46,656 bases of DNA from an uncultured Eubacterium sp. (lineage in GTDB: Bacteria > Bacillota > Clostridia > Lachnospirales > Lachnospiraceae), in contig CANDMV010000010.1 of the NCBI GenBank assembly GCA_947385875.1, positions 1 through 46,656 of the forward strand, written 5' to 3'. The notes beneath the pieces are model-generated. The model did not search any database and was not told where the DNA came from. It worked only from the letters and a program-made list of their open reading frames with translations. Positions within the stretch are counted from its first letter, which is position 1; every line of letters starts with the position of its first letter. Shown piece after piece: positions 1 to 46,656 of the stretch. A program made the translations under genes and the position numbers.

Positions 1-52
1 GCAGTCCCTTTGATTTTAGGGAAAGGTCAGTATTGCGCAGGTGGTGGTTTGA

Positions 53-514
53 CATGCGCTTGCGGATAACGACGAATTGTGCAGGAAACTTGCAGAGCAG
101 ATAGGAACGGATAAGGCGAAGCAGGAAAAAATGCTGGAAAAGGAACTCCGGGCAAAAAAAGCACGGCTTTCAGAAGTGGATAATTTATTCCAGTCCATTT
201 ATGAGGATAAGCTGAACGGGAAAATTTCAGAGCGCAATTACCAGATGATGAGCAGGCGGTATGAGGAAGAACAGGCTTCTCTGGAACAGGCCATCAGTGA
301 GTTGGAAAAGCAGCGCGAGGCAAGCGGCAGGGAAAAAAGCAATATCGAACAGTTTACAAGGATAATTAAAGATTATGCGGGAATCGAAGAACTGTCTGCT
401 GCACTGCTGAATACGCTTATCGAAAAAGTCACAATTGGCGAACCGAAGGAAGTAGACGGGGAACGCGCACAGGAAGTAAAGATTTATTATAAGTTCATAG
501 GGATCATAAGTTAG
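53..514 (+). pseudogene. C-terminal remnant of a large serine recombinase (TnpX/TndX type)
   Basis: The reading frame is open from just after an in-frame TGA at 50-52 and ends in a YYKFIG-type tail. That tail, preceded by a long charged coiled coil, is typical of the C-terminal DUF4368 part of TnpX/TndX-like large serine recombinases, which excise and insert conjugative or mobilisable transposons. The first ATG (77) is internal: the coding pattern LADNDELCRKLAEQIG already starts upstream. Further stops lie at 11 and 17 in this frame, and pieces of the upstream sequence read sensibly in another frame, so the gene is frameshifted as well as cut by the window start. These recombinase genes usually sit at one end of their element, so the end of an old transposon probably lies just downstream. 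The resolvase catalytic domain is not in the window. Confidence 0.75.
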
Positions 515-705
515 GAAGGGCATATTTTGCCGGTAAAACGGGGCATTCCCGTATGTACCGCTGAGTATGTCCTTCTGAGGAGGAACGAGACGGTACATAA
601 AAATTTATAACAAGCGGGGCATGCTGCTGTTTAGTATAATATTTACATTTTAAATATGTTTCAAGAAAAATTTTTTTTAATATCGAAAAATAGCGTGGGG
701 AAAGT
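515..705. other. Gene-free flank of recombinase remnant, possible element end
   Basis: No gene is visible. An inverted repeat pairs ATGTACCG near 552 with CGGTACAT near 590. Because TnpX-type recombinase genes normally abut the transposon end, this dyad may be the relic of an attachment site. That is an inference from position only. The rest is AT-rich, with a T-run near 670 that could end transcription coming from the left. Confidence 0.3.
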
Positions 706-1263
706 TTACCTTTCAATGTTTTTTAAGGGGTACATTTTAAAAACAGACCAGTGTTCATTTATTTTATCATAATAGTCATATTCTTCAAGCATCTGAAATG
801 CATTTTCATCAGAACAGTAGGCATAGCCTGTTAAGTTGCCGGTGTTTCCTGTTGTAAAAAGAATCGCTACGCTTTCATCCCTTTTCCTGCAGAGGATATC
901 TGAGTCACATAGAATATGGGAATTTATATCAATACATTCCCCTTCTGTATCATTAATGAGTGAAGGAATTGTTTCTTTAACTGCCTGTTCATACCGGCTT
1001 TCAAGAACGTGGAAACGTATTTTTTCAGTCTGGTAATAGAGATCAAGTGCGGGATTCATGGCAGTGTCGAGTAAAAATGCAATGCACAGGTCAATAAATA
1101 CCATTCCGGCTTTTTTCATAAATATATCAGTAATACTTAAGATGAAGAAAAAGATGCTGATGAAAAAGCGTCCGTAAGTGAATGAAAAAAAATATAAAAC
1201 AATGAAAAAAATTCTGATAATAGTTATAATAAGGGTTTTGTGGCGCATTAATTTCTGTTTCAT
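706..1263 (-). CDS. Small membrane protein of unknown function
   Basis: A 185-residue protein that I do not recognise. The first 65 residues hold two or three very hydrophobic segments rich in Phe and Ile (residues about 10-30, 32-48 and 52-66). They are followed by a soluble domain of about 115 residues with several Cys and many acidic residues. Its start is well supported: GGAGG lies nine bases before the ATG at 1263. It lies on the same strand as, and 266 bp downstream of, the sensor kinase gene. A perfect 10-bp stem hairpin separates them, so it may be a separate unit or a target of that system. No transport or enzyme motif was seen. Confidence 0.6.
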   Translation of the reverse strand: MKQKLMRHKTLIITIIRIFFIVLYFFSFTYGRFFISIFFFILSITDIFMKKAGMVFIDLCIAFLLDTAMNPALDLYYQTEKIRFHVLESRYEQAVKETIPSLINDTEGECIDINSHILCDSDILCRKRDESVAILFTTGNTGNLTGYAYCSDENAFQMLEEYDYYDKINEHWSVFKMYPLKNIER

Positions 1264-1403
1264 TTCAAAATACCTCCAGTCGGATCACATATCGTATATA
1301 TAAAATATAATCTTCTCAAAAAAGAAAATCAAGAATCTGTCTGCTATCGGTCTTTATTCTGCTGTAAATGGTTCATGTATCGAGAAGAATATAGAAAGCC
1401 ACG

Positions 1404-1429
1404 GCTCAATCCCGGCAGTGGGATTGAGC
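1404..1429. terminator. Perfect 10-bp hairpin after the histidine kinase gene
   Basis: GCTCAATCCC at 1404-1413 pairs perfectly with GGGATTGAGC at 1420-1429 around a six-base loop. It lies 100 bp past the kinase stop on the minus strand. The T-run that should follow is weak (CTTTCT), so it is either a modest intrinsic terminator or an mRNA-stabilising hairpin. Confidence 0.45.
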
Positions 1430-1529
1430 ATCTGGGATTTTAACATGCTGTTATAAAAATCTTTGATCTGCTTATCATTATTAGAGCATGTTTTACGGAT
1501 GCAATCGGATGTTTCTGCTGCTGTTTTGA

Positions 1530-2912
1530 TTAAATATCATTATCAAGGAAGATATGCTGGCTGTTTTTTACTGTGGCAGATTTCATATTTTCTGAAAATC
1601 CTACAAGGCCTATTGTCAGTTTGAAGCAGCCGTCCTCTGTACGGAAGTTCATTCGCCCGCCGTAATGATCCAGCACTTTTTGTACACTGTATATTCCGTA
1701 TCCGTGGTTCTCCTTATCTGTTTTCTCAGTTTCTGGAATTCCATTCTTCTGGCTTATTTCTATTTTGGCGGGGTTATTTAATACGATAACTGCCATGCGC
1801 TTCTGCCTTTTGCATGAAAAATACAGCCAGCGGCTGGATGGTTCATCCTGCCTTAAGTTTGATTCTATCGCATTATCCAGAATATTCGAGAACAGTGCGC
1901 AGATATCAGCCGGCTGCAGGATCAGGCCGGACATGTCATCCCATTCAAGCTCGATGCGGATGCTGTCCCTGTGTGCATCCTGCAGCTTTCTGTCCAGGAT
2001 CAGGTCTAGTATAGGGTGGTTTGTCCAGACACGGCTCTGGCCGCGTGCCAGCTCCCCGCAGATCTGCTGCACATAATCCAGTGCGGCATGGTTCTGGCCC
2101 TCCATGATCATATCATGGAGGGCGGACATGTGGTTTTTCATATCATGCAGCAGGGCAGCTTTTTCTTTCTGTGCTTTTAAAAGGGACTGGTAATTATCTT
2201 CAAGCATCTGGAATCTTAAATGCAGCATTTTGTCCCTTGCCCGTTCTTTCTGAAGTGTCCGCAGTGCGAAAATTACGGCCCCGGCGAAAAGGAATGCCAT
2301 CCAGCTTATCACCAGCCGTTCCGCTATCAGCCTTTTATAAACCCTTTGAAAGTAAATGACGCATAAAGCAAGGGGTATCATGGCCGGAAGAGACAGATTT
2401 TCTTGGTATTTTTTATATAAGTTCTGCAGCGAGGCACTGCAGGCCAGGTGTTTATGGATAATTTTCAGGCTCCAGAAAAGAAATGCTGCAAAAAGCAGAA
2501 GGTACAATCCGCGGCAGGCATTTCTGGCTGCCAGTATGTCAGGACTAATGCTGAAGCTTTCTATAAAGATGCTGCACAGCGACATCAAGAACAGGTCAAG
2601 GAGAGACACCAGCGCCCAGAGGCTGAATGCACTGCAGAAAGCTGTTTTTCTGCAGCCCGGGTGCAGGAAGACCGACAGGATGCCGGCCATGAATGCATTC
2701 CTGATAAACGCTGCATGTGAAAAAAGATCCGGCTTAAAATAAAAGCTGCAGAGCAATTCCATGAATGCAGGGATAAGTGCAGCTGATAATGCCGCCGCGG
2801 GGCATTCCTTTTCGTGCCTGCATGGCGGGAATGCACAGGCGAGCCGTAATGCGGCGCAGGCTTTCACAAATGTATTGATAAATTCACTTCCATAATAAAA
2901 AAATTCCATCAT
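1530..2912 (-). CDS. AgrC-like sensor histidine kinase (GHKL)
   Basis: A membrane sensor kinase that should phosphorylate the LytTR regulator encoded just upstream. The N-terminal 220 residues hold about six hydrophobic segments, like the peptide-sensing domain of AgrC/ComD-type kinases. A coiled-coil linker (about 220-250) leads to the phosphoacceptor motif LLHDMKNH, with the likely phosphorylated His at residue 256. Further on are the N-box NILDNAIE and a G-box HGYGIYSV, so the catalytic parts look intact. The start ATG overlaps the regulator stop by four bases (ATGA), giving translational coupling. No agrB processing protease or agrD peptide gene is visible nearby, so the signal is unknown. 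AgrC-like is a family-level assignment only. Confidence 0.92.
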   Translation of the reverse strand: MMEFFYYGSEFINTFVKACAALRLACAFPPCRHEKECPAAALSAALIPAFMELLCSFYFKPDLFSHAAFIRNAFMAGILSVFLHPGCRKTAFCSAFSLWALVSLLDLFLMSLCSIFIESFSISPDILAARNACRGLYLLLFAAFLFWSLKIIHKHLACSASLQNLYKKYQENLSLPAMIPLALCVIYFQRVYKRLIAERLVISWMAFLFAGAVIFALRTLQKERARDKMLHLRFQMLEDNYQSLLKAQKEKAALLHDMKNHMSALHDMIMEGQNHAALDYVQQICGELARGQSRVWTNHPILDLILDRKLQDAHRDSIRIELEWDDMSGLILQPADICALFSNILDNAIESNLRQDEPSSRWLYFSCKRQKRMAVIVLNNPAKIEISQKNGIPETEKTDKENHGYGIYSVQKVLDHYGGRMNFRTEDGCFKLTIGLVGFSENMKSATVKNSQHIFLDNDI

Positions 2913-3637
2913 AAACGCTCCCAGAATGCCAGCATTTTTGCTTCAAAATCTTTTTTCATCCGCCGGCTGCAGTGGAGGACGGCCCCGGAGTCCAGTTTTA
3001 CTTCATCTTTATTAAATTCTGCAATGCGCATAAGATTTACGATCTGCCCGCTGTTGATATAGGCAAATTCAGTTTCAGGAAGTTCGGAAAAAACAGTTTT
3101 CAGAGGCTTTCTTTCCACATACTGGGCGCCGCTGCAGCAAAAGACAGCATCCTTGCCGTTCCTTTCTATGTAGAATATATCGTCAAGGCAGACTTTTTCG
3201 TATGCGGAGCTTTTTCCTACAAGAAAGCTTTTTGTCTGGCGTTTCCTTGATTCTTCCATGCAGATTTTCTGCAGCACCTTTTTCAGCTCCCTGTCATATT
3301 CTTCTTTCAGTATATAGTAGAATGCACCCATTTTTATGCTTTGAAGCGCATATCGTTCATAAGAAGTAATGAATACGATATAGGACTGTGCACAAAGACG
3401 CATAATAGATTCAGCCAGATTCAGCCCGCTTAATCCTGGCATTTCGATATCCAGGAAATAAATATCGTACTGCAGGCCCTGCTTCAGGCAGTCTGCAAGA
3501 ACTGTTCCGCTTTTATATATTTTTACTGCCGGTTTTTCCGTGTCCCAGAACTTCTGGACGGCCCGGCAGATTTTCCGGGCAAACAGTTCATCGTCATCCA
3601 CAACAGCTATTTTAAAACGGCTTTTTTCTTTATTCAT
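2909..3637 (-). CDS. AgrA/LytTR-type response regulator
   Basis: A 242-residue two-component response regulator. The receiver domain occupies residues 8-125, with the acidic pocket VVDDDE (D14-D16), the phosphoacceptor in FLDIEMPG (D63) and a conserved Lys in YYILKEE. The C-terminal 100 residues are a LytTR DNA-binding domain, with YIERNGKD and the late HCSRRMKKDFEAKM segment. Such regulators bind paired direct repeats upstream of target promoters. It is first in the operon, followed with a 4-bp overlap by its kinase. A GGAACG-type ribosome site precedes the ATG. The upstream leader contains a striking nested palindrome at 3661-3732. Confidence 0.93.
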   Translation of the reverse strand: MNKEKSRFKIAVVDDDELFARKICRAVQKFWDTEKPAVKIYKSGTVLADCLKQGLQYDIYFLDIEMPGLSGLNLAESIMRLCAQSYIVFITSYERYALQSIKMGAFYYILKEEYDRELKKVLQKICMEESRKRQTKSFLVGKSSAYEKVCLDDIFYIERNGKDAVFCCSGAQYVERKPLKTVFSELPETEFAYINSGQIVNLMRIAEFNKDEVKLDSGAVLHCSRRMKKDFEAKMLAFWERL

Positions 3638-3660
3638 TTTCGTTCCTCCAGATTAATGGC

Positions 3661-3732
3661 CGGCTTTTATATATTATTGAAAAAAAGAGAGCTTTTTCAA
3701 TAATCATAGTTTCTGGAATGCCATAAAAGCCG
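3661..3732. promoter_or_regulatory. Nested palindrome in the leader of the two-component operon
   Basis: The outer arms CGGCTTTTAT (3661-3670) and ATAAAAGCCG (3723-3732) are perfect complements. Inside them ATTATTGAAAAA (3673-3684) and TTTTTCAATAAT (3693-3704) form a perfect 12-bp stem with an 8-base loop. The inner arms are the same 12-mers that form the tandem array between ispE and the GntR gene near 25.6 kb. It lies just upstream of the regulator start on the minus strand, so it could be an operator, an attenuator or a dispersed repeat. Confidence 0.6.
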
Positions 3733-3810
3733 TTATTTATAAAAATATCATAATTTAACTGATGTTTCAATCCCTGCGATCTCCCGCGCCGTGTCGGTGA
3801 CTATCCGTAT

Positions 3811-3905
3811 GTTGCTTTTCACATCTCAGACAGAAAGCGGCGGTGGTGTAAAAAGTAACGGCATCCGGCCCACTGGAAGTTCGATCGCCGCTCCAAAAGC
3901 CTTGA
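3811..3905 (+). repeat. Degenerate copy of the TTTTCACA-ended intergenic repeat
   Basis: GTTGCTTTTCACA is followed by an imperfect complement ending GTGTAAAAAGTAAC, then by a CGGCATCCGGCCC segment leading to GAAGTTC. The same blocks occur, better preserved and in a different arrangement, at 35282-35436. No coding sense was seen. I read it as a decayed copy of a structured dispersed repeat. Confidence 0.45.
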
Positions 3906-3980
3906 AGTCATATCGTGGTACTGGTCTTTTTGCTATATTCATTCACCCTATTACCTTTACTGTTCACCTTTCTTTTTTGA

Positions 3981-4160
3981 TATCTCTACACAGTTCTGGG
4001 CATTTCAGAAAGACGGGTGCAAAAGCTATGTGAGGAAAACCGCATACCAAGTACGACAAAGTTCAGCCGCTTGTGGCTGATACCAAAGGACGCTGGAAAG
4101 CCCGCTGACGGGAGATTCAAGAAACGGAGGGACTGTATTGATACGAGCAGCAATATGTGA
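3981..4160 (+). pseudogene. Fragment of a small helix-turn-helix protein
   Basis: The frame reads GISERRVQKLCEENRIPS, then FSRLWLIPKDAGKPADGRF and KKRRD. This matches the small MerR/excisionase-like helix-turn-helix proteins common in clostridial accessory regions, which normally begin about 12 residues earlier with a Met. Here a TGA at 3978-3980 precedes the frame and no start codon remains, so the gene has lost its 5' end. Its 3' end overlaps the start of the broken response regulator that follows, which suggests the two were once one operon. Confidence 0.6.
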
Positions 4161-4408
4161 TGATGAAATTGGTACTTGTTCTGAAATTGAAAATATGATT
4201 TTAAATTACGCAAGACTGCAAGCATTGCAGATAGATACAAAAGTGTTTTATTCAGGAGAAACCTTGTTTCAGACGATAAAGGAACAAAGATAAATATGAT
4301 TTGGTGTTTCTTGATATTCAGCTATTACAGCTTGACGGTGTTCAAGTTGGAAAACAGATTCGGGAGCAGCTTGGAAACGAAAAATTGTATCGAGTATATT
4401 TCTTCTAT
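4138..4408 (+). pseudogene. Broken response-regulator receiver domain
   Basis: A TTG start follows GGAGG (4126-4130) and reads RAAICDDEIGTCSEIENMIL, a typical N-terminus of LytTR-family response regulators. The frame stops at TAA near 4291 after FQTIKEQR. One base out of register, the receiver continues as YDLVFLDIQLLQLDGVQVGK with the phosphoacceptor Asp, then shifts again near a VYISS-like segment. It ends where the convergent deaminase-like gene begins. At least two frameshifts and loss of the DNA-binding half make it non-functional. Confidence 0.75.
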
Positions 4409-4902
4409 GGAATAACTTGTTTTTCTTCTGCAAGAACTATGTAGATATATCCGCTGACATCTTCCGATACTTCTCTCAGCGCATTCGGGTACAGTTCGTG
4501 ATAGACCGGTATATCACTGCCTCCTTCAAACCCATAAGGGAACCAATAATAGGGTCTTTCTACAGCGTTGCATAAATAGAATGCGGCAACCACATCCATT
4601 GTAGTCATATGCACATATGGCCGATCATGGTCTGCCTGATTAGGTTTTAATACTTTAATTCCTCTGACTGCAACTATGGCATCAAAATCCCTCTCTCCGT
4701 TTGTGATGGCTGTTCCTATTGCCACTTGCTCCGCACAAGCCCCATGTAAAGAATAAAGATTTACTCCGAGATATACCCTGCCGTTTTTACAACGTATGGC
4801 GGCCCCTACAGTATGATTATAATGTAACTGATCGTAGTTTAGACGAATTATTTTCTGAGCTTCTGCTATTAGCTCGTAATCTCTATCCAACAGTGAATCC
4901 AT
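4405..4902 (-). CDS. Cytidine/blasticidin-S deaminase-like protein lacking the second zinc motif
   Basis: The first 85 residues look like a cytidine deaminase: HTVGAAIRCKNGRVYLGVN, then HGACAEQVAIG, where C56 would be a zinc ligand and E58 the proton shuttle, then FDAIVAVRG. The family next requires PCxxC, which supplies two more zinc ligands. Here the sequence instead continues KVLKPNQADHDRPYVHMTT and into an 80-residue tail rich in Tyr and acidic residues that I do not recognise. The protein is therefore either a chimera made by a deletion or a relative with another function, and normal deaminase activity is unlikely. GAGAGG precedes the ATG. Its 3' end abuts a decayed response regulator, consistent with a rearranged locus. 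Confidence 0.6.
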   Translation of the reverse strand: MDSLLDRDYELIAEAQKIIRLNYDQLHYNHTVGAAIRCKNGRVYLGVNLYSLHGACAEQVAIGTAITNGERDFDAIVAVRGIKVLKPNQADHDRPYVHMTTMDVVAAFYLCNAVERPYYWFPYGFEGGSDIPVYHELYPNALREVSEDVSGYIYIVLAEEKQVIP

Positions 4903-5399
4903 ATTCTTATCCTCTCAAATTTCGATTTGTCAATGGCTCCATTATACCACAATCAATTTCTAGAGCAAATAGATTTCTTGATTTCTTATGCTTCACTTGG
5001 AGTTTCGGTTTTCTGCGTGCTTTCGCAAACTGGACGGCGTAATCAAAGGCTGTCATATCAGTTAAAAACACACTATCGATTTGATTTGTAAACAGGTAGC
5101 AGATAACGGTCAATACAACGCCTAAATATCGCACAAAGAAATAAAAAATCCGGCAATATTTGTATCTTGGTAAGAAGAAAATGTATTTTAGTTATAACGA
5201 GATTTCTTTTAGTGAAAGATTGTGCTATAACTTTCAAAGGAGGGGAGGCGCAAATTCTGGACGACGCCCCTTAACCGGCATCCGGGTATCCATAATGTAA
5301 CACCTTATCTGAATTGTTACATACTATGCAAAGTCAATAACATTGAGTGGGAAAAGTTAACAGCTGTAACGTTTTGTGTGGTCGGATTTTAAAAATTGA
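4903..5399. other. Gene-poor stretch with decayed sequence
   Basis: A minus-strand frame of 75 codons (4907-5134) is open, but it overlaps the ribosome site region of the deaminase-like gene and resembles nothing I know, so I do not call it. Around 5272-5300 the phrase CATCCGGGTATCCATAA also occurs near 13580 in another gene-free stretch, so it belongs to a dispersed repeat. Nothing else was recognised. Confidence 0.3.
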
Positions 5400-5428
5400 T
5401 TGCTTAGATGCACATGCCGGTATATAAT
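5400..5428 (+). promoter_or_regulatory. Sigma-70-type promoter for the MATE gene
   Basis: A -35 box TTGCTT (5400-5405) and a perfect -10 box TATAAT (5423-5428) are 17 bp apart. They are followed by a leader of about 190 bp before the MATE start. The leader includes a dispersed repeat block near 5528-5600. Confidence 0.65.
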
Positions 5429-5527
5429 AGTAATAGTCCCTTGCAGAGTGCGAAATGTGTTCACTGATTTTGTTTCAGGCGGCGTGAAAAACAGATATTG
5501 TTTTATAGCCGATAAAGAATAGATTTT

Positions 5528-5600
5528 CCAGAGTCATTGGCGGTCGTTGGCATATACGCGTACGGGCAGTAACGCTGTAAATCATTTCGTTCGCGAATAT
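5528..5600. repeat. Dispersed intergenic repeat, copy 1 of 2
   Basis: The block contains GATTTTCCAGAGTCATTGGC, then ACGGGCAGTAACG and GTAAATCAT. The same order of blocks recurs at 19610-19690 (TTCCAGATTCATTGGCGC, ACGGGCAATAACG, CAAATCAT). No protein is encoded. Here it forms part of the leader of the MATE gene. Confidence 0.5.
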
Positions 5601-5625
5601 AGAAAGGAGTTAACATAGAAAGTAA

Positions 5626-6924
5626 ATGACAAAACAATTTTTAAAATACGTCATGCAGAGTGTCGCGGGGATGTTAGGTATTTCTATATACATTCTTGCG
5701 GACACATTTTTTATTTCCAGGCACTCAGGAGCTGACGGACTCACAGTGCTTAATCTTGTGCTGCCGATTTACGGACTGATCTACGCCATTGGCGCAATGA
5801 TAGGAATCGGTTCTGCTACAAGATACACGCTCAAAAAAGCACAGGATGAAAAGAATATCGATTTTTACTTTACTCATTCTATCATGTGGTGTATCATTGT
5901 CAGCATTCCATTTATCATACTCGGCATCTGTTTTCCAGAGAAGGTGCTTGAAATCATGGGGGCAGACCATCAGATCGCGAAGTTAGGAACCGGGTATCTT
6001 AGAATTGTTCTAATAGATACTCCTTTTTTTATGATGAATTATACCTTTACAGCATTTGCAAGAAATGATAATGCTACGACAACAGCAATGATCGGCTCTC
6101 TTTCAGGGAGTCTGTTTAATATTATATTTGACTATATTTTTATGTTCCCGATGGGGTTAGGGCTTATAGGAGCTGCTTTGGCAACCGCCATCTGTCCGAT
6201 TGTGACCATGTCGGTCTGCTGCACGCACTATTTTGGAAAGCATAACAGCGTGGGCTTTCAGTGGAAAATTCCTTCCCTGAAAGATTTATTTTCCTGCTGT
6301 CAGCTCGGCGTATCTGCATTTGTGGGAGAGATTGCTTCGGCGGTCACTACAATCGTATTTAATATGCTGATTCTTCATATCGCGGGGAATATCGGCATCG
6401 CGGCATATGGTGTGATTGCAAATATATCTCTGGTTGCTATGTCTATTTTTAATGGCATCTCACAGGGAACACAGCCGTTAATCAGTTATGCTTATGGCAG
6501 CGGAAAGACAAAAGATGTTAAAAAACTGTTAAAATCAGGGCTGATTGTAACCGCCGTCGTGCAGGCTGTGATGATAGCATGTACATGGATTTTTACAGAT
6601 TCTCTGATCGGCGTTTTTAATAGTGAGGGAAGTGAAACACTGCTGTATTATGCCCGCAGCGGTATGAGATTATATTTTCTGGGTTATCTTTTTGCGGGCA
6701 TCAATATTATGCTGGCAAGCTATTTTGCTGCGATTGATAAAACCATGCTTGCTTTTACGGCCTCTATATTGAGAGGGGTTTTAGCAATCGCAGTCTGTGC
6801 AGTATTTTTGTCGATGCTGTGGGGAATGAATGGCGTATGGCTGTCTTTTCTTGCGTCTGAAATCATAACATTTCTTGTTGTTTTGATAATGAATAGACCC
6901 AATGCGCAAAGTCCCGTAAAATAA
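5626..6924 (+). CDS. MATE family efflux transporter
   Basis: A 432-residue integral membrane protein of the MATE (multidrug and toxic compound extrusion) family. It should export cationic compounds in exchange for Na+ or H+. About 12 hydrophobic segments are arranged as two six-helix halves (roughly 1-215 and 220-425). Typical family stretches are visible: ILADTFFISRHSG near the start, GIGSATRYTLKKA after helix 2, LIGAALATAICP at the end of the first half and SQGTQPLISYAYGSG in helix 8. The length is normal. The ATG at 5626 has AAAGGAG about 17 bases upstream, which is rather far, but no better start is in frame. It stands alone, and its substrate cannot be told from sequence. Confidence 0.93.
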   Translation: MTKQFLKYVMQSVAGMLGISIYILADTFFISRHSGADGLTVLNLVLPIYGLIYAIGAMIGIGSATRYTLKKAQDEKNIDFYFTHSIMWCIIVSIPFIILGICFPEKVLEIMGADHQIAKLGTGYLRIVLIDTPFFMMNYTFTAFARNDNATTTAMIGSLSGSLFNIIFDYIFMFPMGLGLIGAALATAICPIVTMSVCCTHYFGKHNSVGFQWKIPSLKDLFSCCQLGVSAFVGEIASAVTTIVFNMLILHIAGNIGIAAYGVIANISLVAMSIFNGISQGTQPLISYAYGSGKTKDVKKLLKSGLIVTAVVQAVMIACTWIFTDSLIGVFNSEGSETLLYYARSGMRLYFLGYLFAGINIMLASYFAAIDKTMLAFTASILRGVLAIAVCAVFLSMLWGMNGVWLSFLASEIITFLVVLIMNRPNAQSPVK

Positions 6925-7106
6925 TGATTGTAACAAAAGGAACTGTTCAGAAATAACTTTTAAATAGTGCGCAGGATTTTACTTCGAGAGTATTGTTCAA
7001 AAATGGGGCGCATAGCGGGCTGTGTAACTGATCTTTGAACAGTGTTATCAGAGAAAAAGACAAGCAATATTAAAAGGTATTTCAATTTTGTAAGGAAATA
7101 AAAAAT
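6925..7106. other. Short structured intergenic stretch
   Basis: ACTGTTCA near 6942 and TGAACAGT near 7037 are inverted copies, with smaller GCGC-containing complements between them. This suggests a weak stem of a degenerate intergenic repeat. No clear promoter or terminator T-run was seen. The GH2 gene start at 7107 has only a weak AAGGAAAT site upstream. Confidence 0.3.
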
Positions 7107-9701
7107 ATGAAGAAAATTGACTTTAACCAGAACTGGACCTGCAGATGCCTGACAAGAGAAGAAGCTGCATACTCTGTGACCCTGCCGCATGATGCCATGA
7201 TTTCTGAGCCGCGCAGCATCAGAAGCCGGGGAGAGGGAAATATAGGCTGGTATATTGGCGGAGATTACGAATACTCTAAGAAATTTGTGGTGGAGAAAGA
7301 AGACAAGGGAAAAGAGATTCTGATTGAATTTGAAGGGGTATATCATAATGCAGAAGTATATATCAATCAGAAAAAAGCAGCTTTTTGTCCGTATGGATAT
7401 ACGAACTTTTATGTAGACACAAAAGGATTGCTGAAATATGGCGTAGAAAATGAAATCCGGGTAATCGCGCATAATTCTGAACAGCCGAACAGCCGCTGGT
7501 ACACCGGTACGGGGATTTATCGCCCGGTTTATTTATGGACAGGCAAAGAAAAATATATCAGGTTAAACGGCGTTAAAATTCGTACCGTTAGTTATGAGCC
7601 TGCGGTCATTGAAGTGGAAGTGGAAACGTCTTGCGCTGGTAAAGTCAGAATAGAAATCTGGAGCACAGATTCTGCAGTGGATTCAGATTCTGTGGGGTGC
7701 ACAGATTTTTTAAGTACAGATCTTGCAGGAAGTGCAGAAAGAGCAGGAAACACAAATGTTGTAGAAAGTTTAACTGATGTAGAGAGCGCAGATAGTATAA
7801 GAAGAACGGAAGCAGACCTAATAGTTGAAACACAAAGCAGACGTGTAATGCAGAGCTGCGCTAAGGCTCTCGTCCGTATTCCAGTGCCGGACGCGAAATT
7901 ATGGAGCTGTGAAACGCCGCATTTATATACCCTCAGAGCGACCTTTGGGGAAGATGTGGCTGAAGAAGCATTTGGAATCCGCTGTCTGGAGTGGAATGCA
8001 GAAGAAGGCATGTGTATCAATGGAAAGCGTGTTCTGCTGCGCGGAGCATGTATCCATCATGACAACGGCATTCTTGGCGCATGTGCATTTCCGGAAGCAG
8101 AGGAACGAAAAGTGCGCATACTAAAAGAAAACGGTTATAATGCGCTGCGTTCTGCTCATAATCCATGTTCAAAGGCGCTGCTTTCGGCCTGTGACCGTCT
8201 CGGTATGCTGATGGTGGATGAATATGCAGACATGTGGTACATTCACAAGACGGAATATGACTATGCGAATAACCTGATTAGCTGGTGGAGGAAGGACTTA
8301 AAGGCTCTGGTAGAGAAAGATTACAATCACCCTTGTGTGATTATGTATTCCACAGGAAATGAAGTCTCTGAAACGGCTCAAAAGAGAGGCATAAAGCTGA
8401 CTAGAGTGTTTACGAGATATCTGCATAGATTAGATGGAACAAGGCCGGTTACATGTGGAATCAATATATTTTTCAATTTCCTAAGCTCGATCGGTCTTGG
8501 TGTCTATAGTGATGATAAGGCAAGGAAAAATGCTGCTGCAGCGGCAGAATATGCAGAAGTATTTTCGCAAAAAGCAGGAAAGCGGAAGAAAAAAAGTCCG
8601 GTAGGAAGTGAGTTTTACAATACACTTGCTGCTGTGGCGGGTGATTATTTTATGAAGTGTGGTGCGACATTATATCCTTGTGACTTAAAGACAAAAGATG
8701 CATTTGCCAATATGGATATTGCAGGGTACAATTATGGGATCTTTCGATACAGACACGATTTGAAAAAATATCCAGAGCGTCTCATTCTTGGCAGTGAGAC
8801 ATTTTGTAAGGATGCGTGTCTGTTTTGGGAGATTGCGAAGAAAAATAAACGCATCATCGGGGATTTTGTATGGACTGGAATCGATTACATCGGGGAGACA
8901 GGAGAGGGGGCGCCAGAATACCGGGATTATAAAGAAGTAAATCCATCATGCCGTATGACTGGAGGCTATGGCAGGATGGACCTGACTGGTAAACCCAGGG
9001 CAGAAGCGGCATTCACCAGGGTGGCATTCAATCAGGAGCCAGGGCCGTACATTGCAGTGAGCCCGGTGGAACAAAATGAAAATCTGAGGCTTACTGGATG
9101 GGCGCTGACCAAAGCGATTGAGAGCTGGTCTTTTCGAGGATGCAGCGGGAGACGGGCAGTGGTGGAAGTCTATGCGAGGGCGGCAGCAGTGGATTTATAT
9201 ATAAATGGAAAGAAAATCGGGAGAAAAACAATCAAAAAGAATCAGTGCCGCGTGATTTTTAAAACAATCTATGAAAACGGAGAAATCACAGCAGTTTCTT
9301 ATAATAAGATAGGAAAAGAAATAGGAAGACAGACGTTAAAGACAGCAGGGGAAGAGACGATGCTTATCGCAGAGCCGGAGGAAAAGTATATCAAATCCGG
9401 CGGGCTGGCATTTGTACGTCTGCGGTATACGGATAAATCAGGAATCTGGAAGCCTATGGAAAAGCATAGATTAAAGGTGAAGGTAAAAAACGGAATACTG
9501 GCAGGGCTTGGGAGCGCAAATCCTTATGTGAAAGGAAACTATACGAATGATGTGGTAAAGACATACTTTGGAGAGGCTCTGGCGGCTGTACGTGCGGACG
9601 GTACAGGACCCGTTCAGGTCATGGTATCAGATCAGGAGAGGAGACAGGTAATAGAGATTCCATTACAATCTGTACCGAAACATGAAATACAAAATTCATA
9701 A
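7107..9701 (+). CDS. Glycoside hydrolase family 2 enzyme (beta-galactosidase-like)
   Basis: An 864-residue cytoplasmic GH2 enzyme with no signal peptide. The jelly-roll N-terminal domain shows FEGVYHNAEVYIN and WYTGTGIYRPVYLW. The immunoglobulin-like linker follows, then the TIM barrel from about residue 310 with RGACIHHDNG, NALRSAHNP and MLMVDEY. The acid/base Glu is E419 in STGNEV and the nucleophile is E564 in GSETF. A C-terminal beta region has GWALTKAIESW. The exact substrate (beta-galactoside or another beta-glycoside) cannot be fixed. An insertion of about 60 residues rich in Ser, Thr, Asp and Ala (about 185-250) interrupts the second domain, with a matching low-complexity DNA tract, and is probably a surface loop. 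It lies upstream of a GH3 gene, so both may act on plant or host glycans. Confidence 0.92.
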   Translation: MKKIDFNQNWTCRCLTREEAAYSVTLPHDAMISEPRSIRSRGEGNIGWYIGGDYEYSKKFVVEKEDKGKEILIEFEGVYHNAEVYINQKKAAFCPYGYTNFYVDTKGLLKYGVENEIRVIAHNSEQPNSRWYTGTGIYRPVYLWTGKEKYIRLNGVKIRTVSYEPAVIEVEVETSCAGKVRIEIWSTDSAVDSDSVGCTDFLSTDLAGSAERAGNTNVVESLTDVESADSIRRTEADLIVETQSRRVMQSCAKALVRIPVPDAKLWSCETPHLYTLRATFGEDVAEEAFGIRCLEWNAEEGMCINGKRVLLRGACIHHDNGILGACAFPEAEERKVRILKENGYNALRSAHNPCSKALLSACDRLGMLMVDEYADMWYIHKTEYDYANNLISWWRKDLKALVEKDYNHPCVIMYSTGNEVSETAQKRGIKLTRVFTRYLHRLDGTRPVTCGINIFFNFLSSIGLGVYSDDKARKNAAAAAEYAEVFSQKAGKRKKKSPVGSEFYNTLAAVAGDYFMKCGATLYPCDLKTKDAFANMDIAGYNYGIFRYRHDLKKYPERLILGSETFCKDACLFWEIAKKNKRIIGDFVWTGIDYIGETGEGAPEYRDYKEVNPSCRMTGGYGRMDLTGKPRAEAAFTRVAFNQEPGPYIAVSPVEQNENLRLTGWALTKAIESWSFRGCSGRRAVVEVYARAAAVDLYINGKKIGRKTIKKNQCRVIFKTIYENGEITAVSYNKIGKEIGRQTLKTAGEETMLIAEPEEKYIKSGGLAFVRLRYTDKSGIWKPMEKHRLKVKVKNGILAGLGSANPYVKGNYTNDVVKTYFGEALAAVRADGTGPVQVMVSDQERRQVIEIPLQSVPKHEIQNS

Positions 9702-9920
9702 AAAAATTTCAAAATAAATCACAAATTACGATTGTATTTGCTTGTGCTTTGTGGTAGAAAGAGCAAGAACAACCGTGTTGCAGGGTGGAGCTGACTGGTA
9801 AACCATAATTTTCCAGAGCGGAGTACTTTAGATGAGGAATGCCTTTTGGAAATAGTTGAAGCTCATATCACAATAAATACTCGTCATAATCAACAAAACA
9901 ATCAAAAATAATATGTTTAT
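9702..9920. other. Gene-free stretch after the GH2 gene
   Basis: No complete gene is present. One frame ending in TAA at about 9911 reads DEECLLEIVEAHITINTRHN before its stop and might be the tail of a vanished gene, but it is too short to assign. No strong terminator hairpin was found after the GH2 stop. Confidence 0.3.
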
Positions 9921-10033
9921 TTTGCACAAATTATTTTCTCTGTAGTTAATTTTAAAAGATATTTTGTGCAATTTATGCGAAAAAATTACAGTTTGTGCAA
10001 AAAAAACAGCAATGTATTATTTTATGATATAAT
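9921..10033 (+). promoter_or_regulatory. Three TTTGTGCAAA-type boxes upstream of a -10 element
   Basis: TTTGCACAAA (9921-9930), TTTGTGCAAT (9963-9972) and TTTGTGCAAA (9992-10001) are one near-palindromic decamer in both orientations, with centres 42 and 29 bp apart. A good -10 box TATAAT lies at 10028-10033, but no matching -35 box is found 17 bp upstream of it. The nearest box is centred about 43 bp before the expected start site, where activators of weak-35 promoters bind. I infer an activated promoter for the small lipoprotein and perhaps the GH3 gene. The regulator is unknown. Confidence 0.55.
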
Positions 10034-10094
10034 TTCATTACTGTAATGAGGAACATTTCATTTTAATCAAACAGCAAAAAGGAGGAAACTAATT

Positions 10095-10454
10095 ATGAAA
10101 AGGAAAGTATTAGCTTTACTACTGGCTTCAGTTATGGCTTTCAGCTTTGGAGCATGTGGTACAGACTCAAACAAGGATTCTGGATCAGATTCTTCCAGCG
10201 AATCAAATTCTTCAGATAATTCAGGTGAATCGGATGATTCCAAGGACGATTCCGCAGAATCAAACGACCCATACCAGAATGCAGCAGATAACGCAGAGTC
10301 AAATGATCCATATCAGAATGCAGCAGATAATGCAGAATCAAACGACCCATATCAGAATGCGGCAGATAATGCAGAATCAAACGATCCATATCAGAATGCA
10401 GCAGATAATGCAGAGTCAAATGACCCATATCAGAATGCAGCAGATGCAAATTAA
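10095..10454 (+). CDS. Small lipoprotein built of five 13-residue repeats
   Basis: A 119-residue secreted lipoprotein. It has a signal peptide with lipobox FSFGAC (Cys at about residue 21) and a Ser/Asp/Asn-rich spacer. Five near-identical 13-residue repeats of the form AESNDPYQNAADN then run to the end. No folded domain is apparent. AAGGAGGAAACT precedes the ATG. The next gene, 71 bp downstream, encodes a GH3 lipoprotein with a nearly identical signal peptide and a single related motif (ESNDPYKDAAGD), so the two N-termini are paralogous and this gene may have arisen by partial duplication. It could be a surface spacer or binding scaffold. Function unknown. Confidence 0.8.
   Translation: MKRKVLALLLASVMAFSFGACGTDSNKDSGSDSSSESNSSDNSGESDDSKDDSAESNDPYQNAADNAESNDPYQNAADNAESNDPYQNAADNAESNDPYQNAADNAESNDPYQNAADAN
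10254..10448 (+). repeat. 39-bp tandem repeat, five copies, inside the lipoprotein gene
   Basis: Five in-frame copies of a 39-bp unit differ mainly at third codon positions (GAC/GAT, TAC/TAT). Synonymous drift means the repeat is kept at protein level. In-frame copy-number change by slippage is expected. Confidence 0.9.
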
Positions 10455-10525
10455 TTGTGAATAGGTTTTTTGCTTTAAGAGAAACATAGTTTACCTTATC
10501 TTAAAAAGGAGGCAATTACTATATT

Positions 10526-13111
10526 ATGAAGAGGAAAAAAGTGATAGCATTGCTGATGGCTTCAGTTATGGCTTTTAGTTTTACAGCATGTGGTTCGAAA
10601 TCAAATGAAAATGACAATTCCGGAAATAATACATCTGATGAATCTACCAAGTCGGACGATTCAGAGGAGTCCAATGATCCCTATAAGGATGCTGCCGGAG
10701 ACGAATCCAATGATAATGCAGGAGATACTTCCGGTGAAGATGCAAATAAAGAAAAATATATCCCGGAGCCGGGTGAAGGCGCAAAATATACAGTAGAAGA
10801 GACTGCTGACGGCTGGATTAAGATCGAAAATGAAGGCGGAGAGACATTAGGACTGTCACCGACTTCTGGTGTTCACGTTGTGGAAGCAGATGGTTATGCA
10901 TTTAAGGATCTCAATCAGAATGGTGAGCTGGATGTTTATGAAGACTGGAGAGCTTCAAATGAAGAACGTACGCAGGATTTGATTGACCAGATGGAAGGCG
11001 CTGAAAAAGCAGCAATTCTGGCACATGGCGGATGGGGCTCTTTTACAACAGAACCATTGAAATCAGATGATACTTCTTATACATTCCTGACAGCTGGTGG
11101 ACGCGGCGGTGTTACTCGTAACATCAAAGAGGGTGGCGGAAATCATGCCAAATGGACGAATGCGATTCAGGAAGTAGCTGAGAGCTGCTATTATGGTATA
11201 CCAGCTATGGTTTCTATTGACCCGGCTAATATTTCTGGCCTGATTGAGTGTGTAGCATTGGCATCTACGATGGATACAGAGCTGGCAGCACAGATTGGTC
11301 AGGAGACTGCAAAACAGTATCGTGCAGCCGGTGTATCTGCACTGTTGGGACCTCAGGTTGATATTTCTTCTCCAGTTATGAGCCGTGCAGGCGGTACATA
11401 TGGCGAAGATCCGCAGTTGACCAGAGATATTACTACTGCATATGTAAACGGAATGCAGTCTACTTATGATGAAAGCGGCGAAGACCTTGGATGGGGAAAT
11501 GAATCTGTATACTGCTTTACCAAGCATTATGGCGGCGCAGGCTCTACAGAAGGCGGACGTGACGACCATAACAATGGCGGACGTTATGCTGTATTCCCTG
11601 GAGATAATCTTCAGGCACATTTAATTACTTATTTTGACGGTGTATTTACACTGCCAGGCAAGACAGCTTCTTCAGGTATTATGACACAGTATGCGATTAA
11701 CGTAGATAAAGACGGCAATCCATACGGCGGTGAATGGGCAGGCGCTTACAATCCGTATATGTATGGCATGTTAGATGAATTTGGCTATGACAGCTTAAAG
11801 ATTACTGACTGGGGCGTATATCAGTTTGCTGGCTGGTGGGGTTCTGAATCCTTAGAAGAGCCAGTACGTATCGCAACTAGCTGGGAAAATGGTGCAAATC
11901 TGCTTGGCGGCTATGGCTCTATGGATAAGGTAGCAGCAGCTTGGGATGCATTAGTAGAGCGCAACGGTGATGAAAAAGCAAATGAAATTATCAGCCATGC
12001 AGCTTATAATTTTGTCCTTACAATGATGAATCTGGAAATGTTCGATCAGCCATACTGTGATTCTGCATATGCTGATTCTATCGTATTCAGTGATTCTGCA
12101 AATGAGTATGGTTTGGAAACACAGAAACAGTCTGTTGTTATGATTAAAAATGACGGCACGATTGCAAAGAAAGATGCATCAGAAGAAAAGCCGACCGTTT
12201 ATGTTCCATATGTATACAATACTGGCTGGAGTGCAACATGGATGCAGGGTATCAGTGATGGTACTCCGTCTTGGACACCTGGTATGGATCTTGATAAATT
12301 AGGCGAGTACTTTAATGTAGTAACTGATGAATTAGGTGATCCTACTGGTGAAGAAGATGAAGAGGGAAATAAGGCTTACACAGAAAATGACCTCACTCGT
12401 GCTTCTAAGGAAGATATTGCAGCTTGTGATTATGTATTAGTTGGTATGACAGGTGCTTACACGACATCTTACAATAAATTAATGATCGGCGGTTTCGGCG
12501 GTGAAGTAGCTTCAGAAGATGAAGAAGATGAATGGTATCCGGTAAATCTTCAGTATGGTGAGTACAAGGCTGACAAAGCTCGTAAGAAATCCATCGCTGG
12601 TAAGGTGCTTTCTGATGGATCAAAAGAAAACCGTTCTTACAAAGGAAATACAGCTCATCCGTCAGCAAATTACGGTGCTCTGGAAGCTCTTGAATATGCA
12701 GCAGATGCAGCAGGAGATGTGCCAGTAATCGTATCTATGGAAATGAATCGTGGTATGGTTTGGAGCGAAGTTGAGCCATTGGCTGATGTTATCCTTGTAA
12801 ACTATCAGTCTCAGCATAATGAAGCTGTAGCTGAAATCATTCTTGGACAGACAGAACCGAACGGTCTGCTTGTATTCCAGCAGGCAGCTTCTATGGAAGC
12901 AGTTGAAAAACAGGTTGATGACGTGTCTCGTGATATGGAATGCTACAAAGATGCAGCAGGCAATACATATGATTTCGCATTCGGCATGAACTGGTCAGGC
13001 GTGATTAAGGATGATCGTACAGAGAAATATTCTGCAGAACCTCTGACAAAGATCGAGAATTTTGATTATGATGCATATGAAAAAGCTAACAAAGATAAAT
13101 ATGCTGAATAA
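10526..13111 (+). CDS. Glycoside hydrolase family 3 lipoprotein
   Basis: An 861-residue surface-anchored GH3 enzyme, probably a beta-glucosidase or beta-xylosidase releasing sugars from oligosaccharides outside the cell. The lipobox FSFTAC gives a lipid-modified Cys near residue 22, followed by a Ser/Asn/Asp linker. The first GH3 domain has GPQVDISSPVMSRAGGTYGE, then KHYGGAGSTEGGRDDHNNGG, and the nucleophile motif KITDWG with D428. The second alpha/beta domain holds VYVPYVYN, then DYVLVGMTGAY and NGLLVFQQ. The linker contains one ESNDPYKDAAGD motif related to the preceding lipoprotein. AAGGAGG precedes the ATG. The catalytic acid cannot be placed with confidence. A strong terminator follows directly. 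Confidence 0.92.
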   Translation: MKRKKVIALLMASVMAFSFTACGSKSNENDNSGNNTSDESTKSDDSEESNDPYKDAAGDESNDNAGDTSGEDANKEKYIPEPGEGAKYTVEETADGWIKIENEGGETLGLSPTSGVHVVEADGYAFKDLNQNGELDVYEDWRASNEERTQDLIDQMEGAEKAAILAHGGWGSFTTEPLKSDDTSYTFLTAGGRGGVTRNIKEGGGNHAKWTNAIQEVAESCYYGIPAMVSIDPANISGLIECVALASTMDTELAAQIGQETAKQYRAAGVSALLGPQVDISSPVMSRAGGTYGEDPQLTRDITTAYVNGMQSTYDESGEDLGWGNESVYCFTKHYGGAGSTEGGRDDHNNGGRYAVFPGDNLQAHLITYFDGVFTLPGKTASSGIMTQYAINVDKDGNPYGGEWAGAYNPYMYGMLDEFGYDSLKITDWGVYQFAGWWGSESLEEPVRIATSWENGANLLGGYGSMDKVAAAWDALVERNGDEKANEIISHAAYNFVLTMMNLEMFDQPYCDSAYADSIVFSDSANEYGLETQKQSVVMIKNDGTIAKKDASEEKPTVYVPYVYNTGWSATWMQGISDGTPSWTPGMDLDKLGEYFNVVTDELGDPTGEEDEEGNKAYTENDLTRASKEDIAACDYVLVGMTGAYTTSYNKLMIGGFGGEVASEDEEDEWYPVNLQYGEYKADKARKKSIAGKVLSDGSKENRSYKGNTAHPSANYGALEALEYAADAAGDVPVIVSMEMNRGMVWSEVEPLADVILVNYQSQHNEAVAEIILGQTEPNGLLVFQQAASMEAVEKQVDDVSRDMECYKDAAGNTYDFAFGMNWSGVIKDDRTEKYSAEPLTKIENFDYDAYEKANKDKYAE

Positions 13112-13138
13112 AATTTAATAATGAATTTTATTTATACT

Positions 13139-13175
13139 TTCGGGGCTGGATACGTTCAGCCCCGAATATTTTTAT
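13139..13175 (+). terminator. Rho-independent terminator after the GH3 gene
   Basis: TTCGGGGCTG (13139-13148) and CAGCCCCGAA (13157-13166) form a 10-bp GC-rich stem with an 8-base loop, followed by TATTTTTAT. Confidence 0.93.
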
Positions 13176-13224
13176 GCGTGCCGGTTGCAGTGCAGATAGA
13201 GTGTTACATTTTGGCAAGCCGGAC

Positions 13225-13460
13225 GCTGGGAGAGGGAATCTGCCCGGCCTGCCCGCGTCCGTTCCAGAATGCAAGAATCCCTAAGCATTCTGCTTTTAAG
13301 CTGTGGCACCGGACGGTCGCGGCACCCAGTCCGTCCCGGCGTAACGCCGGAAGCTAAAGGTGCCGCTACGGCTCCGCCGCCTGTTTGCCGTACAGAATAC
13401 TAAGGGCTTCTAGCATTCTTCCAAAGCCGCTGTCAGGCCGGGCAGATTCCCTCTCCCAGC
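13225..13460. repeat. Large inverted-repeat element with perfect 27-bp arms
   Basis: Positions 13225-13251 and 13434-13460 are perfect 27-bp inverted complements (left arm begins GCTGGGAGAGGGAATC). Inside, 13274-13302 and 13392-13420 form a second, imperfect stem containing AGAATGC and CATTCTG. Smaller GC-rich hairpins such as CGGCGTAACGCCGG lie at the centre. The 236-bp unit could fold into one long branched RNA or DNA cruciform. It is much richer in G and C than its surroundings and carries no convincing gene. It may be a MITE-like element or a structured non-coding RNA. Confidence 0.75.
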
Positions 13461-13659
13461 TGTTTATGACAGGCATTACGTGAAATAAATCTTCATCTAT
13501 GATTAGCAATTCTTAGATAAACTGCTGATAGATTTACCGTTTTCGTTGCAGAGCTTATCAAAAACAGCTCCCCGCACCCGGCGTCCGGGTATCCATAAAT
13601 GTACCACTCTATCTAAAAGTTATCCAAAAATCACATACCAATGCAGCAAGCAAAAGTGC

Positions 13660-13709
13660 TTGACATTGTGTATTACGAAAAGTATAATGTTTCGTAGATT
13701 TACTACGAA
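13660..13709 (+). promoter_or_regulatory. Consensus promoter with TTCGTAG palindrome for the RHH-hisS-aspS operon
   Basis: TTGACA (13660-13665) and TATAAT (13683-13688) are 17 bp apart. Three bases after the -10 box, TTCGTAG (13691-13697) and CTACGAA (13703-13709) form a perfect palindrome over the expected start site. A further ACGAAA copy sits inside the spacer (13675-13680). Three ACGAA half-sites around a promoter suit a small ribbon-helix-helix repressor, and the first gene downstream encodes one. Confidence 0.75.
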
Positions 13710-13810
13710 GGTTCCCATCGCGAAGCGAAATAAATCAGGAGCCGAATGTGCATGCAAATATGGATCGGGCAGATCATAGAGCGCACATGCAGATTAGGAG
13801 GAATGTGCCT

Positions 13811-13993
13811 ATGGGCAAGATGGGACGTCCAAAATCGGATGTGGTAAAAGATAATATAGTGACCATAAGAATGTCTGATGAAGAATACCTGAGGCTGAAA
13901 GAATACTCAAAGGTGCATCAGCAGACGATCACAGAGACGATTAAAACAGGAGTCAGCCTGTTATATAAGGAGGATAAGCAATGCCGCTTGTAA
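13811..13993 (+). CDS. Ribbon-helix-helix (CopG/Arc-like) protein
   Basis: A 60-residue protein. GRPKSDVVKDNIVTIRMSDE is the basic arm and beta-strand of a ribbon-helix-helix DNA-binding fold, and EYLRLKEYSKVHQQTITETI is its two-helix part. The start chosen is the ATG at 13811, preceded by AGGAGG at 13796-13801. An earlier in-frame ATG (13748) lacks a ribosome site. Its end overlaps the start of hisS by 13 bases, so the two are translationally coupled. Such proteins dimerise and bind short inverted half-sites. The TTCGTAG palindrome on its own promoter is the obvious candidate, suggesting autoregulation of a tRNA-synthetase operon. No toxin partner is present. Confidence 0.8.
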   Translation: MGKMGRPKSDVVKDNIVTIRMSDEEYLRLKEYSKVHQQTITETIKTGVSLLYKEDKQCRL

Positions 13994-15237
13994 AAAAGCC
14001 GGTTAACGGCATGAAAGATATTCTGCCTGCTGAAATGCAGATTCGCGACTATGTGCAGGGGGTAATCAAGGATACGTATCGCAGCTTTGGATTTACGCCG
14101 ATGGAAACCCCCTGCATGGAAAATATCGCAAATCTGACCAATAAACAGGGCGGTGAAAATGAAAAACTGATTTTTAAAGTAATGAAGCGTGGTGAAAAGC
14201 TGAATTTAAATACGGCCCGGACAGAAGTAGATCTTGTAGATTTTGGTATGCGCTACGATCTGACCGTTCCTCTTGCACGTTATTATTCAAATCATGCAAA
14301 CGACCTGCCGTCACCGTTCAAGGCTCTTCAGATGGGTAATGTATGGCGGGCAGACAGGCCGCAGAGGGGCCGTTACCGCCAGTTTATGCAGTGTGATATT
14401 GACATATTAGGAGAACCGTCGAATCTGGCAGAAATAGAACTGATTCTCGCTACGACAACGACGTTGGGAAGGCTTGGATTTAAAAACTTTGAAATTCGCA
14501 TCAATGAACGTCGTATTTTAAAAGCGATGGCGGCGTATAGCGGATTTGCAGAAGAGTCATTTGATACGGTGTTTATTATATTAGATAAAATGGATAAAAT
14601 AGGTATGGAAGGCGTGGCATCAGAGCTTGTTCAGGAAGGCTTTTCACAAGATTCAGTAGAAAAATACATGGGGCTGTTTCGAGGCATAGCTGAGGTGTCT
14701 GACGGCGTTTCATATCTGGCAGATACTCTGGGAGATTTTCTGCAGGCAGATGTCGTGCAGAACATGAAAGAAATCGCGGCAAGCGTCAATGCGTGCAAGG
14801 CAGCCGAATTTGAGCTTGTATTTGATCCGACACTGGTACGCGGCATGTCCTATTATACGGGGACAATTTTTGAGATTGCTATGCCGGAGTTTGGGGGCAG
14901 CTGCGGAGGCGGAGGCCGTTACGACAAAATGATCGGAAACTTCACTGGAAAAGATGTCCCAGCGTGTGGATTTTCTATTGGATTTGAACGCATTATATTA
15001 TTGATGACGGAAAGCGGATTCCAGATCCCCCAGCAGCCGAAAAAGACGGCATATTTAATAGAAAAAGGCTATCCGGGTGATAAGCTGTCCGCCGTAATCG
15101 CGCAGGCACAGAAAGCCAGACAGGCAGGCCAGCAGGTATTGGTCGTGCGCATGAATAAGAATAAAAAATTTCAAAAAGAGCAGCTGGCAAAAGATGGATA
15201 TGAAGAATTTGTAGAGTTTTTTAATAAGGATCAATGA
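13981..15237 (+). CDS. hisS: Histidyl-tRNA synthetase
   Basis: A class II aminoacyl-tRNA synthetase of 418 residues that charges tRNA-His. Motif 2 reads VWRADRPQRGRYRQFMQCD, the histidine-binding motif is LVRGMSYYTGTIFE, and motif 3 is GFSIGFERIIL. Keeping the histidine motif argues against the non-catalytic HisZ paralogue. The C-terminal anticodon-binding domain (about 340-418) is shorter than in E. coli HisS. GGAGG lies 10 bases before the ATG, inside the end of the ribbon-helix-helix gene. aspS follows 26 bp downstream with its own ribosome site, forming an operon. No T-box leader is visible upstream. Confidence 0.95.
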   Translation: MPLVKKPVNGMKDILPAEMQIRDYVQGVIKDTYRSFGFTPMETPCMENIANLTNKQGGENEKLIFKVMKRGEKLNLNTARTEVDLVDFGMRYDLTVPLARYYSNHANDLPSPFKALQMGNVWRADRPQRGRYRQFMQCDIDILGEPSNLAEIELILATTTTLGRLGFKNFEIRINERRILKAMAAYSGFAEESFDTVFIILDKMDKIGMEGVASELVQEGFSQDSVEKYMGLFRGIAEVSDGVSYLADTLGDFLQADVVQNMKEIAASVNACKAAEFELVFDPTLVRGMSYYTGTIFEIAMPEFGGSCGGGGRYDKMIGNFTGKDVPACGFSIGFERIILLMTESGFQIPQQPKKTAYLIEKGYPGDKLSAVIAQAQKARQAGQQVLVVRMNKNKKFQKEQLAKDGYEEFVEFFNKDQ

Positions 15238-15263
15238 TTAAACTAAAAATGGAGGGATGAATC

Positions 15264-17057
15264 ATGGGAGAATCCATGCAGGGTCTGCACAGAACCCATA
15301 GATGTACAGAAGTATCAAATCAGAATATCGGACAGGCAGTCACCGTTATGGGATGGGTACAAAAAAGGCGTAATTTAGGCAGTCTTATTTTTATCGACTT
15401 AAGAGACCGTTCAGGGCTGCTTCAGATTGTCTTTGATGAAGACAATGTAGGCGCACAGGGATTTGAAAAGGCCGGAACGCTTAGAAATGAATATGTCGTC
15501 GCTGTGACAGGAATGGTACAAAAGCGCAGTGCCGCTGTAAATGATAATTTAAAAACCGGAGATATCGAAGTAATCGCAGACAGTCTGCGCATTTTATCAG
15601 AGGCAGAAACTCCGCCGTTTCCAATCGAAGAAAACAGCCAGACTAAGGATGAGCTGCGATTAAAATACCGTTATCTGGATCTGCGCCGTCCTGACCTGCA
15701 GCGCAATATTATGATGAAAAGCAGGGTGACATCGCTTGTGCGCAGCTTCATGGAAAAAGAGGGATTTTTGGAAATTGAAACACCGATGCTGCAGAAATCC
15801 ACACCGGAAGGAGCCAGAGATTATCTCGTGCCAAGCCGCGTGCATCCAGGCAAATTTTATGCCCTGCCGCAGTCTCCGCAGCTGTTTAAGCAGCTGTTAA
15901 TGTGCTCAGGCTATGACAGATATATCCAGATCGCAAGATGCTTTCGGGATGAAGATCTGCGCGCAGACCGTCAGCCGGAATTTACGCAGATCGACATGGA
16001 GCTGTCGTTTGTCGATGTCGATGATGTCATCGATGTCAATGAGCGTCTGCTGCAGCATGTCTTTCGTGAGGCAATCGGTGTCGAGCTGGAGCTTCCTCTG
16101 CCTAGAATGCCGTGGCAGGAAGCAATGGACCGTTTTGGGTCTGATAAGCCGGATACCCGTTTTGGTATGGAATTAAAAGATGTATCAAAGATTGTAGAAG
16201 GCTGTGGATTCGGCGTATTCACCGGTGCGTTAGAAAATGGCGGTTCAGTACGTGGTATAAATGTCAAGGGTCAGGGGAAAATGCCTCGTAAAAAAATTGA
16301 TAAACTGGTGGAATTTGCAAAAGGATATGGTGCAAAAGGGCTTGCGTATTTATGCGTAAATGAAGATGGTACTTATAAGTCTTCTTTTGCGAAATTTATG
16401 ACCGAGGAAGAGCTGTCAGCCCTTGCGGCAGCAATGGATGCTCAGCCGGCAGACCTGCTGTTGTTTGCGGCAGATCAAAATAAGATCGTATGGAATGTAT
16501 TAGGCGCGCTGCGTCTGGAGTTAGGCAGCGAGCTGGGACTAATGGATGAAAACCAGTACAATTTTCTCTGGATTACTGAGTTCCCGCTGTTAGAATGGTC
16601 AGACGAAGAGCAGCGCTATATGGCGATGCATCATCCGTTTACGATGCCGATGGAAGAAGACTGGGATCAGATTGATTCTAATCCGGGAAAAGTACGAGCA
16701 AAGGCTTATGATATTGTGCTAAATGGCACAGAATTAGGCGGAGGCTCTGTGCGTATTCATAGGAATGACATACAGGAAAAAATGTTTGAAGTGCTCGGAT
16801 TTACAAAAGAAAAGGCGTGGGAAAATTTTGGATTTTTATTAAGCGCATTCAAATATGGAGTGCCGCCTCATGCAGGGTTGGCTTATGGACTGGACCGCAT
16901 GGTGATGCATATGGTACACGCAGAGTCGATCCGTGATGTCATTGCATTTCCGAAGGTAAAGGATGCATCGGATTTAATGTCTCAGGCGCCTGATACTGTA
17001 GATGCAAAGCAGCTGGAGGAGCTGGGAATTTTACTTGCAGGAGACGAAAACCTTTGA
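15264..17057 (+). CDS. aspS: Aspartyl-tRNA synthetase
   Basis: A 597-residue bacterial-type AspRS that charges tRNA-Asp in the cytoplasm. The N-terminal OB-fold anticodon domain shows VMGWVQKRRNLGSLIFIDLRD. The catalytic core has the flipping loop STPEGARDYLVPSR and motif 2 FRDEDLRADRQPEFTQIDME. The bacterial GAD insertion domain (about 290-420) follows, then motif 3 GLAYGLDRMVMHM. Length and domain order are normal for the full bacterial form. GGAGGG precedes the ATG. It is second or third in the RHH-hisS-aspS operon, and a small broken antitoxin gene lies just after. Confidence 0.97.
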   Translation: MGESMQGLHRTHRCTEVSNQNIGQAVTVMGWVQKRRNLGSLIFIDLRDRSGLLQIVFDEDNVGAQGFEKAGTLRNEYVVAVTGMVQKRSAAVNDNLKTGDIEVIADSLRILSEAETPPFPIEENSQTKDELRLKYRYLDLRRPDLQRNIMMKSRVTSLVRSFMEKEGFLEIETPMLQKSTPEGARDYLVPSRVHPGKFYALPQSPQLFKQLLMCSGYDRYIQIARCFRDEDLRADRQPEFTQIDMELSFVDVDDVIDVNERLLQHVFREAIGVELELPLPRMPWQEAMDRFGSDKPDTRFGMELKDVSKIVEGCGFGVFTGALENGGSVRGINVKGQGKMPRKKIDKLVEFAKGYGAKGLAYLCVNEDGTYKSSFAKFMTEEELSALAAAMDAQPADLLLFAADQNKIVWNVLGALRLELGSELGLMDENQYNFLWITEFPLLEWSDEEQRYMAMHHPFTMPMEEDWDQIDSNPGKVRAKAYDIVLNGTELGGGSVRIHRNDIQEKMFEVLGFTKEKAWENFGFLLSAFKYGVPPHAGLAYGLDRMVMHMVHAESIRDVIAFPKVKDASDLMSQAPDTVDAKQLEELGILLAGDENL

Positions 17058-17108
17058 AAACACTTTATCTAAATTAGCGGCTCCGTTTAGACAGAAAGGA
17101 GGTTTTTT

Positions 17109-17236
17109 ATGCAGGTGCAAGTAAAAGGGTGGGGCAGGAAATAAGACTGCCAAAGGAAATACGAAAAAATGCAGGAATTGAAGTGAATGAGACTCTGGAC
17201 GTTAAGGTATCAAATGGTGTAATTAATTGTCTCTGA
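17109..17236 (+). pseudogene. Frameshifted MazE/AbrB-type antitoxin
   Basis: After AAAGGAGG the frame reads MQVQVKGWGRK and stops. One base out of register it continues IRLPKEIRKNAGIEVNETL, then DVKVSNGVINC. Together these make a standard SpoVT/AbrB swapped-hairpin antitoxin of the MazE type, missing a few residues around the shift. No mazF toxin gene follows. It is therefore a relic of a toxin-antitoxin locus, with the antitoxin broken and the toxin gone. Confidence 0.8.
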
Positions 17237-17353
17237 TGTTATTTAATCAAGGTATTTTTGAATATATTTAATTATTTTTAAAATAATTTCCTTTTCTGAA
17301 ACTTTATGCTATTGAATACGTCTAACTTATAAATGAATGAGGAGGAACGATTC

Positions 17354-18286
17354 ATGAAGAAGAAATTATTAGCAAAAAGGTATGGAGTCATCGTAATGGC
17401 GGCAGCACTGACAATAACAGGAAGTGCTCCGGCGTTATCTGCAGCAGATTCAAAAGCAAATATTCTTGCGCAGGCTGCACAGATCGAAGTTTCCAAAATG
17501 CAGATACTGGCAAAGGATGCGGGAGATAATTCGCGGGCAGGTGAAAAGTCTGATCCTGATAAAGCAGACACAAATGACAAAGCAGATGCAGATGATAAAG
17601 CAGATACAAATGACAAGGCAGATGCAGATGACAAGACTGGCACAGAAGGAATTAAGCTTACAAAGAAGACTTTTCAGCGTGATTATAAGATGAAAAACGG
17701 AAAAGTCTATAAGCAAATATCTTTTGAATATCCAGAAGCGTCCGGTGACAGTGAAGCAGCTCAAACCATTAATAGTTTATATAAAAAGCTGCTTCGCAAA
17801 TGGAAAAAAGCTGCAAAGCAAAATCTAAAAGACGCGAAAGAGATTGTCGGGGAGCGAGAAGATGACATCTGCTATACTGACGAAGTCAGCTATGAAGTCA
17901 TGAATAACGATGAAAATTATATCAGTATTGTATCATTAGGTTATGTGTATGAGCTGGGCGCTCATGGTATGCCGTATCGTTATAGCTATATTTTTGATAC
18001 TGCGACAGGAAAAAAGGTATCGGCTGCTAAGCTGCTTGGCATAAGCAAAAAGCAGTTAAATGAAAAGGTGAGAAGCTTATATCTGGAGCAGTTTGATAAA
18101 GATCCGGAGTCAGGATTTTATCCAAGCCGCGATGATGTACAGTCAGCGCTTGAAGATCTGGATTTTAACAAAAATCTGTATTATCTGAAGGATGGCAAAA
18201 TATATTTTTATGCAGATCCATATGTTGTAGGGCCGTATGCAGCTGGGTTTATGGAGGTATCTATTGATCTGGAGGAAAAGGCTTAG
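17354..18286 (+). CDS. Secreted DUF3298-domain protein with acidic repeat linker
   Basis: The start is the ATG at 17354 (AGGAGG at 17340), giving 310 residues. An earlier in-frame ATG at 17333 has no ribosome site. A signal peptide (MKKKLLAKRYG, then a hydrophobic stretch ending PALSAADS) is followed by an acidic linker. In the linker, a hexamer-like ADTNDK/ADADDK motif is repeated four to five times. The rest resembles DUF4163/DUF3298 domains seen in PdaC and in RsiV-type anti-sigma factors: FQRDYKMKNGKVYKQISFEY, then GYVYELGAHGMPYRYSYIFD and KKVSAAKLLG. No transmembrane anchor or catalytic domain accompanies it. A cell-envelope role is likely but not specified by the sequence. Confidence 0.75.
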   Translation: MKKKLLAKRYGVIVMAAALTITGSAPALSAADSKANILAQAAQIEVSKMQILAKDAGDNSRAGEKSDPDKADTNDKADADDKADTNDKADADDKTGTEGIKLTKKTFQRDYKMKNGKVYKQISFEYPEASGDSEAAQTINSLYKKLLRKWKKAAKQNLKDAKEIVGEREDDICYTDEVSYEVMNNDENYISIVSLGYVYELGAHGMPYRYSYIFDTATGKKVSAAKLLGISKKQLNEKVRSLYLEQFDKDPESGFYPSRDDVQSALEDLDFNKNLYYLKDGKIYFYADPYVVGPYAAGFMEVSIDLEEKA

Positions 18287-18771
18287 AACGTTTATTTGGA
18301 GCTTGGCTTATATTCTTAGGGCAGAAACAAACGCTTGAAACAATCTATAAAAAAGTCTGTGTCACGCAGTTAAAGCTAGGGGCATGGGCTTTTTTTCTTA
18401 TGAAGCCTTTTTGAGGGCCATTTCGGCAGTTGGTATGACAGTGCTGATGCTCATGTAATTGTGCAAAATATCTAAATTATGAATAATTTTGAATTTACTC
18501 TTTACAAAACTGACAAAAGAGAGTATTATAAATTACATCTTATTTTTCTAATATTGATCTGTTAGTCAGAAAGGATCAGAAGGAAGCATGGAGCTTCGAT
18601 TGCAGATGTGTTCTGTTTATATGATTTTATGATTCGATTTTATTATTCTAAGATCTTGAAAGAGAAAATCCCTAAATAAGTGAACAATATAAAATCCCCA
18701 ATCGGTACTATTACATCTAAACCTATATGTGCTTTTGCGCACGATTGCTTTTATAAAAGGAAGGAGGAATT
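18287..18771 (+). promoter_or_regulatory. Promoter and long leader of the ParA-like gene
   Basis: TTTACA (18501-18506) and TATTAT (18524-18529) are 17 bp apart and leave a leader of about 240 bases before the ParA-like gene. The leader contains a possible 14-codon ORF (MELRLQMCSVYMIL from about 18587) after GAAGGA, and a small hairpin GTGCTTTTGCGCAC near 18729. Before the promoter a weak hairpin with a T7 run (near 18380-18400) could end the previous gene. Nothing else was recognised in this stretch. Confidence 0.45.
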
Positions 18772-19575
18772 TTGAATATTGCATTTTGGAGTGAAGAGGG
18801 CGGCTGTGGGACTACCAGCAGCATGGCTGCAGTCGCCAGTGTATGTTCTGATGCATGGAATATGAAGACAATTTTACTGCAGAGCAGGAATCAGGAAGGA
18901 GATTTGTGGAAAAAGCTAGGAACGGTCCAGAAGAACAGAATGGTATGTAAGGACAATGCATATCCTGCCTTAAATGGTTTAGATTACCTACTCTGGCAGG
19001 CAAAAAATAAAAGGCTTACAGATGCAGTGATGCTGGACAGTATGGTTCCTGTTGTAAAGGAACGTATGTATTATCTGCCGCAGGGAAGGGATACAAAATC
19101 ACGAGTATATCCTCAGTCGCTAAAAGTAAGTATGTGTCAGATTGTCCGCCAAGCAGAACAGCTGTCTGATCTTACATTCATAGACTGCGGCAGCGGGAAA
19201 AACGAACTGACGGATGCTCTGCTGGCAATGTCTGATATTGTAGTCGTCAGCTTACCGCAGAATCGCAGCAGCTTGGAAAGTTATTTTGTAAAAAAATACA
19301 TTTTTTCTGAAAAAGTGGTATATTTAATGAATTGCTATCAGCAGGATTCTGCCTGTAGCCGTAAAGATCTGACTCGGCTTTATCGGGTTAGAGAAGAAGA
19401 TCTAGGGGTGATCTTGTATAATCCTATTTTTCGTCATGCCAGTGACAAAGGAAGAACCGAACGCTTCGTTCGCAGGCATATTCGGGGAGCTTCTGTAGAA
19501 AACCAATATGAGTTCATGCAGGAATTAATGCAGACAACACGTCTGATTCTAAAGCATATAGGAATAGAAGGCTGA
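18772..19575 (+). CDS. ParA/MinD-like ATPase with degenerate P-loop (TadZ/CpaE-like)
   Basis: A 267-residue SIMIBI-class protein. It starts at TTG 18772, well placed after AAGGAGGAAT. The N-terminus MNIAFWSEEGGCGTTSSMAA stands where ParA/MinD proteins have KGGxGKT, but both lysines are missing. The later LSDLTFIDCGSG and ADIVVV-like SDIVVVSLPQN strands match the switch II and following strand of the fold. Loss of the signature Lys is typical of TadZ/CpaE-like localisation proteins, which mark poles for pilus or secretion machines. No Tad ATPase or pilin genes are in the window. The coiled-coil and secreted proteins at 21.2-24.3 kb may be related to the same surface apparatus, but that is inference. 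Confidence 0.65.
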   Translation: MNIAFWSEEGGCGTTSSMAAVASVCSDAWNMKTILLQSRNQEGDLWKKLGTVQKNRMVCKDNAYPALNGLDYLLWQAKNKRLTDAVMLDSMVPVVKERMYYLPQGRDTKSRVYPQSLKVSMCQIVRQAEQLSDLTFIDCGSGKNELTDALLAMSDIVVVSLPQNRSSLESYFVKKYIFSEKVVYLMNCYQQDSACSRKDLTRLYRVREEDLGVILYNPIFRHASDKGRTERFVRRHIRGASVENQYEFMQELMQTTRLILKHIGIEG

Positions 19576-19609
19576 ACATCTATTGGACATTCAGCGCAAT
19601 CTTTCATTG

Positions 19610-19690
19610 ATGCCCGCGAGCAAAATCTTTTCCAGATTCATTGGCGCTCGCGGGTTATACGGGCAATAACGATAGCAAATCATAGCGCTT
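19610..19690. repeat. Dispersed intergenic repeat, copy 2, with bidirectional hairpin
   Basis: CCCGCGAGC and GCTCGCGGG form a perfect 9-bp stem around TTCCAGATTCATTGG, followed by ACGGGCAATAACG and CAAATCAT. The order of blocks matches 5528-5600. Lying between two convergent genes, it may also serve as a terminator for both. Confidence 0.55.
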
Positions 19691-19726
19691 GTAAGTATAA
19701 GGTATCCATGGCCGGTATAGCAGATT

Positions 19727-20992
19727 TTATAAAGATACTTTTTTTGGCAGCTGAATACGGAGCTGTTTGATCCGATTGCGGCTGACGGAAGTAACTGTCA
19801 TACATATTCCATCTTCAGTTGTGATGTGTTCCCCCGCTTTTGGCAGATGATCGCATCTGCCGATAAAATATCCGCCGATGGAATCATAGTCATCAGAAGT
19901 CAGATGAATATCCAGCATATCACATAAATCACCAAGATTCATAGAACCATCAGCCAGATATTCGAGATCTGAGATTTTTGTAATTGCCTGCTGTTCATTC
20001 GCATCATATTCATCATGTATTTCACCTACGATTTCTTCCAAAAGATCTTCCATAGTGACCATGCCGGCAGTAATGCCGTATTCATCCAGTACGATAGCCA
20101 GATTAATGGATTTTGTCTGCATTTCTAAAAAAAGCTCGGCCGTATTCTTTTTTTCATATGTGAAAAATGGTTCACGCATGATATTTCGTACTGCAAAATG
20201 TCCTTTATCCTCATATAGCAGCATATCCTTCATATTTAGAAGGCCGACGACATTGTCTGTAGTATTTTCATAGACAGGAATTCTTGTATGGCGGTCTTTG
20301 CGGTAAATATCTAATATGTCCCGGTAAGAATCATTAATGCTTACAAAAGTCATATCGATTCTCGGTGTCATAATTTCTCTGGCTAGAGCATCGGAAAAAT
20401 CAAATACGTTATGGATCATTTCACGTTCTTCTGATTCAATCACGCCGCTTTCATGGCTGACATCTACGATCGTCTTTAGCTCTTCTTCAGTCATTAGATC
20501 CTTGTTTTTATTTGGATCAACACGCAGCAGCCGAAGAAAGCCAAGGGACAGCTGGTTGATAATGTAAATCACCGGCGTCAGCACTGTCATCAGACTCTGA
20601 ATAATGCCTGCATATGCCATAGCAAGCTTCTCCGCGTGGATAGTTGCCAGCGTCTTTGGAGAGATTTCACCAAAGATAAGAATGAGTATAGTAAGAATAC
20701 CTGTTGCAATACCGGCGCCTACGCTTCCAAATAGACGCAGGGCCAGAGTAGTTGCGATGCTCGATGCAGACAGATTGACGATATTGTTTCCGATTAAGAT
20801 GGCACTGAGCATTTTACCGGAATCATCTGTGACCTTTAATGCTTTGGCGGCCTTTTTATTTCCTTCGTCAGCGAGCGTCATCATACGGATACGGTTAAAT
20901 GTCGTCAGAGCAGTCTCTGCGGAAGAAAAAAATGCAGATAAGAACAATAGAACAACAAGTATTATTAATTGGATTATGTCATCTGGATTCAA
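19727..20992 (-). CDS. CNNM/CorC-type transporter (HlyC/CorC family hemolysin-like)
   Basis: A 421-residue membrane protein. The N-terminal DUF21 domain (about 1-190) has four hydrophobic helices with LSAFFSSAETALTTFNRIR and ILIFGEISPKTLA. A pair of CBS domains follows (about 205-330: IMTPRIDMTFVSINDS, HTRIPVYENTTDNVVG, then VLDEYGITAGMVTMEDLLEE), and a C-terminal CorC/HlyC domain ends in RIKQLRIQLPKK. The family is linked to Mg2+ or Co2+ efflux and homeostasis. The old name hemolysin is misleading. It is convergent with the ParA-like gene and divergent from the coiled-coil gene, so it is probably monocistronic. Confidence 0.93.
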   Translation of the reverse strand: MNPDDIIQLIILVVLLFLSAFFSSAETALTTFNRIRMMTLADEGNKKAAKALKVTDDSGKMLSAILIGNNIVNLSASSIATTLALRLFGSVGAGIATGILTILILIFGEISPKTLATIHAEKLAMAYAGIIQSLMTVLTPVIYIINQLSLGFLRLLRVDPNKNKDLMTEEELKTIVDVSHESGVIESEEREMIHNVFDFSDALAREIMTPRIDMTFVSINDSYRDILDIYRKDRHTRIPVYENTTDNVVGLLNMKDMLLYEDKGHFAVRNIMREPFFTYEKKNTAELFLEMQTKSINLAIVLDEYGITAGMVTMEDLLEEIVGEIHDEYDANEQQAITKISDLEYLADGSMNLGDLCDMLDIHLTSDDYDSIGGYFIGRCDHLPKAGEHITTEDGICMTVTSVSRNRIKQLRIQLPKKVSL

Positions 20993-21237
20993 TGTTACAC
21001 CTCTTAATTATTTTTGTTTTTGTACAGTTATTTATGAGTAATAATATATCAAAAAATGTTACAGTTGAAAAGTATTTTCTTAGTATAATTAAGAATTTTT
21101 GGTAACAGTTTATAACAATTCAAAAAGCTTTGCAGGTTTACAGTGCAGGACTATAATTTAAGCAAATTTTGATATGGATTTACAAATAGTGAAGTATGAA
21201 TTGATAATAGTTATAAAGAATAAGAAAGGAATTATTT

Positions 21238-23232
21238 ATGCAGCAAAATGAAAATCAACACGATAATGAGGAACGCAGGAAAAAAACTCTGGTAATCATA
21301 GGAATCCTTGTAGTATTAGCAGCGATTATTTTTGTGATAGCGCTGCTTGCAGACCGGACAGACGCATCAACGGATGATGGAGAAGCAGTATTGATTACGC
21401 CGGACCATATTGAGCAGATTTCGGATGAAGTGAGTGATCACGTATTAGACACGATCAGTCAGGATGTGTTGGCTGACTTCATCCGTCAGGCTATTACTGA
21501 AGAATTGACGGAAGGAACGCTCTATGAACTGATTGAAGACGGTGAGATTGAAGTGGCCGCGATCAATAAAGATGAACTTCGGACAATGATTCTTCAGTTA
21601 TTAGCAGAGCTGGAGATTTCAGGTGATGGAGTACTGACAGAAGATCAGAAAAAATATATCCGGCTTGTCATTGAGCAGGTGCTGGGAGATTCCCTTAGTA
21701 CAATCAGCGTCACTCAGCTGCTGACGGATGAAGAAAGAAAGCAGCTTGAAGAGCAGCTGAAAAAAGAATTGTCACAAATGCTGAAAAATCAGATTGAAAA
21801 CAGCGCTTTTCGACTGACAGACAAAGAATTAGAAACGCTGAAAAAGGATCCGGATTTTCAAAACATGATTTCGCAAATGGTCAGCAATATCACACAGCAG
21901 CAGTTGGAACAGCTTAAAGCAGACATTATAGCAGAACTTGAAAAAAATACTAATACATCTTCCAGAGGTTCAGATTATCTGACAAAAGATGACATAAAGG
22001 ATATTCAGGAACAGGTATTGAAAAAGGCAAATCAGGAAACGCTAAAACAGATCGAAAGCCTGACAGCCAAAATTAACGAGGTAAAATTATCCGTCAGCAC
22101 GCTGATAAAACAAATAAAAGAGTTAAAAGTGATGGATAAGCAGCATTCTGCTGATATTAAAAAAATGCAGAGCAGCATTACCAATATTAATACTTCTATC
22201 AATCACATTAATTCTGTAACCAAGCAGCTGACAGATGCGGTCGATATAGCTTCTGCTCATCTGGAGAAGGTAACTGGCAGCGGCAGTGAAATCCAGTCTT
22301 CCAGCGTATCAACGGCTGATATGACGATAGCAGAATTTGTAGACATACTGGCAGGAAATGATCAGGTCTATACCGGGGCAATTCAGGAATTAAACCAGAT
22401 TATTAAGCAGTTAAAGGAGGAAAATGCCAAAAAGGACGATGCGTTTGACAAGTCTTTAAAAGAGCTGGAGGGTTCTCTGGATGAAAATGGCAGAGATTTG
22501 GAAAAGACAAAAGAGGAGCTGAAAAAAAGTGATGAAGAAATGAAAAAAGATCTGCAAAAGCAGACAGAAGAACTAAAGAAACAGCTTGAACAAGAGAGCA
22601 AGGCAAGAGAAGACGCGGACAAAGAAGAGAGCAGGGCAAGAGAAGACGCAGACAAAGAAGAGAGCAGGGCAAGAGAAGACGCAGACAAAGAAATCCAGTC
22701 TCAGATCGATGATACGAATGAACTGATTGGAGATAAAGAAGATTCAGGTAAAGTCGAAGGAGATACGATTTTCCAAAAAATAGGCTCTATCATAAGGATT
22801 CTGTCCATTGACGGGATTGAAGGACTTTTTCGGGCCCTGCAGAATGTCGGAGGAGCACAGACACTGGAAGAAGGCGTCGATCATCTTAATACAGACCTTT
22901 TAGACGCGAGAGTACGCGTTGGGGAGCTGGAAAAAGAAAAATGGTATTCAGACATTACGCTGCTGGCCAGACATCAGGAAAACGTGGAAGATTACGGTTA
23001 TCAGGAAAATGGAGCAGCTTATGTCTATCAGATTCCTCTGGTTACGCAGGAAGATCAGATCGATTTAAGTGCAGATGATACTTCCGTAGTAGTTGATTTT
23101 AAGCAGCCGGACAGACTGCCGTCAAATGTGGCATTTTCCACAAATGAAAATAGCCTGTTGATTATATTCGCAAACAGGCCGACTCGTAATATCCATATTA
23201 CAACAATTCACGTATACAAAGAGAAGAGATAA
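21238..23232 (+). CDS. Membrane-anchored long coiled-coil protein
   Basis: A 664-residue protein that I cannot place in a known family. A charged N-terminus (residues 1-18) is followed by one transmembrane helix (about 19-39), so most of it faces outside. The region 50-560 is predominantly heptad-rich coiled coil. It includes three 11-residue repeats ES(K/R)AREDADKE at residues about 453-485, and the final 100 residues look like a small beta-domain. AAGGAATT precedes the ATG. Thirteen bases after its stop begins the secreted phage-tail-like protein, so the two form an operon. The arrangement (membrane stalk plus secreted fibre-like protein) suggests a surface appendage or envelope-spanning structure. 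Function unknown. Confidence 0.7.
   Translation: MQQNENQHDNEERRKKTLVIIGILVVLAAIIFVIALLADRTDASTDDGEAVLITPDHIEQISDEVSDHVLDTISQDVLADFIRQAITEELTEGTLYELIEDGEIEVAAINKDELRTMILQLLAELEISGDGVLTEDQKKYIRLVIEQVLGDSLSTISVTQLLTDEERKQLEEQLKKELSQMLKNQIENSAFRLTDKELETLKKDPDFQNMISQMVSNITQQQLEQLKADIIAELEKNTNTSSRGSDYLTKDDIKDIQEQVLKKANQETLKQIESLTAKINEVKLSVSTLIKQIKELKVMDKQHSADIKKMQSSITNINTSINHINSVTKQLTDAVDIASAHLEKVTGSGSEIQSSSVSTADMTIAEFVDILAGNDQVYTGAIQELNQIIKQLKEENAKKDDAFDKSLKELEGSLDENGRDLEKTKEELKKSDEEMKKDLQKQTEELKKQLEQESKAREDADKEESRAREDADKEESRAREDADKEIQSQIDDTNELIGDKEDSGKVEGDTIFQKIGSIIRILSIDGIEGLFRALQNVGGAQTLEEGVDHLNTDLLDARVRVGELEKEKWYSDITLLARHQENVEDYGYQENGAAYVYQIPLVTQEDQIDLSADDTSVVVDFKQPDRLPSNVAFSTNENSLLIIFANRPTRNIHITTIHVYKEKR
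22594..22692 (+). repeat. 33-bp tandem repeat, three copies, in the coiled-coil gene
   Basis: Three in-frame 33-bp units encode ES(K/R)AREDADKE. Copies two and three are almost identical at DNA level, indicating recent expansion of the coiled-coil stalk. Confidence 0.85.
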
Positions 23233-23245
23233 AGGAGGATTCCAG

Positions 23246-24328
23246 ATGAATTACAAATTGAAAACAAAAAAGGCGTTAACCTGTCTTCTTATAACAGGAA
23301 TGGTGCTCAGTATGCCGAGTGTCAGCAGTTATGCAGCGGTCATTACATCAAATGCTACAGATAAAGTAGCAGTTGTATTTAACGAAAATACGGCATACAG
23401 CGCGGGAGATTATATCACCCACGAAGGTGAGATGTATATCTGTACCGATGAGATTCAAGGCGCTTGGAGTATCGCAAAAGATCGGTTTTTACAGATCACC
23501 AAAAATCATGAGCTGGGACGGAGCGAAGAGCTGTCTGCGGCCTATGACGAAGGAAAAGACCCATCAGAAGAAACATCACTGATGGCATTTGCCGCAAATG
23601 CATGGCAGAAGCTGAAAGTATTTTTAGGAATCGGGAGCGGGCAGCAGGAGACAGATGCCGGACATTATAAAGAATCGTCTGTCAGTGCAAAGCTAAATTA
23701 TCTGGAGCAGCAGAATCAGACACTGACACAGAATCTATCAAATCTTCAGGGCAGCGTAAACGATTCTTTTCAATCTGTCAGTAATGGGAAAAATCTGTTG
23801 GCGAACGCCATTACTGGCAAGGGAGGTACTGCAAGTTCGTCCTATACGTTTCAGGAATTTAGCCATGCAATAGACAATCTGGTACAGGCAAAATATCAGG
23901 AAGGAATCACATATGCCGATGGGCGTGTGAATAAAGATTCAGAAAGCTATAAGCAGGGTGCATCGGAAAGCAGCTTAAAGCATTTTAGTGACAAAATAGT
24001 AGTGAATTATGATGGGCCTGACTGTTATCGGCAGGATTTTATATTGGATGTCGATGGTGATACTCATACATGGAGCTTCAGAAAAAGCTTTGAGGGGCAT
24101 ACGATTGTCGGAGTTTACTGCAGGACCTATTTGTTGACATTTTATGATTCAGCCAATGTAGAGCAGATGGGTACGCTGACAAGTCAGGGATTCAGGTTTG
24201 TGCCTGAAGTATCGCAGTTTAGTTATTCAGTATCAGGCGGAACGGTATACTTGGGAGATTTTGAATATCCGCTTGGTGTCAAAGACTACAAGACGGTGAC
24301 ATTGTGGTTAGATATTGTGTATATATAA
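23246..24328 (+). CDS. Secreted protein with carbohydrate-binding-like and phage-tail-like segments
   Basis: A 360-residue exported protein. A signal peptide (MNYKLKTKKALTCLLITGMV up to SSYAAV) precedes AYSAGDYITHEGEMYICTDE and GAW. That stretch resembles the small chitin-binding (CBM5/12) fold often found in phage tail fibres. A coiled-coil stretch (about 140-180) follows, then NGKNLLANAITGKGG, TFQEFSHAIDNL and YQEGITYADGRVN. This is the N-K-L-L-A-x-A-I-T-x-K-G pattern common in phage tail and fibre proteins of Firmicutes. The last 110 residues look like a beta-rich domain. AAGGAGG precedes the ATG, 13 bp after the coiled-coil gene. It probably works with that protein at the cell surface, but the binding target is unknown. 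Confidence 0.65.
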   Translation: MNYKLKTKKALTCLLITGMVLSMPSVSSYAAVITSNATDKVAVVFNENTAYSAGDYITHEGEMYICTDEIQGAWSIAKDRFLQITKNHELGRSEELSAAYDEGKDPSEETSLMAFAANAWQKLKVFLGIGSGQQETDAGHYKESSVSAKLNYLEQQNQTLTQNLSNLQGSVNDSFQSVSNGKNLLANAITGKGGTASSSYTFQEFSHAIDNLVQAKYQEGITYADGRVNKDSESYKQGASESSLKHFSDKIVVNYDGPDCYRQDFILDVDGDTHTWSFRKSFEGHTIVGVYCRTYLLTFYDSANVEQMGTLTSQGFRFVPEVSQFSYSVSGGTVYLGDFEYPLGVKDYKTVTLWLDIVYI

Positions 24329-24429
24329 TATGCTTTAATTTTTTAATACGGAGCACTGAGCCTCTTAAATAGGGGATAACTTCTCTCTATCAGAAATAAC
24401 TTTTCATATTGTCTGTCTTCGATTTCTCC

Positions 24430-24578
24430 GTTACAGTTCAGCCTTCGGCTTCATTAGTCACGGAATCCGGCACATTGAAAGTTCGCCTTTGGCGAAGAGC
24501 CGGATTCCCTCCTGGTATAATTTACACATTCTTACGTACTTTGCAGTTAATGCAAAGTACTGGGCTGAACTGTTACAT
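24430..24578 (-). repeat. Structured dispersed repeat, copy 1 (minus orientation)
   Basis: Outer arms GTTACAGTTCAGCC (24430-24443) and GGCTGAACTGTTAC near the right end are near-perfect complements. Inside are two hairpins: GGAATCCGGC paired with GCCGGATTCC and enclosing a TTCGCC/GGCGAA stem, and GTACTTTGCA paired with TGCAAAGTAC. Together they predict a three-way junction. The same modules occur at 31166-31295 and 31295-31501 in the opposite orientation, with fragments at 35543-35576 and 38215-38245. It lies between the phage-tail-like gene and ispE. No protein is encoded. Confidence 0.8.
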
Positions 24579-24605
24579 TTCTACTACAGCAAGCTTATTT
24601 ACAAC

Positions 24606-24641
24606 TTGACTTTTTTTGCAAAATACAGTATACTGTATACA
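24606..24641 (+). promoter_or_regulatory. ispE promoter overlapped by a perfect 16-bp palindrome
   Basis: TTGACT (24606-24611) and TATACT (24629-24634) are 17 bp apart. The -10 box lies inside the perfect palindrome ATACAGTATACTGTAT (24623-24638), which overlaps a second palindrome, TGTATACA (24634-24641). GntR-family repressors recognise short palindromes of this kind (TGTATACA-like sites). A GntR gene follows ispE in the same operon, so autorepression is a reasonable inference. Confidence 0.75.
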
Positions 24642-24690
24642 TAATACAATATACAAAAAAGCTTACATATGCTTTTTGGAGGATGAATCT

Positions 24691-25557
24691 ATGAATGAAA
24701 TCAGGCTGAAGGCTCTTGCAAAAATCAATCTTGGATTAGATGTCACCGGATGCCGGGAAGATGGATACCATACAGTCCGCATGATTATGCAGACCATTCA
24801 TCTATTTGACAGTATACAAATGGAAAAAGTGGATCAGTCCGGTATTCAGCTGACGACAAATATACATTTTCTTCCGACAGATCACCACAATATAGCCTAT
24901 AAGGCAGCTCAGATTCTGATGGATGAATTTGAAATAAAGCAGGGTATCCGTATAGACATCAAAAAATGCATTCCTGTGTCAGCTGGCATGGCAGGAGGAA
25001 GTACAGATGCAGCGGCAGTCTTATATGGAATGAATCAGTTATATGAATTAAAGCTGTCTTCAAGTCAGCTTGCAAAGCGAGCATTATCGCTGGGCGCAGA
25101 TGTGCCGTATTGTCTGATGAGGGGGACAGCGTTAGCAGAGGGCATAGGGGAGAAGCTGACAAGACTGCCTGCTGTCCCGCGGTGTCCGGTAGTCATTGCA
25201 AAGCCGGGCATTAGTGTATCGACGAAATGGGTTTATGAGAACCTGAAACTGGACAAGCAGACCGTGCATCCAAATATTGACCGTCTGATTAAGGATATTA
25301 AGATGCGGAATTTACGGAAGATGGCATCCCATATGGGAAATATTTTGGAAGGAGTTACGATCGCGGAGTATCCAGTTATTGCCCGGATAAAGGAAAATCT
25401 GATTAAAAATGGTGCGTTAAACGCTATGATGAGCGGCAGCGGACCTGCGGTATTTGCACTGTTTCAAGAGCGTGAAAAGGCAAAGGCAGCAGCGGATGCG
25501 CTGAGAGCTGAGGGAATTGCGAAGCAAATTTATGTCACTACAATTTTTAATGTATGA
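24691..25557 (+). CDS. ispE: 4-diphosphocytidyl-2-C-methyl-D-erythritol kinase
   Basis: A GHMP-family kinase of 288 residues that phosphorylates CDP-methylerythritol in the MEP pathway of isoprenoid synthesis. It starts with ALAKINLGLDVTG (substrate-binding motif 1). The ATP-binding glycine-rich loop is PVSAGMAGGSTDAAAVL, and motif 3 is MMSGSGPAVFALF. The start chosen is the ATG at 24691, preceded by TTGGAGGATG. An upstream in-frame ATG (24616) lies within the promoter. The length is normal. A palindromic repeat array begins at its stop codon and separates it from the GntR gene. Confidence 0.96.
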   Translation: MNEIRLKALAKINLGLDVTGCREDGYHTVRMIMQTIHLFDSIQMEKVDQSGIQLTTNIHFLPTDHHNIAYKAAQILMDEFEIKQGIRIDIKKCIPVSAGMAGGSTDAAAVLYGMNQLYELKLSSSQLAKRALSLGADVPYCLMRGTALAEGIGEKLTRLPAVPRCPVVIAKPGISVSTKWVYENLKLDKQTVHPNIDRLIKDIKMRNLRKMASHMGNILEGVTIAEYPVIARIKENLIKNGALNAMMSGSGPAVFALFQEREKAKAAADALRAEGIAKQIYVTTIFNV

Positions 25558-25558
25558 T

Positions 25559-25738
25559 TGTTGAAAAAATACTTTTGTATTATCAATAAAAAGAGATTAT
25601 TGAAAAAAGCTTATATTTTTCAATAAAAAAGATTATTGAAAAAAGCTTTTATTTTTCAATAAAAAAGATTATTGAAAAAAGCTTTTATTTTTCAATAAAA
25701 AAGATTATTGAAAAAAGCTTTTATTTTTCAATAATATA
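25559..25738. repeat. 36-bp tandem palindromic repeat array
   Basis: Four units start at 25595, 25631, 25667 and 25703, exactly 36 bp apart and almost identical. A fifth, degenerate unit (about 25559-25594) touches the ispE stop. Each unit contains ATTATTGAAAAA or a near match, a short AGCTTTTA loop, and TTTTTCAATAA, so each can form its own hairpin with T-rich arms. There are no spacers, so it is not a CRISPR array. The same 12-bp arms form the palindrome at 3673-3704. Possible roles are a tandem operator, multiple weak attenuators between ispE and gntR, or a selfish repeat. Confidence 0.9.
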
Positions 25739-25757
25739 TGATAAAGAGGGTTAGAAG

Positions 25758-26438
25758 ATGCCAGAAGATTTAAAGTTAAATATGAATGCATATCTGCCTC
25801 TGCGGGATGTAGTATTTAACACGCTGCGGGAAGCGATATTAAAAGGAGATTTAAAACCTGGCGAGCGGCTGATGGAGTTGCAGCTTGCTTCTAAGCTTGG
25901 TGTCAGCCGGACGCCCATCCGTGAAGCGATTCGGATGCTGGAGCAGGAAGGTCTTGCGGTCACAATTCCAAGAAGGGGCGCTGAAGTAGCGAGAATGACG
26001 GAAAAAGACATGGAAGATGTCCTGCAGATTCGTGAAGTCTTAGATAAACTGGCTGTGCAGATAGCATGTGATAAGATGACGGAGCAGCAGCTGGTGAATC
26101 TTACGCTGGCCATGAAAAATTTCGAAAATGCAATTCAGGCAGAAAATCTAAAAAAAATCATAGATTATGATGTAGAGTTTCACGATATTATATATGAAGC
26201 AACTGATAATCCCAAGCTGGTAACGCTTCTTAGCAATCTAAGAGAGCAGATTTACCGCTATCGGGTAGAATATTTAAAGGGAAAAGAAAACTATCCTATG
26301 TTAATCGAAGAACATGAGGAAATTGTCAATGCTTTAAAGCAGAAGAATAAAGAACGTGTTGCTGAAGCTATGCAGACTCATATTCGCAATCAGGCAGAAG
26401 CAGTGAAAAATATTATCTGTGGGCAGACGGAGCATTAG
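25758..26438 (+). CDS. GntR family transcriptional regulator (FCD domain)
   Basis: A 226-residue regulator of the FadR/FCD branch. The winged helix-turn-helix spans residues 12-80: LREAILKGDLKPGERLMELQ, LASKLGVSRTPIREAIRMLE, EGLAVTIPRRGAEV. The all-helical FCD ligand domain has the metal-binding pattern DVEFHDIIYEATDNPKL, EEHEEIVNAL and MQTHIRNQ. Effectors of this family are usually small organic acids or sugar acids bound through a metal. AGAGGG precedes the ATG. It follows ispE across the 36-bp array, and may act on the palindrome at the ispE promoter or on the array itself. Its effector cannot be read from sequence. Confidence 0.92.
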   Translation: MPEDLKLNMNAYLPLRDVVFNTLREAILKGDLKPGERLMELQLASKLGVSRTPIREAIRMLEQEGLAVTIPRRGAEVARMTEKDMEDVLQIREVLDKLAVQIACDKMTEQQLVNLTLAMKNFENAIQAENLKKIIDYDVEFHDIIYEATDNPKLVTLLSNLREQIYRYRVEYLKGKENYPMLIEEHEEIVNALKQKNKERVAEAMQTHIRNQAEAVKNIICGQTEH

Positions 26439-26633
26439 GGCGTGTTCGAAAAATTATTCTCGCGATCTGCACTCCTCATTTTGCGGAGAATTTATCCCGG
26501 ATTCTCCATATCATGCTCCATGGGTACAAAGTACGAAGCATATGATTTGTACATGTTCTAATATATTTTACTATTTATGGAAACAAATATTCTCAGATGC
26601 ATATGCTAATAGCAAGAGCAGAAGGGTATTTGA
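26439..26633 (+). promoter_or_regulatory. sleC upstream region with sporulation-type -10 candidate
   Basis: CATATGCTA (26600-26608) fits the sigma-E/sigma-K type -10 pattern CATAnnnTA, with AAACA (26581-26585) about 15 bases upstream, near a sigma-K-like -35. This would place the start about 20 bp before the gene. Such short motifs occur by chance in AT-rich DNA, so this is tentative. Upstream (26440-26570) is a partly palindromic stretch containing GTACAAAGTAC. Confidence 0.4.
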
Positions 26634-27520
26634 GTGTTTATGAAAAGTATATTTCAGACGCAGGCAGACACGCCTGATATGGGCAGGCTTCAGATGAGTG
26701 TAGAATCCAGAGTGAACAGGGAGCCGATTCCAGATGCCAGAATTTCTATTTCATATACGGGAGAACCGGAAAGTACATTTGAAGAATTGAGTACGAATGA
26801 GTCTGGACAGACGGAGCAGTTAGAGCTGCAGGCACCGCCGATCGACTACAGCATGGAACCGTCCGAGGGCCAGCCATATGCGCAGTATACGATACAGATT
26901 GCAGCTGAAGGCTATCAGCCTGTGACGGTTACAGGTATTCAGGTACTGCCGGATGTGACTGCTGTACAGGATGTACGGCTGCAGCCAGTCGGCTCGGCAG
27001 CAGCATGGCCGGATGATATTGTGATTCCTGCGAATACACTGTTTGGAGATTTCCCGCCGAAGATCGAAGAGGCGGAAATAAAACCTGTCCGCCAGACGGG
27101 TGAGATTGTACTTAGCAGGGTTGTCGTACCGGAATATGTCGTAGTACATGACGGAGCTCCGACAGACCAGACAGCCACAGATTACTATATCCGATATAAG
27201 GATTATATTAAAAATGTTGCATCCAGTGAAATCTATGCGACATGGCCAGATGCTACAATTCGTGCAAATGTATTGGCGATTATGTCATTTACGATGAATC
27301 GCGTATATACTGAATGGTATCGGAATAAAGGCTACAACTTTACGATCACGTCTTCGACAGCATATGACCAAAAGTGGTCATACGGCAGAAATATTTTTTC
27401 GAATATATCATTGATTGTAGATGAAATGTTCCAGAATTATCTGTCAAGACCAAATGTGAGCCAGCCGATTCTAACGCAGTACTGTGACGGACAGCGGGTA
27501 TCGTGTCCGAATTGGATGAC
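26634..27520 (+). CDS. sleC: Spore cortex-lytic enzyme SleC, 5' part (gene split by an element)
   Basis: This part encodes residues 1-296 of a SleC-type spore cortex hydrolase, which clostridia keep as a zymogen in the spore and which Csp proteases activate at germination. The first 130 residues are the propeptide-like beta domain (RLQMSVESRVNREPIPDARI, then QPYAQYTIQIAAEGYQPVTV). VVVHDGAPTDQTATDYYI leads to the SpoIID-like lytic domain with KDYIKNVASSEIYATWP, where E199 is the predicted catalytic residue, and then NVLAIMSFTMNRVYTEWYRN. The frame runs through CPNWMT and hits a TAA at 27522, where foreign sequence begins. The missing C-terminus is found intact at 30778-31164. The start is GTG at 26634 (AGAAGGG upstream), with ATG 26640 as an alternative. 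Confidence 0.93.
27514..27520 (+). other. attL core (left junction of the sleC element)
   Basis: GGATGAC occurs here and again at 30776-30782. Left of it is sleC sequence, and right of it is element sequence starting CTAACTGCGATAGCGTATGC. Recombination between the two copies restores sleC in frame. The arm GCGATAGCGTATGC (27527-27540) is the partner of the arm next to the right core. Confidence 0.88.
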
Positions 27521-27596
27521 CTAACTGCGATAGCGTATGCAGTTAGGAGGATGGAGCATTAGCATATATAGAAGAAAACGGAGGGAGTGATATACT

Positions 27597-27848
27597 TTGC
27601 AGTCTGCCGCTGTAAAATTAAATAGTCTTTTAGAAAATTTGGAAGAAGAAGATTATAATAAGGCTGTTTCATATATTGAGCTTTTAGTAAGCAGAAGAAA
27701 GGAACAAAGATCCGACAGAAAATCAGAAGAGGGTGATACAGATATTGAAGCGATTGTAGCTTCCTTGACGGGCGCTATTCCCGATTCAGGGAAATCCTTG
27801 GCAGAATACAGAAGTGAAAGGCTGAAGAAATATGAAAATTCTTATTGA
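27597..27848 (+). CDS. Antitoxin partner of a PIN-domain toxin
   Basis: An 83-residue, highly charged protein starting at TTG 27597 after GGAGGG. It begins QSAAVKLNSLLENLEEEDYN with KAVSYIELLVSRRKEQ, a helical N-terminus. The C-terminal part, including GAIPDSGKSLAEYRSERLKK, is probably the disordered toxin-binding tail. Its last 17 bases overlap the start of the PIN gene, the classic antitoxin-toxin arrangement. It is the first gene inside the element, immediately after attL. I recognise it by context and general composition rather than by a diagnostic motif. Confidence 0.75.
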   Translation: MQSAAVKLNSLLENLEEEDYNKAVSYIELLVSRRKEQRSDRKSEEGDTDIEAIVASLTGAIPDSGKSLAEYRSERLKKYENSY

Positions 27849-28242
27849 TACAAATGTTATTCTAGATGTTCTTTTAAAAAGAGAACCTTTTTACCGTGAT
27901 GGCGCAAAGGTGCTGAATTTATCAATGAGAAATGATATCAATCTATTTGTATCGGCATCTGCAATTACTGATATTTATTATATTGCTAATCAAATGCTGA
28001 GAAATAAGATGGAAATAAAAAATCTTTTGTCAAAGCTGCTGCAGGTAGTTTCAGTAGCCAGTGTTACAGAAGCTATGATTAAAAATGCGCTTGAGCTTCC
28101 ATGGAAAGATTTTGAAGATTCTGTACAGTACTCGGTTGCATTATTGCAGGAAATGGAAGGGATAGTGACACGCAATCCTGAGGATTACAAAGAAGCAGTA
28201 ATAAGTATATGGACACCGGAAGAATTGTTGTTCTATGCGTAA
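27832..28242 (+). CDS. PIN-domain toxin (VapC-like ribonuclease)
   Basis: A 136-residue PIN-domain protein. MKILIDTNVILDVLLKRE carries the first catalytic Asp (D6), ITDIYYIA contributes further acidic residues, and the C-terminal FEDSVQYSVAL has the late Asp typical of the metal-binding site. Such toxins cleave RNA, often tRNA, when the labile antitoxin is lost. The start ATG overlaps the antitoxin gene by 17 bases. In this element the pair would kill or arrest cells that lose the element during growth, while a mother cell, which dies anyway, would not be penalised. That last point is inference. Confidence 0.85.
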   Translation: MKILIDTNVILDVLLKREPFYRDGAKVLNLSMRNDINLFVSASAITDIYYIANQMLRNKMEIKNLLSKLLQVVSVASVTEAMIKNALELPWKDFEDSVQYSVALLQEMEGIVTRNPEDYKEAVISIWTPEELLFYA

Positions 28243-28286
28243 AGATTTAGAGAATTAAATCATGTTATTATTTCATTCAAGAAGAG

Positions 28287-28562
28287 GGAGTGTTAGAAAT
28301 TCTGCGTAAGTTTACCGTATAATCACATAAATCACAATGTCATGATGCTGGGGTCAAAAGGTCATCAGATGAAAAATTGTATTAATTGTTTGCAAATTGC
28401 GTGATTTTTAATTGCGTTTAAATATGCATATAACATTGTAAATCAGACTCAATTCTAATTCAATTAACACAATTTGAGCCTTCCATACCTTTTGAACCCA
28501 ACATCATGACATTTCCTATATCAGGCATTATATGAATACTTATAAGAAAATTCTGACACTCC
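28287..28562. repeat. MITE-like inverted repeat within the element
   Basis: The ends GGAGTGTTAGAA (28287-28298) and its complement TTCTGACACTCC (28551-28562) match except one base. Deeper in, AATGTCATGATG followed by TGGGGTCAAAAGGT pairs with an inverted copy near 28480-28515. The arms together extend about 90 bp each, leaving a small centre. No transposase is encoded, so it is a non-autonomous element or the two ends of a deleted insertion sequence. The family is not certain. Confidence 0.7.
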
Positions 28563-28573
28563 TTTGTATTTTG

Positions 28574-28705
28574 AGGGACTTTATACTTGAAAGAAGATCA
28601 TCGCCATATGATTCGGCTTATCATACTCTTGAATTTACAAGGGGCTTTTTACTTGAAAGAAGATCATCACCATATGATTCGGCTTGTCATACACAATGTG
28701 ATGAA
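28574..28705. repeat. 66-bp tandem duplication at the recombinase 3' end
   Basis: ACTTGAAAGAAGATCATC and CATATGATTCGGCTT occur at 28585 and again at 28651, offset by 66 bp with few differences. The second copy is the 3' end of the recombinase gene. The first, just past its stop, encodes the same tail (YDKPNHMAMIFFQV on the minus strand). It records a tandem duplication or the scar of a second recombinase gene. Confidence 0.8.
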
Positions 28706-30137
28706 TAATGCTTTTCATTGCTTCATTCTTGGTTTGTAGATCTATAGCGTCACAGGTTATGAGTTCATAGACGTTTTTGATTTGCTCTTTCATGATCGTC
28801 TGGCATTTTCCATCACATGTGCTGGGAGGCTTTAATGAGGCAATTTGCTGTTGTATCGTGTGCTGTTCCTCGCTAAGAATGCGCTTGTTTTCTTTATATT
28901 CTTCTATTGTATCAATACCATCGCGATATGCCTGCTTTACACGTTCTTCTTTTTTTGACACTTCTAAAAGACGCTGTTTTAATAGTATTGTGTTATCGGT
29001 TTTAATCAAATCTTCGTTTTTTGCAACTTTGAAGCTGATGCGGGATTGTTTGGTTGTATACGCTAAAGCTTCTAAAATTTTAGGTGTCAGTTTTTTTTCG
29101 GATATCTGATGAGAGATGGAGCATTTACCTTTTAAAACGCCATAGCATTGGAAGTTGGTGTAAGTATGCCCATAACGTTTATCTTTGCGTACCGAAACAG
29201 ATAGAGTGCGTCCGCATGTCGAACATTTAACAATTCCTGACAGCCAATGTCTGCATGTAAAAGATGGGCGCTGTTTTTTGGGACGGTACTCCGATTCATA
29301 TCTTTTTTTTGCTGCTTCAAACTGATGTTCGGAAATAATTGCTTCATGATGCCCATCAGCAATAATCCATTCAGCAGTTTTTTTGAGAGAATTATTTTCG
29401 TTATCACGCTGATTCCAGACCGTTTTACCGATATAGGTCTGGTTATGCAGAATATAGTCGATGCCGCGCCGCTCAAAAGGTTTTTTGTGTGAAGTCTGAT
29501 ATCCATGTGCATTTAGATATTTCGCAATATCAAACATACCCATGCCCTCTTCTGTGTATAAATTGAAGATCAGCTGAACTATTTTAGCTTCATCAGGAAC
29601 GATAACAGGCCCTTCTTTGTGATGAAGTATTTGGTAGCCAAGCGGCGGCCTGGCCTGGTAATTTCCCCTCATGGCGTTTTCTGTCATACCGCGGACAACT
29701 TCGCCAGAGAGACGGATGGAATAATATTCATCCATCCATTCAATGATACGTTCAATCAGCGAACCGAATGGACCTTCGGCCAATGGCTCGCTGATACTGA
29801 TTACGTCAACATGATCCCGGCGGAGCATAGATTTATACACAATCGATTCTTCCTGATTTCGGGCAAACCGGCTGAATTTCCAGACAAGGATAACATCAAA
29901 AGGATGATCTTTGCTTTTGGCATGGGCTATCATATTCTGAAATTGAGGACGTTTCTTGGCTTTTCGACCGCTGATGCCTTCTTCCATATAGATATATTGT
30001 TCGGATATCAGGATATTATTTTGAGATGCGTATTCCAGAAGTAAACGTTTTTGGGCATCAGGAGAGAGTTCATCCTGTTTTGATGTGCTTACCCGGATGT
30101 AAAGCGCACCAGATCGCATGTTAGATTTTTCTTTCAT
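28635..30137 (-). CDS. Large serine site-specific recombinase
   Basis: A 500-residue recombinase that should catalyse excision and integration of this element. The resolvase domain has ALYIRVSTSKQDELSPDAQK with nucleophile S17, then EEGISGRKAKKRPQFQNMI and ILVWKFSRFARNQEESIVY. The recombinase domain spans about 165-270. It is followed by a zinc ribbon (GIVKCSTCGRTL ... FQCYGVLKGKC) and a long coiled coil (about 375-430), as in SpoIVCA and TnpX relatives. All core motifs are present and there is no frameshift. GAGG precedes the ATG. It points back toward attL, with its 3' end next to a MITE. By analogy with sigK skin systems, it may be expressed in the sporulating mother cell. Confidence 0.95.
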   Translation of the reverse strand: MKEKSNMRSGALYIRVSTSKQDELSPDAQKRLLLEYASQNNILISEQYIYMEEGISGRKAKKRPQFQNMIAHAKSKDHPFDVILVWKFSRFARNQEESIVYKSMLRRDHVDVISISEPLAEGPFGSLIERIIEWMDEYYSIRLSGEVVRGMTENAMRGNYQARPPLGYQILHHKEGPVIVPDEAKIVQLIFNLYTEEGMGMFDIAKYLNAHGYQTSHKKPFERRGIDYILHNQTYIGKTVWNQRDNENNSLKKTAEWIIADGHHEAIISEHQFEAAKKRYESEYRPKKQRPSFTCRHWLSGIVKCSTCGRTLSVSVRKDKRYGHTYTNFQCYGVLKGKCSISHQISEKKLTPKILEALAYTTKQSRISFKVAKNEDLIKTDNTILLKQRLLEVSKKEERVKQAYRDGIDTIEEYKENKRILSEEQHTIQQQIASLKPPSTCDGKCQTIMKEQIKNVYELITCDAIDLQTKNEAMKSIIHHIVYDKPNHMVMIFFQVKSPL

Positions 30138-30427
30138 ATAGGAACCTCACATTATGGGGATGATAGGCTGGTTGAAAATGACGCGCTTCCTATTTTTGTG
30201 GCTGCGTTTATATTCATAATATAAAGAATGTTCGTGAAGTATTCTTTCGATTATTTTACTCCGTCCAGCTTATTTATAAGAGCACTCCTTCATAATTTAT
30301 TTCTGTTTATTCTAACATATTTCAAATGTGCAAAAAATATTATTAAAATCAAAGATATAAATGGAATTTAAGAATATTTTTTAGAAATAATTAAGGCTGA
30401 ATTAGATCTAGTGAAAGGAGCTGCTTA
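30138..30427. other. Divergent intergenic region inside the element
   Basis: AT-rich DNA between the recombinase and the small gene. It must hold both promoters. CATAATTTA near 30291 resembles a sporulation -10 box on the plus strand, but chance matches are likely here. No clear sigma-70 promoter was identified. Confidence 0.3.
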
Positions 30428-30613
30428 ATGGACGAGCTGAAATGGGAAGCATACCTTATTAATGGATGTGGAGGAGAAAAAATTAATATTAAGGATTTGA
30501 CAGAGGAACAAAGGAATAGATTAGACCAGCTTTTAAATGAGCAATGTGCAGAATCAGTTGTGATTAAACCGAATGCTTCATCCGGGCAGAAATTAGATTT
30601 TAGCGCTGACTGA
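30428..30613 (+). CDS. Small orphan protein of the sleC element
   Basis: A 61-residue acidic protein with a good start (AAAGGAG seven bases before the ATG). It contains EKINIKDLTEEQRNRLDQLL followed by NEQCAESVVIKPNA. I do not recognise a family and see no membrane segment. It is transcribed away from the recombinase and toward attR. Serine recombinases need a small, poorly conserved directionality factor for excision, and the C. difficile sigK skin element encodes one. This is the only unassigned gene here and therefore the best candidate, by context alone. Confidence 0.6.
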   Translation: MDELKWEAYLINGCGGEKINIKDLTEEQRNRLDQLLNEQCAESVVIKPNASSGQKLDFSAD

Positions 30614-30757
30614 TTCGCGCCAGTGCATGGCAGAATTTTGACGGTGATGTGTGAGTCCGTCGACTAGAAATTTTAACGCAGCAATAGCGTGAATCAGGTC
30701 GTAATAAAATTAATTTTTGCCTGATGGAGCACAAGAACGCTATAAAATAAATAACTA

Positions 30758-30782
30758 CATATGCTATTGCAAAAAGGATGAC
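30758..30782 (+). other. attR: element arm plus core
   Basis: CATATGCTATTGC (30758-30770), AAAAA and the core GGATGAC (30776-30782) precede the resumed sleC sequence GCAGTGGGGATCG. In the circularised element this arm would face GCGATAGCGTATGC from attL. The two arms are complementary at 11 of 13 positions and lie equally far from the central TG of the core. Confidence 0.85.
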
Positions 30783-31164
30783 GCAGTGGGGATCGAAATA
30801 TCTAGGAGATCAAGGCTATTCAGCGATAGAGATCCTGCGTTATTACTATGGAAGCAACATGTACATCAATACAGCCGAAGAAATATCAGGCATACCATCA
30901 TCATGGCCGGGAGTAGTGCTGACGATCGGTTCCTCAGGCAGTAAAGTCCGTCAGATGCAGGAGCAGCTGAATCGTATCGCGCGGGCATATCCTGCATTAC
31001 CGACGATCAGTGCGGATGGTGTATACGGCCCTGGGACACAGGAGGCAGTAGAGAAATTCCAGTCGGTTTTCGGACTGCCGGTTACTGGAGATGTTGATTT
31101 TAGAACATGGTATAAAATATCTGAGATCTATGTAGGGGTTTCACGAATCGCAGAATTGGCGTAG
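30778..31164 (+). CDS. sleC: Spore cortex-lytic enzyme SleC, 3' part
   Basis: This part encodes the last 128 residues of SleC. It resumes exactly where the 5' part stops, with MTQWGSKYLGDQGYSAIEIL and RYYYGSNMYINTAEE. The C-terminal peptidoglycan-binding domain follows: GSSGSKVRQMQEQLNRIA, SADGVYGPGTQEAVEKFQ, then DFRTWYKISEIYV. With the 5' part this makes a protein of about 422 residues, close to the usual SleC length. No plausible ribosome site precedes the ATG at 30778, so this fragment is not expected to be made alone. Without it the enzyme lacks its cortex-binding domain and the end of its lytic domain. The remainder is intact, with no frameshift, as expected for a gene still under selection. 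Confidence 0.93.
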   Translation: MTQWGSKYLGDQGYSAIEILRYYYGSNMYINTAEEISGIPSSWPGVVLTIGSSGSKVRQMQEQLNRIARAYPALPTISADGVYGPGTQEAVEKFQSVFGLPVTGDVDFRTWYKISEIYVGVSRIAELA

Positions 31165-31165
31165 T

Positions 31166-31295
31166 GGGTACTCTGCATTAACTGCAAAGCACGTAAGAAC
31201 GTGAAGATTGTGCCAAGAGGGAATCAGGTTCTTTCCCAAAGGCGAACTGTAAATGAACCGGATTCCGTTACAGTGAAGCTAAAGGCTGAACTGTA
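31166..31295 (+). repeat. Structured dispersed repeat, copy 2
   Basis: GGTACTCTGCATTAACTGC, then CACGTAAGAACGTG, GAGGGAATC, CCCAAAGGCGAAC and CCGGATTCCGTTACAG match the complement of 24430-24578, in the same order. It ends with GGCTGAACTGTAG. It begins at the sleC stop codon. Confidence 0.75.
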
Positions 31296-31501
31296 GTAAC
31301 AGTTCGGCCAAGTACTTTTCATTAACTGCAAAGTACGTAAGAAAGCGTAAATTGAGCCAAGAGCGAATCCAATCTTCACTCCGTTTCGGTCGGTTCTGAA
31401 CAAGCGCCACTGGCGCTTGGAACCCCTTCGCGGAGCGAATTTCTAATGGGTTGGATTCAGTAGCAGTTCTGTCAAAGGCTGAAACTGTTACGAACTGTAA
31501 C
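31295..31501 (+). repeat. Structured dispersed repeat, copy 3
   Basis: It starts GTAACAGTTCGGCC, then AAGTACTTTTCATTAACTGC and AAAGTACGTAAGAAAGCG, and ends GGCTGAAACTGTTACG, with the same modules as copies 1 and 2. The internal hairpin is larger, with CAAGCGCC/GGCGCTTG inside CGAATCCAA...TTGGATTC. It sits directly beside copy 2. Together with about 180 bp of AT-rich DNA it fills the gap to the next gene. Confidence 0.75.
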
Positions 31502-31683
31502 GAATATAGATAATTTTATGTTGTATTTTGAAGCTTTGTATCGTATAATGAAAATAATATACATGTTATTATTATTTTCGACATTTTTCTTCTTATAACG
31601 AAGTATACACTTTTGCTATAAAGGAGAAATTGAGCGTGGAGAATGAAAAAAGATTTAACACAAATGAAAAGGAGGCTGAGATT

Positions 31684-31869
31684 ATGCCTGCGATGGAATT
31701 AATTGAATACGAAAGAACAGAGTATATAAAAGAAATGGAGGGATATTTGCATAAATTAAAAAAAATGCCTAAGCAGGAAGCAATAAAAAAATCAAGAGAA
31801 AATTTAATAAGAAGTAATATAATACAAGAAGATGGCGAATTTACTGAGCAGTACAGAAGAAGGTACTAA
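31684..31869 (+). CDS. Small hypothetical protein upstream of a broken toxin-like gene
   Basis: A 61-residue protein (MPAMELIEYERTEYIKEMEG, then KKSRENLIRSNIIQEDGEFT) starting at the ATG after AAAAGGAGG. A longer form could begin at TTG 31630 or GTG 31636, which have their own AAAGGAG, so one of the two sites may belong to a short leader peptide. It is followed 18 bp later by a broken DUF3990-like gene, an arrangement found for small two-gene toxin-antitoxin-like loci. It has no recognisable domain. A promoter is not obvious in the AT-rich stretch before it. Confidence 0.6.
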   Translation: MPAMELIEYERTEYIKEMEGYLHKLKKMPKQEAIKKSRENLIRSNIIQEDGEFTEQYRRRY

Positions 31870-31886
31870 ACTGGATGTGATAAAAA

Positions 31887-32416
31887 ATGTATAGTAGTTT
31901 GCCTAATTTAATTGTTGGATTTCATGGATGTGATTTAGATACATACAAAAATGTTTTATATGAGCACAATAATTTAAAAAAGAGCACGAATTCTTATGAC
32001 TGATTGGGTAATGGTGTTTATTTTTGGGAGAATGTGCAGTTATAAGTTTAGGCCATTGTTTGGATTTAACTGATTATGGCAGCTCTAGGATATTAAAAAC
32101 AGGATACGAGATTTTAAAAATTGAGCTTTCCAATATAGGAAAACCAATGCCTCAGAATGTAAATATAAAGAACAATAATGATCTTTTGCTGAGGTATTTA
32201 GATTGTGCAGTGATCGAAAGAATTCATCAATATAATGAAGAATGTAATAAGAGAGCCTATGACAGTGTCCGGAGTACGTTTATAGAAGGGGAGCCTGTTT
32301 ATAGTAATTCTGGAATAATGACAAAAACACATGTGCAGTTATGCATTAGAAATCCTAATTGTATGAAAGGGTATTTCACGCCGTTAGAACCAGACCAGAA
32401 TTGGATTATAGTGTAA
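31887..32416 (+). pseudogene. Broken DUF3990-like (ADP-ribosyltransferase-fold?) gene
   Basis: The frame begins MYSSLPNLIVGFHGCDLDTY and reaches SYD, where TGA at 32001-32003 replaces the expected Trp of a YDWLGxGxYFWE motif. After LGNGVYFWEN the register changes, with loss of the central helix. It then resumes in another frame as AVISLGHCLDLTDYGSSRIL, GYEILKIELSNIGKPMPQN, and on to VQLCIRNPNCMKGYF near the end. These are the standard blocks of DUF3990-type proteins, thought to be toxin-like ADP-ribosyltransferase relatives. One stop plus an internal deletion make it inactive. Confidence 0.75.
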
Positions 32417-32452
32417 AACCTATAAGTAATGCAAATCAGTGAAGATATGGAG

Positions 32453-32476
32453 CCAGCCGTTAGAGGCTGGTTTTTT
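32453..32476 (+). terminator. Rho-independent terminator before truA
   Basis: CCAGCC (32453-32458) and GGCTGG (32465-32470) form a 6-bp GC stem with a 6-base loop, followed by six T. Confidence 0.85.
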
Positions 32477-32529
32477 GGCTGTTGGTAAAAATACAAAGAA
32501 AATATATTTAGAGAGGAAATAGCAATTAT

Positions 32530-33270
32530 ATGAACTACAAATTCATCATCCAATACGACGGAACAAAATACAGCGGTTGGCAGAAGCAGGGCAACACCAG
32601 CAAGACCATACAAGGCAAATTAGAAGCAGTCCTTACACAGCTGGCAGGAGAGTCGGTAGAAGTACACGGTTCAGGACGGACAGATGCAGGAGTACATGCC
32701 TATGGGCAGGTAGCAAACGCGCATTTTGATACGATGTACTCATGCGAGCAGATCCGGGATCTCATGAACAAATATCTGCCTCAGGACATTGCGGTATTAG
32801 AGGTTACAAAAGCACATTACAGATTTCACAGTCAGCTTAACGCAAAGAGTAAGACTTATTGCTATCGGATATACAATGGCCCGGTGCGCGATGTATTTAC
32901 AAGAAACTACACCTGTCATATCGAAGAAGAATTAGATGTAGCTGCCATGCGAAAAGCGGCAGCACTTCTTGAAGGAACCCATGACTTTACTTCATTCTGC
33001 GGCAACCGCAGGTTCAAGAAGTCGCCGGTAAGGACAATTACGCAAATCTGCGTCGAACAGAAAGAAAAAGGGCTGGAGCTATGGTTTACCGGGGATGGAT
33101 TTTTACAGAATATGGTGCGTATCATGACAGGAACGATGGTCGAGGTAGGTCTTGGAAAGCGCCCTGCTGACAGCATGACAGAGATTTTGGAAGCGAAGGA
33201 CCGAAGCGCAGCAGGAGCTATGATGCCTGCGCAGGGACTGACACTTGTGAGTGTAGCATATAAATCATAG
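32530..33270 (+). CDS. truA: tRNA pseudouridine synthase A
   Basis: A 246-residue pseudouridine synthase that modifies U38-U40 of the tRNA anticodon stem. It opens with KFIIQYDGTKYSGWQKQGN, and the catalytic Asp is in GSGRTDAGVHAYGQVA. Further family segments are RFHSQLNAKSKTYCYRIYN, then DFTSFCG and FTGDGFLQNMVRIMTGTMVEV near the C-terminus. Length and motif order are normal. GAGAGG precedes the ATG, and a terminator lies immediately upstream, so it starts its own unit. The gene after it is a RecJ-like exonuclease 235 bp away. Confidence 0.96.
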   Translation: MNYKFIIQYDGTKYSGWQKQGNTSKTIQGKLEAVLTQLAGESVEVHGSGRTDAGVHAYGQVANAHFDTMYSCEQIRDLMNKYLPQDIAVLEVTKAHYRFHSQLNAKSKTYCYRIYNGPVRDVFTRNYTCHIEEELDVAAMRKAAALLEGTHDFTSFCGNRRFKKSPVRTITQICVEQKEKGLELWFTGDGFLQNMVRIMTGTMVEVGLGKRPADSMTEILEAKDRSAAGAMMPAQGLTLVSVAYKS

Positions 33271-33281
33271 ATGTTGAAAAG

Positions 33282-33385
33282 GCCCCATATAAGGGAAAGA
33301 ATAATTTATCAAAGGCAACCCGTATCAAGGTAAGCATAATTTATTTGGAGGAACCCATATCAGGACAAGCATCAATTATTAAATG
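33282..33385 (+). repeat. Three degenerate direct repeats after truA
   Basis: Blocks of roughly 36 bp share CCC(A/G)TAT(C/A)A, GG, AAG(C)AT and AATTTAT elements (for example CCCGTATCAAGGTAAGCATA and CCCATATCAGGACAAGCATC). They have no coding sense and drift rapidly. They lie in the leader region of the RecJ-like gene. Confidence 0.5.
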
Positions 33386-33505
33386 ATGCTTTAATTAACA
33401 AGGATTTAATGAGTAAATCTTCATGAGAAAATGTAGCATCCATTAAGGAGTAAATTCCTATAAAGAGGAAGCATAGCATCCATATTACTGAAGGAAGTAT
33501 TTTAT

Positions 33506-35275
33506 ATGAGCGAGAAATGGTATGTAACAATGAAAAAAGCAGATTTTAATGCGCTCGGTGCAAGATTCGGCATTGATCCAGTGACGGCACGCATCATACG
33601 CAACCGGGAAGTCGTGGGAGAAGAAGCGATCATGGAATATCTGGCTTGTTCTGCCGACAAGCTGCACGACCCACATCTGCTGAAGGATGCAGACAAAGGA
33701 GCCGCTATCCTGGCGGAAAAAATCAGCCAGAATAAAAAAATCCGGGTCATCGGAGACTATGATATCGACGGGGTAAACGCATCCTACATACTGCTGACAG
33801 GGCTCCGTGAATGCGGCGCTTCTGCAGACCATGTGATTCCAGACCGGGTGCACGACGGCTATGGAGTTAATACACGGATGATTGAAAAGGCGCTTGCGGA
33901 CGGCATTGATACGATTATAACATGCGATAACGGTATTTCAGCATCACAGGAAATCGCGTGTGCAGAGGAATCCGGCATCACAGTCATCATTACAGACCAC
34001 CACGAAGTCCCGTTTGCAATCGATGAAAATGGAGAAAAAATATATCAGATCCCAAAAGCACATGCGGTCATCAATCCCAAACAGGCAGACTGCACCTACC
34101 CTTATTCTGGATTATGTGGCGCGGCGGTAGCATGGAAATTCATTCAGGTACTATATGAGAAGATGGGCATACCTGCCACACGCAGCTTTGACATGATCGC
34201 GCATGTGGCATTTGCGACAGTCGGGGATGTGATGGACTTAACCGGAGAAAACCGTATGCTGGTCAAGCTGGGGCTGAAAGCAATACACCAGACAGAAAAT
34301 CCGGGGCTGTTAGCGCTGATTCGTCAGAACAAGCTAGAGCGGGAGCAGATCAAATCTTGGCACTTTGGATTTGTCCTCGGCCCATGCATCAATGCGAGCG
34401 GCAGGCTGGATACAGCAAAGCGTTCCCTGCAGCTTTTGATGGAGCCTTCCCTGGAAAATGCCTCAAAGCTCGCAAAAGAATTAGTAGAATTAAATGACAG
34501 ACGGAAAGATCTTACGTTAAAAGGCATCGAGGATGCGAAGCAGAAGATCGAGTCGCAGAAGCTGGATCAGGACAAGGTCATGGTCGTCTATCTGCCGCAG
34601 TGCCATGAGAGTCTGGCGGGGATTATTGCGGGCAGAATCAGGGAGCAGTACCATAAGCCGATTTTTGTCCTGACAGATGCAGAAGATGGAGGAATCAAAG
34701 GCTCTGGGCGTTCGATCGAAGCCTATTCCATGTATGAGGAGATGACAAAATGCGGCAGCTTAATGACCAAATACGGCGGCCACCCTATGGCAGCAGGGCT
34801 TTCCATGAATAAGGAAAATATCGATCAGTTTCGAAAGGAGCTGAATGCTTATTCCAGCCTGACGCAAGAAGATTTTGTTGAAAAAATACATATCGATGTA
34901 GCGATGCCTCTGTATTACATACGTACACAGCTGGTACGTGAATTTGAATGTCTGGAGCCTTTTGGAAAAGGCAATGAAAAGCCGGTATTCGCAGTCCGGG
35001 ACATACATCCCCTCCGCGGAAACATCGTAGGGAAAAATAAAAATGTACTCAGGCTCGTGTTGGAAGACGGTGCAGGCGGAAGTCTGGATGCGGTCTATTT
35101 TGGAGACATTGAAGCATTTTTGGCATTTTTGCGAGAAAAATCGTCAGAAGCGGAGGTTGAAGCATTGCTGCGTGGAGCGCCGCAGCAGATCCGGTTTTCG
35201 ATGACTTATGACCCATCGATTGATACCTATCAGGGAAATGAGCGTGTGCAGGTCATTATACGTCATTATTGTTAA
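33506..35275 (+). CDS. recJ: Single-stranded-DNA exonuclease RecJ-like protein
   Basis: A 589-residue DHH-superfamily phosphoesterase, probably a 5'-3' single-strand exonuclease used in recombination and repair. The first metal motif is IGDYDIDGVNASYILL, the second TCDNGISA, and the DHH motif is IITDHHEVPF. Later come INPKQADCTYPYSGLCGAAV and the DHHA1-domain motif GSGRSIEAYSMYEEM...YGGHPMAAGLSM. A C-terminal OB domain (about 460-589) contains CLEPFGKGNEKPVF. The DHH and DHHA1 parts are complete. GAAGGA precedes the ATG. It is a housekeeping gene flanked by repeats, not obviously in an operon. Confidence 0.93.
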   Translation: MSEKWYVTMKKADFNALGARFGIDPVTARIIRNREVVGEEAIMEYLACSADKLHDPHLLKDADKGAAILAEKISQNKKIRVIGDYDIDGVNASYILLTGLRECGASADHVIPDRVHDGYGVNTRMIEKALADGIDTIITCDNGISASQEIACAEESGITVIITDHHEVPFAIDENGEKIYQIPKAHAVINPKQADCTYPYSGLCGAAVAWKFIQVLYEKMGIPATRSFDMIAHVAFATVGDVMDLTGENRMLVKLGLKAIHQTENPGLLALIRQNKLEREQIKSWHFGFVLGPCINASGRLDTAKRSLQLLMEPSLENASKLAKELVELNDRRKDLTLKGIEDAKQKIESQKLDQDKVMVVYLPQCHESLAGIIAGRIREQYHKPIFVLTDAEDGGIKGSGRSIEAYSMYEEMTKCGSLMTKYGGHPMAAGLSMNKENIDQFRKELNAYSSLTQEDFVEKIHIDVAMPLYYIRTQLVREFECLEPFGKGNEKPVFAVRDIHPLRGNIVGKNKNVLRLVLEDGAGGSLDAVYFGDIEAFLAFLREKSSEAEVEALLRGAPQQIRFSMTYDPSIDTYQGNERVQVIIRHYC

Positions 35276-35281
35276 GCAGTT

Positions 35282-35436
35282 GCTTTTCACACCCTGATTA
35301 GACACCTGCTGTCTGGTCAGGGCCAAAGAATGCGGCTTGCCATGCATCCGGCCCTTCGCCAAGGGAGAACTTTCAATGGGCCGAATGCCGATACTTTTCA
35401 CAGCACAGCCGTATTTTGGCTGGGGGTGTGAAAAGT
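35282..35436. repeat. Structured dispersed repeat with TTTTCACACCC ends
   Basis: GCTTTTCACACCC (35282-35294) and GGGTGTGAAAAG (from 35424) are terminal inverted repeats. Inside, CCTGATTAGACACC pairs partly with GGTCAGG, and GCATCCGGCCC...GGGCCGAATGC forms a hairpin around CTTCGCCAAGGG. That inner hairpin resembles the inner hairpin of the 24430-24578 family, so the two families may be related. A decayed copy is at 3811-3905. Confidence 0.7.
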
Positions 35437-35542
35437 ATCGTTAAGTAAACTGTAACTCGAATAGTTAAGTTAATATCTGTTGTTTTTATATTTAAATGTG
35501 GTATAATGATCTTAAGTTGTATATAATGTTTGTAATAGTAAT

Positions 35543-35576
35543 GCAATTAATGCAAAAAACTGAGCTGAACCGTTTC
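35543..35576 (-). repeat. End fragment of the 24430-type repeat
   Basis: GCAATTAATGCAAAAAACTG and AGCTGAACCGTTTC match the right end of the 24430-24578 copy. The rest of the repeat is absent. Confidence 0.5.
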
Positions 35577-35604
35577 GATTTATTCAATAATTATCGATTG
35601 TACA

Positions 35605-35641
35605 TTGACAAAAGAATATCGTATCGTATCGTATTGTATTT
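35605..35641 (+). promoter_or_regulatory. Chemoreceptor promoter with a pentanucleotide repeat
   Basis: TTGACA (35605-35610) is followed by TATCG three times, then TATTG and TATTT (35617-35641). Sixteen bases after the -35 box a TATCGT can serve as -10, and other registers offer TATTGT. Copy-number slippage would change the spacing. Confidence 0.5.
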
Positions 35642-35695
35642 ATGTGAAGGAAGATAAGCTGCGTTTAGAAAATAACACAAAAAGGAAGAGAGACT

Positions 35696-37384
35696 ATGTT
35701 AGACAAAATAAAAAATTATAAAGTAGAAAAGAAATTAAAGGTTTGCTTTATACTGGTTGTAATACTGAGCAGTATTGCCGGTGTAATTGGAATGCTGATT
35801 CTGCTCTACACGAATAGTGCATACAGCAAAGCTCTGGTGAACAATGGTTTTTCACAGGGCGAGATCGGGATCTTTAGTACCTATCTGAGTAAGGAGCCGA
35901 CAATTATCAGAGAAATGATATTAGTAGAAGACCTGGATGAATTAAGTAAATCAAATACCGAGCTGGAAGAAAGAAAAACGCTGACAAACGAGGCGTATGA
36001 GATAGTTCGGCTTCACTGCCAGACCTCAGAAGAAATGAAATACATATCTCAGATTGATGAACTGCTTCCGGTATACCGGGAAGTATTTGACAAAGTGAAA
36101 GATTTTGCAATGAGCAATCAGGATGAAGAAGCGATTGAGCTGCTGTTTTCGGAAGGAAAGCCTAGATTTCAGGATTTGACAGATGCCGTGGAAGGCCTGA
36201 TTGATCTCAATGTAGACATGGGAAATAGTGTATCAAGCCGATTGAAGATTCAGACTTATCTTATGTGCGCGATTATGCTGATTATAATTATAGTATCTAT
36301 GATTGTATCTACGTGGATTTCCGGATTGGTTGCAAAAATATTTGCAGAGCCGATTATCAAGATACAAGAAGCAACTGCGCAGATGGCTGAGGGGAATCTG
36401 GATGTTTATGTAGAAAAAATGTATCCGGATGAAATTGGTGAGATGACGGATTCATTTAATGATGCAATCGGTTTCCTTAAGGATTGTATCCATGAATTAA
36501 ACAGAGTACTTGATGAAATGGCAGCCGGCAACTTTACCGTAGAGACAGAGATGGAATTCAGAGGAGAATTTAAAGCGCTCGATAATGCTGTCACGATGAT
36601 TACAGATTCCATGAACAAGACACTCGGCAATATCTATGAAGCATCCGAGCAGGTATCCATGGGTGCAGGCCAGATGGCGGAAAGTGCACAGTCGCTTGCA
36701 GAAGGCGCTACAGATCAGGCAGCCTCTGTAGAAGAATTAACAGCAACCATTCAGGATATTACAGAAGCAGTTGTAAACAGCTCTGAAAAGGCAAATGAAT
36801 CTCACCGCAATGCGGAAGAATTCATGCGCAATGCAGAAGAGAGCAATGAAAATATCAAACACTTAAATGAAGCAATGGAGCGTATCAATGAGACATCCAA
36901 TGAGATAGCCAATATTATAGCAGCTATTGAAGATATTGCTTCACAGACCAATCTTCTGTCACTGAACGCTTCTATAGAAGCAGCCAGAGCCGGAGAAGCA
37001 GGAAAAGGCTTTGCAGTCGTAGCAGACCAGATCGGCAAGCTTGCCTCAGACAGTGCGACTTCAGCTATCGATACGAAGAAGCTGATCGAGAATTCACTTC
37101 GTGAAATTGAACGCGGAAATGAAATTACAGCAAAGGCAACCGCTGCAATCGAAGAGGTCATCCAGGGAATTGGTACACTGGCTGCCTCAACAAATGAGAT
37201 CAGCGAGCTGTCCAATACGCAGGCAGAAGCAATGAAGCAGTTAGAAGAAGGCATTGAGCAGATTTCTGAAGTAATTCAGAATAACTCTGCTGCTGCAGAG
37301 CAGTCATCCGCCACAAGTCAGGAGTTATCCGCGCAGTCGGAAGGACTGGAGCAGCTGGTTGGACAATTTACGCTTAGAAAATAG
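35696..37384 (+). CDS. Methyl-accepting chemotaxis protein
   Basis: A 562-residue chemoreceptor. TM1 (about 17-38) and TM2 (about 185-210) bracket a four-helix-bundle sensor domain of about 150 residues. A HAMP domain follows (about 211-265: [20 protein letters not shown]), and then a long signalling domain. The hairpin tip that contacts CheA and CheW reads [20 protein letters not shown], then [20 protein letters not shown]. Methylation-type Glu/Gln-rich helices are visible on both sides. AAAGGAAG precedes the ATG. No other chemotaxis gene is nearby, so this is an orphan receptor whose ligand cannot be told. A strong terminator follows. Confidence 0.95.
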
Positions 37385-37459
37385 CATGTTTTCGGTTACT
37401 AAATACAATGCATGTTGGGAAGTACAAAAGAATATCAGATTAAGATGGGATGAGAAGAA

Positions 37460-37486
37460 AAGGAGCTGCAAAGCAGCTCCTTTTTT
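37460..37486 (+). terminator. Strong terminator after the chemoreceptor
   Basis: AAGGAGCTGC (37460-37469) and GCAGCTCCTT (37473-37482) make a perfect 10-bp stem with a 3-base loop and a run of T. Confidence 0.95.
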
Positions 37487-37490
37487 GTAA

Positions 37491-38055
37491 TTAAATACCT
37501 AATTGTCTGCTGAGTTCAGAGAAGTCTATGAATAAATCGGTAAATAAATTGACCTTGATCACGGATTCAAAAGAATACTGAATATTCAATAGGTCTTTCT
37601 CAAAAAAATTAACAATCACAGCTTTTCGCCCTGGATCAACAATCCAATATTCTCTGACATCGAAATTCTTATAATAGTATGTTTTTTGATATAATCGTCA
37701 GCCGGGTTGCTGGGAGAGACGATTTCAATCACAAAATCAGGAGCTCCATTGCATCGCTTTCCATCCAGCTTATGATTGTTGCACACAATCATAAGGTCCG
37801 GCTGGACGATGGTAAGCGGGTTTTTGAAAGTATGGCATCAAAAGGGGACGGGATTACAAGGCCGCTGCCGGACTTCTGCTCTATGTAAGAATCAAGCAGG
37901 GAGGCAGTCTTTAGGAGTAATCTTTGATGAAGCTGTGACGGACTGGACATATCATAGATGGATCCTTCAAAGATCTCTATTCTTCTATCTTCTGGAAGGG
38001 CTTCGTACTGTTTCAGAGTGATTGTTTCAGGATGCGGCTGCAGCGATGGCGGCAT
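37491..38055 (-). pseudogene. Frameshifted Uma2-family (DUF820) endonuclease-like gene
   Basis: The minus strand starts MPPSLQPHPETITLKQYEAL, followed by DRRIEIFEGSIYDMSSPSQL and the start of SGLVIPSPFDAILS, all typical of Uma2/DUF820. It then shifts frame. The next frame gives TIVQPDLMIVCNN, then GAPDFVIEIVSPSNPADDYI, with the PD-(D/E)XK-like D and E residues. It shifts again at an AAAAAA run and continues YYYKNFDVREYWIVDPGRKA to a TAA at 37491. Two frameshifts disable it. These proteins are common, often multi-copy, nuclease-fold proteins of uncertain function. Confidence 0.85.
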
Positions 38056-38296
38056 AATAGATACACTTCCTTTCTATACAGCTCATGCGTAGTGTAAGTT
38101 TACATATTAATATATCATAAGGAAAAATCATTGACAAGAATTTTTCGTTACGTGTTGAAAAGGCAGCCTAAATCAAGTAAAATGTCAATACAGAGAAAGC
38201 TGATTGTATAAATATTACAGTTCAGCCTGCAGCTTCACTATAACGCATAAATTCAGCTTAAAATGTAAAAATAATTAAGGAAAGGAGGAGGCTGTG
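38056..38296. other. Intergenic stretch with repeat fragment
   Basis: TTACAGTTCAGCC followed by GCAGCTTCACTATAACG (38215-38245) matches one end of the 24430-type repeat. The rest is AT-rich, and no clear promoter was identified. AAAGGAGGAGG just before 38297 is the ribosome site of the next gene. Confidence 0.45.
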
Positions 38297-39627
38297 ATGT
38301 TTTTACGATATATTGTCAGTAACTATAAATCAATCGGTCATCCGATTGAGTTTTGCATGCTTCCTGTTCAAGCGACGATGGATGAGCGTTTCTTGAAATC
38401 TATTCCTGCGAAAAATGGCGATTGGGAGGTGCTTCGTAGAGGAGGTTTTTTGGGCCGAATGCTTCCGGCAAATCTTCTTTTATTGAATCGATTGCTTTTG
38501 CCCGCGATTTTATTGTTAATGGTCAAAAAAGCGGACAGGGCATCAGAATTGACCAGTTCAGAGGAGAACTCGAAGAATGAAAAGGAATCTCTACATTTCA
38601 GTTTGTTTTTTATTTAAATCAAAAAATTTATGAGTATGGATTCTCGATGGATCGATCTCGGGTCCATGAAGAATGGCTGATGCGCTTGACAAAAACGGGG
38701 CTTGCACCATTGTTTACCCGTGTGACGGATGCTTCTGGAAAGACGGAGATCGATATAGAATCGAGGTTTGCGCGAAAAGATTCAAAAGAGAGGATGCTGG
38801 CTGAGATCTTAAAAGAAAGTATTCAGAAAAATCAGAAAAATCAATTATTTTTATATAAAATGCATGACAATGGAATTAAGAAGGCGGAGAAAATTGTTGA
38901 CTGGTTTAGAAGTCTTCAGATCATTTTTCCAGAAACAAAGGTGAAAGCTCTGCCGATTCGAATGAAAGCTGACAGTGAATTGAGGACTTATATTGGTGAT
39001 ATGCTTCGAAAAATGGGAACGGGTGTGTTTGATATTTCTGTTGCGAGCAAAGAAATTGATTTTCACGATTTTGCGGAAAAGCTGCATGTCCCACAGAAAA
39101 TTATCGAAGATATTGAGGATATTAGAAATGGCATTGTAAATTTTGCAGGGAAGTATTTCATTTTTGCTGAAAACAAAAAGAATCGAACGGTTCTTATACA
39201 GCTTAAGTTTTCTCATAATTTGAATGGCAAGGCTGTTCAGTTCGATATAGATGAAGAATCAGACGGTACTCAGCGTTTATTAGATTTGCTTCCGATGCTG
39301 TTTGCAATGAAAGAAGATAGCCATGCGATTTATTTTGTAGATGAGATAGACCGCAGTCTTCATACAAAATTATCTCAATATTTTTTAGCTGAATTTATTA
39401 ATTGCTGTGAAGATACCTATAATCAGATTATTTTTACGGCACATGACGTGAACCTTATAAATATAGATGATTTTAGGCAGGAAGAAATTTGGTTTATTGA
39501 AAAAAATAATAGGGGAGAATCTTGTCTGCGTCCGCTGTCAGATTTTAATCTTCAGAAAGGACAGGATGCCCTGAAAGCTTATTTAATACGGAAGGTTTGG
39601 CGCTGTTCCGATGATAAAGAGGGATAA
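38297..39627 (+). pseudogene. AAA15-type ATPase (RloA/AbiLi-like) with frameshift and stop
   Basis: The gene starts MFLRYIVSNYKSIGHPIEFC and proceeds to RRGGF. A run of six T (38446-38451) then throws it out of frame at the Walker A loop. With one extra T the text reads FFGPNASGKSSFIESIAFAR, a perfect P-loop. In that frame a TGA at 38578-38580 gives a second break. After it the frame is open to 39627, with DEESDGTQRLLDLLP (signature), IYFVDEIDRSLH (Walker B) and IIFTAHDVNLI. It is an ABC-like ATPase of the overcoming-lysogenisation-defect/RloA/AbiLi type, the first component of a phage-defence pair whose second gene is intact. ATG 38647 could start a fragment without the P-loop. Confidence 0.85.
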
Positions 39628-39630
39628 CTG

Positions 39631-40422
39631 ATGCCTCTTATTACTAGCCGAATTCCTTTTAGTGTTCATAACCCATATCGGCCGATAAGACCCGTGACAA
39701 GTAAAATTATATTTTTGTCTTTTGAGGGAAGCGCTACGGAAGAAGAATATTTCGAATGTATTTCTGATTTGTTTTGTGAAATTAAAAGTAAGATACAATT
39801 CATTTCTGTGGCTGAAGATGCAGTGCATACTAACACAAAGCGTAGATTGCCTGAGCAGAAGAAAATGCTTAGTAAGGTTCGCCCTAGACAGCTGGTAGAA
39901 AGAATTGATCCGTTTAAATTGGAGAAGGAAGATATATATCAATTTTCTAAATATCAAGAAGATGAATTTTGGATTGTTATGGACGTAGACAAAAACTGGT
40001 CAGAAGAAATAATTAATTCAGGTAACGGAAAAACTTATTATGATGAGTGGAATGAGGCAATAGCTATGTGTCAGGAGAAAAATTACGGATATGCTGTCAG
40101 TAATCCGTTTTTTGAGATCTGGCTTCTGCTTCATCATGATACGCCAAATGAAATGGATATAGGATATGCTGTTACGGATATACATGCATATGAGAAGACA
40201 GATCATTTTCGAATTCTTCTCCGGGAGTTAGGGGCTCCATTGAAAGATAAAAAACATATTGCTGCTTCAGATTATAATGTAAAAAAGGTGAAAACAGCTA
40301 TTTCCAGAGCCGAACAGCTTCATCAAAATAAAAATGAATTATGCCCTAAATATTTTGCGACCACAGTATATATGCTTTTAAATAAAATGATGGAAATGCT
40401 TCCAAAAAACAATCATACATAA
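39631..40422 (+). CDS. RloB/AbiLii-like protein, partner of the ATPase
   Basis: A 263-residue protein of the RloB family, probably the effector of an RloAB/AbiL-type abortive infection system. Visible features are IIFLSFEGSATEEEYFECIS (start of a TOPRIM-like fold), FWIVMDVDKNW with acidic residues on the next strand, and the family signature YAVSNPFFEIWLLLHHDTPN. Its start codon lies three bases after the stop of the ATPase gene, so translation was coupled. Unlike its partner it has no visible lesion. If the ATPase is dead, the effector is unrestrained or silent. Which of the two cannot be seen. Confidence 0.85.
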   Translation: MPLITSRIPFSVHNPYRPIRPVTSKIIFLSFEGSATEEEYFECISDLFCEIKSKIQFISVAEDAVHTNTKRRLPEQKKMLSKVRPRQLVERIDPFKLEKEDIYQFSKYQEDEFWIVMDVDKNWSEEIINSGNGKTYYDEWNEAIAMCQEKNYGYAVSNPFFEIWLLLHHDTPNEMDIGYAVTDIHAYEKTDHFRILLRELGAPLKDKKHIAASDYNVKKVKTAISRAEQLHQNKNELCPKYFATTVYMLLNKMMEMLPKNNHT

Positions 40423-40464
40423 AAACACAGTATTGTATCATTATAAATAGGAGGAAAATAAACC

Positions 40465-41391
40465 ATGAAAAAAAAGAGAATCGTAATCGCCCTAGGCCAT
40501 CATGCACTGGGCACCACGCTCCCAGAGCAGAAAATAGCTGCCGAAAAGACCGCCAAAGCAGTAGCCGCATTCATCAAAGATGATTATCAGGTAGTCATCA
40601 CCCACGGCAACGGTCCTCAGGTAGGCATGATTCATATGGCGATGGCAGAATTCTGCCGCATCTATCCAGAATATACCGCCACGCCGATGAGCGTATGCTC
40701 TGCCATGAGCCAGGGCTACATCGGATATGACTTACAGAACGCCATCCGCCAGGAGCTGCTGAATCTGGGCATCTACAAGCCCGTCTCCACCGTACTGACT
40801 CAGGTCGTCGTAGACCCATACGATGACGCATTCTATCATCCGACAAAGATCATCGGCCGCGTCATGAACGCTGAAGAGGCCGAAGCCGAAGAACAAAAAG
40901 GCAACTACGTCATCGAAGCAGAAGGCGGATACCGCCGGATTGTAGCAGCGCCAAAGCCGATCGACATCGTAGAGGTCGAGAGCGTACGCGCGCTGCTGGA
41001 TGCCGATCAGGTCGTCGTAGCATGTGGAGGAGGAGGCATTCCGGTGCTCCAGCAGGCCAACAAGCTCAAAGGTGCTTCCGCTGTCATCGAAAAAGATCTG
41101 GCTGCAGCCAAGCTCGCCTCCCTCATCGATGCCTATATGCTCGTTATCCTGACCGGCGTGCAGAAAGCCTGCCTGAACTACGGGGCGCCGGATGAAAAGC
41201 CGTTGGACGAGCTGAATATCATGCAGGCACAAAAATATCTGGCTGCCGGACAGTTCGAGGCCGGCTCTATGGAGCCGAAGATACAGGCAGCCATAGACTT
41301 CATCGGCAACTCCGCCATCCGCAGTACAGTCATCACAAAACTGGACGGTGAAAAAATAGATCTTACAAACGGCACGCTGATTCACAAATAA
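40465..41391 (+). CDS. arcC: Carbamate kinase
   Basis: A 308-residue amino-acid-kinase-family enzyme that makes ATP from carbamoyl phosphate and ADP, releasing ammonia and CO2. It opens VIALGHHALGTTLPEQ, where most relatives have GGNA, then VVITHGNGPQVGMI and SAMSQGYIGYDLQNAI. ATP-binding segments VVACGGGGIPV and VIEKDLAAAKLASLIDA follow. The length is normal. AGGAGG precedes the ATG. There is no arginine deiminase or ornithine transcarbamylase beside it, so it stands alone and may serve purine or agmatine breakdown. Its codon use is visibly richer in G and C at third positions than neighbouring genes, suggesting high expression or separate origin. Confidence 0.95.
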   Translation: MKKKRIVIALGHHALGTTLPEQKIAAEKTAKAVAAFIKDDYQVVITHGNGPQVGMIHMAMAEFCRIYPEYTATPMSVCSAMSQGYIGYDLQNAIRQELLNLGIYKPVSTVLTQVVVDPYDDAFYHPTKIIGRVMNAEEAEAEEQKGNYVIEAEGGYRRIVAAPKPIDIVEVESVRALLDADQVVVACGGGGIPVLQQANKLKGASAVIEKDLAAAKLASLIDAYMLVILTGVQKACLNYGAPDEKPLDELNIMQAQKYLAAGQFEAGSMEPKIQAAIDFIGNSAIRSTVITKLDGEKIDLTNGTLIHK

Positions 41392-41771
41392 AAAACAGCC
41401 GCAAAGCCTGAAAATAAGCGCATTTAAAAAAATATGCAAAAAAAATAAAAAAATTTTTGCGCACCCCACTTTTTTTAAAAAAGACACCGTAACTATATAG
41501 TGAATCTGAGTCATACAAGAACCTGCACTGGCAGCTTCGCTTCATTATTTAGAGGTGACGGTAGATAAGTACCGTTAGCAGGCGGTTCTTACCACCTAGC
41601 TGAAAAATTTGGGTTGGAGTGGGGACGAAGCAAAAGTCACTAGATTTGTCTGTAAAATGAACGGTAATTTTGTAGATTTCCATATAGACAATCTAAAACG
41701 GCTATTGTATACTTAGGTGACAACAACCTGTCATGTCATCTAGACATGGTGAATCTTAAGGAGGAAAAGAA
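41392..41771 (+). promoter_or_regulatory. Upstream region and promoter of the surface protein gene
   Basis: TAGACA (41685-41690) and TATACT (41708-41713), 17 bp apart, give a good promoter about 60 bp before the gene. AAGGAGG sits before the ATG. Upstream of it, AAGAACC (41517-41523) pairs with GGTTCTT (41584-41590), and AGGTG (41553-41557) pairs with CACCT (41593-41597). The order interleaves, and a hairpin ACGGTA/TACCGT (41558-41575) lies between. If transcribed from further upstream this would be a pseudoknot. No known riboswitch consensus was recognised. Confidence 0.55.
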
Positions 41772-44700
41772 ATGAAAAAGAGTTTCATGACAAGAGTGCT
41801 CGCAGTGACATTATCTACTGCAATGGCATTCTCAGTGTCATCAGCAAGCAATCTGGTGACCGCGTCAGCTGCTGCAAAGCCATTCGTTTCTCTGAAGACA
41901 AAGTTCAAGACCTTGTCTGTCGGCCAGAAATATAAAATGACTTTGAAGAACAACAGCATTAAGTGGCGTATTCAGAGCGCGACTTCTAGCGACAAGACTA
42001 TTGTTAAGCCTTACAAAGTAAAACCTACTTATGTAAAGCTGAAAGGTAAAGCAGAAGGCAGAGTTAAGATTACGTATAAGCTTAAGACGACTCAGCGCAA
42101 GAAAAATAACACAAAGACATTAAAGGGCACCGTACAGGTCAAAGCAGCTGGAACAGATAATCCAAGTACGACATTTAGTGCATCAGCTACAGCAGCTGAT
42201 ACAACTAACGTAAAGGTTACATTCAGCCAGGCGATTGACACAGAAGGTGTGACAGCAGAGAACTTTGCGATTGACAAAGACGTAACAGTCAGAGAAGCAA
42301 AAGTCAGCGAAGACGGCAAGACCGTAGACTTAGTTGTTGCAGGCGCTACATACAGTACAGAGTATGAAGTAACTGTAACCGGCGTAAAAGTAGCTGGCGA
42401 AGCAAAGGATCCGGTTAAATGTAAATTCACAACTCCTGCAGCAGCAGAAGGATACAAGGCAAGCTTAATCTATGATGATAAGCCAATAAAGTCTGACGGA
42501 CAGACCACCAGAGTTTTCAAGTTTGAACTGAGAAATCCGGCAGGCGAGTTAGTTACAGACAAAGGTATAGAAGTAGGATTCGAGACAACGCTTGGTAACT
42601 TTGCAGAGTCCCGTGTAGTTCTGGATAATGGTGTAGCAGAGAATACATTCAGATCACAGTCTCTGTCTGCTACAAGAACAGCTACAATCACAGCTACCGT
42701 TATTGCAGCAAATGATAAGGACCTGCTTGGACAGAGCGTAGTTGTTAATCTCGTATTAACACCGAATCCTGAAGATTTAGCAGATACTTCAGTAGGCGCT
42801 ATCATTACGAATGCAGCAGCTCCTACGGCAGACCGCGTAGTAGCTTACTTTGATAAGGAAGTAAACGTAAAGGATTTCCAGAAGCCTAACGGCGCACTGG
42901 ATAATTCTAAATTCGAAGCACGCGTGCTGACTGGTGTAGGCGTTGGATTTGATGAAACTTCACCGCAGGTAGGCAAGTATGAGGTAGTCGGCGTGATGGC
43001 TGTTGACGGAGAGCCGAAAGCATTAGAGCTTTTAGTAAATAAGCCGATGCAGGATAACACAACCGTCTGCGTTGAGTTTAAGGATAAGCGCAACACAAGC
43101 AGCGTAATCAGCTCTGCAAATAAAGTATACTGCAAGCTGACAGACGGATATCAGCCTTCTGCCTATACAGTAAAGGTAGTAAACAACCATAAGTTGGAGA
43201 TTGAATTCTCAGAAGCGGTTCTCCGCGGAAGCGATGCTACAAATTATTCCACCGACAATGCAAGGTATGCGGCAGATCGTGCAGAAAATTATGCGATTGA
43301 TACACAGCCTCTGACAAACTGGGGCGTTGCAAGCGGCGGTGCGAGCAGTGATGTAAATTCAGATGCAGCAGCTGATGAAACAATCTCTTCAAAAGACAAT
43401 ACTGTAAATAAGTCAAAGGAAAAAGGTGATGTTAAAGTAGGCATCTACCGCAATGGAGAGGATAAGCGTAATATCGTAACGATCGAGCTCGGCGAAGGCA
43501 AATATCTGTCTCAGGGCCAGCATTCCATCGCAATATCGAATGTAGGTGACTGGGCAGCGGCTACAGATGGATGGAGAAATATCATCAATACTGCTACACT
43601 TCAGTTCACGGTTCCGGAAGATACACAGAGACCGACCTTCGATCTGGAAGTACAGTCTCCAGAACAGTATAAGCTGACAGCAAGCTGTGATTTTGAGATG
43701 GTAGATACGAATGCTACATTTAAGACACCGACAAGCGAGGAGACAGCAAGTGTCGTAAAATTACAGAAGCTGATCAACGGTCAGTGGACAACGATTTCTG
43801 ATCATGCACCGGATAAGGGATACAATCCTATCATGGTTTCACGGATTCAGGAAAGAGGAAGCAATACAAACGACTATCTGGTAGAGACTCAGTATGACTG
43901 GACAAGAGTATGTGATACCAGAAGCACTCATGAGAACTACTACACAGGCCAGTACCGTCTGTACATTGCACCGAACTCAATTCGCAACGTATCTAACGGA
44001 CTTACAAATGAAGCGATTGAGATCAACCTGAGCAATGATGCCAAGATGCAGAAGTTTGATGATGTATATCCGGTTATCTCATCTATCGAACAGGGTCAGA
44101 ATGCAAATGGCGATTTAACTGAAAATTACCATGTAACATTCTCAGAGCCGGTTAAGCTGAATACATCTGCGAATAAAGAAGGAATTACACCTACACAGGG
44201 TCTTAATGACAATCAGGCTTCCCTTTATTCTGCATACTTTGTAAAGAAAGACAGCACGCAGAAGACAGTTCAGGCTAAGATTGATGATCAGAAGTTCCTG
44301 AATGCAGAAGATACAATGATTAAAGTAACACCGACGGATACATTAGATGCAGGCGACTGGGATCTGTTTGTGCGTGGTGCATCTGATGATGTAGGTAATA
44401 CATCACCTACTTCAAGCGGTACGATTACAGTAACAAGAGAAACGGTTGCTTCTGACTTTAAGGTAGTATGGGCAGCAGTATCTAGCAACGGCAAGATGGA
44501 TGGTATTACATCTGGCAAGGGTAATTATATCTTTGTAAAATTCAACAGACCGATCAGCGTAGTCGGCGGTGCTGCAAACGTAGGTAATACAGCAAACTAC
44601 ACACTGAACGGCAATAACCTGCCAGCAGGTTCTAACATTACTGCACATATCGCAGGCTATGACGATCATATTACAAGCCGCATTGATTCTATTACGATTT

Positions 44701-46229
44701 CACTGCCTAATGGATCAAATATCGGCGGTATCGGCGCAAATACAATGGATTGGGCTGTAAGCGGACAGAGTTCTATTCTTACGATTTCCAGTGCTGTTAC
44801 AAGCTGGGACGGCATTCCGCTGAGCGCAGAATCCGGCTATAACCTGCCTTACCAGTACGGCGTATATCAGGAAGTGCTGCCGGACAATGGAATATATAAT
44901 AACCTGACAGCAAAGAATGACGCTGCATGGGGCAATGATGTTTCTGAGCAGTATAAAGCTATAACAGCAGGCATAACAGATCCGAAGAAAGCGGCTGAGG
45001 CTTATGCAAAGGCAGTTAAGGACGCTCTGGGCAATATTAAGTACCGCAAGGTAATCTTAACTGAAGATGTGGCATCAGACCTGAGCATCAAGCGTATTGT
45101 TGACCTGAATCTGAATGGTCATGCAGTAAAAGGCAATGTAACTATTGAGACAGAAGAAGCTGCAAACAAAGTAGAGATTTCAAACACAAATGCAAACGAA
45201 TTATATGGTGACGCAGGCGGCGTAATCGAGGGTAATGAGAAAAATGAAAAGGGTACTGCTTCATTAACTATCAATACACCTTATGCTAGTGTAATTGTAG
45301 CTGACAATGTAAAAGTTAAGAAGAACCACAACAGTGAGACAGCTATGGAAGTAAAGGCTGTATACTCCAATACTCTGACAAGCTTAGCAGATTACACTGG
45401 TGACATCGTGATTACGGGCAGCAACGTAGGCTTTGACAAGCAGGCCGGTACAATTACTGATGGCAAGATTGTTATTGATACCACTGGCACTGTAACCATG
45501 AAGGGTAAGGCATACAATAACGAGACAGTTGAGATTGATAAAGAAGGCAAATTAGTGCTTACTGACATGGGCGCTACAGCTCCTTTACTTAAGATCAAGG
45601 CGAAAGTTGCTAAAACCATTATTACAGTTAAGGCTGATATAAAGAATGCTGCTAATATAACGATTATAGCAATGGCACCGGGTATTGAAGTTCGTAGAAC
45701 GGATCCTAAAAATCAAGGTGTAACTCTTAAGCGTGATGGTGGAGATTTCAAGCAAACGAATGAGAATGGCGAGACTATTCAGTTAGCTGGTCAGGCAGAT
45801 ACAACAGCAACAGGAGCTGAAGCTTGGTTTAGCACACTTACAGTTATTGATGAAGCTGATGTGCCTAATAAAGATGGCATAGAAGTTGTTACTGTTTCAG
45901 CAATTAGCGGTGGTTCATTCTTTAACGACGGCGACAATATTGCAAAATATATTACAGAGGGAGCAAAAGCAAAAACAGAGAAAGATGCAGAGAATGATTG
46001 TACGTATTCTGTAGAGTCAGTAGTTCCTACTGTTAGATCGAGTGATTCAGCTTATATCGGATATAGCGATAATAAGTTACAAGTAAAAGAGGCAGCAAAG
46101 AGACTGACATATCAGTATGAAGCTGAAGTTAGTGTTGCAATAAAAGTTAAAGATAGTAAGACACTGAAAGAACGTACAATTACGAGAAAGATTATAATTA
46201 TTATTAATCCAGCAGCTCCTCAGGCTTAG
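41772..46229 (+). CDS. Very large secreted surface protein (S-layer-like)
   Basis: A 1485-residue exported protein. A signal peptide (MKKSFMTRVLAVTLSTAMAF up to VTASAAAK) is followed by a basic, Lys-rich domain (about 35-125, with KWRIQSATSSDKTIV), resembling bacterial Ig-like folds. Two or more Big_5/S-layer-like modules follow, with the pattern VKVTFSQAIDTEGVTAENFA, EVTVTGVKV, and later YHVTFSEPVKLN and NYIFVKFNRPISVVGG. A beta-helix-like region (about 1100-1360) has VKGNVTIETEE and DIVITGSNVG. There are no SLH, cell-wall-binding-2 or LPXTG motifs, so anchoring is not obvious. A consensus promoter, a strong ribosome site and regular codon use suggest high expression, as for an S-layer subunit. 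A terminator follows. Confidence 0.75.
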   Translation: MKKSFMTRVLAVTLSTAMAFSVSSASNLVTASAAAKPFVSLKTKFKTLSVGQKYKMTLKNNSIKWRIQSATSSDKTIVKPYKVKPTYVKLKGKAEGRVKITYKLKTTQRKKNNTKTLKGTVQVKAAGTDNPSTTFSASATAADTTNVKVTFSQAIDTEGVTAENFAIDKDVTVREAKVSEDGKTVDLVVAGATYSTEYEVTVTGVKVAGEAKDPVKCKFTTPAAAEGYKASLIYDDKPIKSDGQTTRVFKFELRNPAGELVTDKGIEVGFETTLGNFAESRVVLDNGVAENTFRSQSLSATRTATITATVIAANDKDLLGQSVVVNLVLTPNPEDLADTSVGAIITNAAAPTADRVVAYFDKEVNVKDFQKPNGALDNSKFEARVLTGVGVGFDETSPQVGKYEVVGVMAVDGEPKALELLVNKPMQDNTTVCVEFKDKRNTSSVISSANKVYCKLTDGYQPSAYTVKVVNNHKLEIEFSEAVLRGSDATNYSTDNARYAADRAENYAIDTQPLTNWGVASGGASSDVNSDAAADETISSKDNTVNKSKEKGDVKVGIYRNGEDKRNIVTIELGEGKYLSQGQHSIAISNVGDWAAATDGWRNIINTATLQFTVPEDTQRPTFDLEVQSPEQYKLTASCDFEMVDTNATFKTPTSEETASVVKLQKLINGQWTTISDHAPDKGYNPIMVSRIQERGSNTNDYLVETQYDWTRVCDTRSTHENYYTGQYRLYIAPNSIRNVSNGLTNEAIEINLSNDAKMQKFDDVYPVISSIEQGQNANGDLTENYHVTFSEPVKLNTSANKEGITPTQGLNDNQASLYSAYFVKKDSTQKTVQAKIDDQKFLNAEDTMIKVTPTDTLDAGDWDLFVRGASDDVGNTSPTSSGTITVTRETVASDFKVVWAAVSSNGKMDGITSGKGNYIFVKFNRPISVVGGAANVGNTANYTLNGNNLPAGSNITAHIAGYDDHITSRIDSITISLPNGSNIGGIGANTMDWAVSGQSSILTISSAVTSWDGIPLSAESGYNLPYQYGVYQEVLPDNGIYNNLTAKNDAAWGNDVSEQYKAITAGITDPKKAAEAYAKAVKDALGNIKYRKVILTEDVASDLSIKRIVDLNLNGHAVKGNVTIETEEAANKVEISNTNANELYGDAGGVIEGNEKNEKGTASLTINTPYASVIVADNVKVKKNHNSETAMEVKAVYSNTLTSLADYTGDIVITGSNVGFDKQAGTITDGKIVIDTTGTVTMKGKAYNNETVEIDKEGKLVLTDMGATAPLLKIKAKVAKTIITVKADIKNAANITIIAMAPGIEVRRTDPKNQGVTLKRDGGDFKQTNENGETIQLAGQADTTATGAEAWFSTLTVIDEADVPNKDGIEVVTVSAISGGSFFNDGDNIAKYITEGAKAKTEKDAENDCTYSVESVVPTVRSSDSAYIGYSDNKLQVKEAAKRLTYQYEAEVSVAIKVKDSKTLKERTITRKIIIIINPAAPQA

Positions 46230-46297
46230 TAAGATTTAAGATGTTTCTTGTATAACAGTTTTTCAATATGACATCAGGGGTATGACTTAAATAAAAA

Positions 46298-46336
46298 GAA
46301 AGTCGGCAGGATAATAGTCTGTCGGCTTTCTTTTTT
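46298..46336 (+). terminator. Terminator of the surface protein gene
   Basis: GAAAGTCGGCAG (46298-46309) pairs with CTGTCGGCTTTC (46319-46330), allowing two G-U pairs, followed by six T. Confidence 0.92.
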
Positions 46337-46401
46337 GTGTGTCCGTTTGGCACACGTTCTAAGGGTTGAAAGTCCCTGATCCTCTCAGCAGTGGTAAAGA
46401 T

Positions 46402-46656
46402 GTAAACGGTAAATAGTGAGTACCGTGCAAAAGTAAACGGTAAATAGTGAGTACCGTGCAAAATGTAGAATCCTTCGATATAATGGCTTTGAGAATAATT
46501 TTATTATCAAGGCCATTTGCAGTTACATTAACTACTCCGAAAACGATTGCCAGTTTTCACAGTTTATATATATGACTATGAAAACTAACGCCAGTTTTCA
46601 CGTAAACGGTAAATAGTGAGTACCGTGCAAAATGTAGAATCCTTCGATATAATGGC
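46402..46656. repeat. Direct repeats with ACGGTA/TACCGT hairpins at the window end
   Basis: A 31-bp unit beginning GTAAACGGTAAATAGTGAG occurs at 46402-46432, directly again at 46433-46463, and at 46602-46632. The second and third copies share an extension to 46487 and 46656, ending TTCGATATAATGGC, and the third is cut by the window end. Each holds a hairpin ACGGTA...TACCGT. Between them CCAGTTTTCAC occurs twice as a direct repeat, and GAAAACT/AGTTTTC can pair. Multiple short repeats of this kind are typical of insertion-sequence ends of the IS21 type, so an element may begin here. No transposase is in view. Confidence 0.6.

Follow-up and report, generated by a model that had tools for sequence, protein, structure and literature searches.

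A large serine recombinase element, probably excised during sporulation, interrupts the germination gene sleC in a Lachnospiraceae genome

Introduction

The interrupted genes named in the accessible portions of the literature on intervening elements are sigK, spsM, spoVFB, spoVR, gerE and yabG (PMC4191935, PMC5025042, PMC5595907, PMC10747680). According to those portions, SP-beta in spsM of B. subtilis relies on the large serine recombinase (LSR) SprA and the directionality factor SprB, with a mother-cell promoter directly before the small directionality gene sprB (PMC4191935), and the C. difficile skin in sigK combines a constitutive recombinase with a directionality factor, CD1234, controlled by sigma-E/SpoIIID (PMC5025042). 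In B. cereus, the gin element of gerE likewise pairs an LSR with a directionality factor, GirC and GirX; it is described as not phage-like and has been placed at amyE of B. subtilis 168 (PMC5595907). Further elements are yin in yabG (C. botulinum), vfbin in spoVFB and vrin in spoVR (available text of PMC10747680 and PMC4191935).

Here, we analyse an element within the germination gene sleC of an uncultured Eubacterium sp. (Lachnospiraceae), in a stretch of 46,656 nucleotides hereafter called the window. As far as the accessible description of SP-beta/spsM goes (PMC4191935), the two share an LSR element in a spore gene, a short core with inverted arms and, for the window as a prediction, in-frame rejoining; the target in the window, however, is sleC rather than spsM, and the element is an apparent relic of 3.3 kb with a toxin-antitoxin-like pair. 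Like the skin elements of B. subtilis and C. difficile, it carries a recombinase and lies within a mother-cell gene, predicted as such for sleC, but sigK is a regulator gene, whereas sleC is a germination hydrolase gene. The gin element differs in its size (28.6 kb), its three LSRs and its target gene (PMC5595907, in its accessible part). As for yin, vfbin and vrin, the insertion is within a sporulation gene, those genes being different from sleC, and unlike them, a single LSR clade, present in 50 of the 397 family genomes sampled, here occupies two spore loci. A literature search with little coverage of subscription papers turned up no previous description of sleC or cotJC as interrupted genes, in line with the original prediction, which knew of no developmental excision in sleC.

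Results and discussion

A split sleC gene and its element

In the window, a gene for a SleC-type cortex hydrolase is cut by a 3,262-bp insert between two copies of GGATGAC. The insert lies within the reading frame of this germination gene, as expected of an intervening element. The features of the locus are as follows.

26583..26611, + strand: predicted mother-cell-type promoter of sleC (AC, 15 nt, CATATGCTAATA), from its motif
26634..27521, + strand: sleC N-terminal half, codons 1-296, with TAA directly after it (27522-27524)
27514..27520, + strand: left GGATGAC core copy (attL), sequence repeat
27526..27539, + strand: right arm of the predicted attP inverted repeat, 12/16 arm positions matching
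27597..27848, + strand: antitoxin-like ORF, 83 aa, overlapping the PIN ORF; putative role from position
27832..28242, + strand: PIN_3-domain protein, 136 aa, toxin-like (PF13470, 81.5 bits)
28635..30137, - strand: large serine recombinase, 500 aa (PF00239, PF07508, PF13408)
30428..30613, + strand: orf61, 61 aa, candidate recombination directionality factor from a family of small proteins; putative function
30758..30771, + strand: left arm of the predicted attP inverted repeat, 12/16 arm positions matching
30776..30782, + strand: right GGATGAC core copy (attR), sequence repeat, 3,262 bp from the left copy
30778..31164, + strand: sleC C-terminal half, codons 295-422, with peptidoglycan-binding domain (PF01471, 61.7 bits)

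With an uninterrupted 422-aa homologue from the same genus as the reference for both halves, the N half is 90% identical to residues 1-296 and the C half 95% identical to residues 295-422, and neither contains a stop or a frameshift. When the insert is removed, the halves form an in-frame 422-codon sleC reading ..CPNWMTQWGSKYLG.., equal to that of four intact congeners. The original prediction of two lesion-free sleC halves flanking a 3262-bp insert with GGATGAC repeats, whose removal restores the family sequence in frame, thus agrees with our coordinates and identities, and the uninterrupted sleC that it proposed to look for in relatives is present in those four congeners. Over residues 11-421, the intact congener homologue matches a solved structure, the "Spore cortex-lytic enzyme pre-pro-form" (PDB 9h68; E 4.7e-134), and this near full-length match underlies the SleC-type assignment. 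The break is at codon 296, inside WMTQWGSKYLGDQGY, which, by family resemblance, we take to be where the SpoIID-like catalytic domain ends; the SpoIID-like match of the N half itself is under the Pfam cut-off.

The recombinase appears intact, as had been proposed: its Resolvase, Recombinase and zinc-ribbon domains are all over cut-off, the frame is open across 500 aa and the protein matches the phrog_95 integrase (E 6e-110). The 83-aa antitoxin-like ORF has no family match over cut-off. Neither the toxin-antitoxin-like pair nor orf61 figured in the original prediction. The ends of the element are matched inverted arms of one attP (12/16 positions), and when shuffles from 19 genomes are pooled, 0.05% of them attain this score; arms from one genome match at a mean of 10.9 of 16 positions, compared with 7.9 for arms from different genomes and 7.0 for shuffled ones. 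The crossover likely takes place in the TG of the GGATGAC core.

Judged from sequence and comparative data, the 3,262-bp LSR element is probably excised from mother-cell DNA during sporulation, an event that would rejoin the 422-codon sleC. In such a process, orf61, the gene for which has a mother-cell-type promoter in relatives, would turn the recombinase towards excision, recombination of the two GGATGAC copies would free the element as a circle, and sleC, once rejoined, would be transcribed from its own mother-cell-type promoter. The forespore chromosome would keep the element, so that the element would be inherited. This skin-like reading, already put forward in the original prediction, gains comparative support from recurrence, the cotJ set, selection and promoters, but a joined allele was not found: the window's own draft genome contains no joined sleC and the N half only once, the best 120 proteins include no joined allele of this species, and IMG/VR contains no exact circle junction of the element.

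Recurrence of the split across genera

A survey for split sleC genes, with the intact congener homologue as query, revealed 19 other genomes in which the N half is broken at the same nucleotide, 18 of which could be read on the C side too. The codon-296 split thus occurs in 20 genomes from 19 genera, that of the window among them, and makes the removal of the element during spore building likely. The N side of the split is TGGATG in all 20 genomes read and the C side is GGnTGA in all 19. The bases that would leave with the element vary, codon 295 on the C side being ATG, CTG, TTG or GTG and codon 296 on the N side ACC, ACT or GCC. The kept positions, by comparison, are constant on the N side (W-M) and nearly so on the C side, with codon 296 giving T in 18 of 19 genomes (AGC, serine, in G260) and Q-W-G in 19 of 19, so that the predicted junction reads W-M-T-Q-W-G in 18 of 19 genomes and W-M-S-Q-W-G in G260. 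The anatomy of the relatives at this site is that of the window element. Inserts measured on a single stretch (10 genomes) span 2,416-14,577 bp, and an LSR of at least 426 aa is present in the insert or at its edge in 19 of 20 genomes (18 of 19 besides the window's own). All seven reduced inserts of 2.4-3.7 kb have kept the LSR, and five of them the candidate directionality factor.

Codon 296 is one of several split sites. sleC is also split near codons 232 and 305, by other LSR lineages, and near codon 162, where G227 and G321 have LSR frames. We built a tree from 44 LSRs, in which those adjoining sleC at sites 296, 232 and 305 (C-half side) form separate groups; the tree comprises sequences from the fetched loci only, and the exclusivity of the groups therefore rests on the family-wide survey of LSR relatives. 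Among 13 genomes of the window's genus, sleC is intact in four (G001, G009, G010, G012), split in seven, cut by a contig end in one (G011) and without a match in one (G006). Three of these genomes (G004, G005, G008) have a split at 232 as well as one at 305, so that sleC is in three pieces. Observations that run counter to excision include the truncated LSR of G083, in which sleC is still split, and the 232-site LSR of G004, which is broken into two frames of 432 and 122 aa.

Purifying selection on the separated halves

The age of a split can be assessed at the 305 site, where the left boundary, non-coding DNA included, aligns well among three congeners (G003, G005, G007), indicating that the split predates their divergence. 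Among these genomes, at dS of 0.42-0.83, dN/dS is 0.018-0.036 for the N half and 0.037-0.067 for the C half, compared with 0.013-0.022 for spoIVA in the same genome pairs. Such low ratios in long-split halves suggest that the joined sleC product is in use, since this pattern would otherwise not be expected. Evolution is faster in the 305-site LSRs, with dN/dS of about 0.13-0.24, and these may have been exchanged for others over time. These values pertain to the 305-site congeners: the window's 296 copy cannot be dated in this way, and selection after insertion is not measurable for it, because the 296 insert is absent from all 10 readable genomes among the 12 others of the genus examined.

Predicted mother-cell-type promoters and the candidate directionality factor

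The predicted sleC promoter of the window ends 34 nt before the GTG start. The corresponding motif, AC-N15-18-CATAnnnT, was found 5' of sleC at 61 of the 78 loci used (out of 81), compared with a mean of 4.3 and a maximum of 11 in shuffles. The gene spoIVA is a mother-cell sigma-E gene, and the regions upstream of sleC and spoIVA share the same -10 type. A SpoIVA match was obtained in all 30 genomes checked, the window genome included, 29 of them over cut-off.

An iterative search from the 61-aa ORF recovered a family of small proteins encoded at 26 fetched loci, which include both sleC and cotJ sites; 11 of the 20 sleC-296 genomes have a member in the fetched DNA. Among 75 IMG/VR contigs carrying related LSRs, several of them near-identical, 35 also encode a family member. 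GTACA-N9-13-CATAnnnT precedes 13 of the 26 candidate directionality genes (shuffles: mean 0.065, maximum 2) and 19 of the 35 family genes on viral contigs. Mother-cell control of the directionality gene is also the published arrangement for SP-beta (sprB; PMC4191935) and the C. difficile skin (CD1234; PMC5025042). The -10-like CATAnnnTnTA was found upstream of 11/20 spoIVA genes (those of 28 loci in which the start could be set), 14/24 sleC genes (a subset of the 78) and 10/25 candidate directionality genes, compared with 3/18 of the 296-site LSRs and 8/241 control genes; one ORF and one LSR with too short upstream DNA were dropped from this count. The motif search returned no convincing sporulation promoter before the window's own orf61 or LSR. 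By profile or fold, orf61 has no significant match to solved structures or known factors, and the SP-beta YotN chain (9dxd) is not among the 40 weak matches of its profile; the predicted structure has a mean pLDDT of 79 and a pTM of 0.49. The naming of orf61 as a recombination directionality factor is an inference.

One recombinase clade at two spore loci

With a limit of E 1e-60, relatives of the window LSR occupy 59 places in 50 of the 397 family genomes sampled. Twenty of these are in sleC-type genes, namely 19 known sleC sites and another split sleC-like gene (L194), and six are at other locations. The remaining 33 have pieces of the spore-coat genes cotJB or cotJC beside them in the fetched stretch, in 31 cases at most 400 nt from the LSR, a count that does not establish a cut within cotJC locus by locus; in a Pfam check of the cotJ pieces, one Mn-catalase (cotJC) and two CotJB proteins were confirmed. 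In a class-wide draw, LSRs of the window type were present in 25 of 391 genomes, the window's own included, the others being at most 52% identical.

Collectively, these data incline us, by a small degree, towards a broader reading, in which growing-cell chromosomes of Lachnospiraceae and their relatives would routinely carry broken spore genes that are repaired when phage-derived LSRs excise themselves in the terminal mother cell, germination being gated thereby. It would embrace sleC at no fewer than three sites, in some species two at once, as well as cotJC; several LSR lineages would have converged on the same germination gene, and one lineage would serve two spore genes. If true, developmental excision would extend to the gene of a germination enzyme and to a coat gene across many genera of Lachnospiraceae and related groups, several sites and several recombinase lineages being used convergently. 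The dozens of natural replicates would then bear on why phages pick mother-cell genes and on what the host gains, and "broken" sporulation genes in genome surveys may work, which affects predictions of sporulation and germination. The set is also a source of many combinations of LSRs, att sites and candidate directionality factors as tools.

Probable phage origin and other explanations

The insert of one genome (G036) encodes a tail sheath, a tape measure protein, an endolysin and a primase, and thus represents a prophage of the window's LSR clade at the same sleC base. The 75 IMG/VR contigs with relatives of the window LSR include some with LSRs 63-65% identical to it, one of which carries a sleC piece with 81% identity. 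The window element looks like a reduced relic, or descendant, of a family of temperate phages with integration sites in sleC and cotJC. Both the true prophages and the viral contigs would also fit an unlikely alternative in which a phage-derived element at a conserved sleC attB leaves only by phage-type induction or by chance, sleC being simply off since other cortex hydrolases suffice. The original prediction had named a second intact sleC as grounds for redundancy. The window genome encodes a divergent SleC paralogue (C97, 36% identical), which weighs against the excision reading, along with three Hydrolase_2 proteins; no intact joined copy was found. Within the genus, the paralogue accompanies split sleC in 7 of 7 genomes and intact sleC in 1 of 4 (G010), a distribution that favours this alternative. 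Against it, among the 19 family genomes with the 296 split, 16 yielded no paralogue at E 1e-6, as did 16 of the 18 outside the genus, all counts being from drafts. Moreover, the halves of the ancestral split remain under strong constraint (dN/dS 0.018-0.067), LSRs are retained in every one of the seven reduced elements, a single LSR clade occupies two spore loci and the candidate directionality genes of relatives are preceded by mother-cell-type promoters, all of which argues for excision during sporulation.

Less probable still is that the insert is a recent, immobile relic and that sleC is dead in this one species, too little time having passed for it to decay. Such a history would agree with the restriction of the 296 insert to the window's genome within its genus (absent from the 10 readable of 12 other genomes) and with the lack of a clear promoter before the window's LSR and orf61; however, both frames are open, the att cores and arms are matched, and relatives have the same anatomy at the same site. 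Finally, an assembly artefact or strain mixture in a draft metagenome is highly improbable, even though the window genome is a draft of 282 contigs and many relatives are MAGs, given the same-base splits in 20 genomes, with both halves on one stretch in 10 of them, and given that splits at other sites lie within a single contig in G004 (a 6-contig assembly), G139 (3 contigs) and G354 (1 contig).

Elements at a single site in sleC and additional interruptions

Among the genomes in which a large serine recombinase (LSR) element splits sleC at codon 296, the LSR gene and sleC lie on opposite strands in 7, including that of the window, and share a strand in the other 12 compared. Elements at this site thus occur in two orientations at one and the same base, even though the core is non-palindromic.

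In three congeners, sleC is found in three pieces, distributed over the following pairs of fetched loci:

G004: L118 and L136
G005: L119 and L134
G008: L120 and L131

The second interruption is approximately 66 kb long in G004 and approximately 58 kb in G005. In G005 it starts next to pyrimidine-synthesis-like genes, and both there and in G008 its far end consists of LSR genes in tandem. A divergent sleC paralogue (G350:C64:51867-55016) also appears to be split near residue 230.

Window-type LSR elements at the cotJ operon

Elements with a window-type LSR also adjoin the cotJ operon (L191, L193, L196, L199, L202-L205, L243, L245, L253-L255, L258-L260, and others). Pieces of cotJB or cotJC are present in 33 of the 40 non-sleC loci with such an LSR, and in the inspected examples of cotJ-adjoining loci, the cotJC piece begins near the motif YGGPDGE. 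Apparently, these loci represent a second set of split spore genes, besides sleC.

Repeats and other sequence features

The window contains the following additional features:

28574-28692: two direct repeats of 53 nt each, 92% identical and 66 nt apart, spanning the LSR gene's 3' end
28336-28513: inverted repeat of 27 nt, 93% complementary, with 124 nt between the arms, located between the PIN and LSR genes
77-514: recombinase-like ORF of 145 aa at the start of the contig (profile match, E = 1.3e-15)

The GTACA-N-CATA promoter motif, which precedes candidate directionality-factor genes in relatives, is also found elsewhere in such loci, upstream of other reading frames (L155:11374 and L246:9651).
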